Assembly: GCA_019096065.1 (NCBI GenBank)
Contig: JAGUCH010000001.1
Location: forward strand, 10,478,001 to 10,542,000
From: Paracyclopina nana
Lineage: Eukaryota; Arthropoda; Copepoda; Cyclopoida; Cyclopettidae
Length of the DNA stretch: 64,000 nucleotides
Direction of reading: 5' to 3'
The translations under genes and the position numbers were made by a program. The notes under the pieces were generated by a model. The model ran no database searches. It saw only the letters and a list, made by a program, of their open reading frames with translations, and was not told the origin of the DNA. This document shows, piece by piece, positions 1-64,000 of the stretch (positions are counted from its first letter, which is position 1; every line of letters begins with the position of its first letter).

Positions 1-1432
1 GCCAGTGTAGCCTAGCTTGAAGCAGTCCAAAACATGTAAGGAAGCTGGCTTGGCTCTCAAAGTACTTTCACTACCAGCATTGGGCCAACCTCCCTCGTTC
101 TGCGAAGAAGCATTGCAAATGTACATTAAGCATTCTTTGTACTATATATTTGCCCTCATGTGTAACTTTACTATGATAAAGTACACAAGAGCAAGGTAAC
201 GCTTTCTTTGAGGGAATTTTAAATGACAAATAGAGATACATTGCCAGTTTCCAGGTGCACGCAATTCTGTGAGTGGATGAAAAACCATCTCACCATGTAC
301 CACTGATGCCTCCAAAATGGGTCAGAGAAGTACGACGCACTCTCGCCACCTTTGGCACCCTCAACGGCATCCCACAGCTCCAGAAGTTGAGGCTCCACTC
401 CTCTTTCAATTTGATCGGCAAGAAATTCTCTTTTCACTCTTGTCTTGAGAAAGAGCTGTTGAGCAAAGACAACCTAAACAAAGAGCAAACCTTTCTTCTC
501 TTCACAAAAATGGCATCAAATGAGGTTACTTGAACATCATCTTCTAAGCCTCTTGTATGCAAGTACGACCCTTCAATATTACTCTCAGGGTGATCGAGCT
601 TTTTTAATAAGTAGTAATCCCGAAAGCCATCAACCTGCAATAATAGAGCTCTGATTATCGACCATCCAAAGCAAAATACTAATTAATCCCACTCATCTTA
701 TCTTTATCAGATGCGCGATTACAGAATTAAAAGACTAAACCTTCCTGATGCTGATAGAAAAGCAGGTTTATGATTCATCACAGCAGACTGAGCAGAGTTT
801 TCACTTTTTGTTTACATTTGCGACCAGTTTGTCATCAGAAATGGGCACATGAACCTTTGTCAATTGTAAAATAAAATTCTTGCGAACATATATTTGCCAG
901 CATATCACGCAAATTAAAAGAAAAATATAGCTATTCAGCAGTAATATTTGCAAGCTTAGCGTTTGCTGATGACTCAAAGTACGCAATGATTTTTTGACTT
1001 ATGCTTTGAAGAGCTTCATGAGCCCACCGTTTGGAAGGTATTCAAGGTAATAATAAAAAACAGCTGACTTCTGCCGTCCTTATCAAATCGGACGAATCCT
1101 TTCTGAATTTTGATTCACAATGGCTCCAAGTCGAGTTTCTTCTTTAGCCGCTGGATTTCATTTTTTAAAGGGTGCATTTACGAATGTCGCGATAATTCAA
1201 CGCACCCACGAAGGTAAGTTATCAGACTATATTTTTTTGAAGCACTTATTAACGCTTAGTAGCTCACCTGTCCAAGATTTTCATAGCCCAATTGAGCAGC
1301 CAAATCCTCAACCGAACCAGACTGGAGTCGTACTATCCACTCGTTTGCATAATCGTCGGCTTTCTCGCTACCATCATGCAAAGCATTGGCATGGAGAGCA
1401 GCGAACAAGGCTATTAATAGTCGCAAGTTCAT
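1..1432 (-). CDS. Proprotein convertase (furin/PC2 family), N-terminal exons only
   Basis: Secretory-pathway serine protease that cleaves prohormones and other precursors at basic sites. Exons on the minus strand: 1432-1268, 634-491, 443-294 and 99-1 (continuing off the window), all joined in phase 0. Start ATG at 1430-1432 opens a signal peptide (MNLRLLIALFAALHANA). The prodomain reads NEWIVRLQ...LGYENLGQ, then LHTRGLEDD, and ends in a run of basic sites (FVKRRK-TRVKR, about residues 96-108), the expected autocleavage region. The mature protein begins with SDPFWRHQWYM, matching the conserved (N)DPLFxxQWYL motif, followed by NEGG and LGYTG, the usual lead-in to the catalytic Asp. The catalytic Asp, His and Ser lie outside the window, so activity and the exact subtype (PC2, furin or other) cannot be decided. 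Intron 444-490 is only 47 bp. Confidence 0.85.
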
Positions 1433-2570
1433 ATTTGGTAAGTACTTCTTTATGACTGGCTGCAACCCATTTTCTGCTACTCATCCAACTTTATCAGTCC
1501 ATTAGGAAAGCAAAGTATGAATCCTCTATGCTACTGGGCAAAAGTGTTAGCAGATACGACGAACACTTGTAGATTGGCTGGTGCAGTGACAATTCCCTTC
1601 GCACATTTGCCACTAATAGCACAGAAATTCTGAGGAATTTTAAACTCGGTTTGCAGCCGAAGTGTCCAAGGTAATTCGAAACTTTGCTCTGAGAATATAA
1701 AAAGGCCTCTGCTTTCACTTTGCTTCGGTGGCAAACATTTTTATACGAAGTTTGGAAGCTTTTTGAAAAGCGTTAATTAATAGAAAAGTGAAACCTTAGT
1801 ATCCTCGAATGCATCCTGCAGGCAGAGGCGAGTGGCATTTGCACGTTCACCCATTTGTTTGAACACTTGTGCCTTTCAGCAGATTTGTGACGTAAAATCA
1901 GTAAGGATGAAGACGCATTCACGCAACTGCAAACAAGGCTTTTTCATTTATTTACAGCTCTATTCACCTTTACTGAGAAATCTAGAACTGATTGAAACTG
2001 TCAGCTTATTAATAATTAGGAAATTGTTAATAGGAGATAAGCATGATTTTTTAATTTGTCTTATTGATTAATGAGAATTAGAACCTTTGCCTGAAAAAGA
2101 CAATATATGTTGCTAGTTAAGTTTCCCAGAAGTTGATATTAAGCCAATAAGGTGTCAGCTCACAGTCGTCTTTCTTTTTGTAGCAATAAACTAATTGCCC
2201 TTTAATGCATTTTGGTGAAAAATTGCGTTTGAGTGTTGTTTTAGATTGCTCTCGGCCACAATTGTAGAGCAGTAACTTCATTAAACTGATTATCACCTTG
2301 TTTCGCATCCCAAGGATAAAAGGCTTTTTGAAAGACATTTTTGCCACTCAACAACACATTTAATAGTTTCAATTGGATCATTTTCCTTGGTAATGGACAT
2401 AATTAGTCCGCATAGTTAATCAGAGCTCCGATTTGTCAGCAGCCTCGAATAAACAGCTCTCCGGAATTGCTGTTTGAAAATGTTGCTTGAATAACACACT
2501 TTCTTTTATTCTATTTTTGATTGCTACAGAGCTGGCCGTGGAGGCAGCTCGAGAGGCCTCCAAAAATCAG
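1120..2570 (+). other. Candidate upstream exons of the GPCR (or a separate short gene)
   Basis: ATG at 1120 opens MAPSRVSSLAAGFHFLKGAF...RTHE and ends at a good donor after base 1213 (gtaagt). A second exon at 2530-2570 (after ctacag, before gtggga) reads ELAVEAAREASKNQ. Their phases fit each other and fit the open frame beginning at 2648, which runs into the GPCR ATG at 2690. If used, the receptor gains about 60 N-terminal residues and its first intron contains convertase exon 1 on the opposite strand. Alternatively the exons belong to a short separate protein ending at the TAG that follows base 2570. No family is recognised. Confidence 0.35.
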
Positions 2571-2689
2571 GTGGGAGTGAAAATGTAGAGACATTATCGA
2601 GAAGTCTTGTAGCGCGAGCGCACCTTCGGCTCTGACATTTTCTCCAGATTGAGAACTTGGCGGCACTCCTTTCTCAACCATCAACCATT

Positions 2690-4623
2690 ATGGAAGACTT
2701 CGAAGACAACGCTTTGGCCTTCGCCATGGCCAACCTCAATTTGGGCAACCTATCCAGCTACGAAGATGGCTACCAGGAATACAGCATTGGCTACAATCCG
2801 TTCAATGCAACAACCGCCAAAAACCTGAGCATGTCAGAAAAAGACCCGTTCTGGAACGACATACTCACCATGTCGGTGTGCAAGGGGACCAATGGAGCGA
2901 CTCTCAGTGAAATCCTATTTGGTGTGACCAAGTGGATCGAAATAGTCGAAGGATACTCCAAAGTAAGCGTCGAAGCTTGAAAAAGCACTACTGCAGTTCC
3001 AGTAATTTATTTGTGGCCTTTCGTTTCAGATGACTGTATCGTTTATGGGCGCAATTTTCAACCTCATCTCAATCCTCATCATGGTTTGGCCCCCGCGGAA
3101 GCTGACCTCGTTGTTTCACGGAATGGTTGTCCAATTGCTGGCCATTGAGACCATGTCCATCGTGCTGGACATGATGCACTCGTTTCGAGTCCTCAACGAG
3201 CACACTCAGTGCGGATCCTACGTCTACTGCATTTTTGCAGCCTATGTTTTCTACCCCCTTGAAAATATGCTCACGTTCGCATCCATCTTCATCATGGTGA
3301 TCATTGCCAAGCAGCAAACGCACGCACTCCGCTCCCCGCTAGCCTTCCAGCAGAAACTAAAAATCAGGTAAAAATAATAATATTTTTATATTTATTGAGT
3401 TATGATGCGAGCGTTCATTCTTGTATTACAGATCGCTGACGAGCACTCTAAAAACGACGATGCCAGCGTTTTTGGGTGCTTTTGTAATTGGGCTTCCCAT
3501 TGTGTTTGAGTCAGTCATTGTCCAATCGCATGATCCTATCTTGGCCACCTATGATCAAGTAAGGCTCAAGCCAAAAAAGGCCAAATAGTTGCAATAATGA
3601 TTTGTTTTGTCTTCTTCTAGCCTGAAAATTCTTCACAGGCAGTCTACTGCCCCCAGCTGTCCCGATACAGAATTTCGCAAGAGTACGTCATTGGATACAG
3701 AATAATCGTGGTCTTTCTCTCAACCCTTGTGATGCCATTTGGCTTCTTGGCCCATTACGCTTACCACATGTGGTGGATCCTGTTCCGGAGGAGTCAACTC
3801 GTAAATAGGCCGCAAAATCAATCGGCTCAAAGCAGGGCAATGAAAGAAGAAGCTGCTAAAAACTGCAAGGTAAATCTTATCGATTATTAGCATTTCTCAT
3901 ATGTGGGCTTTTGGAATTTTATTGCATACTTTTGTACTAAATCAGCTAGAGGCTGCGCAATTCCAATAATTGGTTAAATTGGCAGTCGTCAGCCCCAAAT
4001 TAAGCGAAAGTAACAGCGGAGCTGTTAATGCATAAGAGCATCAAGCCGATCTTCATGGAAGGCTGTAGCTTGCGTAACAAATCTTAGAGCTGGCCCTAGG
4101 GGCAATGGCATCCATCATATTTGTAGCAATAGTGATCTTCTGATTCCTAAAAATAATAATGTTCCATTTTCCTTCATAGGCTTTCCTGTGTCTTATGTTG
4201 CTCCTTGCCATTTGCTACTGCCCAAGTCTCATACTGGGCATCCAGGAGTCGATGAATACTGACCAGTATTCCTATGGAGTGGAATTCAAGTGCAGCGCCA
4301 TTCCTCTTTGGGTGCACAAACTCGAAACCGTCACTCAATTAGCCATGACTTGCTTTGCCTCCCTCAGCGGAATTGTTTATTGTGCTTCTTGTCCAAGCTT
4401 CAGAAAAAAAGTACTTCACATAATAGGAAAATTGCCTCGACAAGAGCTGTTGCAGAACCAAACTGATCTCAACTCTGTCGACAATGAAAACAGCCTCAAT
4501 GAAGTCGACGAAGACATGTCAAGATCCAATGGGGGAATTGCGTTGGAAATGCTGCCCAAGGTGGAGCTCCAGATTCAAGCTGAAAATATGCTGTCCACTA
4601 ATGCAACCCGAATTGACGTTTAA
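2690..4623 (+). CDS. Rhodopsin-like (class A) G-protein-coupled receptor, orphan
   Basis: Five exons with consistent phases: 2690-2962, 3030-3367, 3432-3558, 3621-3869, 4180-4623; about 476 aa. The acidic N-terminus has several N-x-S/T sites. Seven hydrophobic segments follow: the first begins MTVSFMGAIFNLISILIMVW, then GMVVQLLAIETMSIVLDMM, YPLENMLTFASIFIMVIIA, AFLGAFVIGLPIVFESVIV, VIGYRIIVVFLSTLVMPFGF, CLMLLLAICYCPSLILGI and LAMTCFASLSGIVYCAS. A cysteine before the third segment (HTQCGSY) and one in extracellular loop 2 (VYCPQ) could form the class A disulfide. DRY after the third segment and NPxxY in the seventh are not conserved. The general look resembles the FMRFamide/myosuppressin receptor group, but I cannot name the ligand. 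The cytoplasmic tail is Ser/Glu-rich. The ATG at 2690 is used here; the reading frame is open further upstream (see the candidate upstream exons). Confidence 0.8.
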
Positions 4624-5306
4624 ATATTCTATACTTTGCAAAAAAAGTCAGATTTGCAACTGCGGTCACAATGTTTTCGTGTGATATATGCTACTATTAA
4701 GATAATAACGAAGAGTATTTTTTCTGTTGTCAATCAGCCTAATTAAAGTAGCTCGCGAACTCGTGCGTGTACATATAGCCAAATGTAATGTATATAATAT
4801 GGGCGGGGCATCGTTTCTTCTGTCCGGAAAGCCCTAGGCTGGCAGGGTTTTTCAAAAAAAAAAATAGGTTTTTTATCAAGCATGTTAGGCCATCTAATTG
4901 ATTTCGTGGCTGCAATAAGAACAAGTTTGATTGAAGCCAAAATGAGTAGCTTCTACTTGTGGTAGAAATGAGCCTACTACTTTTCCTCAATTATCAAAAA
5001 GCTTTTTTTGAGCGCTAGTTTTACGACTTCTCAGCGTTTTTAGGAAGATCCAACGTCAAAATCTCAAACTCTCAGCCTTTCTAAATGGAATTGGAAAAAT
5101 CCTAAAGATATCACTCGTCTCGATAATTGCGCTGAGCCTTCGGAGCCTCGGAGGTTGAACGCCGCCGAAAAATTCAATTCAAAATGAGGAGAAAGCTAGT
5201 TGATGAAATATTTGCGTGTGCTGCCTCTACCGCAACATAGAAATAGGAGCATACATGGAAGCAGTCGTAATTTTGTGTTAACCATGACAACATCAGCCTA
5301 GACAAA
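4624..5306. other. Intergenic spacer, nothing recognised
   Basis: AT-rich DNA between the GPCR stop and the first CIB2-like exon, with an A-run at about 4854-4864. I see no coding or RNA gene here. The region just before 5307 is expected to hold the CIB2-like promoter. Confidence 0.5.
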
Positions 5307-8300
5307 ATGGGGAACAAACAAACAGTGTTCACGGAGGAGCAGCTCGAAAATTATGTGGTAATTTCCCCCAAAACATAAATCAGTGCCTTGAGCACTCTTT
5401 ATTTATACACTTTGAAAATGAATGTTATGGAAACCTAATTTCTTAGCTGATAATTAAATTTTTTTGGGGCCATAGGGCAATCAAAGTTGTAACAGCGCAC
5501 ATATGGCATTTTTGTCAACTTAGCGGTGGGTTCACTACATACGGCAGTGAAGCGAAAATCCCTGTATTTTGCTGAGATTTGGCGTGCGCTCGCATCTACC
5601 GTACAATAATGGATTTTATTCGTCACATGTGAAGAAATAATGGCCATTATTGTACAGTGGGCAGCTTCAGAGTTCTTCTTCAATTAAAAAAAAGACTTGA
5701 CTGGGATTCGAACCCGGGTCTACCGAGTGAAAGGTCTGCACTTTGCCAGTGTACTAACAGAACTTACTTAACACATTGTACGGTGGTTCATTAAGTGGTT
5801 TTCACGCGCATGATAAATTCTGCCAAATCGCCAATTCTCATTTGCCACCAACTTTCAGCTTCTTTTTGGGAGTTTCTTAGCCATGAAAATAGCTCAAATT
5901 CGTGAAATTAGGTAGAAATTCGTCCTTAAAGTTTGTCTGAAACTGTTTCCATGAGGGAAAACAGTAGACCAGCCAATTTTGTCACTAAAAGTCAATTTTT
6001 TGCTTAGAGCCCTGTGAAAATTGGCTCCGACTATTATGAGTGTTATTATCTGTCTTTCAAATCATTTTTATCACAGAAAGACTTCCAAAAAAGGAATAAA
6101 AAAGTAACATCTCTTTAAATTTCAAGCCAAATGCGACTTTTGGCACTTTTTTGAAAAAGGGGATGGCCATATAAAAACTAGTACGTTTATTTGGGAGCCC
6201 TGTGCATATACTTTGAGCAGGCGACCTGAAATTTGGCACGTGCATTCCTCTCCCCATCGCGCATGATCTTTATTAGCGGCATTTTTTGATTTTCCGCCAA
6301 ATGACAGACTTCCATTTTTCTCCGCTCCCAATTGACGAAATGAGCTGAATTTTTGTGTGCGGCTCCCATTTTGCCAGGGCTACAACTTTTATAAATGACT
6401 TTTTTCTCGATTCGGACTCCCAAGGGCACTTGTTTATGAGCGTTTTTCGTATTTTTGCAATATCTCCAGCAGGCCTCAACCAAATGTGCTGAATTTTTGT
6501 GAACAACTTTGATTTTACATTTCCCACAACTTTTATTACTACATTTTTTGCGCCAAGCAACTTTTCTGAGTAGCTATTTATGAGCCAATTCTTTAATATC
6601 TACAGCAGACATCAAACAAATGAGCTCAATTTCAGTTAAATGACCTTTTCCTACATATTTTATTCATGACTCTTATTCAAAAAATGACTTTCATTTGTGG
6701 CTACTTTAAGATGCTTTTGTATTTTATAGATTGAAAAGATTTAACCCACTTTTGATTTCCTTTCACTCTTATATTGAGCTAGGTAGCAATACTTTTTGTT
6801 ACCAATATGTACATGATAGGTAACTTGTCAGTAATCAGACTTCTTCACATAAAGAAACACCTGGGCTCTCCCAATGTTCCTGGTTAGCCTCAATGGCAAG
6901 TCATCATTGACCTCAAAATACTGGTTCTCACTTTTGATGATTGAGTAATAGTGGCCTGAGGTGACACTCCCAGTGTGGACAATTGCTGCCACAAGGCTGT
7001 AATTTACAAAAATCCCACCTCTTGCTGCAACTGTTAGATCTCCACCAAGTTGAATGATGCTACCAATTTTTCTTGATGCTTGATTATCCTTTTCCCAAGT
7101 GGACCTTGGAATGGAGACAGCAATGATTGGAGTGGCATCCTCAAAAAATGTTGCATTGGTTAATGAGAACATTTTGAGGCAAGCTTGGCATTGGGCTTCA
7201 GTCTCTCCTCTCAGGAATCTTTCAAACTCTTCTTGCAGGCTCACTGATGGAAAAGGTATTGAGAAGAAGGCATTTTGCACAGGCTCAGTTGGGCTTGATA
7301 CACTTCCAGCAGTGCAAGAGCAGTTTCCTCTGCTTGAGACTGTGTATGTTGTAGGTTGAGCAATTCTTGCACTCAAGCATCCAATGCTTGATTGTGCCAT
7401 TGAGGCAAAGAAGTCTTCTGTGGACATGTAACTTGTCAGCAAGCTTTCATCCAAAGCAAGGTTGTTGACAAATGTTTTCAAAGCTGAGAGGCCATTGATC
7501 ACCAAGTTTTCTTTCAGATGGGCCCAAATGTTGATTGCAAAATCAAAGCCTTGTCAAGGTTCAGGCAAATTAGGTGCTTCATCTTGGTCCATAAAATCAC
7601 TTGTTTTCCTGACAGCCCACAGAAATGCAGTTAATCCTGCACTAAACCAGCAAAGCTTCTTTGTGGTGTTTCTCAACTAAAGCAGGTTCAATTGTGAAAA
7701 AGTTGTTTCTGAAAAGCAATTGCTAAACATTAGCTGTTTTTTAGCATGTGTGTTAAGATTCCACTTACCAGGCATTGACTCATATCCATAAGAGGCATCC
7801 AACAAAACTTGAGGTGCCATACTGACTGAAGAAGCATTCATGGAATCCTCTGCCACCAGATGCAGAGACTTCTCTTGGATATCAGCCCCATCATGGTGAC
7901 TTGTAGATAGATCATCATAGTCCATCCTAGCCTCTTCATCACTCAAATCTGGTTGAGATGCTTCCTCATCCCCTGAAGAGCTCTCAAGAGTTCCTTGATT
8001 GCTGTCATTGTCATCATCATCATCTCCATCTGCTTTGGAGTCTTTGAGCCCATCCCCTGAGGCCACTGGGAAAGCCTGTGGTATCAAATCAGAGATTAAA
8101 AGACTTGTATTACTTCCTTTTCACCTTAGCATATGCATAGGAAGGCTGCAAATTTGTAGGATTTCTTGTGTCAGTTAGGGCCATCCTGACTACTTTGTTG
8201 GGAGTATACCAGTCTGGACAAGTGACCACAATTGTTTCAGCAATAACATGCCCTCCTGTTGACATGGGTCTTGAGCACACATCTGGCACATCACTTTTGG

Positions 8301-11300
8301 AGCTGCATCTCCAACCATACAGTGACTGCAACTCATTTTCCAAGTGGAGCAAATTGTTTGGCTCATTTGCAAAGCACAACATGGTGTGCTTGTCAAATTT
8401 TCTAGAAAGAAAAGTTTGGTCACATGAGGTCTTCATTTAAAGCAGAATATACCTTGAAGCCATGCTTCTTTTTGCAGATGGGAAAGAGCAATAAACTGCT
8501 AGGACACCTTGCTGAGGCCAATTCCCCATGGTAATCTCATCCCATTCATTGGGAGCATCAGGCATATGTCGCACATGAAGAAGGAGGTCCTGAGGAAGCT
8601 CTTCAAGTGCATCTTGGTGCTTGTTGAAATCCTCAAAGGTATCCTCAATGGCCTTTAGCTCCAGCCTTCTTGCCAAGGTCAGGTAGTAAGAAGCTCTTTC
8701 CAGTCGATATGGTCCCATTGCTAACAAATACAAAAGCAGCACTGAAAACTTTCCAAAAAAGTGAAAATATCCATGGAAAATCAAGGCCTTTAGATGTATG
8801 AATTTATCACTACAAGTCCTTAATTCTTGGGAAAAAACAGTGGCCACACGCATGCGTTGAGCTCACGGAAAATGTGAAAAATTGGCAAGGTGTGTTACTC
8901 TAGCACAAGGCAGCGGCTCACTGAGGGCTACAGCAAGATGAGTCTTATGCTTCACAGCATCCTACTGGTCTCAGGATCTCACTGGTCCCAGGGTCTCACT
9001 AATCCCAGCGTCCCACTGGTCCCAGGGTCTCACTGGTCCCAAGCGACCCACTGGTCCAGGGGTCTCACTAGTCCCGGGTTCCCTTTGGTTCAGGTGTCTG
9101 GGGTCCTACTAGTCCTGGAGTCACACTGGTCCAGGGGTCTCACTGGTCCAGGGCGTCCTACCGGTCCAGGAGTCTCACTAGTCCAGGGGTCCTTTTGGTT
9201 CAGGGGTCCAGGGTCCCACTGGTCCCTGGGTCCCACTAGTCCCGGCGTCCCACTGGTCTTACCTAACTTTCTGTTATTTTCTTTAACTTAACAATGTTAG
9301 CTAACTTTCTGTTAACACAGTTTCAAAAAAGTCACTTCATAGCTCATAGTAAAAAATTCCAGTACCAGTGGGACGGCCGGGATCTGGGACCAATGGGATG
9401 CTAGGACCAGTGGGATGATGGGTCCAGTGGGACGCTTAGACCAGCAAGATGCTGGGACCTGTGGGACCCAGGGACTAGTGGAACACTAGGAGCAGTGGGA
9501 TGCTGGAACCCAGGACCTGTGGGACATAGCATGAGATGATAGCACATTTTGTGAAACACTGACAAGTGGGACCCCATGGCAAGTTGGACTCTGTGACCAG
9601 TGTGACACTGTGACATTGTCGAGTGCATGTGTGGTGTTATGAAAATTGGATCAGCTGTCTCGACTTATGGGAATCATCTCATGTAATGCTAGTGAGCCCT
9701 TGCCTTGCCTAGTGTGAAACACCAGGCGGCCATACTTGGATCAACTAGGACATACTGTCCTTGGATAGTCTGCAACAGATTGCCCTTGGATAGACTAACA
9801 GAACTCATAGTCCCTGGATCGACAAGACAGATTGTCCTTGGATGTACTATGAAGACAAACAGTTTGTGGATCAAAGAAATGGATAGTCCTTGGATTGACT
9901 ACTATGACTTAACAGGATTTGGGTCGACTAGAATGAACTGTGCTTGGATATACTGACATAACTGACTGTCCCTGCATTGAAAAACAGATCGTACTTGGAT
10001 TGAAAGCTAGAACGTACTGTACAATGTTAGAATTCAACAAAAACTGTTGTTCTATCCAAGGACTGTATGTTCTCATAGACGATCCAAGGACGATTTGTCT
10101 TGTCAATCCAAGTACAGCTCATTTTTCTTGAATAACCAAATAAATGTCAGTCCTGGTCTATCCAAGGACTGTGTGCTCTGACAGTTGATCCAAGGGTGAT
10201 CTGTCTCATCCATCTGGGGACTGTCCGTAGTAATAGTCAATCCAGGGATGAAATGTTTTGTCAACACTAGGCTAATTTGTCATAGTCTATTCATGGACGA
10301 TCTGTTTTCGATCCAAGGGTAAGAGTCCGAAACACCTTGCTAATTTTTCACTCTCCAATTTCCGTGAGCTGGACTCATGCGTGTGGCCAAAATAGTTTTG
10401 AAAAGAGCAAGAGCTAAGTAAAGTACAAAAAAGTGAAAAATTAAACTGTAAACAACCAATTGAAGAACCAAACTTGTGTCAGTGTGCACTGTTTGGACAG
10501 CTAGGGGCGAGTTCTAACTTAAGTGTCCTTTAGTTTACATTTAGAATGTAAAATATTTTTATAATTAGTTGACTCAGCTTGACTTGGAGCTTTGCCCAAC
10601 ATTTAGAGCACTATTTACTTCCCTTTTGACAGGACAACAAAGTCTGCATAGCCAGCCAACAACAACCAAAATAATTTAATTAAAAAGCCTTGACATCGAT
10701 AACTTGTAGTGATCAGGTCAAAGATATGCCTAATAACTAGTGGCGGACTCTTACCCTTGGATCAACAACAGAAGGTCCTTGGATAGACCATGATGAATCA
10801 GACTTGGATTGACAAAATGAATCATACCATACTTGACATCAATATTAGAATCCTGATGCTCAGCATGAGTAAAATAAAAGTAGCTGCTTATAAAAATTAA
10901 TTGCCCTAAAAAAGAGACTAGACTCATCAAAATGAAACTAGATTTTGAGCTTGACTCCCAAGTAATTATTTTATATACTGTAATACGATTTCCTTGTGTT
11001 ATAATTCAGTTTACCGATCCGACTCAGCTCTTTTATGTCACATTTCTTTCTAAGCAATTTGGGGGATATTAAATACTTAACGGCCCTGGAATCAAATTTG
11101 AGGGATTTTAAGCAATTTAATGCCACAAATAATTAATGGATATAATCCAAATGACAAAGAAGTTGGAAAAAAAAGAGGATCATCCAAGGTTTGAACTTAA
11201 GACAGTTAGATTAGCAATCCAATGCTCTAACCACTGAGTTATGGAAACATCATGAAGATTGGGTGCTATGTACAGGACTTTAACCATAGCTTAACCCAGA

Positions 11301-14074
11301 TAAAGAAAGAAAAATAGTTAAGAAGGAATGACTGGGATTTGAACCCTAGACTGCTGAATCAAGAGCCAAGCGCTCTAACCATTGTGCCATAGGAGCACCT
11401 CTGCTAGTTAAAACTTAAAAGTCTTTTTTATTGCTCCCAAACAACGGGATGCTAGCTCATGAGAGCCACTGACATTCACATAGCAACTAAAAACCGAGCA
11501 GTATTTTCTAGGGCACGGGGCAGCCCGGTAACTTCATTAAAACACTCAAAAATTGTATTACAGAATTTAAAATTGTATATTTTGAGCTAGGGCACGTAAA
11601 GTAGGGTCATTAAATAGCTGACCTCGGATTTTAATGACCCTACTTTACGTGCCCCAGCTCGAAATAAATAACTACAAAATTGTAGGTAGATGGCATGTTT
11701 TTTTTATGATACTGTTCTCTATAGTCCTTGGATCGACACAACAAATCAGCTTTGGATAGACTACAACAAGATTGTATCTTTGGGGGTGGCAAAATATGTT
11801 TATCCTTCTAGTCCATCCATAGACTGTATGTTTTAGCAGTCAATCCAAGGACTCCTTCATCATCAGAGCGGTTGATCCAAGTATAGTTCTGAATTGTTGA
11901 TGCAAGAACTGTAAGTTTTTATGGTCAATATTTGTACTATCTGTGACATCCAGTGACAGTTTTGTATGCTCTAGTCGATCCAAGTATGGCCACCCATTAG
12001 GGTCATCAGTGTGATCAGTATGTTCAGTGTGAAAAGCATGATTAGTGCCAATCAGTTTCAAAGTGTTCATCCAGATCAGCTGCTCAGTATGTTTAATGTG
12101 TACAGTATGATCAGAAAGACTAACAAAGTCCATTTTGTCACAATGATCAGCAAGAGTGATCACTAAAAAAATATTTAGAAATGATAAGTAGGCTTGAATG
12201 AATTATCTATTTTAGCTCAAATAAAGCCTTCACTGGCGCACAGTTGGTTGGGCCAGATGGCCTTCCATGGCCATCTAGAACAAACGAGACATTGCATCAA
12301 GTCTTCATGTGGTCACTGATCATTCTGATAACAGGGAACAGCTTATCATGCTGATCACATTGAATTCATTGATCCCCATGACCACTCTGATCATAATGAA
12401 CACTCAGATTATACTGAACACTTTGATCATTCAGATAACTCTCAGAAGCAGCCATCCAAAAAAGTGACTAAGGGCAAAAATGACACTTATAAAAGATGTG
12501 GAGAATGCAAAATTAGGGCTCCACACAAAAATTCACTTCATTTGGCTAAGGCCTGCTGAAGATATTGCAAATTAACCAAAAACGCTCATAAACATGTACC
12601 CTTGAGAGTCCAAATCGAGAAAAAAGTCATTTATAAAAGTTGTAGCCCTGGCAAAATGGGAGCCACACACAAAAATTCAGCTCATTTCGTTAATTGGGAG
12701 CGGAGAAAAATGGAAGTCTGTCATTTGGCGGAAAATCAAAAAATGCCGCTAATAAAGATCATGCGCTATGGGGAGAGGAGTGCACGTGCCAAATTTCAGG
12801 TCGCCTGCTCAAAGTATATGCACAGGGCTCCCAAATAAACGTACTAGTTTTTATATGGCCATCCCCTTTTGTCTAAAAGTGGTTCAAAATATCTGGTTAC
12901 CCAGCAAATGTTGAGTTCTTGTCTTGCTAAGCGGAAACTCGCGTGCGCGCACAATTGACCGCAAGGTTTGACCTGCAACTGAGCTATCTTTTTTAGGGCT
13001 ATTTTCCAGATAAAATCAATCAAATTTCAACATTTAATAGTAATTTAGGGATTCAGAACCGTCACGAAGCTGACAAAAATGTCAATACTTTCCTGATGAC
13101 TCGTCCATGTAACAGTATTGTTACATTTTAATCAAAATGATAACCTTTGAATGTTTTTAGGACACGACCTTTCTGACGAAACCTGAAGTTTTGAGGTATC
13201 CAATATTCCTTCATTTTTTTACTTAAAAATCCTGACTTCGTTTATTTCTTTTTTTCAAGAGTGTTTCAAAGGTTTTGCGAAATTCAAGATATTCCACATA
13301 AAAAGACAAATATGACTTATGAAGACTTGTGTACTATAGTAGTCAAGTACTCTGACCTGTGTAAATGCCCAGAGCTGAAGGTGAGCATGTCTGCACAGCA
13401 GAGAATATTGGAAATGAAAAAATGTCCAATACAATTTCTTTTTGCTTCAAGAGCGATGATATCCATTTAAATTCCGTTTCCTGAATTCCCACATTGAAAG
13501 CCCACTCGCTCACCTTGAAGTTTTAATTCCGATTCATGAAATAATCCACAAAAAAAGTTAAAAGCTAATTTGATGAATTGTTTGCAGGAAAATCCCTTTC
13601 GGAAACGGATTTGCAAGGTGTTTTCAGCCGACGATTCTGGAAACTTGACGTTCGACCAGTTTGTTTACCTGTACTCGGTGTTTAGCGACAGAGCTCCCAG
13701 AGAAATGAAGGTTCAATTTGCATTCAAGATATATGGTAAAGATACATAAGCAAAGCAGTATTATTCATGCTTTCATCGAGCCATTTCTTCAAGATTTCGA
13801 TGGTGATGGCTACATCGGTGCCTCGGATATTGAAAACACAGTCAAGCTAGTCACACAGAATGAACTGAATCACGATGAAATTGAATCAGTCTGGGAAAAG
13901 GCGAGCTCCATTGTTGCATTAACTCTAGCATACTTTTGAAGTGCAATAACTCATCGATTTTAGGTATTGATGGAAGGGGACATTGATGATGATCAACGCC
14001 TCTCTCCCAATGAATTTGGCCACGTAATTACGAAAAGTCCTGATTTCCTCACGACCTTTCACTTTGGAATCTGA
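5307..14074 (+). CDS. cib2: Calcium and integrin-binding protein, CIB2-like
   Basis: Six exons: 5307-5357, 13161-13195, 13260-13380, 13588-13735, 13794-13900, 13964-14074; 190 aa, close to the 187 aa of vertebrate CIB2. The protein starts MGNKQTVFTEEQLENY, the family N-terminus, with Gly2 as a likely myristoylation site. It continues through ENPFRKRI, FSADDSGNLTFDQFVYLYSV and APREMKVQFAFKIYD. Two calcium loops are visible: DFDGDGYIGASD at about residues 119-130 and DIDDDQRLSPNE at about 160-171. The C-terminus SPDFLTTFHFGI matches the family ending. In animals CIB2 acts in sensory cells, notably with the mechanotransduction channel, and binds integrin tails. Intron 1 is about 7.8 kb and contains an antisense USP-like gene and several repeats. 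The donor after 13900 is GC (GCGAGC), so this intron is GC-AG. An AATAAA lies at 14488-14493. Confidence 0.93.
5505..5768 (-). repeat. tRNA-headed SINE, copy 1 (in CIB2-like intron 1)
   Basis: About 265 bp closely matching 46451-46714 in the same orientation. On the minus strand it begins with a tRNA-like head: an A-box-like TTAGTACACTGG near 5747-5758 and a B-box GGGTTCGAATCCC near 5702-5717. The body follows, with the shared stretch that reads gcggtgggttcactacatac on the plus strand. Two unlinked copies with a pol III promoter layout support a SINE rather than a lone tRNA pseudogene. Confidence 0.7.
6145..6560 (+). repeat. Left arm of a large inverted repeat
   Basis: About 400 bp whose reverse complement recurs at about 12480-12875. 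The outer edge starts near AAAGGGGATGGCCATATAAA and proceeds inward through segments mentioning tttgggagccctgtgcat and cggctcccattttgcc. The arms bound about 6.7 kb that includes the USP-like gene and the minisatellites. The open frames in the arms (for example 6187-6483 minus) differ by several amino acid changes between arms, so they do not look like conserved protein. No clear target-site duplication is visible. Confidence 0.75.
6828..8718 (-). CDS. Ubiquitin-specific protease (USP, C19)-like protein, nested in CIB2-like intron 1
   Basis: Deubiquitinase-like gene antisense to its host. Exons: 8718-8453 (start MGPYRLERASYYL), 8401-8125 and 8075-7769 (an acidic region, SKADGDDDDDNDSN) join in frame. 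A Cys-box-like stretch (LCWFSAGLTAFLWAVRK, about 7600-7650) is followed by 7549-6828. The last exon carries a two-Cys pair (CQACLKMF) and the His box GSVTSGHYYSIIKSENQYFE with a following NDD. In one continuous frame a TGA at 7554-7556 separates the Cys box from the rest; a 50-bp intron between about 7600 and 7549 (donor gtgatt, acceptor gacaag) would remove it and keep frame. The join between 7769 and the Cys-box exon is not resolved in frame. It may be a working gene, a decayed copy or transposon cargo. Confidence 0.6.
8940..9265 (+). repeat. Minisatellite A, forward orientation
   Basis: Degenerate tandem repeat of roughly 11-21 bp units built on CACTGGTCCCAGGGTCTCAC variants. It lies just upstream of the USP-like gene. 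A plus-strand open frame through it (8890-9291) is Gly/Ser/Trp-Pro rich because of the repeat and is not called as a gene. Confidence 0.85.
9361..9610 (-). repeat. Minisatellite A, reverse orientation
   Basis: Reads GGGACCAGTGGGATG variants, the reverse complement of the units at 8940-9265. The two arrays face each other across about 100 bp and could form one long imperfect hairpin. Confidence 0.8.
9730..10000 (+). repeat. Minisatellite B, forward orientation
   Basis: Degenerate repeat of about 30 bp built around CTTGGATCGACTAGAACATA and TGTCCTTGGATAG. A few further forward units occur at about 10755-10815 and 11724-11790. Confidence 0.75.
10045..10325 (-). repeat. Minisatellite B, reverse orientation
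   Basis: Units such as CTATCCAAGGACTGT and GATCCAAGGACGATTTGTC, the reverse complement of the preceding array. Further reverse units occur at about 11810-11990. With the forward array this makes an inverted pair centred near 10.03 kb. Confidence 0.75.
11177..11250 (-). tRNA. tRNA-like sequence (pseudogene or SINE head), GCT-type anticodon loop
   Basis: The minus strand reads ATAACTCAGTGGTTAGAGC (D-arm/A-box), then TTGGA-TTGCTAA-TCTAA, a 5-bp anticodon stem with anticodon GCT, then AGTTCAAACCT (B-box-like). The acceptor stem is poor, so I treat it as degenerate. A second tRNA-like unit lies about 75 bp away on the same strand. Confidence 0.5.
11324..11399 (-). tRNA. tRNA-like sequence (pseudogene or SINE head), Lys(CTT)-like
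   Basis: The minus strand reads TATGGCACAATGGTTAGAGCG, then CTTGG-CTCTTGA-TTCAG with a mismatched anticodon stem and possible anticodon CTT, then TAGGGTTCAAATCCCAG, an almost perfect T-arm. The anticodon stem mismatches and weak acceptor stem argue for a tRNA-derived remnant rather than a working tRNA. Confidence 0.5.
11582..11662. repeat. Hairpin palindrome, about 31-bp arms
   Basis: Arms 11582-11612 and 11632-11662 are reverse complements except for about two bases (core GGGCACGTAAAGTAGGGTCA), separated by a 19-bp loop. It is likely a short fold-back or miniature transposon remnant; no target duplication was identified. Confidence 0.75.
12000..12445. repeat. Minisatellite C, GATCA-rich, both orientations
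   Basis: Left half (about 12000-12160) has units like GATCAGTATGTTCAGTGTG. Right half (about 12305-12445) has units like CATGCTGATCACATTGAA and GAACACTTTGATCATTCAG in the opposite sense. It is a third inverted pair within the same block, centred near 12.2 kb. Confidence 0.6.
12480..12875 (-). repeat. Right arm of the large inverted repeat
   Basis: Reverse complement of 6145-6560 with scattered differences. It ends at atggccatccccttttgtc; beyond this the similarity to the left flank weakens quickly. Confidence 0.75.
12935..13130 (+). repeat. Dispersed repeat, shortened fold-back copy
   Basis: Closely related to 47095-47410: both contain attgaccgcaagg, gggattcagaacc and a shared stretch beginning cacgaagctgacaaaaatgt. 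Here the central hairpin seen at 47.3 kb is almost entirely missing and only a short remnant of both arms (gtaacagtattgttacattt) is left. It ends 30 bp before CIB2-like exon 2. Confidence 0.75.
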
Positions 14075-17000
14075 ATATAGTTGTACATTTTGCTGATTGT
14101 AATCAAGAAATGTTGCCATCTCGACATCAACTAAACCTTATTCACTTGAAGGTAGATCTAACCCAAACCAAAAAAACATACATTTTCTTAAGTGGGATGG
14201 AGTGGGATATCGCTACAAGCATTCTTACAAAATTCAAATATGTAGATTTTTTAAAACTATTTTTGTTGTGGGCAGGTACATGCCAGGATTTTAAATTTGG
14301 GACTAATTAACCTTTGATGGATGTTTCCCTAGTAGGTTTTTTGGTTGGGGTTAGATCTGCCTTCAAGTCAATGTGCCAAGTAAATTAAAATTACATTTCA
14401 GAATTTATTAACGTTGCAAACAATAGAAGCTGGATGAATTAGCTGCATTCCTCAACGAATCCTGAAATTTTGTTTGATTTCATTTAAAATAAATAAATAA
14501 AGACACAGGTTATTCATTCCTCTCGAGTAAATCTAGTCTTCTAGGTTTAGTGAAAAAATGATGCAGGTTCCGTTTTTAACTTTGGCATTTCCTGTAGAAA
14601 TCTATAATTTGGCAGCGTGGGGACAGCATTGCATTGGGAGAAATGATGTTTTATCAACGTGCTGGTTTTCCTGCTGTGCAATGTATCAGGTCTTGCTTGG
14701 GGCTTTGCATCATTAAGTCACAATATCCGACTCCTATTCATTAGCCTAATGGTAAATGCTCTCAACTGTAAAGAAGTAAAATTGTGAATAACATTCAGGG
14801 AATGGCCTCGTTGCCTACGCACTGCTGCTCAAAATGCGCATAAAAAGCAAATGTGGCCAATAAGGGAACATTTTTCATCGAGCAATGTATGTAGCAGAAT
14901 TCAAGACAGGAATGATCACAAAAATGAAACCAGCTAAAGAAGAAAAAATATTGTAAGCTGAAAAAAATCCCACAGACGTCGATCATCTCAGCTTCAACAT
15001 AAACAAAATACCGTTCTCACGTAAAATATAATTTTTAAACAATAAACGTGAAGGAGGCAAGTGATATTTAGAGAACGATGGTTAAAGGTGAGGAATGCTT
15101 TATAGGCCAAATTTGCGCGTGAAAATGCTCTACTTCAAGCTTGTTAAGACAATTTTTCCAGGCCTGTCAAGGCATCCAGTGGGGCGTTCTCATATCGCAT
15201 TTTAGTTAAACCAAAACTGATACTGGTTAGACCAAACTGACTTTTATCCGGACAAAAGTCAGCATTCTTGTAGCGTTTAGTTTAACCAGAATCAGCGTGG
15301 TTTAACTAAAATAAGTTTTGGCTAGACCAAACTGCGATATGAGAACGCCCTAGTGTATCTAGAAGTCAAGACAATCCAGTATTTATGCTTTGCATCAGGA
15401 GACAGGCAAAAATGGAAAAGATCCATCCTCAGAATGCTAGAGGCAATTGAGCAATTGCTTACTTTTTCCTCTCGCTTCAACTTAATCTTCTAATGTATCC
15501 GTCAGGCAGAGAGATAGGGTCGATCTATTACGGCTCGAACAAATGCAACTACTCTTCGCTGGGTGTAGTAGCATTTCTGGCAATTACATATACGTAACTA
15601 CTACGTCTCTAAACAGGGTCGGCTACTCTGAGTGGGTACTTTCGAATTCAGCACGAAATCGTTGCATTGGGAAAACGTACGTATGTTTTCCCTGAAGTGC
15701 GCGAAAAAGACTGCAACAAAAAATGTGGCGTTGACCACTTGGAAATGCAGCATGAGAAGTCAATTATGCCGAGTCAAGTTGAAAAGATGTCCATTAAAAG
15801 GATCTGAAGAGAGTTCTCCTCCCTTCCATGAAGGGAGAGAGTGGAAGTATTTTCATCGCAAAAAGCCAATGTGAGCTTGGTGGGCTCAATGTTATAACGC
15901 TCGAGTAAGTCGTTCCAGCTGATCAGATCCGGTAGAGATAAGAAAGCCAGCGAAGTAAATACAGTTGCTGAGGGTGATCGACCAGAAATACTGATGAAGG
16001 AAATAGCAAAATTCCAGCCACACGCTTCCATCTTCCCCTAAACTGGCTGCTGCACATTTGCATAGTATGCGCACAAAAAGTGCATATAAAATTTTTTTGG
16101 GGGAACCTCGAGAAATAGTTTTTCAAAGCTTTCTAACACCGTTTTTTCAAAGAAATAGTTCAAAATATCAGTGCAGTGCAAAAAATTTGCACTATTGATC
16201 GGGCCTTAACGGTTTTTGTCCTTTTCAAGCATGGAAGAGCTGATACAGCTTAAATGCACCGATACATCTCTGAGATACAGCGGACCATTTTCACCTTGTA
16301 AGAAGAATAAACTATGAATCAATAAATGAAAGGCCACTATGGGGAATTTGAGAATTTTTTCGCAGTTCTCCAGCAGCTTTTCACTTTTTGAAACTTCCCC
16401 ATTTTCATAAGGGCTTGGCTTGATTAATTTAGTTCTCAGTGGACAGGCTGCAGAAAGTATGGTGTAGTACGTAGCACTATAGAATTGCCCGGTCCCCGGC
16501 CCTTGCTACATTCTGTAGTAGTACAAAGGCCTTTGACTGAAGCCTTGGCCTTCGCAGCAGCCTTCGCCGCCGCCGACCTCGGTCGAGTCGACGACGGCTC
16601 GCGTTTCACGAGAAGGAAGGCCGACCGACGACGCAAGGCTCCAAATGTGGGAAGAGGAGCACAACCAGAGCTCGCACTCACAAGTGACAGAGACGCGAGC
16701 ACACGCCTTATACAGGCTAAACTTACTCAAAACGCCTTAAAATAAAGCCACAGTGAAAATCTTGCTCTTTCCTTAGTAAGTGAATCATCTTGAAGCTGCT
16801 TTCTACTTACTTCTAGAAAGCATTTCGTAATAGTGATTAATGATGAGTTGAAGCGTGAGTTGTCAGGGTGATGGTACATAAATATTGAGTTCGGCATGTA
16901 CATTGACTGAACTTTTTTTGGCTTAGGAGAAAACTCCATTTGAGTGCGGTAGCAGTGTGCTAAAGTGTAAGCCTTGTACAATTTCGAGAGCTTGCTTTTG

Positions 17001-17233
17001 CCAGCCAATGCACAGTAGTAGTAGCTGCTTCGGTGGACGGACAGAGCCTTAGACCAAAAGAGAAGCTACTACTAATAACATAGTCGAGCAACAACAACTC
17101 GACTCTGAGCTGCTACTGGTTTCGGTGCTATTTTTAGTTCCTTGTTTTCGCTCAAGGGCGCCACACAACTTTTAAGACTGTTGGGCAGACCGAAAAAAAT
17201 GGTTTCCTGAACATCGAAGCAACAACTGCAGCC
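14075..17233. other. Intergenic region with one MITE; otherwise nothing recognised
   Basis: It contains the CIB2-like 3' UTR and an AATAAA at 14488. Nothing gene-like is recognised between 14.5 and 16.4 kb apart from the MITE at 15182-15350. A GC-richer segment at 16480-16720 with Ala/Arg-rich frames on both strands precedes the EF-hand gene and may be promoter or leader sequence. Confidence 0.5.
15182..15350. mobile_element. MITE with 18-bp perfect terminal inverted repeats
   Basis: Starts GGGCGTTCTCATATCGCA and ends with its exact reverse complement TGCGATATGAGAACGCCC. It is 169 bp, internally rich in (T)AGTTTAACCA/TGGTTAAACT-type inverted segments and has no coding capacity. The flanks CAGTG/TAGTG may be an imperfect 5-bp target duplication. 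The superfamily is not decided. Confidence 0.8.
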
Positions 17234-20200
17234 ATGGCTAAAGAGGTAAGCTTTTTCCCTTGCTACAGTCTTCTACCATTTGCTATGGAAGGAAGGTCGT
17301 TAGTTGTGTGCATGATGACAATTCCACGAGGCTCTGAAGCTGTACATCTGAGTAGCTATATGTAGTGTATGCTGCATATAAAGCTCGTAAAGCAGCAGTG
17401 CTGCGCGAACTCTTAAATTCTTCTAGTAGAAGTAATTGAGCCAACATTGTTATGAAGGCCAAAAAAGGCCTTGAAAGCAATTGGAGCAACATTGCTGGAG
17501 CTGCTGGTTGAGCCTTTCTACCAAATATGGCCTTTTGTTGCACAATGGGGAAACTTTGAAAGCTTCAGCTGTAGTGCTGCTGCGGCTCAGAATACAAATC
17601 TGATATTCAATAATTTTGGGCTAGCTTCCTCTATCTGCGTTGCTGCTTAGCTCCGAGGCCTGGTGCATTTATTATTGACAGCAATGGACAGCAGAAGAAC
17701 ACTTGTTAACTTTTCTTGCCGCGCCACACTTGTGTGTGAAAAAGTGCTCCTACTAATCTTCATATATGTAGATAGTAGCCTTTAAACGATGGGATGCACG
17801 CCTGCGATTGCATTCTGGCCTAGATAAAGCAATTGATGCGATCAATCATTTTTGGGTGTATTTTTATGGGAAAATAAGTAGGAGGGCGAACAACAATGCA
17901 ATATGCGTCAGCAAGCTATATGCACATGGAAAAATCTATCTTTACCAGTAGCTTAAAAGAAAAGTAAGCATCGGATTCCTGTCACGCTACGCGGTTGCAT
18001 GTCACTTCTTGGCTTGCTCTCAATTAAAGGTAATCAATGGCCTATTAGGTGATTAGCTCTTCCATTCAAGTCGTGCCAAAAAATAGTGTACCCATCTCAG
18101 GAGATACTCAAAAGTCCATTCATGGCATTGGCTCGACATCCAGGTATCTTTCTTGAGAAACCATTGCGTCGAGTCAGAATCATGGCTCCATTTATCCTTG
18201 GCAAAGAGTGAAGAAAAAAAAGAGTCAAATGATGATGGCTCTCTTGTTGGCATTGAGGCAAAAACACAGAATTGATGATACTGCTCACTGCTTTTGTCGG
18301 TTGACTCTGCGTTGGCCGACATCTCATGCACAACGATGACAAATAAAATGCTAGGAACGAAGATCCACCATTTTATATTAGAGCGGATGCATTGTACGTT
18401 GAGCGAGCCATCCCATAACTTTTTCCCAATCAAATGTGTGTGTGCAGCTTTCCAATGAATCGGAACTTTGCTCGTTTCCATGCGGAAAGTGAAATCTTTC
18501 CCAGCAGTTTTGCATGATGGGAAAATCCTCTGTTTAATGCACACGAATCTGAGCTGTTGTCAGCAGCGAGCTATGTATAGCATCATTTCACCACAAATCT
18601 ATTTTCTTAACGATGCTCTCCACGGTGCTGTAGCACATCTACGATAGCAGTATATGCACGCAGTGGGATATTTTTTGGCTAGCTATCGAGGCACCCCTTC
18701 GGTTGAGCCAAATATTCTCTTGGCAATTGCAAGTTCTGTAACTGCATGTAATGCTCTTCCAGTTGACCAAATCAACGTCCAACTTGAACGATGTTGTGTA
18801 CAGCGGACGTCCAAAAACCGAAGAGCCTCATGTCAAAAGAACGACCAAGAAGAAGGCCGAGAAGATTGAATACATCGTCAGAGTCGACTTGGTAATCATC
18901 ACTCTTTTTTCACTTATACGAATTTAGGAACTTTTCCCTGTTTCATCACGTTCAGGACGAGCTCAAAATCAATGACGATGAGTTTGAAGACTTGCAAAGT
19001 CTCTACCAACTCTTTGACCTGGACAAAGACGGGATTCTCAACTTCAAAGAATATGAGAAACTTCTCAGATGTCTCGGCTACAGGCTGACAGGTACAGCAC
19101 ATATCTAGCTCGAAAGTTTGGCACAAATCGGAGCATATTCTTCATCTTCTAGAATCACAGGCCAGAATGCTGGCCAAGACAGTTTCCGTGGACAAGACCA
19201 ACTGTAGTGTCTCGTTCAATGAGTTCCTCAAGCTCATGTCCGTTCAGCAGGAAGCGGAGCCAGACCATGAAACCGTAGTCGATGTATTTGCGTAAGCAAT
19301 ACTTCAGTGCTCGCAATTGTCATGGCAATGCGGCAAATGCTATTTTACAAGAAGTTTGATCAATGCGCCACATCAAACGTCATGATTACGTTCTGTTGTC
19401 AGCAGTAATCATGGTTCTATTATAAGGATGCAAATAGATGCATCACAGTGCACACAGGGCCAGTGACGCTTTATTTCGTCCGGTTTGATTTTTCCGTCAA
19501 ATAGAAGCTGCTACAATGGCGCTCCAAAATAATAGCAAAATTTGACTTTTTGGCCTCCCAAAACTTCCAAGGTTGCAAAATGTAGCAGCTAAATTCAACT
19601 GGAATCATGTATTTGAGTGTCAGGGAGACTCTTAAGCCATGAATTGCGGTGATCCATGCTGATCCAAGAAAGTACAGCATATTTTGTTTTAATTTTGTTC
19701 AAGTAAGTGAACAGCTTTTTTGAGGCCAATTTTGGGGCATTTACTATCAGGCAAAATCAACTGCAAATGCTTGAATAATTTCAGTAAGATCAAAAATCAT
19801 ACAGAAATACAAATTGTTATAGGTATCCAGCTTAGAACAGGTTGTTTGTCACCATTTTCTTTGCCATACTTTTTTGCTGCTTTTTTCCAAGTTTTTACTT
19901 GATCTCAAAATCAGGCATTTATGATCAGCTGAACTGAGCTCATATGTCTCTGCTGAGTGAATTTGGATTAGTTGGACCATAAACTAAGTGTTGAAGCAAA
20001 AAAAGTTGAAAAATACTGATTTCCGATTTTGGCCAAAACGGACAAAATGAAGCCTCCCTGGCCTAGTGTGCAGTGGAAAGGCATTGAAAGCTATCTGATT
20101 ACAAAGCCACGCAGCTCACATCTGCCATGGGAGGCAAAGCAGCTGTAGTATTCCAACCAAAAAGTGGCGCATTTATTTTATACATGTACAGCTGCATGGA

Positions 20201-21536
20201 GAACAGACGACGTCTAAAATTGGATTTGAGCCTGGCCAGCCGTCGGATCTGTAGATATGTAGTACATTTCCGAGCGCAAGTATGAATACGAAAGACCACG
20301 CTGACTGAAGATATATAGACTGCATGGGAGAAATACGACAATGTGCCTATACTCTCGCATTTGTCAACCTGTAGTAGATGAGGCTCGTCTTCATTCGACG
20401 AGCGGCACAGAGGAGAGCAATGTTTACTATGCAAATTGCTTTTCTTGCTGGCTTGTTTGTCGACATGCCCCTTTGTTGGGTTTTCAAGGCCTCGCTCCAC
20501 AGGGACCTTTGTCGAAGTGAGCAGGGGAAAAAATTAGCTTGCAGCAGCTATATAGCTCGCTGTCGCAGCCCTGGGCATCATCTCATTTTTAAACTGAGGC
20601 CACGTGCGTAGCAGTATTTTTATAACAGTACTGCCGCATTTTCCCTGTCGGCTGGGCGTGATCTTTTTATTGGCCTTCTGAGCCGAAATAGGCTTGGGCA
20701 CTTTGCTGCAGCCACGCGCGCGCGGTCATTTTTATTGCGGCAACTTTTATAACTAAGTGGCCAAATCCATTTTCAGGTCCTTTGACAGGGAAGGCCTGGG
20801 CAAAATATCCGAGAAGCAATTCATAACGTTGCTCAAGGCAAAGGAGGATATTTCAGACGATGAGATCAAAGAGATGCTTGACGAGTACTACAGGTAGTAC
20901 TGTCATCATCATCATAACATATATTGCATGCATGGCGATTATTAATTCAGGTTAGCCAAGCTGAAAGGTATTACGACGGAGAAGCCCGACCCGCCTTCGG
21001 ACAGCGATGACGACGAAGGCGCCACGGCCCCGCCCCCTCCTCCCCCAGTGAAGTCCCCACCCCCAGGAAAAGGGGGCAAGATCCGTTCAGTGAAGAGTCC
21101 AACCAAAAGCCAGACTGTGTCAGTTGTCGAGGAGGAAAAGTGGATAGATTATCGAGGTAACGAAGTTTTTATTTGCGCAGTACATTCTTTGCTCTACTAG
21201 CTCTCTCGTTCCAGAATTTGCTGCAATGCTGCAACAATAAAGCTTGAATTCCGTCTGGTTCAAACACATTTGAGCGCGGCAAGAAGATGTCCCTTTCAAA
21301 AGACTTCTGCGACTGCAGCACAGAATACCACATAACTGCGAAATCTGAGTGACAAACAGCCTTGTTTCCAATCATCATCCACGTTTCTTTTCCTGGCAGA
21401 AATAATCAGACATTCTCGAGTTTCTTCTCCTCTTCATCTTCCTCCCTATGGTTGTTCATGTGATTGTTCCAACTTTTACCAAAACCTCCTCTATTCATTC
21501 TTACATACTACTACAATGCTACGGAAAAAGATTTGA
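17234..21536 (+). CDS. EF-hand (calmodulin/troponin C-like) protein with proline-rich C-terminus
   Basis: Seven exons in consistent phase: 17234-17245 (MAKE), 18763-18891, 18956-19091, 19153-19291, 20777-20893, 20951-21156, 21400-21536; about 291 aa. A basic N-terminus (KRTTKKKAEKIEYIV) precedes four-helix-pair EF-hand-like sequence. Only the first loop, DLDKDGILNFKE (about residues 68-79), has the canonical calcium ligands. Later loops (VDKTNCSVSFNE and FDREGLGKISEK) are degenerate. The tail has an acidic patch (DSDDDEGA) and a proline run (APPPPPPVKSPPP). It looks like a divergent calmodulin-superfamily member such as a myosin light chain or calmodulin-like protein; I cannot assign an orthologue. 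The last exon (21400-21536) is the least certain: it fits by phase only. Confidence 0.75.
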
Positions 21537-22782
21537 AACAGTGATATTTCCCCCCAATGATGCGTTATTCACGTGCAACGACGGAAGAATTGCGATCTGC
21601 GAGCGTGTGCTAACTTTTCATGGAATCGCAAGAGCAAAAACGAATGGTCAGCGGCAAATTGTACAAATATCATCAAATCTGCACAGAAATAAACTCTACC
21701 GTACATGGATCCAAAGGTAGTACTTTTGGCCAAGCTAAGCTAGCAGAGTGGCTATCCGCGGGCTGATAGGAAACAGTTTAATGGCATAGGACCTGGCTGT
21801 AGAAGCAGCAGCTTTCTTTTCTTCTTCTTAGGTGGTTGAGCTTTCTCCTTTGCTGTGGTGGCGGCCGAAGAAAGCCGAGAAAAATAGAACACAATTGCTT
21901 CATGCACACTAGAGGTCGACAATGGCACTCTCGGAAATGGCCTTGCGATAAGACAAAGGCCTCAACCGCCAAAAAAGCACCAGCCATTACACCAGACTTT
22001 ATTTTATTATTGTTTGTAGCCGTCCCACACACACACACAACATGCTATAACCACATCAAATTACCTTGCAGCCTGCTCGAGTCAGAGTAATTGCATTTCT
22101 GTTTGGGCTTTGCTAGGAAAGCCCAGAGTCTGAGCTGCAAGTCACGCGTATGAAACAGCGCCAATTTCATTTCATGGGCTTGTAAAAAATGAGCCACACC
22201 GACTTTAATTCGGCAGCTCGTGTCGTAATTCAGCAGCCTATCAGAACAGAGGCAATGTCTCGATTAGCTTGTTAGATGGTCTCACTCTCCGCAATTGTGT
22301 TATCCTATTATACCATGAGGCTGATGACCATTATGTGGTTACATTAAGAGCTGGAAGAAGTCGAGGATAGGAAGATTAAAGATATCGTCTGTAATTTGCG
22401 TCGACTCAGGATTGCTCCTATAGCTCAGCCATCTTGGCTCAGCCAATTTCGGATAAGTAGTCAAGGCCAGCGAAAACAAAGTACTACCCAAGAATCGTAG
22501 ACACATCGAGAGTTTTTGCTCATCAAGTCACCAAGAAGAGCTGGCAAAAAGCAACAAAACAAGATCCATCAAAAGTGACAGCACTTTTACTATGGCGAAA
22601 CTTTGGGAGTGCCCATCGCAAGGAGCCATGCATTCATTCATTGAGGAAAGGGTCGTCACATCCAATAAAAACCAACTCGGGCGAGCTTTTCAATACACTA
22701 CGAGTACATTTGTAAATTGTAAAAATAGCACTGGATTGACAAAAGCTAAGTATGATTCTTGTCAATGTGTATATAGTTTCTC
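21537..22782. other. Convergent intergenic region, nothing recognised
   Basis: Lies between the 3' ends of the EF-hand gene (+) and the XK-related/GIY-YIG gene (-). Open frames at 21778-22090 exist on both strands and show no family motif. A short CA-type run is at 22026-22038. Confidence 0.5.
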
Positions 22783-24729
22783 CTATGTAGATTCTGCCAA
22801 GGTCATGACATCGACGCCACTTAGCTCGTCTCGGGTATTGAGTCCCCAAGGAAGAAGAGTCATCAACTCGTGCTGCCAGTAGCCCTCTCTTCTCTGTAAA
22901 CCATCACTGCTCATTGTGTGGTCAATGATCTGCAAGAGATTGTTGACCTTAAACTAACAAGGGTGATAAGCCATTTTTAGCTAGCCTTGCACCATTCGAG
23001 CGAAAAGAACTAATGAGCCAAGTCAACAACTTACTTGAATGCGAAAGCTGGTGTAGCCGCAGGCTCCCGCAAAGTGTTGTCCCAAATGGGACGACTCTTT
23101 GTCAATTTCTCTTCTGTGGCCATAGTGCCTCTGCTTCAACGTCTGGGCCGTCTTGCCAACATACTGCTTCTTACATTTGTCGCACGTAACCTATGAGAGA
23201 CTTGGGAATCAGAACACAATACCCACGTCGCAGCGCATAGCTACTTACTAAATAGATGACATTCTTGGTGTGGCAGCCAACACTGGGCATGAACTTGTAC
23301 TCCTTTCCTGTCATGGTACTTCTGAAACTTGTGCCAGTGATGAGCATGTCGCAAGTCACACAATTATCATTTTCACATTTGCTGTTTCCTGGCCTGGCAT
23401 GGGGCCGACTGCCATAGTTCGAGGAAGGAGAGGCTGGTCTTTCAGAGATTTCTAATGATGGATAGCTCGGATTCAGTGGAAGTTGTTGCTCATAGTATGG
23501 CGGCGGCGGTGAGCCCGGAGTTGTGACAGCTGTTTGAATTGTTGGCCTTCTGCGGCTGCCACTGCTATGGCCAATCGAGGGAACAGACGGCGTAATCGCG
23601 TCCCAAGTCCTCACTGCGTCCCTTAAAACTTTCACGTGATGTACGTACACCCAGCTAAAGGCCGCATTCATAAGGAGAAGGAGCACTGGGATCAAGTAAA
23701 GGATGAGACGGTTTGTTGCCTCCAGAATAACAGGATGAGATTTGTAATTGTGACTGAAAAGGTGCGTTTCCATGAGAGCCGCGTATGAGATGAGGCTTAG
23801 CAAGTTGAGTAGGCTGAAAAGGCCGTGGCTCAAACGAGCTTGCTTCAAGAGGCTTTCCTGTAAAAAAGGAATCAGCACACTCAAAGCAAAGTTTTATTGC
23901 CGCTACCTGAGTCACTCTCGCCCTTCGCACTTCAGATACCGAGTGTCCAGCTGTATTGGCTGCAAAGTTGCAAAAATTCGTTCCTGGGCTGTCACCTAGC
24001 TGCTTTGAATGTCCAGATGGAAACGTCAGCAGGGTGTAGCTATAGAAAGCGCTTTTCCACCCGAATCCGAAGCATTTGAAGGCAATCAAGTGTATTAGGT
24101 AAAACGTGGACGCAATGCCTATTGCCCAGTACGGTGTAACGGCAAACATCAGTGATCCGACGTACATCCGGAACAAAATGCCAGAAGTGCTTACAGCCAA
24201 GCTAAGCATAAATTTTCCAGCGCTTCTTCCTCCGTCCCATTTTTCGTCGTTGTAGTAAGTCGATGTCACAATGATGGAGACAAAAGAGGAAAAAATGGAC
24301 ACCAAGCTGAGGACTCCCCAGAAATCCGGATCCCTGAGAAATTACAATTAAGATTAATAACCTCAACTGTCAAGAGTAACTATAGTACCTAAAGACGGCT
24401 TCAAACTTGACGACACCTCTCCAAATTGCAGTGCATTGTAAAAGCAACTGGGGTATAGACTCAAACAAGGCCTCGAAGGTGGTGTTGATCAGCGAAAAGG
24501 TCAAAATGCAGAATTTCTTTGAGCTCATCGGATCGCCTCTCTGGCATTTGCCAATCAAAACGTAAATGCAAGCGGCAAGGAAGCAGCAAAATGGGAAGAC
24601 CAAAGTCAAAACGCCCCATATTGGATGTCCAGAGTAAATCAAGCTGCTGGCGTGTATGATGTCAGTGACAAAGTCGATGGGGCTAATAAATGCCCTCAAA
24701 AAAAGGTAAGCAGTCCAGGGTCCAATCAT
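22783..24729 (-). CDS. XK-related membrane protein fused to a C-terminal GIY-YIG endonuclease domain
   Basis: Exons 24729-24389, 24333-23907, 23857-23249, 23190-23035 and 22929-22783 join in frame to 559 aa. Residues 1 to about 350 are XK/XKR-type: SPIDFVTDI, the hallmark ESIPQLLLQ (about 89-97) and multiple membrane helices ending LYLIPVLLLLMNAAFSWVY. XK-related proteins act as or support phospholipid scramblases. A Ser/Pro-rich linker (GSPPPPYYEQQLPLNPSYP) leads to CENDNCVTCDMLITGTSF and TMTGKEYKF, then VIYLVTCDKCKKQYVGKT (GIY and YIG equivalents, Tyr457 and Tyr469), QRHYGH (Arg480, His481, His484), RREGYWQHEL (Glu526) and GLNTRDE (Asn542). CxxC plus HxxxH inside the domain is the zinc-finger-like arrangement of Penelope-type endonucleases. 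The fusion lies within exon 3. Untranslated exons probably lie at about 24780-25060. All GIY-YIG key residues are present, so activity is plausible but unproven. Confidence 0.9.
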
Positions 24730-25332
24730 TTTCTGGAAATAATTAACATAAAGTCAATAAATGTGAAATCATTGACTTGGTTCACTTACAATTTCACCAT
24801 TTGTTTTGGACTTTTTCCAAGGCCAGCAGCAACCTTGAGAAGAAAGGAAGGCCGGAAGAGCAAAATGCGAGAGAGAGTGAGAGAGAGCAAAATTTGTTTG
24901 ATCAATCAGCGACCTGAAATCAGATTTTTATTTCATTCAACTCACTTCAGTCGCATAAGTTATTCAAAAATATGCATGAAAGAGGCTGAATTTTTACCTG
25001 CCAATCCGTTAGCAAAGTTAGTAAGACGAAAAATCGCAGAATTCGGTTGAAAATAAAGTCAGCTGATTAGCTTTTAAAAACAACGCAAACTGACGAGCGT
25101 CTTCAACAAAATTTAATTTTCATGAATTTGTAAGTTGTTATTTATGTTTGAAAAGATCCCGAAGGTTACTTTTGTAGGTATATAATCTTTGTTATGTTTT
25201 ATATTTCTTATGTTGACACTAAAAAATTGCTTTTTTTATTTCATGGTTTTATTATTTTACTCTTCAAGTTTGTTGATATATTTGCTGAAGTAGGCAGCGG
25301 CCCATCAACAAAGAGCTGAAAACTTGATTATA
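24730..25332. promoter_or_regulatory. Bidirectional promoter region, XK-related/GIY-YIG and bublin genes
   Basis: About 600 bp separate two divergent start codons. The minus strand shows probable 5' UTR exons: one ending TTGGCAG before gtaaaa (near 25018) and one of about 44 nt after a long CT-rich tract (near 24832-24789) followed by gtaagt. No core promoter element was identified with confidence. Confidence 0.45.
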
Positions 25333-25716
25333 ATGGTAAATGAAGAAGAGCCTCCAAAGCCAGAATTACCAGAGGAACCGGAGAAGATGGACGAAGATCT
25401 TGCTATTGGAAGTGTTGATAATGAAAATGACGACGAAGCCGACGAAGAAGGAGATGAATTGGACGACTTTGACGATGCTGGTGAGTCACGTGACTTGGGT
25501 ATCATAGATTGCTAGCTGTTACTAATAATTTTCTTAGCTTACCGAGCTCTGGATGCTCAGTTGGATCAGCTCAACTCTGTTCTGGATGTCCTGGAGGAAA
25601 GGAATGATCGAATACATGGTCAAATGAAAGAAATGCTCAATGCAAAGAAAGAAAGCAACCACAATAATGACCATGACCGACCGTATCCAGATGGCAGCTC
25701 CGGAACTTCAGCTTAG
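25333..25716 (+). CDS. bbln: Bublin coiled-coil protein (UPF0184/C9orf16 family)
   Basis: Two exons, 25333-25480 and 25538-25716, join in phase 1 to 108 aa. The N-terminal half is strongly acidic (ENDDEADEEGDELDDFDD). The second exon gives the family signature AYRALDAQLDQLNSVLDVLEE followed by RNDRIHGQMKEML, a short coiled coil comparable to human bublin (INSMLDQINSCLDHLEE). The nematode family member is an intermediate-filament-associated protein needed for normal intestinal lumen shape. The start is the ATG at 25333; it is in frame with two upstream codons of no importance. Head to head with the XK-related gene. Confidence 0.85.
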
Positions 25717-26331
25717 CATTTACACAAATCAAGTTATGATCAATGATTCTATCGAGCTTTTCTCCTTGCTGATTTTACCATTTGTTGGTGTTAGTAGATA
25801 CCTTACTGTTAAAGTAAATAATTATTTCCTATTAAAAGTATACTCCTTTGCTTACTTTCTTTCACGATAGATTTTAACCCTAGCAGATACTAAATTAGGA
25901 TAAAGTTTTTTGCCCAATTTTGTGGGCATTCTTCATATCGAGTCGTTTGAAAATATTTTATTCGTCCTCACAAACTTTGAAGAGACAACAACATATAATA
26001 ATAGAAAGATACCTTTTGGCAATATTGACGAAAAAACCCAAAAAACAAAACAAACAAAAAGGTCAACAAAACCATCAACATGTGTCTGAATGAATAATAT
26101 CTGTCAAAAATTACACAGCTGGTAATGATAATAATAATATCAGATAGCTAATAAGGCGTTGGCCGATGCAAAAAAAATCGAGGTTGTTTGAGCAATCATA
26201 AAAAAAGTAGTGCTAGGTGGAACGAAAAAGCCAGATATGTCATTGTAGGTAAAATGTGGTCCGTCCGAACGGAGGATTCCTTTTGTCAACAGATTTTTTC
26301 TCATTTCAGTCTTACATAGCAAGTCAACTTT
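25717..26331. other. Intergenic spacer between bublin-like and KLF genes
   Basis: AT-rich convergent 3' region containing a purine/C run (aaaaacccaaaaaacaaaac) near 26033-26060. No gene recognised. Confidence 0.5.
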
Positions 26332-29300
26332 TCATGGTGATGGGAGGGAATCCGACATTCTATCTGAATAGACGGGCTCTTCGGAGGGCGTGTCCTCGGA
26401 GGAATTGACTGAATCAGCCTTGCTCAGGCTTATTGCCACCTTCTTTCCGGACTTTGTTGTATCGCCATCTTGTGACGATGAGGAGAGACCCATTTTCCTC
26501 TGGCGTAGAGCACTGGTATTGAAGTTTGGATGCCGTTTGGCATGTTTGCTGAAATTCAAATGATAGACTGGTCAAAATCTGCTCCATTGAGCCGTCTAAA
26601 GCTGCAGAAAACTTTTTTAATTAGGCGGCAGTCGTCGCAAAAACGATTTCAGGCCACATACGAGGCATATGGAGAAGAAGAAGTTTGTGCAGAAATGACT
26701 GCTAAATTCTTTTCTGAAAGATTTCTTATGAGATTGCTTGAAGAGTTTTCAATCCGGAAGCTAGTTGGTCCTTGCAAAATGAAAGCTGCAAGCAGTACCT
26801 GAGGTGGTCAGATCTCATGAACCGTTTGTGACATACGGGACATATGAAGTTTTTCTCTCCTGTGTGTGTCCTTGTGTGTCTCGCTAATTCATCCGAGCGA
26901 GCGAATCTTTTGCCGCATCCAAGCCACGAGCAAGGGAAAGGACGTTCTCCTAGAAAAGAATGATGAAGCATCGAATTAACATCTGCCAACACTTAGAAAC
27001 AATGAGTTGGCATTGCTAGCAGTTTTTTGCACCGATGTCCTCGATCTCCCCTTCGCGCAATATTTGTCAAAGCAAGAGATGAATGGAAAAAGCTCAAAAA
27101 TGTGCGCGAGAGCCGGAAAGAAATTTGCTGAAGAAGAAGACGGAATATTGTAGAGAGAGAGAGAGAGAGCAACTGAAATGGGTGTTGTCCCAAAGGTAGT
27201 TGAAATATTTCAAAAACATGCTTCAACTGCTTTCTGAAATTCTAGAAAGTCACGTCAGAAGTGCATCAAAATTTGCGGCATTTCACGCCAGGTCCGATTA
27301 AATTGACCTTCCCTTCATGCTTATACTATGATGATTATGTAGATAATTTCAGTAGATAAGAAAAAAAAGATTCTAGAATAGTACGTGGCATATCTCCAGA
27401 TTAGTGTTCCGTGTTAAAAAATGTCTTTTCTTACCTCCTCGCCAGAGAATAACGAGCTAAATTAGACGTGAGCTAGTACAGTGATGTAAATGTTTGCCAT
27501 GCTACCTTGTACTATCAACGCATAATTTTCAAGTTGATGGCAACACAATGTGTCAAATAGAAGTTTTATTTAACAGTGGCCATTTTGGCAAAATTGCAAG
27601 AAACCGCCAATAATTTTTTTTGTACTCCATGTCACCCATCACCTCCCAATGGAGCAAGTAACCTGCGAGTTAGCTAGAAAATGCATTCTTTGCATAATTT
27701 GTTCAAACAACAGAAAGCATTTCAGTTGAAATCATTCAGTTGTACTACTACTCTGAAGTTCCAAGCAGCCAAAAAAGCACAAATAATCCGACCCAGCCCC
27801 CTTCTTCCTTCTAGCTTTCTAAATTAAATAGACACTCCCCAAAATGCAACATAATGAACACTGGAGCAACTAATATTGACAAGAATAACCTTGGACTGCT
27901 CCTGATGAGCAACAATTCAAATCGTTATCATGCAAGCCATCGTGCAAGAAATTTGACACTACTAGAAGTTATATATTTTGAACTGCTGCAGCTTGCTTGT
28001 ATATGGTGCAGTACATGTGACGAGCAATAAATTACGCTAACACTCAGGGTTACACGCGCCCATAGCTGTCCACCAGATGAGGCCACAAAAAAGGGTGGAT
28101 CGTTGCAGAAAGGCCAAACTGCTAAAAAACTAATAAGGCCAACCTGCATGCTTTTCCCTATATATGGCGCACAACAGTGAGAGATAATTAATCCTGCAAA
28201 ATTAGATATGGACAGATAATCCGAGATATACCTGACTGAAGGCTGACTGCCGATAAATTAATCATGCTTCACTATTGATTTTCCACACACCCTTTTAATA
28301 ATACTCTGTACCTAGATGGCAAACTCTTGCTATTTAAAAGCGCTAAGTTGGTTGAATAACGTGCTGTTCAAACACAGCCCATATGGATTCTGTGAAACTT
28401 CAAGTATGGCATGACGACAAAGCTGGAGGATTTTATTGGTATCATTGAGTAATAGACAAGTGGATGTCCTTCTCACAAGTATGCCCGTTTTTTACGCGCT
28501 CGCTCTCGTCTCAAGGTGGGAGTGACTTGGGCACCGCTCGACCTTGCATTTCTAAAAGTCCCTGGCCGTGCGAGCGACTAAATGACCGTTTTTTACACAG
28601 TTTAGGTAGCCGCTAAAAAGTGGAAAATGCACCGCCGCTTCGCGAGATCGATCCATCAATGCATTATCTGAAGACACCCTTAGATACCAAATCAACTTTC
28701 TTCCTTGGCTTAGCATTAGTTGGCTAGGAAATATGATCTGGCGACTATTTTGATGATTTATTCTTGGAAGGGAAAGGCGAATCGATTGTGGCTCCTTTGG
28801 CTAGCATAGTGAAGGTTTGCTTGCGCGTACGGATAAGCACACTCGCGCATGCAGCAGCCTAAGATTTTAAGGGGCGTCAATAAAAAACCGAGCAGCAGTA
28901 AAAAACAGGTAGTGGGTGTGGCGCCAGCGAGAGACGATTATTGGAAGGCCCAAACTTTTCTTTTTACCTTGGCCAGGCTGTGGCAGCATCCGTGAAATCT
29001 AGACCCTTTAACCACACCCCAAAATCATAATAATGGAAGGACAATTATCTGCACTACTGAAGCACCACTTGCGCCGCGCCGCCACGCTCAGATTCGTGAA
29101 AATTTTCACCTTTCAAATGCAGGATCAGGGTCTTGAGCTGTAATCTATCAAGGATGAGAAGCAGGCACACTGAGCCGAAAAAATATGCCCGAGTCAGCAG
29201 TATTTTACCCATTGGTACTGTTGCAATGACGTCGATGATGACCTTAGTAGCGCGCGAGCATGGCGGTATTTTCTAGTATAGTACGTGGCCATGCAGGAAG

Positions 29301-31923
29301 TGAAGGTAGCATTCGCTAATGACAATGCATTTTTGCCAGAAATATCCCAATCACGCAGAAAGAGAGTGCGAGGAAATCTGAGGAAGAATTTGCGAGCTTC
29401 TAACGCAGCTGTGCATTATTTCCAAAAAAAACCAAGATTCCATGCATGTATCGTATAGAATAAACACGGCATATTAGCAGTATCGAGCACTTAGTTATGT
29501 CGTCTGCTGTCATTGCAGCTTGTTTTTCTCCCTGTGCGACACCACATTGAATGGAAATCTGAAACAGATACAGCCTTTTGAAAAGAGTCTCCAGCTCGAA
29601 GCTGTCATTTAGCAGTGCGAAGAGGCCAGAGAAATCCAATCAAGCAGCTTTGTGTAAACCCTGTTGATTCTAGGTTGAAATGTCACAATAGCAGCAGAGG
29701 GGTAAAAGGTTTCCTCAAGGATTTCCCAACAGAATTGCTCTGGTAGCCCAACCATGATTGCGCTCGACAGAAATTGGGGCTCGAAGTAGTCCTCGTTTTG
29801 GAGGAACAACATCTGTCTAGCTTGGCTACAGCAGTCATGTGAGAAGAATTATAAAAGTACCTTGACTCAAGGTAGTTTATATAGCACACGTTTTCACACT
29901 GTGGCTGGCTGGGATCGAAAAGTTTCGATGCACAGCTAAAACTGGATTCGAGATGTGTTACCCCCCAAAATAGCGTACTTATGATGGCAAAAATCTGCGC
30001 TTCACTAGATGATGGCGGAAGTCGTTTGGCGGCCATTTCTACCCAGTGTGAACTTTATACTTGCTTGGTAACTGCCATGAGTTCACATTCGACTACCCTC
30101 CTTTGTTTGGGAAAATAGGACTTTTTTAATTTCACCTTTTTACTCGCTACTTGTCTTTTCTCCCGTAGCCTTTTACATTTAGCTGCAATCAAGCCCAGCC
30201 CTTGAATCCGACATTTAAAGCAATTACACATGTACGCATTAAAACGAAATGCACCGAAATCAACCTTGACTATACTGGTTGCACTTTTTGACACAAATCC
30301 ACCAATATATGGTGCATCTTACTTTTATGCTGACCCATTTAACAACAGCTCGATTCTGCCATTACGTAGCACTCAACAATTTGCGGCAATTTTCCAGTTA
30401 ATCCCCAAAGCCATCACATTGCAGACGTAATGGTCTTCCTTGGTTTTGATGATCATTGTTTTTTGCGCCATTTTCTTGGCTGGATCTGATGGCTTGCTAG
30501 CTGCGCATCATCAGATAGCTTATATTGGAGTGTATGACAAAATATCCAACATAACTGGGATAATTGTGTAGATCAATAATTCTCATCAATGATAGATAAT
30601 GTCATGTATACTGGCTCCTCTAGGAAAACACATCTTTTTTGGCCACCACCATCATCGTCGGTGATGTGGTGGCTCATGAACAATGGTAGCTAATTTTGGG
30701 AAGAAGGATATCCATGCCGTGTTAATGATTGAGCACCGAAGGATGGATGTGAATGAGCAAGGACGCGTTACATGATATGGCATTGACTGCGTTTCTTCGA
30801 CGGGTCAATTTCCAACAATTTCCCCGTCATAATTCATTTTCTGTTGGGCCTTGACAAAATGTCCTCACTAATCAGCAATAGCTACCACGAGCTGATAAAC
30901 TGATATGGTCGATGCAAAAGCAAAAAGAAACGCATATCTCAAAGATGCCTGAAAAAGGTGGTCTTCGCTCGAGACGCCCCTTTTTGAAAGTGATGCGTGT
31001 TGTTATGAGCTTCGTACAACGTAATGTGTAACGGCACCTAGGTTGACATCTCGCTGTCATGCATCAGAATTAGAATCTGAAAGTTGGGGAAGCTGCTGTC
31101 ACTCGCGAGCTAGTATCATTTTCATACGTCTCCATTGATAAATTCGATCTCGAATCGAAATGTGAGACCCAGCTCTATGGCTCCCATATCTCATACAATG
31201 ATGAGTAGCAAAGTCAGCATCCGGGTGTAGCATGCAGCCATAGAAAAGAAAGATGCATGCTAAGCTGTTTGCTACGACAGAGTGTAGTTCTACTATCTGA
31301 ATGGAGGCTAGCCTGCAACCAAGATGGCTGAGAGGAAAAGAAAGACGAAGAAACCCAATTAACGATGAGGAAACCGTCATTACAATACTACCATGGCCGA
31401 GGGGCATCAATAAAAAATAGTAGCCAAGCAATATCCTACCTGTATGCGTTCTGAGGTGAGCCTTAAGGTGTGATGACTTGCCGTAGACCTTGCCACAGCC
31501 ATCATGTTGGCAACGATGGGTTTTCAGCTTTTGTGGCGCCCCACCAGACGCGCTCGCAGCTGACAAGCTGACCGCTGAACTGCTGTGCAGGCCTGTGGCA
31601 GGCTCGGCCAAGACGACAAGTTTGGACTTGTCATCAAGGTGAGGGGGGAAGTGGGGCACTGGATCTTGCCTGACCCGCTTTAGATCTGCCAGGATCCTGG
31701 CTATCATAAAGAGGTTAGAAGGGTTGCTGTTGTTGCCGCAATTGTTGTTGTTGTTGGCTGCACCAGATAAACAACTACTGTCAGGCTTCAGGCTTAGATC
31801 CAGGGGGGCGGGGGGTAAGGGGGCGTGCACCACCGCTGGTTTGGCCATGTGCTTTTTTGAGGTTGAGTGCTGAGACATTGCCACGAGACAATGGGCTGCA
31901 AAGATGTCTTGATTGACGTCCAT
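26332..31923 (-). CDS. Kruppel-like transcription factor, KLF9/13/14/16 subfamily
   Basis: Three exons, 31923-31440, 26949-26799 and 26548-26332, join in frame to 283 aa. The N-terminus [17 protein letters not shown] matches the Sin3-interacting motif of KLF9/13-type repressors (AAQCLVSIS in KLF9). A Pro- and Asn-rich middle holds PLDLSLKP, similar to a CtBP-type PxDLS motif. Three C2H2 fingers follow: [37 protein letters not shown] and [18 protein letters not shown], separated by HTGE(R/K) linkers. These fingers bind GC/CACCC boxes. The tail is Ser/Glu-rich. Introns interrupt finger 1/2 and finger 3, and intron 1 is about 4.5 kb. Nuclear repressor/activator by family. Confidence 0.92.
26950..31439. 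other. KLF intron 1, nothing recognised apart from low-complexity DNA
   Basis: About 4.5 kb. A GA-repeat is at about 27152-27170. The segment 28430-29300 is more GC-rich with CpG (gcgctcgctctcg, cagcgagagacg) and could hold regulatory elements. Open frames on both strands (for example 29683-30036 minus) have no family motif. Confidence 0.45.
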
Positions 31924-34900
31924 GGTTCATAACATGGTTTAATGCCTTGATTAAGGATCTTTACTGAAAGACTTTGATCTGACTACTGAATAACTAACAG
32001 CTTCAAAAAGTGGGAGGAGGGGGCCAAGAGAGCACTCACTTATGTTCTGCTGCACACCTCCGTCAATTTCAGGCCGCTCGCTTCTTGGCTAGGGTCGACG
32101 AAACTGGTAGCACAGTGTGAACTACATTCCTGAATAGGAAGTTTATCATCGAGTAATTGTGACGATTCCGCATCTCTGTCAAATGAACGAATAATTGGGC
32201 ATAATCAAGGTTTTAAAAACATAGGATCATACGCCTATCATAGACTGGAATGGGAATACTGTAATAAGTCCGTAATGTTAAAAGTCCTGCTATTAAAAAT
32301 CCCCATGTAAAAAGTCCTAATATATTTAAAAGTCCTGATGTAAAAAGTAAACTCTACAAAGACTATTTTTGTACAAATATCAATAATTGTTCGATAAAAT
32401 ATTAAGGCATGTATTTCATTTGTGAAACAAAGTTACCGATTGAATAATGTTTGACTTATCAATGTAAGTCTTCTCTACTGTTTGAATTTGCTCCAATGAA
32501 GCAAGCAATTTTTCGAACCTTTTTGTAGCAGCTTATTGATTACCTATCTCTCTAAATACACTTCTCTGGCTATGTTTGACTTGTCAATGTTAGAGTCTTC
32601 TCTACTTTTTAGCTTTTAGCCTTAGATTTTTTCCAATTTTTTACTTCGGTGGTACGAAAGTTAACTGATACATAACGACATGAAACTTGGGAAAAATTCT
32701 GGTTGGGAGAGTTAATATTAGAATCACAAAAAGATATAGATACGCTCTTTAATGGACTTGCATTAAGGTTTATATTATTGCTTTTATGGTATTTTATAAA
32801 AATTGGGACTTTTGACATCCAGTCTTCACATAAAATGACTTTTGATATCTGGCCTTAACATGAGCGGACTTTTAGTATCTGGACTTTTTTGATCTGGACA
32901 TTTCACATAGCGGACTTTTTACAGTACATTCACTGGAATTAATCATGGGAAAGCTTTCCGCTTAATTTTCTGTAAGATATGCCTTAAATTTTGTGGACCG
33001 CAGGCAATGCGAGCGAGCTCATCCAAGTTGACCCAGCGATCTAGCCCGCTCCTTCGCCGCGAATTCAGAGTGCGCGAGCTCAGCACATTTGACCCAGAGT
33101 TGCAGCCTGTACCGTCCGGTTCGGCCGCTTATCGTCAAAGACGCATCAATATGAACTCGTAAACAAGGCCATACCTATCCTACCGGCGAATTATGTAACA
33201 TTTTGGAGGTCCCGTCGCTACCTGCATCAGACCTCCAATAATTTCTTATGAATCAGTTTTTCTCATTATTTTTTTCGCAAGGAGGGAATTTGTCAAGTGT
33301 AACTTGTACGTACATAGGCGGATATTGATAATTATGCTCCTTTTAATCGAAGAGCAACAAAAAATTATGTCAATTTCTGGCCGGAACTTGCGAACTGCTC
33401 AGCTCTCTCAGCTAATGGTAGTAGAGACTAGCCCTTCAGAGATATTTCATGTTTCCAGCATGTTAGAAAACTTTAGAGGAACTTCAAAATTTTCTTGCTA
33501 GTCTAATTTACCGCCTCTGGTTGATCAATGTACGGTTTCCCCCTCTAGTCACCAAGTTGTACTATAAAAGATTTTGAATTTATAAGGCAAATCAGCAGAC
33601 AGAAATTAATAAACCAGGCTTACCATTACCAAAATAGAAGCCTTCTTTCTAGAAAATAAATCTTCATTAGCAAATCAGACACCTGAAATCTGAAAATAGG
33701 CCTAACCAAGATGATCTATAGTATAAGGTGAGCTCGTGTTTTAGGTTCACTTTAGCACTCGGCCAGACTATGCTGTGGTAAGCTTCTAGGCGAAATTTTA
33801 ATAGAGCACTGTGTGTTATGCATTTTCACATCTAAGAATTCCGCCAGATATTGACTCAAAATGCCAAATGGGCTTTGAGTTGGATTTTTTTCTGAGCATA
33901 TCTGGTAGCTCAACAAGAAAGCGTGAGATTAGCCGGCTTGCCAAGAATTTCACGCGCAAATCACGCCCTCGCGTTATGAAGTAAATGACATTAGCACCCC
34001 CTTCACTTACACGAAATAACTAAATTAAGTTGAGTTATTTCAAGTTGCTTTTCACCGTCAACATTAGCCATACGATATGGGGCTGGGCCTAACCAAGGGC
34101 CAAACATGGCCAACCGTAAGAGTAGTTGGTGTTTACAACACTTTTGGGAGTTTGAGTTGCTGATTCTAGAATTGTCCTTAACTATGAATTTGCCTCTTGG
34201 CTCCTGCTCTGCAAAGCTTAATCCAAGCAAAGATCAGCTCGTTTTTTGTGTGTGTCAGTACAAGGATCTAATTGCGGGGGCCCACCGTAGGCTGACAATT
34301 CTAAAACAGTTTTGAAAATCCAGTACAACATCTTTAGCCGTAACTATGCGTTGCAAGAGTTTCGTCAACCCTAGCAGCGTAATTGCGTGGCTCACAGCTG
34401 TTCTGGAGTGTTGAGTGCAACGAGCGCAAGTCCCGGATAGACTTAGAAGAAGCTCGAGCCAAGCAAGGCAGCTGGCTTCCAATATCGGCTCGTTGCTCGC
34501 CGCTCGTCCGTTTGCCGCACTTTTTCAAACGCGCACCACCATCGGGGGAACAGAGGCACCAGATCGTGGCTACTTTTTGCTGCATTTGACAACCATCCCT
34601 GCGAGAGTTATTTTTGGGGACACCATTGAGATGTGGCTTTCTCCACTGCCTAAGGACTCCACGCATTGATGCATAGGTATTTTATGCACGCGGACTGATT
34701 TGGCCTTGCAACGCTGCCATTTTCCTCGCATGGTGGTGCTACGTAATGAACAGCTGACTGAGTGGTAGAGTGCATGCGTGCAGCAGTGGTAGGGAGGCTT
34801 GACAAAAGCTGCCTAGCTCCGCAAGCTGGCCGCTGCCGCATGCACGCACGGTGCCGAGAGAGTCGGAGGCTAGGCCTGCATGCATGAATTTGCTCATTAG

Positions 34901-35300
34901 TACGTAAAACGTAGGCATGATGCGCGCCGACCTTCCTTGCGTTTTTAAGAGCAACGTTACGGCAATATGCTAGCGTAGTTTTCCATCGTTTGCCAAAGTT
35001 CAAGTCTAGAACCTGATTATGATCCGATGGAGCAAAAATTAAAAAAACTGTCGTCACCACTGAGGAGGCGCGTGATTCGAGTTTGCGCTGAGCCTTCCGC
35101 TGCCACGTGAGAAGTTGATTCAGCTGAGATAACGCAAAAAGTTTTGTAGACTTAATGAGGTTGGACGGGAAATGTTTATTTCGAAACCTCCGGTTGTCAG
35201 CATGCACGGGGAATTTGTCCGCGACAGAGGTTGCCGAGTCATGAGATCCCGTCGCGAAATTGCCTTTAATTGGATCCGTTTTTAAAAGTGCAGTGGCCGT
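31924..35300. other. Intergenic region between KLF and gustatory-receptor-like genes
   Basis: Contains the KLF 5' region, the fold-back element at 32254-32930 and otherwise unrecognised sequence. A 185-codon minus-strand frame at 34650-35207 has no detectable domain and no supporting splice pattern; it is left uncalled. Confidence 0.45.
32254..32930. mobile_element. Fold-back element with repetitive inverted ends
   Basis: The left end reads AATACTGTAATAAGTCC and the right end is the near reverse complement (GGACTTTTTACAGTACATT). Both ends are stacks of short degenerate units, TAAAAGTCC on the left (32265-32350) and GGACTTTT on the right (32808-32920). The centre has a direct repeat around tcaatgt(t)agtcttctctact at about 32459 and 32586. 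It has no coding capacity and resembles a small fold-back or MITE-type element. Confidence 0.65.
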
Positions 35301-36955
35301 TCAAGATTTGCGATAGTCGTCCAGCTTGTAGTTAGCAATGAGGAGCATGACAACAAGGACGAAGGCTAGCGTTTTGCTGAGCAAGCTTCGCTGCAACGTT
35401 GCGAATCCCGCCAGCGACAGTGGCGGCTCTTGGGGTCTGCGAAGAAGCGCGAGACACAAGAGATTCGTGTCACCGTGAATGAAGGCGAATTGACTGATCA
35501 TGGTCAGCACTCGCTCCATTTCCTCCTTCAAGTCGTGTCCCACTTTGGAGACCTGGTAAATTAAGCCGTTTTAAAAAACCTCGCTCCATGGCGCTACGCC
35601 GAGAAAAGCAGCGGAGAAAGTGACCGGACAAAAAAACGTTAGCATGATCGAGAAGATCACGAGGGTACCTGAAACATTTTAAGCAGATAATGCAGAATTA
35701 ATAGAGTGTATCCAGCCATCCACCATGGCACCGTTTTGCTTCTGACGCCGTTGATCAACGAGGAGATGGATAAGTACAGCGAAACCTGCGGCAAACGATA
35801 CAACGTTAGCTTACTGAAGAGAAGCACCATTCATAACTACCAGCAGGGCGATCACGTGGAAAAAGTACTCGAAGAAGATGACGATGTCAAAGACGTCGGA
35901 CATTTGCTCCAAGTTGTCGTGGAGTCGATCGAACCTCCGCGGCAGGCCGCGTTTGATCACTTCGGAGTAAAATATGTTGCGCTTCCTCACCTGCAATCCA
36001 AATCAAACGGAATGCGCGCTCGCCATCATAACCGAACGCTTACTTGCTGGCTTTTCACGCCTATGTCGTATCGCAGTTGCCGAAAGTTTTCGCTCAGCGT
36101 CCGGCAAAACTGCATGAAGATGCAGCCCGGAAACGCGATGGCGGTGTACGGCGGCAGCATCCAAATCGTCATCATGACCGCGAACGCGATTTGCTTCTCC
36201 ACGGTGGGACAGTAGACCAGAGCCATGTGGATGTTGACGATGGCCTGTCCCACGGCGAAGATGACGTAGTTCGTGCCGAATTGGATCAGCGTCCACGTTT
36301 CCGGCTCATCTCCGATGCGAAAGCCGCGCTTGCAAAACGACAAGCAGAGCTCTCCGTATTTGCCGATGCGAGTCCAGCTGAGGACGAGGAAAGTGAACCA
36401 GGCTCCGACCATCATCCAAGGCGTGGAGATCACCACCAGCTGGTCGGTGGAGGTCAGCACCAACGAGGTTTCGTTGGTCTTGATCTGAAGTAGTTGCAAT
36501 TAGTTAGGTTTTCGTTCGCAACGTACGCACGATGGAGGGTTTACGTGGAACGCCGATCCGAGATCGCTCGTGCCATTGTAAATGCAACCGTAAGTGGCCA
36601 CTCCGACGCCGAGCCCCAGCCAACAGACGGTGAAAATGACGGCCCAAATCAGCTTGAGCGAAAACTTGAGAGCAAATCGAATCTTGCGATCGCCGGATTC
36701 CGCCGGAAACACTCCTATCAAAGTTCCCAGATTGAGGAAGTGCGTCAAAGGTTTCAGCGGAGACACGGCATAAGTCGGATCAATCACTTTGTCTTCGAAA
36801 TCCTTGATTTTCGACGACGACCTGCCACTGCTTCCAATGCGATCTTCCAGAGGATCCTCATCGTCCTCGTCGCTGTTGTAGTAGCTATTTCGCTTGTGTC
36901 GGTTCCTTACGTCGGAGCCCATTTTTTCACCGCCAGACTCGTTATAACTGGTCAT
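35301..36955 (-). CDS. Gustatory-receptor-like seven-transmembrane chemoreceptor
   Basis: Five exons, 36955-36527, 36484-36044, 35990-35841, 35785-35669 and 35552-35301, all joined in phase 0, as is usual for insect-type chemoreceptor C-termini; 462 aa. The long hydrophilic acidic N-terminus (YYNSDEDDEDPLEDR) is predicted intracellular. Hydrophobic segments include LKLIWAVIFTVCWLGLGVGV, LVVISTPWMMVGAWFTFLVL, NYVIFAVGQAIVNIHMALVY, IAFAVMMTIWMLPPYTAIAF, FDIVIFFEYFFHVIALL and TLAFVLVVMLLIANYKL. Just before the last segment, PLSLAGFATLQRSLLSK resembles the family's AxGFFxLxRxLL region. The usual TYhhhhhQF end motif is not conserved (LVVMLLIANYKL). Expected to be a ligand-gated ion channel subunit. 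Ligand unknown. Assignment rests on architecture and the partial motif. Confidence 0.75.
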
Positions 36956-37530
36956 TTTCTCAAAGTGTAAGGAAAGCTTTGGCGCACACTGCACATACGA
37001 AGCTGCTCTCTTTTCACAACGGACTATTTATTTTTTTTTAAAGAAAAAAGGGGACTTCCACGATCACGCGTATTGCGATCAATTGTAAAAATTAATCACT
37101 AATGATGCGTGAATAACTGTTTTATTTTCCTCCGAGACCTACTTTGGTGACATTGTGCAGGGGGAGTTGTCATGGGTACCTCAGCAATGGTCAATGAGGT
37201 CAGCACCATTAATAATGTGTAATGACGCGCTGGGCCAAGCTATTTTAATTTATTTACACCTACTCATAGCGCTGTCGTTATATGCTTTACTAAATTCCAT
37301 CAACTAAGCATGTTTTGAGCAAAGAATAACTCGAGCTTTCAGCTTGGAAGACATTGGTACACTTTGCCTCAAAACTTATACTTGGGATTTGCGTCAAGGT
37401 TGCGTGAGTACTTATTTAAATTTCCGCTGAATTACCGGCAGCGCCGTTGCAGTGCTTTTTGTAAACAAAAACCAGCTTTGAAATTTGACTCATTTTCATT
37501 GCGTCAAATTGAATGTTTCAATTATAAACA
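36956..37530. promoter_or_regulatory. Shared upstream region of gustatory-receptor-like and Dpy-30 genes
   Basis: 575 bp between divergent start codons. No specific element is recognised; an A/T-rich run lies near 37028-37048. Confidence 0.4.
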
Positions 37531-37930
37531 ATGGCGCAAGGCGAAGAGGTGATCGCTCCTAAGGACACAGGTAAGATTTCGGCTCCTAAAGAAAGGCTCA
37601 GGCTTAAGGCACTATTTGTAAAGCTCCAGAGGCGACAGAAGCTCCCAAGGAGCCAAAGAAAATTATTCGGACCGAAGAAGAAGTCCGAAAGATGACAACC
37701 AAGCAGTATTTGGACGAAATGGTCGTTCCCACTTTAAACAAGGGACTTTTGGCTTTGAACAAAGAGGTGAGTTCTAATTGTTTTAACAGTGGCTTGGTGT
37801 GAACTTTCTGTCTCAATTTCAGAGACCGGTTGAGCCGCTCGAGTTTTTGGCAAAATATTTAATCAAGGCTGCCAACGCGCCGCAATCGAGCGAGGAAGCC
37901 AAAACAGCGGCTCCCGTTCCGATGGAATAA
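37531..37930 (+). CDS. dpy30: Dpy-30 histone methyltransferase complex subunit
   Basis: Three exons, 37531-37570, 37624-37766 and 37823-37930; 96 aa, near the 99 aa of human DPY30. A variable N-terminus is followed by the dimerisation motif KQYLDEMVVPTLNKGLLALN and RPVEPLEFLAKYLIKAA, matching the family's R-x-YL-(D)-x-VVP and RPxxPIEFLAxYLLK signature. It docks onto ASH2L in COMPASS/MLL H3K4 methyltransferase complexes and also occurs in other assemblies. The ATG at 37531 begins MAQGEEVIAP. Its stop codon is 49 bp from that of the convergent protease. Confidence 0.93.
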
Positions 37931-37979
37931 CTCCCGAACCGCCTTCATTTATGCCTTCCCACTTTAAGTACAAATTTGC

Positions 37980-39812
37980 TCATTTTTTATCATAAATAGG
38001 ATTGACTCCACATTCGCCTCCTTGAATCATGGCTATCACCCAAGGCAGCACTTTCGTCAAACGTCCATAAACGGTGCCTAGGCTGAAGAAGAAAAGACCA
38101 GTTAAATTTCAACTCCCATTTGACCTACATAAGGTTCTCAACTCTTTTCTTGAGCAGTCTTTGTTTCCGTAGCTGACAACTCCGATTTGGTAGAACGTTG
38201 TTCCCGATTGGAAAGTCAACGGTCCTCCAGAATCTCCTTGGCAGGCATCCGTTTCCGGATGAAATGCACACATTTGAATTTGAGGATAACTCGATAGCTA
38301 GAGGAAATGCCATCAAAAAATGATGGATAGAAAGAAAGCTACTCACAGATTCGCAAGAGGGATCCCTTGGGTGAACTATTTTGAGATTGCCTGTCATTAG
38401 GCTGCAGGCAGTTTGATCTCGTGATTCGTCTAATTTTCCCTCAATTCTTCCATATCCGCTCACTTTGACAGGCACATTGATGAAATAATTGTCCCATAAA
38501 TCTACGGGAGGCAAACAAATCGGCTGCATTTGCCTGGTGAAGGGATACATTGATTTGGAGACCATCACCAGGGCAAAATCATAGATCGGTTCCTTCTTCC
38601 GCCCTTGCAAGAAAGAAGAGCTGTTATTCAAGGAGACTTTTTTTGCGAGAGAAAATCAAGGTCGTTACCATATGCTTTGTCATAAAGGTGATGCTTGAAG
38701 GTTCGCAAGACTCGTCTGGTTCCGGAAGGCAATATAACGTTTCCTTTCTGGCACAGTTCAGGTTGCTCCAAAAGTACTGGTAGACTCCTCTAGTTAGTAT
38801 TTCACATGCTTTGTTGTAGATCTCATACTTAGTATGTTGTTGGGAAAGGGCTCTTTGAAGGTCTGCGGAGCATTTTCGAATGAGTCGATGCAATGCGCGG
38901 CGGTCAGTATGAATCGAGGGTTCAAAATGGACCCTCCGCAAATCTCGCCATTATTCATGTTTTCGATAAGAACTTGCCAAGGAACCTCTCCGGTCTCGGC
39001 CACGATCCCTCCAACAACTACCATATTGTTGTAAGTAGCCCGAAAAAATGATGATTGTGAGAGAAACTGATTCAGGGGGTACCAAAAAATCATGTCTTAC
39101 TGATCAGTAGAGTTCATGGTAGTGGTTTCTGTAGCTGGTGGAGCTTTTGTTGCTCCCTCGAGGCTCCTGATAAAAGAAATTTGCAGAATGTCGACGTGAA
39201 TCAGCTTAGTTAAAAATTTTACCTGAATTTCTTTTCGCTCCTGAAGTTTCTTTGAGGGGCCTTTTGGGGGGCACTTTTCGCAGTTCGCTCCTGCAAAGTA
39301 TGCCCATTTTCCTTAGAATTTTCATGCTAACTTTGTGATTACCCTCATAGTTCTTGCAGCTATAGGTCCGGACTTTTTTGGTGCTCTTGTCACAATATCT
39401 TCAACAAGCTGTTGGTCGTATTGGAAGTTTCTGTTGAAGTACTCCGCATATGCGTCATACTCATTGCCCATTTCGTTTTCGTCTTGGTTGTCCAACCTGC
39501 TCAAGTTGAGGTTGACTTTGAAATTCAGGCCGAATTCGTTGTAATCACTCAATGCATTGTCCAGTGAAACGTCAGCCACATCAATGACTTTTCCTGTGGC
39601 TCGTTTGCTCCTGTGATGGCAAAAGTTATAATAGGCTAAGATGTGGCCTTTATTTACCTTTGTGGCCCTACTTGGCCGCACGCGCAAGTGTTGAAATGAA
39701 AAGTTCTTCCATTGTGAGTGAACGAATCTGGAACAACTGAAATGGGGCCAGCCAGGAGGAAAATCAGAACTATCGCCACCAAACTTCTCATATTTACAAT
39801 ACGTGAAAGCAT
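37980..39812 (-). CDS. Secreted trypsin/chymotrypsin-like serine protease
   Basis: The start is ATG at 39812 or 39791; a signal peptide follows ([20 protein letters not shown]). Exons: 39812-39658, 39610-39343, 39290-39223, 39166-39101 (Thr/Pro linker), His exon to 38829, 38787-38669, 38592-38347 (acceptor approximate), 38297-38125, 38082-37980. The propeptide has a CACG motif and a long acidic Asn/Asp-rich stretch. The protease domain shows [17 protein letters not shown], catalytic His in LTAAHC, Asp in YDFALVMVS, the family [10 protein letters not shown], and catalytic Ser in CQGDSGGPL, so the triad is complete. The residue six before the Ser (DACQGDS) is Asp, favouring trypsin-like specificity. 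Between the linker exon (ends phase 2) and the IVGG-type start I could not find a GT-AG join that keeps frame. One Cys-rich exon ([12 protein letters not shown]...SCEPS) sits between His and Asp. Confidence 0.85.
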
Positions 39813-42800
39813 TACTAAGGATGACAAATTGCCATTTAGCAAACACTAATCAATCATTGTCGCGCGAGCCCGATTGACTGAACTACGTGTGTACTATGTT
39901 GTATAGTAAATGTCAGAATTAATATCTGTTTCGCGGGGCGGACTAACCCGTTCAATTACCATTGCATATGAGGAAACCATTTGGGTTTTTGGGTCATTTT
40001 TCAAAGTGAAATAGATGGTGCAGTGAAATTGTGTATATCTGCTGCCAAAGTGTATAGAATAAAGTCGATTGGCCAAAGTCAGCCCAGTGTGAAATTGAAT
40101 CAACTCCCTTCCATACTACGGAGTGTGGTAGTAAAGCCTAAGTTTTCCCATATCACCTGATCTTCTTGTTCCCTTATATATTTTTATCCACAAAATGGTC
40201 ACAAAAAGCCGGTGGTAGAAGCATTGGCCATTGCGATCACGTCCCACATTTCAATTTGCACCCGCAACCAATTTCGCCCTGGAGATCGATTCATTTTCAA
40301 CCAACCCTCTCAATAAAGGCTGCGAGGGCGACGATGGCACAAAAGACGCATTGACCCTACAGTGTACTAATGGGGGCGATTCTTATTTGTCGTCAGCATA
40401 AAATGACTTAATTCCGCGAAAGTCAGATTTGATGCGGAGCGTTTCGCACGTCTGTACATTACGAGTGGTAAACTTCGCAGGTTTCCAATTTGGTTGGGGT
40501 TGTGAAAGTTTGTGAAAGTTCCAGACACAAATAGTCATTTGGCGTCGTCCGATTAGTTTTTGACCCAGGCAAGAAGAAGCAAAGTAGTAAAAGAAAGGGC
40601 AAGAAAATGGATGTGCAGTCTCTTGGGTGTCGTTTACCTCGCGGCTTGTCCCTCATTAAAGTGGCATCCAACCTGAAAAGACACAGAATTTCTCCTGAGA
40701 GCTCTGCGATTTCGACCTAATGGAACTGATCTAATCATAAGGCTAATCAGAGTCCGTCCAGGTTGAAAAAGGCATTTTTAATGCTGAGGTCCAGCGTCAT
40801 GCGTGGATGACAGATTACAAGGCCCAGGGGGGTCTCGTAAGTGAGTTCTTGACGCAAGTTTTGCATGCTAAAATCACCAAATCTGTTTGTCTTAGCCTAG
40901 GTGGCGCTAGTAGTTCTTACTACATAGCGCGTGAGCTCAAGTGACGTGTCAATCATGGAAGCAAGCGGGCTAATCTCACGCGTCTTCAACAGAGCTCCTA
41001 GATAAGTTCTGTCTTTTCTAAAAAAGTATGCAATTTGGGCACTTTTTGATAATTTAAGGCTGGTTATGGAAATTTTTGGAAGTGAAATCCACAGAATTCT
41101 ATTGAAATTTTGTCTTGAAGCCTACCACAGCTCAGTCAGACTGTGTGCTATAGTAAAGCAGCGACAAGAACTCACCTTATTACTATAGATCATCTTGACA
41201 AGGCCATGTTTCTTCATTTGTAGCAGCTCGAGCAGGGGTAAAGCATGACAAACTGCGACAAAAAAATGCAGCCTATATCATTAATAGGAGGAAGCTTTCA
41301 CACCCTGGAAAACATTTCTCTGTTCAGACGTCAACACATAATTGAGAAATGGCCCCAAGAGGAGAGCTTCCAGCAGCAGCAGCAGGGAAAGTAGCCGTTT
41401 TGTGATATATAATAGGAGTAGTAGTGAAAAAATAATCTTGTCTAAATCTGCGCTTGAGTGACAGTTTGGTTTTCTTCACATGGCACTTTGACAAATGATC
41501 CGCACTTTGCTGCTGAGAATGAACACATCCAACCCTCAGTTCTCGCCTTTTATTCTCCCGACAAGGTAAAATTGGAGAGGCTCAACTCGAACATGATCAT
41601 TTTCATCCAATCTGCATTGGATTATTGCGCTTCATCCAACCATTCAAATAGCTTTACTTTTCCCAGAAATGAGCTAGCTTTTTCTAACGACATCTAGCTG
41701 TAGTAAGCTTAAATTGAAGAAGCAACGAAGTGGTGGCTTGTTGGTATCAAGTATCTTAAGTAAAACTGGAACCAGAGCAAAGGGGAGGGTTAAGATTTTA
41801 ACCAGTGCCAGGGTGCTAATCGTGCATATGATGGATAAAATCAATCCGAATTTCCCGAATGCAATTCTACGAAAGCAGCATATGATGAGAGATGGCAAAA
41901 ATGCGCAATGAAATGATTTTTCTGCAAGACAGTTGCTGAATCAACGACTTGGGATTGTGTTTTGAGCTGAAAATCAATCGATGGTCAAATTCAATTTTAT
42001 TAGCGTAGACGGAATTGTAATTTACAAGTTTACAGCCGTATGCCTCATGTATTATGAATGCCTCAAGGTATGGAAAAAATTGTCATAAGGAAAAGTGAAT
42101 CTGTTGCTAACTGCCGCTCTACAAGTTCAGCTTGGGGCCCAGCAGCGTTTTTAATGGCAATTTTTGCTATTTTGTCTCATGGTTTTCAGCATATTTCAAC
42201 ACAAACTATCTTTCATCCTGTTTCTTTCATAACAGATGAAATTTAACTTTTGATTTTGCTCAAAAGGACTAAAATGTGGAGCACTTAATAGCCAAAATTA
42301 TATTTGTTTACTTTCAAGTTGGCTTAAAGTCGATCTGATTTTTTTAGTATCAGCTGGCGCTTGTCATAAGACAATTTTTCTCCTTTCCTTGAGGTGTTTT
42401 TCGTGCATTTTCCTAAGGAGTTTGGTGCGTACATGAACAGGACATTAGGAGCATTTGCTAAAAGGATGCAGGATTAAATTTGCGGTTCATTTCTGTAGAT
42501 TTAGCTGACCTGTTATGCCAAATGTAAAAATGAATATTTTCGGTTAAAGGCTTAAGGGAAACACTTGGAAGAGCTGACCAATTCTCACACATTTACCTAG
42601 TGAGATAGCCAAAGTAGGCTCCAACCATAAGGCGAGCGAGGCTCATTCATCGCCAGTCCCGTTTGTGGAGGCATCAAGCCGCTATTGAAGAGGCGAAAGC
42701 CCGTTGGCCTCTGAAGTCGCGCAAAGTCCGCGAATATCCACAAGACAGATAACTTTCTTTCCTTAGTTGGTTCCTCGTTTTTTCCCGGTTCAGTCCATAT

Positions 42801-43145
42801 TCACGCTCAAATAGGTAAGCATCTTTGAATACTTACAAAAACATTGCATCTGCAGCGTTTAAGCTGGAAATCAATAGCGAAACTTAATTAAGAAATCTTC
42901 GAAGTTAAAGCAACTATTCAGTATATTTCACACAGATATTCCATGGTGAAAGATTTAACGATGAAGTGGGAATGAATTTAATTCGTTTGAGAAAGTGAAC
43001 TTACGTTTCCATTTAGCTGTTCTCGCGTGGAATGCAAGAAGAACTGTGCCAAGACGATATTTTATGCGTGTTGCAAAAGGAAACTCAAGTGCGTATGGTA
43101 ATAAAGTGAGTAAAAAAGGTCTGAAAATCCCCCTCAGGATCAAGC
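39813..43145. other. Divergent intergenic region upstream of protease and lachesin-like genes
   Basis: About 3.3 kb of mostly AT-rich sequence. No coding family, RNA gene or clear repeat was recognised. Small frames at 41458-41911 and 42058-42246 have no motif. Confidence 0.45.
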
Positions 43146-46100
43146 ATGGATTTCGCTCAACGCATCCTCAAGATATTAGAAATTCTATTGTGGCCTCTTC
43201 TTGTCAGCCTCGTCGTGGCCTCCTCAACGTCGAAGTTGGCTCTCGCCAATCCAGTGGGTAAGCAAAAAACGGGCTAATAATTTCGCAGCCATTACCATCG
43301 CGCAATTAGCAGGAATTCAAGCGTCTGCAAATGAATTCGTGCTCAACATGTGTTATTTCTGCTTTTTTTCCTTCTATGAGAAAATAAGGGCAATTTATGT
43401 GTCACGCAGTTTTTCATCCCCATTCTCTACTGCAATGTGTGTAAGGGGGAAAATAAATGAGATGGCAACTCGGATATTGACAGAAAATCTTAAACGCAGA
43501 AGCTCGCATTTGATGCCATCATCATTGCGTTTGTTCAATTAAATGAAATGAGTTTGTGGCGAACAAACAAACATTTTTTCACGCTTAGTTTTGATGAGTG
43601 CAGTTTATTCAACAGTTGCAGCGCGCAGCTCGTGGGGAAATCCTTTAATTCAATATTGACATAATCACCATGCAGAAGTAGCACACAGTATACACAGTGC
43701 ACCCGTCTTCGTGCGTGCAGCTACGTGTATTCTAACAAATTACAGCCGCGCGCGCGGGGCAATGATTAAATACAAGCAGTAAGTGTGTTGAGTAATCCTC
43801 GTTATTTCATGTCGTTTACCGTGTGTATAGGCATATTCGTTGGCTGGCTCTTGCTGTCGTCCGGACCTTTTAAACTGATTACTTACATTATGCACTACAC
43901 GATTGATTAGAATAGTGTCAAATGTTCAATAACGTCAACAACGTGACGCGTTGGCCGTAATTAAAAGAATATCGTTCCCATAAAATAATGGTGCAGCAGG
44001 ACACAGTCAGATTCAAGGTGCAGAAAATAAGGGAAAATGGACCCCGCGCCTGTATAAATGTGAGAGAGCCCTCATCCATAAACGAAGTTGAGTCGTATAA
44101 CACAGCCGTTGCTGGACCTGCTCATGTGCAATGGACAGTTTGCTCGCACTGCGCCCTCGTGAGGTGAGAAATTGTCTTCGTTGCACATGAATGGGGCCAA
44201 GAGCGAAGATGCTGTTAAAAACTATGGCACTTGGTGCATGTTTCCAATATTATTTCCCACCCAAGGATGATGATGGTGGTCTCTGCTGCGTAATGGGATT
44301 TACTATGACCTCCATTCAAGCATCAAAACAGGGAGCAAATATACACTAGCAGTATCTATTTTCCAGGCAAGACAAAGTAAGGGGACACTTCATCTATGTA
44401 TCGCACTATTTGTCATAATAATCATGATTACTGAGAAAGAAAAGTAATGCTGGATCCAGCAGCAGAGAAAACATTTGTCAAGAACATGAGATCTTTCTAT
44501 CTGTAGTGCAGGTTACTTTCCCCACCACAGAGATACAGCTAGAGGAAATTCACCATAAAGCGTATGGCTTGAAACACAACACCAGCTAGAGATATCACAC
44601 CATGGGAGCTGAGCATTCCAAATTCAGCAGCATAGTAAGCTAATTTATGCTGAGATTTAGCTATCATTGTAAAAAAGCCAATATATGCACCCGATTTTCT
44701 TAAGGCATATCCGTCTAGATTAGGTCTGGTAGACTTACACAACTTGAGGGGCGGAGATCGTTTTCATTTTCTTGAGGGGAATCATGACCCTGTGCCAAAT
44801 TCAATATTGAAGTATAGTTATGATTCCCTTTCTCCCTCAATACACTCACCAACATGCATGGAACTACGCGTGGTATTATGGAAATTGCCCTCTAACAATT
44901 CTTGAGATTTTGATGCAATGCATTCTTCGTTGGCTGTTGTGTGACCAAATGTGCTGGATGTCCATAGAAAAGCTGCTAACAGCAACACACACTGTGGGAA
45001 ATGCGATCTGGTGGAAAAAGGAGGATATGGCTTAAAATGGGCATTTTCTCGTGATTTCTACAGCCTGTGCAACTCTCAAGCACTCCGCCCTTTTAGATGG
45101 CTGCAGATGCTCGATTGTCATGCAAATTTTCCTTTCTGTGTCTTCAGATCACAGTGGCCAAGTCAGTGATAAAATGGGCATTTGAAAGCCAAATGACTGG
45201 AAAGCTCATTTAATTAGGCCTGGATCAGCTGGTTATTTCACCGCAATTTTGAGCGCCGTAATTACGATGCAATTGTCAACATAACAGCGATCAGCTGGTA
45301 ATTGTAATCCAATTTTTGCTATGTGCAAAAATTACTTCTTTAGCGGGTTTAAAGTAAAACTTTAAGACCAAAATTAAAAATGGGATCATTAGAGCTTAAA
45401 CTATCAAGAACAGCCTCTGTTATGACAAATAAGGACAAAAAATAGGCCAACTTAAATTGCAAAGGTTTGGCTGACTTTACTCTTAAAGTTCCGCCGCTAC
45501 TTTGCTCGCCGAAATTGCACTGCAATTATCTGTAGTAGCTGATCCACTTAAATTGCAGCGCAATTACAAACAGCAGCTGAAATTATAACCGAAATTGCGC
45601 TGCAATCAGGACCAGCTGATCCAGGCCTTAGAGAAGTGTAACGCGGAAACTCGTGTCTTTTCGCGATTGTTTGAAGCATGTTGCAGTCAAGCAAAGATAT
45701 GAAATCCCACTTTTTGTGAACCGTTGCAAATGCAAAGCAAACAACAATTCCTTTTCACTACTATTAGCAAAATATTTGTGTAAGCCATTAGAAAGCTATC
45801 CTCCGTGGTGGATATGGAGATGTGCCAATGGTATGACAATTTCGCTTCAAAGCGAGCCGTCGATGCAAAATCGAAGAATTATTCCGATTAAAATGGCTCC
45901 CACTTCGAGCAGATGCTTTTGCAATTACTTGGAATTGCTTTCCCTTTGCATTCTTGCGAGGAGGAACAAAGAGCAAACAATCATTCAATATCGGTAATGG
46001 ATCACTTGACGCAAAAACTGAAGTCTACTGGCTGCCAAGGTGGATATGCAGAAAAAAGGCACGATATTGTTTCAGCAAGTAAAAGTGGGCCGCTGTTGAC

Positions 46101-49100
46101 TAATCTCATTTCATTATGCTACAGCAATTTCTTCTAAAGGAGATCTCCTCTTTTTTGATCACTTTTCCGTGGATAAGCTCCGAGGGAAGTTTCACATCTT
46201 GTCAGCCTTTGAGGTTTATGTTAAATTGGCTTCAGCAGTCCAACAAATGAATGAGCTGAATTCTCCCTCTTGCTATTATTTATTCCAGGCCTAGAAGCTG
46301 GTGTGGTGCTGCCACGGCGCGAGAGAGATATATATTGGCAATATTCTTGACAATTGGCTTTTAGCTACGGGCAAAATACCAGAAGGGATCGGGACCAGCA
46401 GAGAGATTGAGAGCATAGATATATCTGCAAAGTCAACGAATCGTGTAAACGCCATTTTTGTCAGCTTGGCGGTGGGTTCACTACATACGGCAGTGAAGCG
46501 AAAATCCCGGTATTTTGCTGAGATTTGGCGTGCGCTCGCATCTACCGTACAATAATGACTTTTATTTCGTCACATGTGAAGAAATAATATCCATTATTGT
46601 ACAGTTGGCAGCTTGAGAGTTCATTCTTCAATTTAAAAAAAGACTTGACCGGGAATCGAACCTGGGTCGGCTGGGTGAAAAGCTTGCACACTGCCAATGT
46701 ACTAGATGAACTCACATATTACAAGGCACGTTCTGTCATTATATGATTTAAAAAACTTTTAAGAGATGGTTATCAATTTTAAGTCAAAGAACTTTGATTA
46801 ATTTTAGCCAATAATTGCCTACTTTTAATGATATATATACATGAGTGGATTTACAGAAGAATTATGCTGCACCCAGCGCTCTACCAGTTAGTAGTAGGAA
46901 TTAGTGATGGAATAAACACTTTTTTCATCAATTGAATCAAACTTGGATAAAAATTCGGCTAATCTATTAAGTTAATTGCTGAAAAATAAAATGAGCTAGT
47001 CACTGCGAATTTGCTCGAAAATTTCCGCAACACGGTACACTATCGGTCGATCCCGATTTTTTCGGCTCACTTGATGGAATGCTGAGCTGCTACCTGGAGA
47101 TGCGCGCACTCTATTGACCGCAAGGCTTGACCTGAAAACGAGCTGACTTTTTTAGGGCCAATTTAATTGTAATATTTTAATATTTTCAGCATTAAAAATT
47201 ACTTAAGGGATTCAGAACCATCACGAAGCTGACAAAAATGTCAATACTGTCCTGATGACTCGTCCATATAGGGTTTTTCGCTCATTCGTAGTAAAATTCC
47301 AGATCACTCGTGGCTTCGCCACTCGGTGATCTTTCATTTGACTACTCATGAGTGAAAAACCCTATATGGACTCGTCATCAGGACAGTATTGTTACATTTT
47401 TGTTGGCTAAAAATGCTGCTACACTCAACACCCCGCGGGTGAAAGAATGCTGCAGCCATAAAATTGGGAGAAAATATCATGCAAAATCCCACTCTATCTG
47501 GACCCCAGGCAGTAGAAATGTGCCAAAACGGTAGAGCTTGTGATGACCGATTGTGACAGATCATTCCTCATTCGAGGAGCCACTATACACTACTGCAAGA
47601 GCATCCTTACTTTTTGTACAGCTCTCGTGGAGCTTGCCCCCACGTTATGCAGTAACCAGGGGGAAAGGTGAAATAATTTTGGCCACCTTTGGTCAAACAG
47701 ATCATTCACAATTTGCTGGGCGTAATCAGACAGCAGCAATCGTCCAACAACGACCATAAACAAGTGGCTGGGACCCTCCACCCCTCTTTAGTGTTTATGG
47801 GATTATGTGTTTGTGCACGAATCCTAAACCATAACATGGTTAAGCACAGTAGCCTCAAACACCCTCTCAATCAAAGTTCCCGTGCTGCGCTACGTACCCT
47901 CCTCCGCAAACGTCACACATGCTTCCTTTTAATATTAGTTGTATGCCATTCAGATAAGTGGATCGCAAACCAGAGATGGACACATCTTGCTGATTCTGCA
48001 CAACGATAGCACAAATGATTTGGCATGGGTCGATTTTTGAAAGGCTCGCTGCTTGCTTTCACTTTGGTAGTATACTTGTTGTGCTGCATACTTACGTAGA
48101 AGTGGAAGTATACTATATGGTAGCTGTTGGAGACTCCATCAATGTCAGCTCACAAATCTAATCACATGGAAAGAGCTCAACAATGCAAGCAGCCAGCGAG
48201 GGTAAAGGGATCTAGAGGAATGATTTTATGGTGATTTGGAGCTTTGTTATGCCATATACTTTGGTCATCGCGTCATGCCTCGAGAAAGCTCGACAAATCC
48301 TTCGATGGTGCTGCAGAATCTTGAGAACTTTTCAATACGATGATGATACGACCTTCGCGGTTTTTATTCCCAAAATTAGGCCAGGCCGGCCGGTTTACGG
48401 CTTTTTCGGAGTTGCGGTACTTTTATGACCCTGTAAAGTTGACGACAATGATGCATCTCCATTTTCACAAACCAGCTCCAAAGCAACTATATGGGCTTTC
48501 TCCCCGAGCCGAGGTTGAATTGTTGAATTAATAGTTTTTCAAGGGCTGATTTGACAGCTCCTTTCAGACCCTTCGATTGGCTTAGTTATGTTGGTTTTTC
48601 ACAAAGTTTTTGCGTTCCGGAAGCTTGTGCACATTTTTTGCAGGAAATGTCGTTGACCTTAATTAGACCCTCAGCATATTGAGAGCCTTGAGACTCTAAA
48701 TATTGACTATCGGTTAGTATACCGCTGCTGCTTCTCCCCTTGGCATGCAAAAAATCTTGTTAATGTGGCCTCTCTCGTTTTTGCCACATTTGTAGCAGCA
48801 GATCAGTGGATGTATCAAAGCCTTGTTATCCCATGAAGAAGCTAAACGAAGTTACGACAAGCTTTTTACACAGATGAAAGCCCCTGTGCTCAGACATCAG
48901 AATCAGGAGCAGGAGGAAAAAAGGGGCTTTTCGGAATAAGAAATCAACTTACCTTCCTTTCCTTTCTTCTTTTTATTATTGTGTTACAACTGGCGCAACT
49001 GTGGCACAAGGGTGGTGGTCGAGGTACCGCGAGAAAGAAAAATTATGCCACAAATGCAGAAAAGGGTGAAGGAAGGGAACTAAAAACGAGATGAATGACC

Positions 49101-52100
49101 TTGAGAACCATAACATCTGGTTGTTCACTAGGTGACCATTACCAAGCATTTGTGGAGCAAATGCGAGAGGCACCAACAGTAGCGACGAGATGCAGATGTG
49201 TTGAGAGATAATTGGGATAGCTGAAAAGCACACAGTTTCTCTCGAAAAAGGGTCAAAATGCGAATGCGAGGTTTCGCATAAGAGAAAAATTGCCTCCTGT
49301 TTTTATTTTGACCGGAGCTCCAAATGTAGCAATTTTAATGAAAAAGCAATGAAAAAGTCCATCGGTCAATCCGAATGGAATTCTTCATAGCTTTTTTCTT
49401 TGTGATTCTGGCAAGCTCTAGAAAATCTTCCACACTTGAAAGTTGTAGTAGTAGGAAAAGACAAATTATTCCAAGTAGGGAAGACAGATGGAAAGTTGCT
49501 CCGCGCTCACGCAGGCATTTAATTGAACTTTGCTGCTCCCTCCAAACTAACTAAATTGGAAAAGGCCCCCCCGAACGCGGCGGCGAAATTAGACCAAGTT
49601 TACAATTATTGCGGTCAAATGGAGCCAATAAACTAGCTTTTTATCTTTCAGATGGTACAGACCACAACTCCATCTACCACTCAAGGAAATCAGACAGCAG
49701 CTACGGCGGTGTAAGCACGGAGCCGAGGCCGCATTTTGCTGGAAGAATAGAAAACGTAACAGTCAACATTGGCCGCGAGGCCGTTTTAGAATGTCCAGTC
49801 AATCACTTGGGCCGATACAAGGTGCTTAACTGTGCCTAAATTCTATCGTATGCACGCAGCTTTAGCAAATTGGGATTTTTTAGGTTGGATGGCTCAAAGC
49901 CAAGGATCAAACCATTTTGGCCTTGCACCACAGAGTTATCACGCACAACACTCGATTTGACGTCGACCACGACGACAACAGGTGAATGTCAACTGACCAC
50001 AAGTGAAAAAAAATAATGCTTTCATCTAACACAGAATTTGGAAGCTGAAAATTCGTACCGTTCAAGAGGCCGATGCGGGCTGCTACATGTGCCAAATAAA
50101 CACAGAAGTCATGAAAAAGCAAATAGGATGCATCGATGTCCTGAGTAAGTTGTCTCCATGTGATGCGCGCATCAATAAAATGTCCTTGCATTTTAGTCCC
50201 GCCTGAAATCGACGACCTGAAGACCAGCTCTGACGTGCACGTCAACGAGGGCGAAGAGGCCACTTTGGAGTGCAGGGCCAATGGGCACCCCAGGCCAGAA
50301 ATAAAATGGCTGCGGGAGGACAAGGCCAACTTCACCATCTACGACAAAAGCAACAAACGCATGACAGGTGCAGCAGTACAATAAAAAACAGCTAGTCTAC
50401 TATGTAGGTGCTCCAAAATGCATTGTTGATAAGGTCTCCTTCAGTGGGTGGCAAATGGGGACCCTATTTCGTTATATTACCCCCTCTACTTGTCTCTTGG
50501 GTGTCCTGAAGCCTACGCCTTATGGCGCAATACCTTAGCATCTTCAGCACATTACAGCACCAAATTCTTTTGTTCTCCCTCATGTGCATACACAGCAAAT
50601 CCGCTAAAATGCTTGCGTTATTGCAGTGAACGAATTCCACGGTGAAGTTTTGCGGCTGAAGAGGGTGCAAAGGCACCAAATGGGAGCTTACCTGTGCATT
50701 GCTTCCAACAGCGTTCCACCGAGTGTGTCAAAAAGGATCAGGCTCAACGTGAATTGTGAGTATACTTATAGCCCACAACTCCCGAGATGAGGGAAGAAAT
50801 GCACCTAAATACGGCCTAAAATGTCATTTACAGTTCAGCAAAAGTTTTTTCGCCTCTAAGTGCTTCAAAGTTTGCTTTTTGTTAATGATGCGCTGATGAT
50901 GTTGGAGGGTGCCAAGTTTTGCTTTTGTCTAAGTGGGATACAAATCATTTATGCATGAGTCCAGCGAACTTTTAATGGAAGAGCATAAAATGCAGAAAGT
51001 CCTTGCTGCGCCTGCATAGCAGCCAGAGAATGTCTCTATCATGACTGCAGTTGAAAAATATTGACACATAAATCGTGGCTCAAGAGAAAATCTGCACCTG
51101 GTCGAGAACGACAGAAATGCTACTGAAAAAAAAAACTGTGAGCCCCATAAATCACACAATGTACTACAACTCTTGGATGCAGAAAAAAGGACCTCCCCTA
51201 CCCCCATTCGTCTCTATTAGGGTGAAAGCATCATGGTTTCTGCCTCTTTAGGACCTTACATACACTTGAAACTACATCAAAATTGTCTTTCCCCCAATAC
51301 AGTTGCCCCTGAGATCACAGTGTCTGATCAGCTGCATGGGGTGGGCCCAGGGGCCAATGTGACAGTCAAATGCAAGGTGGAGGCCCACCCAACCGCAATC
51401 AACTACTGGATGAAGGACCAGGCTGAGATGCTCCTGGATGGACCTAAGTACGAGATCAACGAGGAAATCATCAACGAGTACCAAAGAGTCATGCGGCTGA
51501 CCATCAAAAACTGGCAAAAAATAGACGAAAGCCATTTCACGTGCATTTCTACCAACTCCCTGGGGAAAGCTGATGGCAAAATTCAGGCATACAGTAAGAG
51601 AACTCTCCTCCATTAATTGAATGTAACATACTGAAAAAGAAAGCATTTTCAGCCTACATCCAACGACCAGATCCTGAAGATGTTCTAAACAGAGACCCCT
51701 TGCCCACGCCCGAATATTTCGGTAAGCTCGACCACTAAGCAAGGCTAGAATTTCCAAGCTGCTTCAAGGGGAGAGAATTCAGTGAAAAACCAGGAAATGT
51801 TGACGCAATTTGATCTATGCGTTCGTTAAAATAATACCCTTTTGGCTGTTTTCTCCTCCTCCTTCTCTACAACGACGAGAGGTCGATTTGGGCAAAAAAG
51901 CCCACGCTTAGAGAATGAATTTCTTGTGATGATGAAATTTCGGCAAGCATTTGCAGTCTCTTCTAAGCCCTTCAAGTGATGTGCCTAAAGCCTGTGTCCT
52001 TTTTGAGCCACCATGAGCCACAGTGCTGCAAGTAGAAGCATGGTAGTTTATTCAGCTTCTTTCTTGGCATGATGTCGCATTCAAGAGCTGCTACTTTATG

Positions 52101-53360
52101 GATTCAAAATACAGCTTGACGTTGATATATCGAGCTCAAAGATTTGAGCTGTCTAATAAACTCGAGCTGTACAAAGGAAAATAGATCCACATGAGGGTTT
52201 AGGCATTTTAATAAAAAAGCTCGTCAATCTGTACTTCTGTGGAAGAGTGGCTCACTTATTTTTTTTTCTTGAGCTCGTCGTCGTCGACGAAGGACCAGAC
52301 TAAAGTAGTATGGGGAGCTTTTAACCCCATAAATCCTAGGAGAGAGAGAGAGGACACAGTCAATGCAAAGCAGCTAGGCGGACAAAAATTCACACCACTT
52401 TCCAGCGTCGTAATTGGAAATTCATCCATTTCCCCCAAAGATAAATTGCTGTACCTGCCCAATCTTCATCCCACTACTCCTCTATGATGGAAAATATCAT
52501 TGTGGCAATCTTATGAAAAGAAGATTTGATCTGGAACCAATTTGTGCTCCTTACAGATTGGATCTGATCTCGTTTTTTCCCTGCGAAATCATTGGGAATG
52601 ACGTATGATCTTCCATCTTCCCTTTGTGTGACAATCCCAGCAGTTCCCTTGTAACATGACAGCGGAACATCAATTTTTCTGCAAAATACCCGCGCCGCAA
52701 AAAGTGCGTGAAAACGAACCAATGTAAAGAAAGGGGAATTTTTAAGCAGAAAGTCTCCCTTGAGAAAGCAATATTTGTGCTTTAGGTAATCTTTGCCCAA
52801 ATGGCGTCTTATTGTTGCTTTTCTTCTCGGATGAGAGCAAATCATCCCCATATGTCCATTGCCTGAGTTCCCAAGAGGTGCCATTTATCTAACTTTTCTT
52901 CTTTTAGCGCCTTTCATATGTTTCTCCTCCTCTGCTGTCCTTGCATCATTTGGCTTTATTTGGGAAATACTTCTATAAAGCTTTCTCTTTCCAGACTCGT
53001 CAAGAGGTCAGGAGCCTGAGCACCTGGGAGCAACAGGTACACCCTCGTAGTATTGGATTTGAATTTAAATACAATTCTGTATTCTTAGATGACGTGACGT
53101 ATCACTCGAATAATGGCGACGAGCCCAAGCGAATCAGCCGAAAGAAGGTGCGCAACAAAGAGGAGGATTACAGATACAATTCTGATTCAACGGGTCCCAA
53201 TGGAACGCCGCAAAAGTCCAGCTTCGGATCATCCTTCTTTAGCAACTCTTCCTCTTCTTCCACAATTGGCCAGAATAACACGCTAATACATCTAATACTG
53301 CTACTACAGCTAGCGGTCGGCAGCCAAAGTTCCTTCTCTTCCTTTGCAATATCTTGTTAA
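43146..53360 (+). CDS. Lachesin-like immunoglobulin superfamily cell-adhesion protein, three Ig domains, probable GPI anchor
   Basis: Ten exons join in frame to 487 aa: 43146-43257, 49652-49821, 49884-49981, 50035-50144, 50197-50367, 50627-50755, 51303-51593, 51653-51721, 52995-53036, 53089-53360. Exon 1 gives a signal peptide (ILLWPLLVSLVVASS). Ig1 has NVTVNIGREAVLECPV, VGWLKAKDQTILALH, NTRFDVDHDD and DAGCYMCQINTE. Ig2 has PPEIDD, EATLECRANGHPRPEIKWLR and GAYLCIASN. Ig3 has VKCKVEAHP, YWMKD and ESHFTCIST. This order matches lachesin/IgLON-type neural and septate-junction adhesion proteins. The Ser-rich stalk ends in a hydrophobic segment (LIHLILLLQLAVG) close to the C-terminus, as in GPI-anchored members. 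Most junctions are phase 1, usual for Ig genes. Intron 1 is 6.4 kb and repeat-bearing. Confidence 0.92.
45217..45627. mobile_element. MITE, PIF/Harbinger-like, 16-bp perfect TIRs with TTA target duplication
   Basis: Starts GGCCTGGATCAGCTGG and ends CCAGCTGATCCAGGCC. It is flanked on both sides by TTA (45214-45216 and 45628-45630), the 3-bp TWA duplication used by PIF/Harbinger elements. The 411-bp interior has repeated (A)ATTGCAGCGCAATT-type segments and no coding capacity. Confidence 0.8.
46451..46714 (-). repeat. tRNA-headed SINE, copy 2
   Basis: Matches 5505-5768 over its length in the same orientation. The tRNA-like head is at the right (minus-strand 5') end, with B-box GGTTCGATTCCC near 46653-46667. 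It lies in lachesin-like intron 1. Confidence 0.7.
47095..47410. mobile_element. Fold-back repeat with long near-perfect palindrome
   Basis: The left part matches 12935-13090. Then come palindrome arms of about 60-70 bp: 47232-47305 and 47340-47403 (core CTGATGACTCGTCCATATAG and its complement CTATATGGACTCGTCATCAG). The loop itself contains a smaller hairpin, GATCACTCGTGG-cttcg-CCACTCGGTGATC. Insertion is inside lachesin-like intron 1. Confidence 0.75.
51722..52994. other. Lachesin-like intron 8, nothing recognised
   Basis: About 1.3 kb; contains a T-run at 52258-52266 and a GA-run near 52341-52352. Frames on both strands lack motifs. Confidence 0.5.
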
Positions 53361-53515
53361 AGCCTCCCACTAAATATTACTACACAATCTGTAAATCCTG
53401 CTGATGCAAACTGAATAGATGGAATCCTAAGCTGTAATCGTGGTTACAACTGATTGTGAACACTTTTTGAATGACCGATATTAATGCAACAATCTGTACC
53501 AATACAGTTATTTGT

Positions 53516-53521
53516 AATAAA
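53516..53521 (+). terminator. Polyadenylation signal AATAAA of the lachesin-like gene
   Basis: Canonical hexamer 156 nt after the stop codon at 53358-53360. Confidence 0.6.
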
Positions 53522-56500
53522 CTACTACATATCAATTGAAATCCATTTCAATGGCCCATGTTTTCACAATTCAACGCAACATTAATGGCGTTAAGAATCC
53601 AGATCCGGACTTTCACTTTTCCGCCGGAACTTGTAGCAATCTATTCACTCAACCTTTGAACTTATTTAGACTGGCAGCGCATGGTTATCTCGACAGAAAT
53701 GTCAAATAGCTGATTTCGCGGCGAATATTTTATTCAAAGGTAATCGATCATATAAATTTTAGAATTAAACGTACACCTTCAATTTTGAGCCCAATGTGTT
53801 TGCCTTGGTGCACGAAACCCAGAAAGAAAGCATTTGAGAAACGAGTTTGAATATCTTAAGTAAATATTATGCAAAAGTAACGCGCGAGCTCGTTTTGCCA
53901 TGAAAATGTCGCCGGAAATCGTAGTGAAGCCAACTCACGCATAAAATGCGAAAAATGAATGGTTTGCAGCCACACCACTGCATTCTCTCCTAAGTTTCAA
54001 TAAACAACTTTAACAGAGTTATAGTAGCAGTAGTAGCATTGTGCAAACGACTTCTGGGTAATTTTGCACGAAAAAAGTTTGTATAGAAGTGCAAGTGCAA
54101 ATGCAAACACAATTTTCGTGCACATTTTTGACACAAGTGCCTAATTAGCGACAGACACCAAAAGCGCAATCAAAGAGTGCATCGAGTGGTGCAATTCTGG
54201 AAATGATAAAATAACCTTTGCGGATCGTTGCGAAAAAATGCTAAGTCACAAATAGAAACCCCGAGTGCTTTCGTGATTCCTTTAATAACGCTCATCATCT
54301 TTTCCCCTTGAAAGTGCCCTCTGTAAATCTACGGGAGCAAAAACGAGCCTCCCGTAGTACAATATTTTTGCGTTTTATTGCCGTCGAGGAAAATTGATCC
54401 ACAAGCTGTTTCTAACATAAAATAATGATCTCTTTCCGAGCGAGCTGACGACATATTCCTTGTAGCAGTAGCTTGGTAAGCGGTGAATCGAAGGGGAAAA
54501 ATGGGCTAGCTGCATAAATCAAAGGGGCCCCCATCCCGTACACCAATCTATGGATTTTGAGCTTTTTACTCATGATTGGCCTATATTTGCAGCTTGACTG
54601 CTTGTCTTTCACGCAAATAAAAGATGAAAAGGAGGCAGATCCTCTGCTCCTGCTGCAGCACTCAGTGCACTGTACTACTACTACTACGGCCGTAGTAGTT
54701 TTTAGAAAGTGAGGGGCGCGATACGAACGCCTTATTCGGATCTCTTCTCCGCTTTGGAATCAATGTGTATTTGACTTTCTTGAGGGAGGGAGCAGCAAAT
54801 TTTGACTGTGTGCTGAGGAGCAGCTCTACTTAATGGATACTTGTGCATTTGGGATGCTACAAAAGCTAATTTTATGGTAAGCCCTATTGTTTGGAAATAA
54901 TGTATTGCTGTATGTATTGTGCCATGCACTTAAGCATACGAGCTGTATTAATGAAATCATCATACCAGCAGACGGTAATGCTACTTTTTAAGATGACTCC
55001 CACTTACTACGTGTAGGCCCAAAGCTACAGAAAGTAGAGCCATAAAATGTTCGCAATCTGCTTTGATCCAAGCATCAAAAATTCATTACTGCTGATCTGC
55101 CCTCAAGACAATAGTCATATGGTACGCTCGTGCAAGAAGGGCGATGATAATCCAACAGGCACGTTGCAATACATATCACCAGTCGCATGCACAAGTTATT
55201 TTTTTCTAGCACGCGACCTCAGAGCCAATGCTTTTTTCTTACTTGTCATGACGCAACAGTCCTGGAATGTGAATAGGTGACAATGCTACCACAATGGCTA
55301 ATTAGGTAAATGTACGACTACCACAAGTGCTATACGTACATCCTTCAGCATTAGTGAGAGAGCCTTGAAAAATAGGCTATACTCATGTGTCGCCTCTTCT
55401 TCAAGCTTCTTCTTCTCCTAGTAGAACAATAAATGCTTGGTCAATGTTCACTCCAGAAGTTGGATCTGGAATGAAAATGGCGCCTTGGCAATAGCGTAAA
55501 GCTGTATTTTTATCTGGTGCATTTTCAACGGCTTTTGAAGGGCCAAAAATCTAGCAATAATATTCTTTTTTTCAAAATCTCGTGGGCCAAAAAGTAATTG
55601 CACACTTTTCAGTTGATGTAATAACCCCTTTCTGGAAAAGGTCAATTGTAGCAGAAATGCATTTGTTTCTACTATCTGACGTATTATTAGGCCTTTTGGG
55701 CCATAAAAGTTTGCACCTAACTCTGGGGGGCGGAAAGCTGCTGCACAGAAACGTTATTTTGATTCTCTACAGACATTTCTTTTTCCTTTATACCGTCAGG
55801 TATTTTAAGTACAAACAAGGACCCGATAATACAGAGAAACTAACTGTAGCGATTAATTTTTATGGCTTGTCGTGAGCCTGTGGTCACCTCCGGGGCCCCA
55901 AAAAGTGATATCGAGGCTCTTTTCTCATATTTGCGCGCGTGCTCAACAAAAATGCTATAAAAACTTTCCAGTATTTCGGCCTCCATAAATCGACGAATGT
56001 GAGCCTGAAAAGAAATGCTAATGTTGTACCTCGCTTATGCCAAAATGCACCTCCGATCGGGTAAAAAGTAATATTGAAGAGGCGTACCGGTTATTTTTTC
56101 GCGGTCAAATACATGGGTGGTTAACCACTTGTTGTGGGCATCCTAACAAAAAATAACATTTGGGATTGACATTGTAATTATCCAATATGCCAGATACGTG
56201 TGCATGAATTGTATCACTGAAGTTCTGCCTGATTGAAACAGCTGCAGATTGTTGTTTAGAAAAGCGGAAGTTTCTAAGGGACGCACACACCAGGGATTGT
56301 AAATAGAAGTAGGTCAAACACTTCAAGAGGCAGAAGCAGCCTCCAATTTATTCTTAAACTGGAATTTATTTATCTTTTGAAATGAACCATTTGCCACTCG
56401 GAAATGAACCCAATTAACGCGGCTATTTCAGAATGCAAAATGTGGAAAGCAGTTTCAATTTCAGCCGAAAGAAAACTTTCCTTTCTAATGGCACTAACAC

Positions 56501-59500
56501 GAGGAACCGGCTGGGGAAATTGGTTTCAAAAGGGCGCGAAAATAAGCGCTGAGATCATCAAAACAAGCCTTTAACACAGTAGCCAATATGGTGTGTTCAT
56601 TAGCAAAAATGAGGTGGACACTTTTTTACCTCACGCGCGACAGCCAGATAAGAGAAATCCCGTATAAATGAGTTCGGTTTTCCTTCTGGCACAATCCAGG
56701 GGAGAGCTAGGAAAAAGATTGCAGTAGTAGGAAATGTAAGGCTTCTTTACTGGCTCTGATTAGTTTATGTCTTGCAAAGCAGAATTTATAGCTTAATATC
56801 ATACTGCTAGGCCTCAATTTCTTGCTCTTCTTCTTGCCACTAGTGCGCTTTTTCAACTTTGCTTCATTAATACAAGACTCTCTGCTACTGCAGCTGCCAA
56901 GTGCCAAGTATTTACTACTTAGTAGTAAAACAGCTAAGCTTCAGGGCTTTCAACTCGGGATTACTCCAAAGCTGACTTTTTCTCCACTGAGCTGGACGCT
57001 TTGGGCCCATTTTAGCGGCTAAAACTTGACAAATGTTTGATATGTGTCAACAAACCAAAAAACATATAATCAGCTCAGCTCTCCTTTTCACTGCTTTCGG
57101 AGCAGCACATTTAATGGCCAAGAGCTGTAGCTATTTACCAATGTAAAATGCGGCTCACCTTTTCCTCGTTTCCTCACGTAAATCTCGTTGGAGGCAAACA
57201 TACCAAATGCTCCATCTTGGATTTGGTTTGGTTTCCTATCCAGTGTTTCTTCCCAATTCAATCAGGCCTTTTTCCTTCACCGCAAAGTCGTTTAACTAGC
57301 ATCATTTTATCATTACCCCTAGCAGCACCCCTTTTTTTCTGGACTCTGATTAGGACTGCTTTTCACTTTGTTTGCTTGTTTTGTGTCGCTTGCAAAAAAG
57401 TTGATTAAATTCTACAGCACTTTTTTGAGCTTTCACAATGGCCTCTGCTGTGAGTTAGAAGAGCTAGGAAAAGAGAAGTCTGCAGAACCAAGAAAATAGA
57501 GAGGGAGACACACTAAACTCAATTAATGCACATTGCGCCAGAAACACTTTACAAGCTGCTTTAGTGCAAAAAAAAATCTGGCTTTATTACCAACTTTGTG
57601 GCAGGCCTAAAGAGATCACAAGATTAATTGTTCTCAAATGCCCCACTTACTTTCAACTTTATGCATAAATTCTACTTAGCTGTCATCTAAAAAATCAATC
57701 TTTTCATATTTTGCATAATGTTCCCATTCAAAGGATGAGCTTTGTATATTCTCCGTTCAGCACATTACGTACGAGAGCTTTCGAATTTTTCTCAGAGCCA
57801 ATCTTAAAAGATATTGCGGATTTGATTTTGGCCAAAAGTGCGATGATGAGAATAAAATGTATATGAAAAATAAGGCAATGCGACTTTCAAAAGGATTTGT
57901 GCAAATTAGGAGATGTGGAAATCATAGCCCTCTTTTTCTGATATGGTCGTTTGAATTTCTAGCTAGCTTCTGCAAGATACAGGCCACATGATAAATTAGC
58001 CTCAAAGGCACCCAACTTTTTTGTCCCCTTGTCCCAGTTTTAACTGTACCTGAAAGCTCAAAGTCAAATGTGTAGGATCTGAGAAAAGATCAATCTTGCC
58101 ATGATAGTCTAGATTTCAAAAATTGTAAAAGAGCCAAGCTCACAAATGAAGAGAAATATCTTAGCTATTTATGACAATTTGGGGCATTTGCCGTCTTTTC
58201 AAGTTCATCAAAACATTAAAAAGCAAACATTGTTGGTTGCTATAAAAACGCATCTGTGACAAACAGCAAAAAAAAACCCGGACGAACGTAGGAAAACGAT
58301 GATCTTTCACTCAAGCTATCCAGCAAAAAGTGGGCGTAGTTCGAGGCACCATGACTTTGAAACAAATAATATGACTGTCAATAAAATTGACCGAGAGTGG
58401 AGAGATATGGTAAGGCCTTATTCTTTTTCAGCAGTTTATTCATCCATGCAAGAGCAGTATTGCAGCAATAGCACAGAAAATAACGGCAAGTCTGAGCAAA
58501 AAATCTGAGCTAAAAATATAAAAAAGACATTGGCTATATGTTGTTGGCCTTGGTTGGCCATAACTCTGAATGCAATAATTCAAACAAATGGAAAGCAGCA
58601 AGATTGCATTTAATTTAGCTAATGCGAGACAGAGAAACAACTAAAAAGCAGTACGCATTTTAAAAGAGGAATGATTTGTCAGCTCTTCTGCTTTTATTTG
58701 GGATTCAGCAATGAGTCTGCTTTTTTGCAATAGGCCTCCCCATCAACTTCAATTGGCCTATCACGTATGTTTGTCATGATCTTGAATCGACAGAGAAAAA
58801 GTCCAATGTAAGCAGAATGGGAGAGATTTAAAACAATTTCTGTTTAGCCTATCAATCACTCTATCTCTGTTTCAGTAGCAAGGAGCTGAATTGTTATTTT
58901 TGGGAAATTCAAACCAGCATAGCATTGGGAATGAATGTTTGTAAGGTCTACTTTCAAGCACTTCTCTGAGTGTATCAAATATCAAGTGCCATTTTATGTA
59001 CATATCCTAGTAGAATGAGGTAGAAAAAGAGCCAAGAGTCACTTTTGGTAAACCATGAGTGGATCCCTCACTCCACTCGAGAAGCCTCAGACTGGCTCTT
59101 CTTGTGCAACACAGACTCAGGAGCACTTTTTTCATCCTCAGCCTCGCGATCCCCCAACTAGCTGCTGATAGCCTATGCATGCAGAAAATTGGAACTTTTG
59201 AACTTGTGACCAAAGGTGACCTGATTCCGTGGAAGGGATTTTTGCGAGAGAATTAACTTTTGCCTCCCGTTGAATGCCAGCGAGGTGCATTTTGAGGTGG
59301 CTGGAAGTTGCTGGTTGGCATCAGATGCGCCAAATGAAATTAGACTCTTCCCATCAGTAGAGGTGGAAGATGCTTTGACTGCTAAATAGACTCACTGCAA
59401 ATCACTCCCAACTTTCTTCTACCAGAATTGGAAGATGCATCCAATCTTTTTAGAATCCCATCTAGCTCACAAATCAGGGTGAAAAACAACCGGTAAAGAG

Positions 59501-62500
59501 GCTAACATGTATGTAGTACGTGCGAGTGCACTGGTCAACTTGAAAAAAAGAGTGCACGGATGACAGCAGCAGCGTGCAGCGGGAGTGGGAAAAACGAGCA
59601 GGAACTGAGCAATAAAGTTGATACTGCTGCAGTAGCGAAATAAGAATTCGCAATGCCTTGGCCTTGGGTAACACCTGACTGAGTAGCTGGTATTATCAGA
59701 CTTTTACATCCCGGTTATACTTGCTACATACGTGGAAGGAGCGAGCGGAAAATCGAGAGCGAAAAGGGGAAACGTTCGATAAGAGAAGACAGTGGAAAAG
59801 CCAGCAAAGTGGAAAAGGCATTCATCTTGCTCTGCACACATTCGTCATGAAACGATCGCTTTCACATGCGATCCTTCCACCGGCACTGTTTAGTATCCAA
59901 AAGTGATGAATCTCTGCATGAAAAATGGCTGCTGCTCGAGGTGTGGAATTGCACGAAAGCGATGCAAAAAATCGGACTGAGGAGGCACAGGGTGCGAAGA
60001 AAGATTTATCCATCTGCATGCACATTGTTCTTTCTTTGAAATTGAACCCTGAGCATTTTTTAAAAAAAAGTTATCGAACTTTTGGGGAAAGAAGTAGTGA
60101 CAGCCATCCTCCATGTAGAACCACCCCTGACCTTGCCAAGTTGAAAATCCACTTAGGCAAATGGCTCGGAGCTAGCAGGCGGAAATGGGCCGATGCGTTG
60201 GCTGATTTTAGCTCAGAAAAGAATGCCTTCGGATGATTATGGCCTTCTTGAAGGCAATGGCCAAAATGATCAACAAATACATGCACGCAAAAATGAACAA
60301 GGAACCAGAATTGCAAAGACAGAGAGAAAAAGAGCCGCAAAGACTTCGAAGTAAGTAATGCAAATTGTTACATTTTTATCGCTATTGTGTTTGGCTTTTG
60401 CAGGAGTTGCAGTCATTTTTTTTGGCTAATTTAGCGATTTGGAAGATGTGCTTTAGTTTCATGAGATGGAAGGAGAAAAAGAAATTCAAATATGGACAGA
60501 TAAGCGTCACAATTGACATCGTCGACGTACATGAAATTGAGACAGTTCCATGGCAAAAAGCATTTTTGTCCTCCTCCTTCCATGCAACCAAATTGCAAAG
60601 CTCGAATTTAAAGCATCTACTTTGTTTTATAGTCCTCATCCACAACTGAGTAGTTCAATAAAGTGAAACAAGTTTGATGAATTGAAAAAGATTTGCTGAT
60701 TTGACAACCAAGTCCTTATGCAGTGAATAGGCATAGTACTAGTAAGCCAGAGCTTTCAGATTTTGAGCTCCACAACACAATGAATAATTCATGTATCTGT
60801 GGGGTCCAAACTTGCCTTAAAGAAGGCAAAAAATAAGCCACCAACCCCTTGACGGCTATTTCACAGCCTAGCGTTTTAACAATGGTCTCCTGTAGCTGTC
60901 TGCTTTTTTCCGCTTGACAAAGTGGGTTTTACCCCAATCTGGGACAGAAGAAGTCTCAAAGCAAGTTATGGGCACAACCAACACTCACAGCAATACAATA
61001 TTTTCCCTAGACCGACGCTTTCTCACCAACTAGGAGCCCAAGATTATTTTGCACTTCATGACTGGGAAAAAAGGCGAAATGCTAACTCACAAATCCACTC
61101 CATAAAAGCTGCAAACTCTCCCTTCGAAGCGAACAAATGATCAGCTACTTATACCAATTCGCTAGGTATAAAAGCATGGGCAAATAAAACCAAATGCATT
61201 TTATGCTTATACACTCATGTGTAATTTGCACTAACTTTTAAAAGTATTCTTGTTCCCCATTCTTGTTCCCCCATATTGAGGAGCTTGCTGTTGCTTAACT
61301 TTCCAGCCAGCTTTTTAGTATTCCAGGCTGGTTAGATTTTCCTCCTCCACTCTTTGAGAGGCAGGACGAGAACCAAATGTTGTCTAAGGCCAGATCTGCA
61401 AAAGACCCTGGAAATTGAATATTTCTCGGGCAAAAAGCGTGGTGAGAACGTGCATGCATGCACACACTGCTAATAAATAGTGGTGGTGGCAAAATGACTG
61501 CAATTTGCATGAATTCATGATCTGGCTTGGTTGCATGCAAACCGCACTAGTAGGCATATGATGGCATGGTGTGCTCTTCCAATCTGAAAAAAGCAAACTT
61601 CTTTGCTAGGCTGGAGGCCATTTTCAGCTCTTGCTCCACAAAGTTTCTCCGATCCCTCTTTTGAAGAGCATTCTGCAATTGCTAAATAGCAGCAAAGTAA
61701 GTAGGAAGATAACATCACAACTAGCAACAGCTGCCCGGTGAAATAATTAATGGGTACTATTTACGTAGTAGCAACCATCAAAAATGCAATATTTCCAAAT
61801 GATCCGCGCTCATTATTAAAGCTGAATTGTTAGGAGATGATCAGGTCCTAAATGAAATAGCGACATTTCTCACTCAGTTGCAGCAGTTTGTAGAAGGTTG
61901 TTCATGTTACCCTAAGTATGCCAGTGACTTTAATGTTTGCCTATAAAATGAAGCCTAGTTTGATTTACTCAGAATAATGGAGGGCATAATTTACAAAATG
62001 ACAGCTCTTGTGTGCAAATTTGATGGCCGTCATCTCCTCATCAAATGATAAAATCGCACTTTCAGCTTAAAATGAAGGTTTCTAGCTTTCCCGGAAATTG
62101 CACTTTCTTTTACAGACTTCAAAGAAAATTGGCCTGTTTGCATAAACAAAATGGCAAAGTAGTCATCAAAAAAAGAGCTCATGTTCAAACTACCTAAAAC
62201 AGATCTTATAAGAAAAATCGAAGTACTTCTAAAGCACTACAGATTAAGGTTTGAAATCTAGGATAATGGCGAGCATTACAATGATCAAGTTTAAGCATGC
62301 AGATGTGGGCATATTTTTGTGATTCCACAGCAGAGTAATGGAGCCGCAAGAAGTCACACATATCACCCTTGGGACTTACACTAATGTCATCACTCAGTCC
62401 ACAGCCTTGGTAATCACTATGATGTGCGTACCAAGGACACACAAAACTAGCTCTACTCTCTGCATGAAACTGACGCAGCATAGCAGCTAACGAGAAATCG

Positions 62501-63708
62501 AACATTTCAAATTGAACACTGGTGGCGCAGACGGTCAGCCTTTCAAGTCAAACTTCACAAAGCAGAAGCAACCGGCTGAAAGTCGATGGTAATCTTTCCT
62601 TTCCCCGCCCCAAATGTGTTTTGAGGGTGAAACTGTCTATGTACCTTCAGCCATGAGACCGAACTTCAAAGGCCTTGTCAATTTAATCCTCGAGAGGAAC
62701 ACGCGCGCGAACCGATCGTAGTTGACCGCAGATCTGTGTGCTGTCAAATTAAAACAACTCGGCTGGAATTCACTGGATATCAAAGTTTCTCGGGCAAAAA
62801 TAAGCCTCTTTCTCTCTCACTTTTGGTTAGCAAAGGCCCCTCATAGCAGTCATAAAATAAGCTGAAATGGCTCTGCTCCGGTGGCGCCCCCTATTGGGAC
62901 AAACAAAAGTGCCATTGCTCTATACTACATGCTCAGCTAGCTGCTTCTATGGCCTCATTCACAACATACTACTAGCGTAACTATTCCAAGCTCTCATTCT
63001 AAATTATTTAACCCACGAAAAGAACTCATCCACAGATACAACATAAACTTAACTAAACAAAGGGGCTCAGAAAAAGAAAGGGGTGCAGTATTTCTTCCAT
63101 GCTCAAGTCGTGGGTGGTGTTCAATAAGTACCTCAATGTAATATGATTAGGAATCTCCTTAACTTGAATGGGCTAAAAATAGTAGAGAGGGGTTTTACAT
63201 TCCCCCATCCTCATTGTGGCAGTGTGACACAGTTCAAAGGAATGCGTTTTATTTCCGCCTTTTCCTCACTTTTGGCAACATCCCACTAAAATCCCAAGAC
63301 GGGATTATACCCGAAATAAAATATAACAGAAGGCCGACTTCTTTATTTTCGACGTTGCTCGGACAAAATAAACCTTTCTTTTCGTTACTTTCCGCTAACT
63401 CAGCGCAAAAGTTTGTTGACATCATTACTACCCACTTTTGCGCGTACAATATCTAAAATTGAGCCGTCGGAGGAAAGTTCTTAGCTATGCTATAAAATAT
63501 GTAGATTTCAGCTAAAATTTCATTTCCCACATTCCAATTGTGCTTTTTGCTCGATGTAATGGCCTTATTGCAAGGCTTTCCGCTCGAGAGAAGGCAACTT
63601 TGATGGTATGATGTTGGTGGGAAGGAGAGTTGAAAGTAGTGAAAATTATGTGTCACCTTTCGACACTCATTAAAGTTCGTAGCTAATCAAGCCCAAGAGC
63701 GGGCTCAC
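53522..63708. other. Gene-poor region, nothing recognised
   Basis: About 10 kb with no recognisable protein family, RNA gene or clear terminal-inverted-repeat element. Composition is AT-rich with scattered CTACTA-type runs (for example 54670-54700). Frames such as 55582-55875 (+), 60365-60649 (+) and 62206-62505 (-) lack motifs and splice support. It may hold distal regulatory DNA or long UTR/intron of a gene beyond the window. Confidence 0.45.
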
Positions 63709-63937
63709 CAAATTGCCAAAGCCTGCCCGATTAATTTAAGTCTTCTGGAGGCACCGAAGACTCCTGAGAAGAAATAGTTCCACTTCTATCACAAGTCAAG
63801 CTTAATGAAGGTTGGATTCTTCTTGAATTGGAGGAATCACAAATGAATATCTTAGCAACGAAAAAAGTTCCTAACAAGATAGGTTTCCACCTTGCCACAC
63901 GACCGCTGGAAAGGCCTTTTGGCTGTCTCCAAGTTCT
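63709..63937 (-). other. Two weak candidate exons of a gene running off the right edge
   Basis: Minus-strand segments 63937-63891 and 63763-63709 are bounded by plausible acceptors (ctgctgccag, tttcttctcag) and donors (gtggaa, gtgagc). They join to 102 nt with no stop, reading RELGDSQKAFPAVVWQ then GVFGASRRLKLIGQALAI. No family recognised. Short length makes chance likely. Confidence 0.2.
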
Positions 63938-64000
63938 CTGGCAGCAGTCAAATTTTAAAACTTTTGGCTTCTACTGATGGTATCAATGGAAGAACTGTCC

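Follow-up and report, generated by a model that had tools for sequence, protein, structure and literature searches.

A copepod gene joining an XK-related membrane protein to a Penelope-type GIY-YIG endonuclease

The 64,000-nucleotide stretch of the Paracyclopina nana genome analysed here (the window) carries on its minus strand a gene (24729-22783) with five coding exons and GT-AG introns, whose product of 559 amino acids plus stop was deduced by splice-site inspection and translation. It joins an XK-related (XKR) membrane part to an endonuclease tail of the kind found in Penelope-like elements (PLEs). We regard it as almost certainly a conserved host fusion. There is one open gene model, both folds are predicted, the arrangement is conserved family-wide and the catalytic residues are intact. 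The full explanation developed below, which adds a mechanism for this XKR-endonuclease host gene, is the one we favour, at somewhat better than even confidence.

Coding exon 1 (24389..24729, minus strand as for all features of the gene; residues 1-113) specifies the three long helices with which the XK-related domain begins and the acidic residues D19, D23, E86 and E90, and its start is backed by the relatives P0003 and P0004, in which MGPW aligns at the matching N-terminal place. Exon 2 (23907..24333; residues 114-256) adds further XK membrane helices, as judged from splice sites, alignment and helix prediction. Exon 3 (23249..23857; residues 257-459) takes in the final membrane helices (248-289 and 306-344), a proline-rich linker (346-412), a cysteine segment preceding the GIY motif (413-454) and the start of that motif; C417-x4-C422-x2-C425 and T439-G-K stand in one open frame with the last membrane helices. 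Computed from the exon map, the linker is encoded at 23390..23590, a PPxY-type motif (PPPPY, residues 373-377) at 23495..23509 and a YPxL-type motif (YPSL, residues 388-391) at 23453..23464. A phase-0 intron after L459 (23191..23248) leads to exon 4 (23035..23190; residues 460-511) with C462, C465, QYVG (468-471), R480, HYGHRRE (481-487) and H498, and a second phase-0 intron after Q511 (22930..23034) to exon 5 (22783..22929; residues 512-559 and stop) with R525-E526, N542 and the C-terminus. Both introns lie within the nuclease module and were placed by their splice sites and by relatives that break off there. An earlier note on this DNA had described a stop-free exon running from the XK helices through the linker to the Cys/TGK segment, followed by two phase-0 exons supplying QYVG, R480, E526 and N542; the sequence bears this out residue by residue, and its proposal of one uninterrupted protein whose nuclease module contains introns agrees with the exon map and with the intron places of relatives. 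The CxxxxCxxC arrangement that it named is present in the window protein, but C417 is substituted in several relatives and only C422 and C425 are kept in 26/26. The profile check that it suggested for the 559-residue model came out divided: in a Pfam search of the spliced protein GIY-YIG scored 27.7 bits (cut-off 22.6; E 3.3e-6), but XK-related (PF09815) reached 20.0 bits (E 3.7e-4), under the curated cut-off of 24.8. The same listing, taken to E 10, contained no reverse transcriptase, no ankyrin repeats and no LEM domain.

Because the Pfam XK-related score is below its cut-off, the XK label is based mainly on structure comparison, in which the predicted structure of the membrane part matched XK-related proteins; the XK-related identity assigned in the earlier note is thereby supported. 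Predicted fold and motifs place the membrane part as a divergent XKR-fold protein. In the available text of one study, phosphatidylserine exposure was markedly reduced for the Xkr8 variants D26A, D30A, K134A, E137A, E141A and R183A (PMC8500837). On the basis of spacing and of the patterns D-x3-D and E-x3-E-x2-PQL, D19, D23, E86 and E90 appear to be the counterparts of the acidic Xkr8 residues D26, D30, E137 and E141; these patterns align with XKR9 and partly with XKR4, in alignments that are weak (E 0.17 and 0.0073). All four acids are kept only in the window protein, P0001, P0003 and P0004 (P0002 lacks the N-terminus). Across the family an acid is found at D19 in 18/22, at D23 in 20/22, at E86 in 6/25 and at E90 in 8/25 sequences, and the window protein has T83 at the presumptive place of the basic Xkr8 K134. 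From this pattern, lipid scrambling may persist in the clade of the window protein and is doubtful family-wide, where it is probably not the constant function; the constant element is the nuclease.

The tail was folded alone, because confidence for it was low in the full-length model, and the GIY-YIG core fold is present in the predicted structure. Five positions of the I-TevI catalytic type (Y458, Y469, R480, E526 and N542), matched through a near-constant offset between the aligned ranges, are invariant wherever present. By this match they would carry the catalytic roles of the I-TevI residues; E75A is named in the title of 1mk0. GIY-YIG enzymes are metal-dependent. On this evidence the tail is very likely an active nuclease.

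A profile built from 27 fusion tails (P0003 and P0004, which run into an intron, were left out) gave 103.7 bits for the C-terminal part of P0028 and 98.9 bits for that of P0016, 102.5-134.8 bits for the PLE-type fragments P0038, P0044, P0046 and P0059, and 70.9 bits for P0062. P0028 is a PLE with reverse transcriptase according to hmmscan. P0016 was called PLE-type because its listed Pfam families PF28514 and PF26215 are common to the reverse-transcriptase-bearing P0028, hmmscan itself finding only GIY-YIG; P0038 and P0046, short pieces with no visible reverse transcriptase, we take to be PLE-type from their endonuclease and a linker pattern. P0038 is 43% identical to P0001 over 140 columns, and the alignment extends through the upstream cysteine segment. 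Structure comparison, profile scores and this alignment uphold the Penelope-type GIY-YIG tail recognized in the earlier note. An origin of the tail from the host's own SLX1-like gene was rejected, the frame scoring 0.1 bits against the tail profile. Sequence likeness thus speaks for a gene that is derived from a PLE-type nuclease and, having no reverse transcriptase, is not itself a PLE. That the fusion tails form one clade separate from all PLEs is not supported by the trees: of 200 bootstrap replicates only 6% and 8% had such a clade, the second tail tree omitting P0062 and the SLX1-like frame of this genome, and P0038, P0044, P0046 and P0059 share a polytomy with the fusion tails. There may thus have been one or several captures, in either direction. 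P0062 itself (227 amino acids) combines a Penelope-like GIY-YIG piece with C2H2-type zinc fingers (Pfam scores below cut-off) and is possibly another captured PLE endonuclease.

The fusion is widespread among the sequences searched. A whole-protein search that scored 7995 candidates yielded 16 matches, of which 14 cover both parts, and a search with tail words 25 matches among 76 candidates, 24 of which span both. Taken together, 25 relatives carry an XK part and a tail in the same order (P0015 came from the whole-protein search only), which is more co-occurrence than chance would give. P0003 and P0004 break off at an intron place, P0001, P0002, P0011, P0013 and P0018 lack some of the N-terminus, and P0006, which ends inside the XK part, was kept in alignment A1 and excluded from A2. 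Most relatives come from environmental contigs, and their exons would be joined by splicing; P0014 is a protein of the salmon louse (Lepeophtheirus salmonis) and P0015 a Trinity transcript. At E 0.01 Pfam recognized GIY-YIG (PF01541) in 18 and XK-related (PF09815) in 8 of the 26 aligned members, the others being placed by alignment. A length-limited search of short proteins returned 44 matches, including Eurytemora carolleeae LOC111712333; the Eurytemora entry P0030 (216 amino acids) comprises linker and tail only, its model possibly being cut short, whereas membrane segments are present in P0018, the protein closest to it by tail. Both relatives with a species name come from copepods, Eurytemora carolleeae being a calanoid and Lepeophtheirus salmonis a siphonostomatoid. 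In the full-length tree the window protein groups with P0001-P0005 at 100/99.

Within this family, mean pairwise identity for the 26 sequences is 0.617 in the tail and 0.308 in the XK part (325 pairs each), compared with 0.268 (291 pairs) in the linker, which gave an internal reference for weakly constrained sequence; tail identity exceeds XK-part identity in every one of the 325 pairs. Y458, Y469, G471, R480, H484, E487 and H498 are invariant in 26/26, as are C422, C425, C451, C462 and C465, and E526 and N542 are kept in all 24 rows that reach them. The pattern matches what is expected for selection on a working nuclease. Since the nuclease is the best-preserved part, the tail is very probably a working, membrane-moored host enzyme, and by sequence identity it is the tail and not the scramblase part that forms the constant core of the family. 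The earlier note had missed both this breadth with its constant core and the richness of the linkers in ESCRT/NEDD4-type motifs.

The introns of the nuclease module also appear to be shared. Among 72 returned proteins, search patterns could be placed at Q511 in 47 and at L459 in 50, and 14 and 10 of these, respectively, diverge from the family sequence precisely where the window gene has its introns, all continuing with valine. At Q511 valine in 14/14 points to a phase-0 GT donor, since the family residue there is isoleucine and rarely valine. At L459 the family residue is valine or isoleucine, so valine alone is little informative; here the next residue is S or R in 10/10, as GT-x-AG donors would lead one to expect. 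The rows that break off are presumably unspliced or genomic, and the tail introns would then be old. Relatives, conservation and shared intron places all favour the old domestication, rather than fresh insertion, that had been suggested, and they make recent insertion or an error of the gene model unlikely.

The linker varies from 27 to 127 residues across the family, and motifs of the late-domain type are enriched in it relative to shuffling of residues within each linker; note that this comparison was conceived after the sequences had been read and that the relatives are not independent. P(S/T)AP occurs in 19/26 linkers (shuffle mean 1.34-1.36), PPxY in 12/26 (2.09) and YPx1-3L in 10/26 (1.51). 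At least one motif is found in 23/26 linkers and two or more kinds in 13/26, the shuffle mean for two kinds being 0.32. The commonest exact four-residue word is PSAP (16/26), and P(S/T)AP is found in seven of the eight clades that we drew from the tree, a spread equalled by 0 of 2000 shuffles; when the motifs are reversed or permuted, matches remain in 0-2 of the 26 linkers. In four linkers YPxL is joined directly to PSAP or PTAP (YPHLPSAP, YPYLPSAP, YPQLPSAP and YPALPTAP). The window linker has PPPY and YPSL but lacks P(S/T)AP. Enrichment of YPxL in its strict form is weak (5/26, shuffles 0.55 with a maximum of 5), PPxY is confined to two of the eight clades, and P0014 (salmon louse), P0015 and P0027 are the three of 26 linkers in which no late-domain motif was found. 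The caspase-type pattern [DE]xxD[GASTN] was present in 3/26 linkers against 1.43 by shuffling (maximum 8) and in none of the window linker. The release of the tail by caspases on which the earlier note had speculated thus finds no conserved site, and we set it aside as unsupported.

How these parts may work together can be outlined as follows. According to the available text of one report, the C-terminal tail of XKR8 is cytoplasmic (PMC10938166), and for this reason we place the nuclease on the cytosolic face of the membrane; by analogy, the XKR-fold domain is in all likelihood an anchor whose C-terminus faces the cytosol. It would hold there a metal-dependent DNA endonuclease. Less certainly, the flexible linker would call ESCRT/NEDD4 proteins, PPxY addressing NEDD4-type ligases, P(S/T)AP addressing TSG101 and YPxL addressing ALIX. 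The accessible parts of two papers describe late-domain motifs as binding NEDD4-type ligases, TSG101 and ALIX and as recruiting the budding machinery (PMC6874086, PMC2958808). Such steering through the putative linker motifs is slightly more probable than its contrary. ESCRT sites include membranes that close around or beside DNA, as in abscission, nuclear-envelope sealing, ruptured micronuclei and budding, and the tail might cut DNA exposed at them. That DNA trapped at closing membranes is the substrate is a guess, offered as a proposal whose chances we consider low. Some copepods eliminate chromatin, and a possible link of the gene to programmed DNA elimination draws on this background. More speculative still is the idea of a copepod-built, ESCRT-addressed cutter with a scramblase fold that clears DNA at closing membranes. 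Such a cutter would take the part of LEM-3/ANKLE1 although its construction is unrelated, and in copepods that eliminate chromatin it might have been enlisted for that process.

Set against known systems, the tail is closest to the PLE endonuclease, with which it shares the colinear cysteine segment and the blocks F-x-S-x-x-T-G-x-x-Y, IYLVTC-x-x-C-x-x-QYVGKT and IQIID, and with P0038-type pieces also RHxGHRREI and CGY. In contrast to a PLE, the fusion gene has no reverse transcriptase, is joined to a membrane protein, contains two apparently shared introns and was found in one genomic copy. Compared with XKR8, XKR9 and XKR4, the C-terminal plug and caspase site are replaced by linker and nuclease, and outside the clade of the window protein the third helix has largely lost its acidic path residues. 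TREX1 is a DNA exonuclease tethered at the cytosolic membrane face by a single tail anchor; unlike it, the window protein has an XKR-fold domain bearing an endonuclease of the GIY-YIG type. The available text of PMC10131833 counts TREX1 among the nucleases that process bridges. LEM-3/ANKLE1 is described there and in the accessible part of PMC5820297 as a host GIY-YIG nuclease of the midbody that processes chromatin bridges; the likeness lies in a host GIY-YIG nuclease that non-catalytic parts bring to a defined site, whereas the window protein has no ankyrin or LEM parts, is membrane-embedded and carries a PLE-type nuclease. The frame that we read as SLX1-like (L012) also belongs to the GIY-YIG family, but has no membrane part in its open frame. 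In the literature on GIY-YIG proteins, XK-related proteins and copepods, of which subscription papers form a small share of what was covered, no published protein of this architecture was found, and the earlier note had known of none either. Within that literature the architecture is new, both halves belong to known families, and there is no counterpart to a polytopic lipid-scramblase fold attached to a DNA endonuclease. In this gene a Penelope-like endonuclease would have been retained by the host as an enzyme of its own. The available text of a study on bdelloid rotifers reports no strong evidence for exaptation of intact PLE open reading frames as genes (PMC3846280), and ancient Penelope-derived fossils are reported from the human genome, none of them described as an endonuclease in the parts of that paper available (PMC9004415). 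Through the linker, DNA cutting would be connected directly with the remodelling of membranes, in a way that is open to testing.

The same linker motifs may equally serve plain turnover. They would then govern only trafficking and lysosomal degradation, through NEDD4-type ubiquitylation and MVB sorting, and the nuclease would act elsewhere or once proteolysis frees the tail. The enrichment of PPxY and P(S/T)AP fits this reading just as well, but the conserved core is the tail and not the membrane part, and the linkers have no conserved cleavage site of the caspase type, the one pattern examined; we consider it a minor possibility. Somewhat less probable is a role in defence, with a membrane-held nuclease destroying viral or retroelement DNA in the cytosol or entering budding particles through its late-domain motifs. 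Many defence genes show fast change in their effector domains; here it is the XK part that diverges fast, as such a role might allow, but the nuclease does not, and a single copy was found in the genome. The recruitment of budding machinery by late-domain motifs, as reported in the available text of PMC6874086 and PMC2958808, would suit this reading.

We judge it improbable that the protein is an apoptotic module uniting phosphatidylserine scrambling and DNA cleavage, its tail being freed by caspases. The accessible parts of two papers describe XKR8 and XKR9 as caspase-activated at the C-terminal tail (PMC10938166, PMC8298096), and the window protein keeps the presumptive equivalents of Xkr8 D26, D30, E137 and E141. 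Against this, the linkers have no conserved caspase-type site, the full set of four acids is limited to the window protein and P0001, P0003 and P0004 while E86 and E90 are infrequent across the family, and T83 replaces the basic residue. A similarly small chance attaches to a catalytically idle tail retained as a DNA- or zinc-binding adaptor: the five invariant cysteines (C422, C425, C451, C462 and C465) could be structural, but some loss among the five I-TevI-type positions would be expected of an idle domain. An artefact, in which two adjacent genes or a fresh retroelement insertion were joined by a wrong gene model, is hardly credible, for even though the spliced model at this locus was derived from genomic sequence alone, both domains lie in one stop-free exon, the same order recurs in 25 relatives, one of them a Trinity transcript (P0015), the intron places appear shared and two queries found no PLE reverse transcriptase in the genome.

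In the 92-Mb genome, which comprises 10 contigs, this locus was the only one matched in searches with the tail and with the membrane part. PF09815 gave 16 exon matches at eight places elsewhere, which are other XKR-type genes; none of them carries such a tail according to the tail search. The sole match of PF01541 was the SLX1-like frame L012 (E 1.1e-14). Both Pfam searches missed the present locus, whose domains are split by introns; such searches are thus blunt for split-domain genes, and absences elsewhere are soft. Full-length queries with the reverse-transcriptase-bearing P0028 and the PLE-type P0016 matched only the tail of this gene. The absence of a nearby reverse transcriptase noted earlier therefore holds for these two sequence queries, but few candidates were scored (five and two), and divergent elements could escape. 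The endonuclease fragment P0046 found this locus and one weak match on contig C4 (E 0.016; G000:C4:5722143-5722367), which lies within an open frame of 474 amino acids. UEV domains are present in the genome by profile search; PF22945 (LEM-3_GIY-YIG) gave no match at E 1, a soft negative with exons searched singly. The SLX1-like frame (G000:C9 around 5964920-5965165) adjoins several RING/PHD-like cysteine-rich segments that look alike by eye (e.g., ORFs 139-387, 546-854 and 882-1442), as if tandemly duplicated.

Further features were seen in the window. A tRNA-like match at 11184-11241 (minus strand) is marginal, scoring 29.4 where the gathering score is 29, and is absent from the ARAGORN output. 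A frame at 31099-31926 (minus strand) has one C2H2 zinc finger (PF00096, 21.9 bits, below cut-off) and in our reading a KLF/SP look, and a partial ubiquitin carboxyl-terminal hydrolase lies at 6828-7553 (minus strand; PF00443, 37.5 bits). The oppositely directed neighbour of the fusion gene (25294-25716, plus strand) consists of an acidic exon, for which Pfam gave no match, followed by a coiled-coil-like exon, and presumably resembles the small coiled-coil protein bublin/BBLN.
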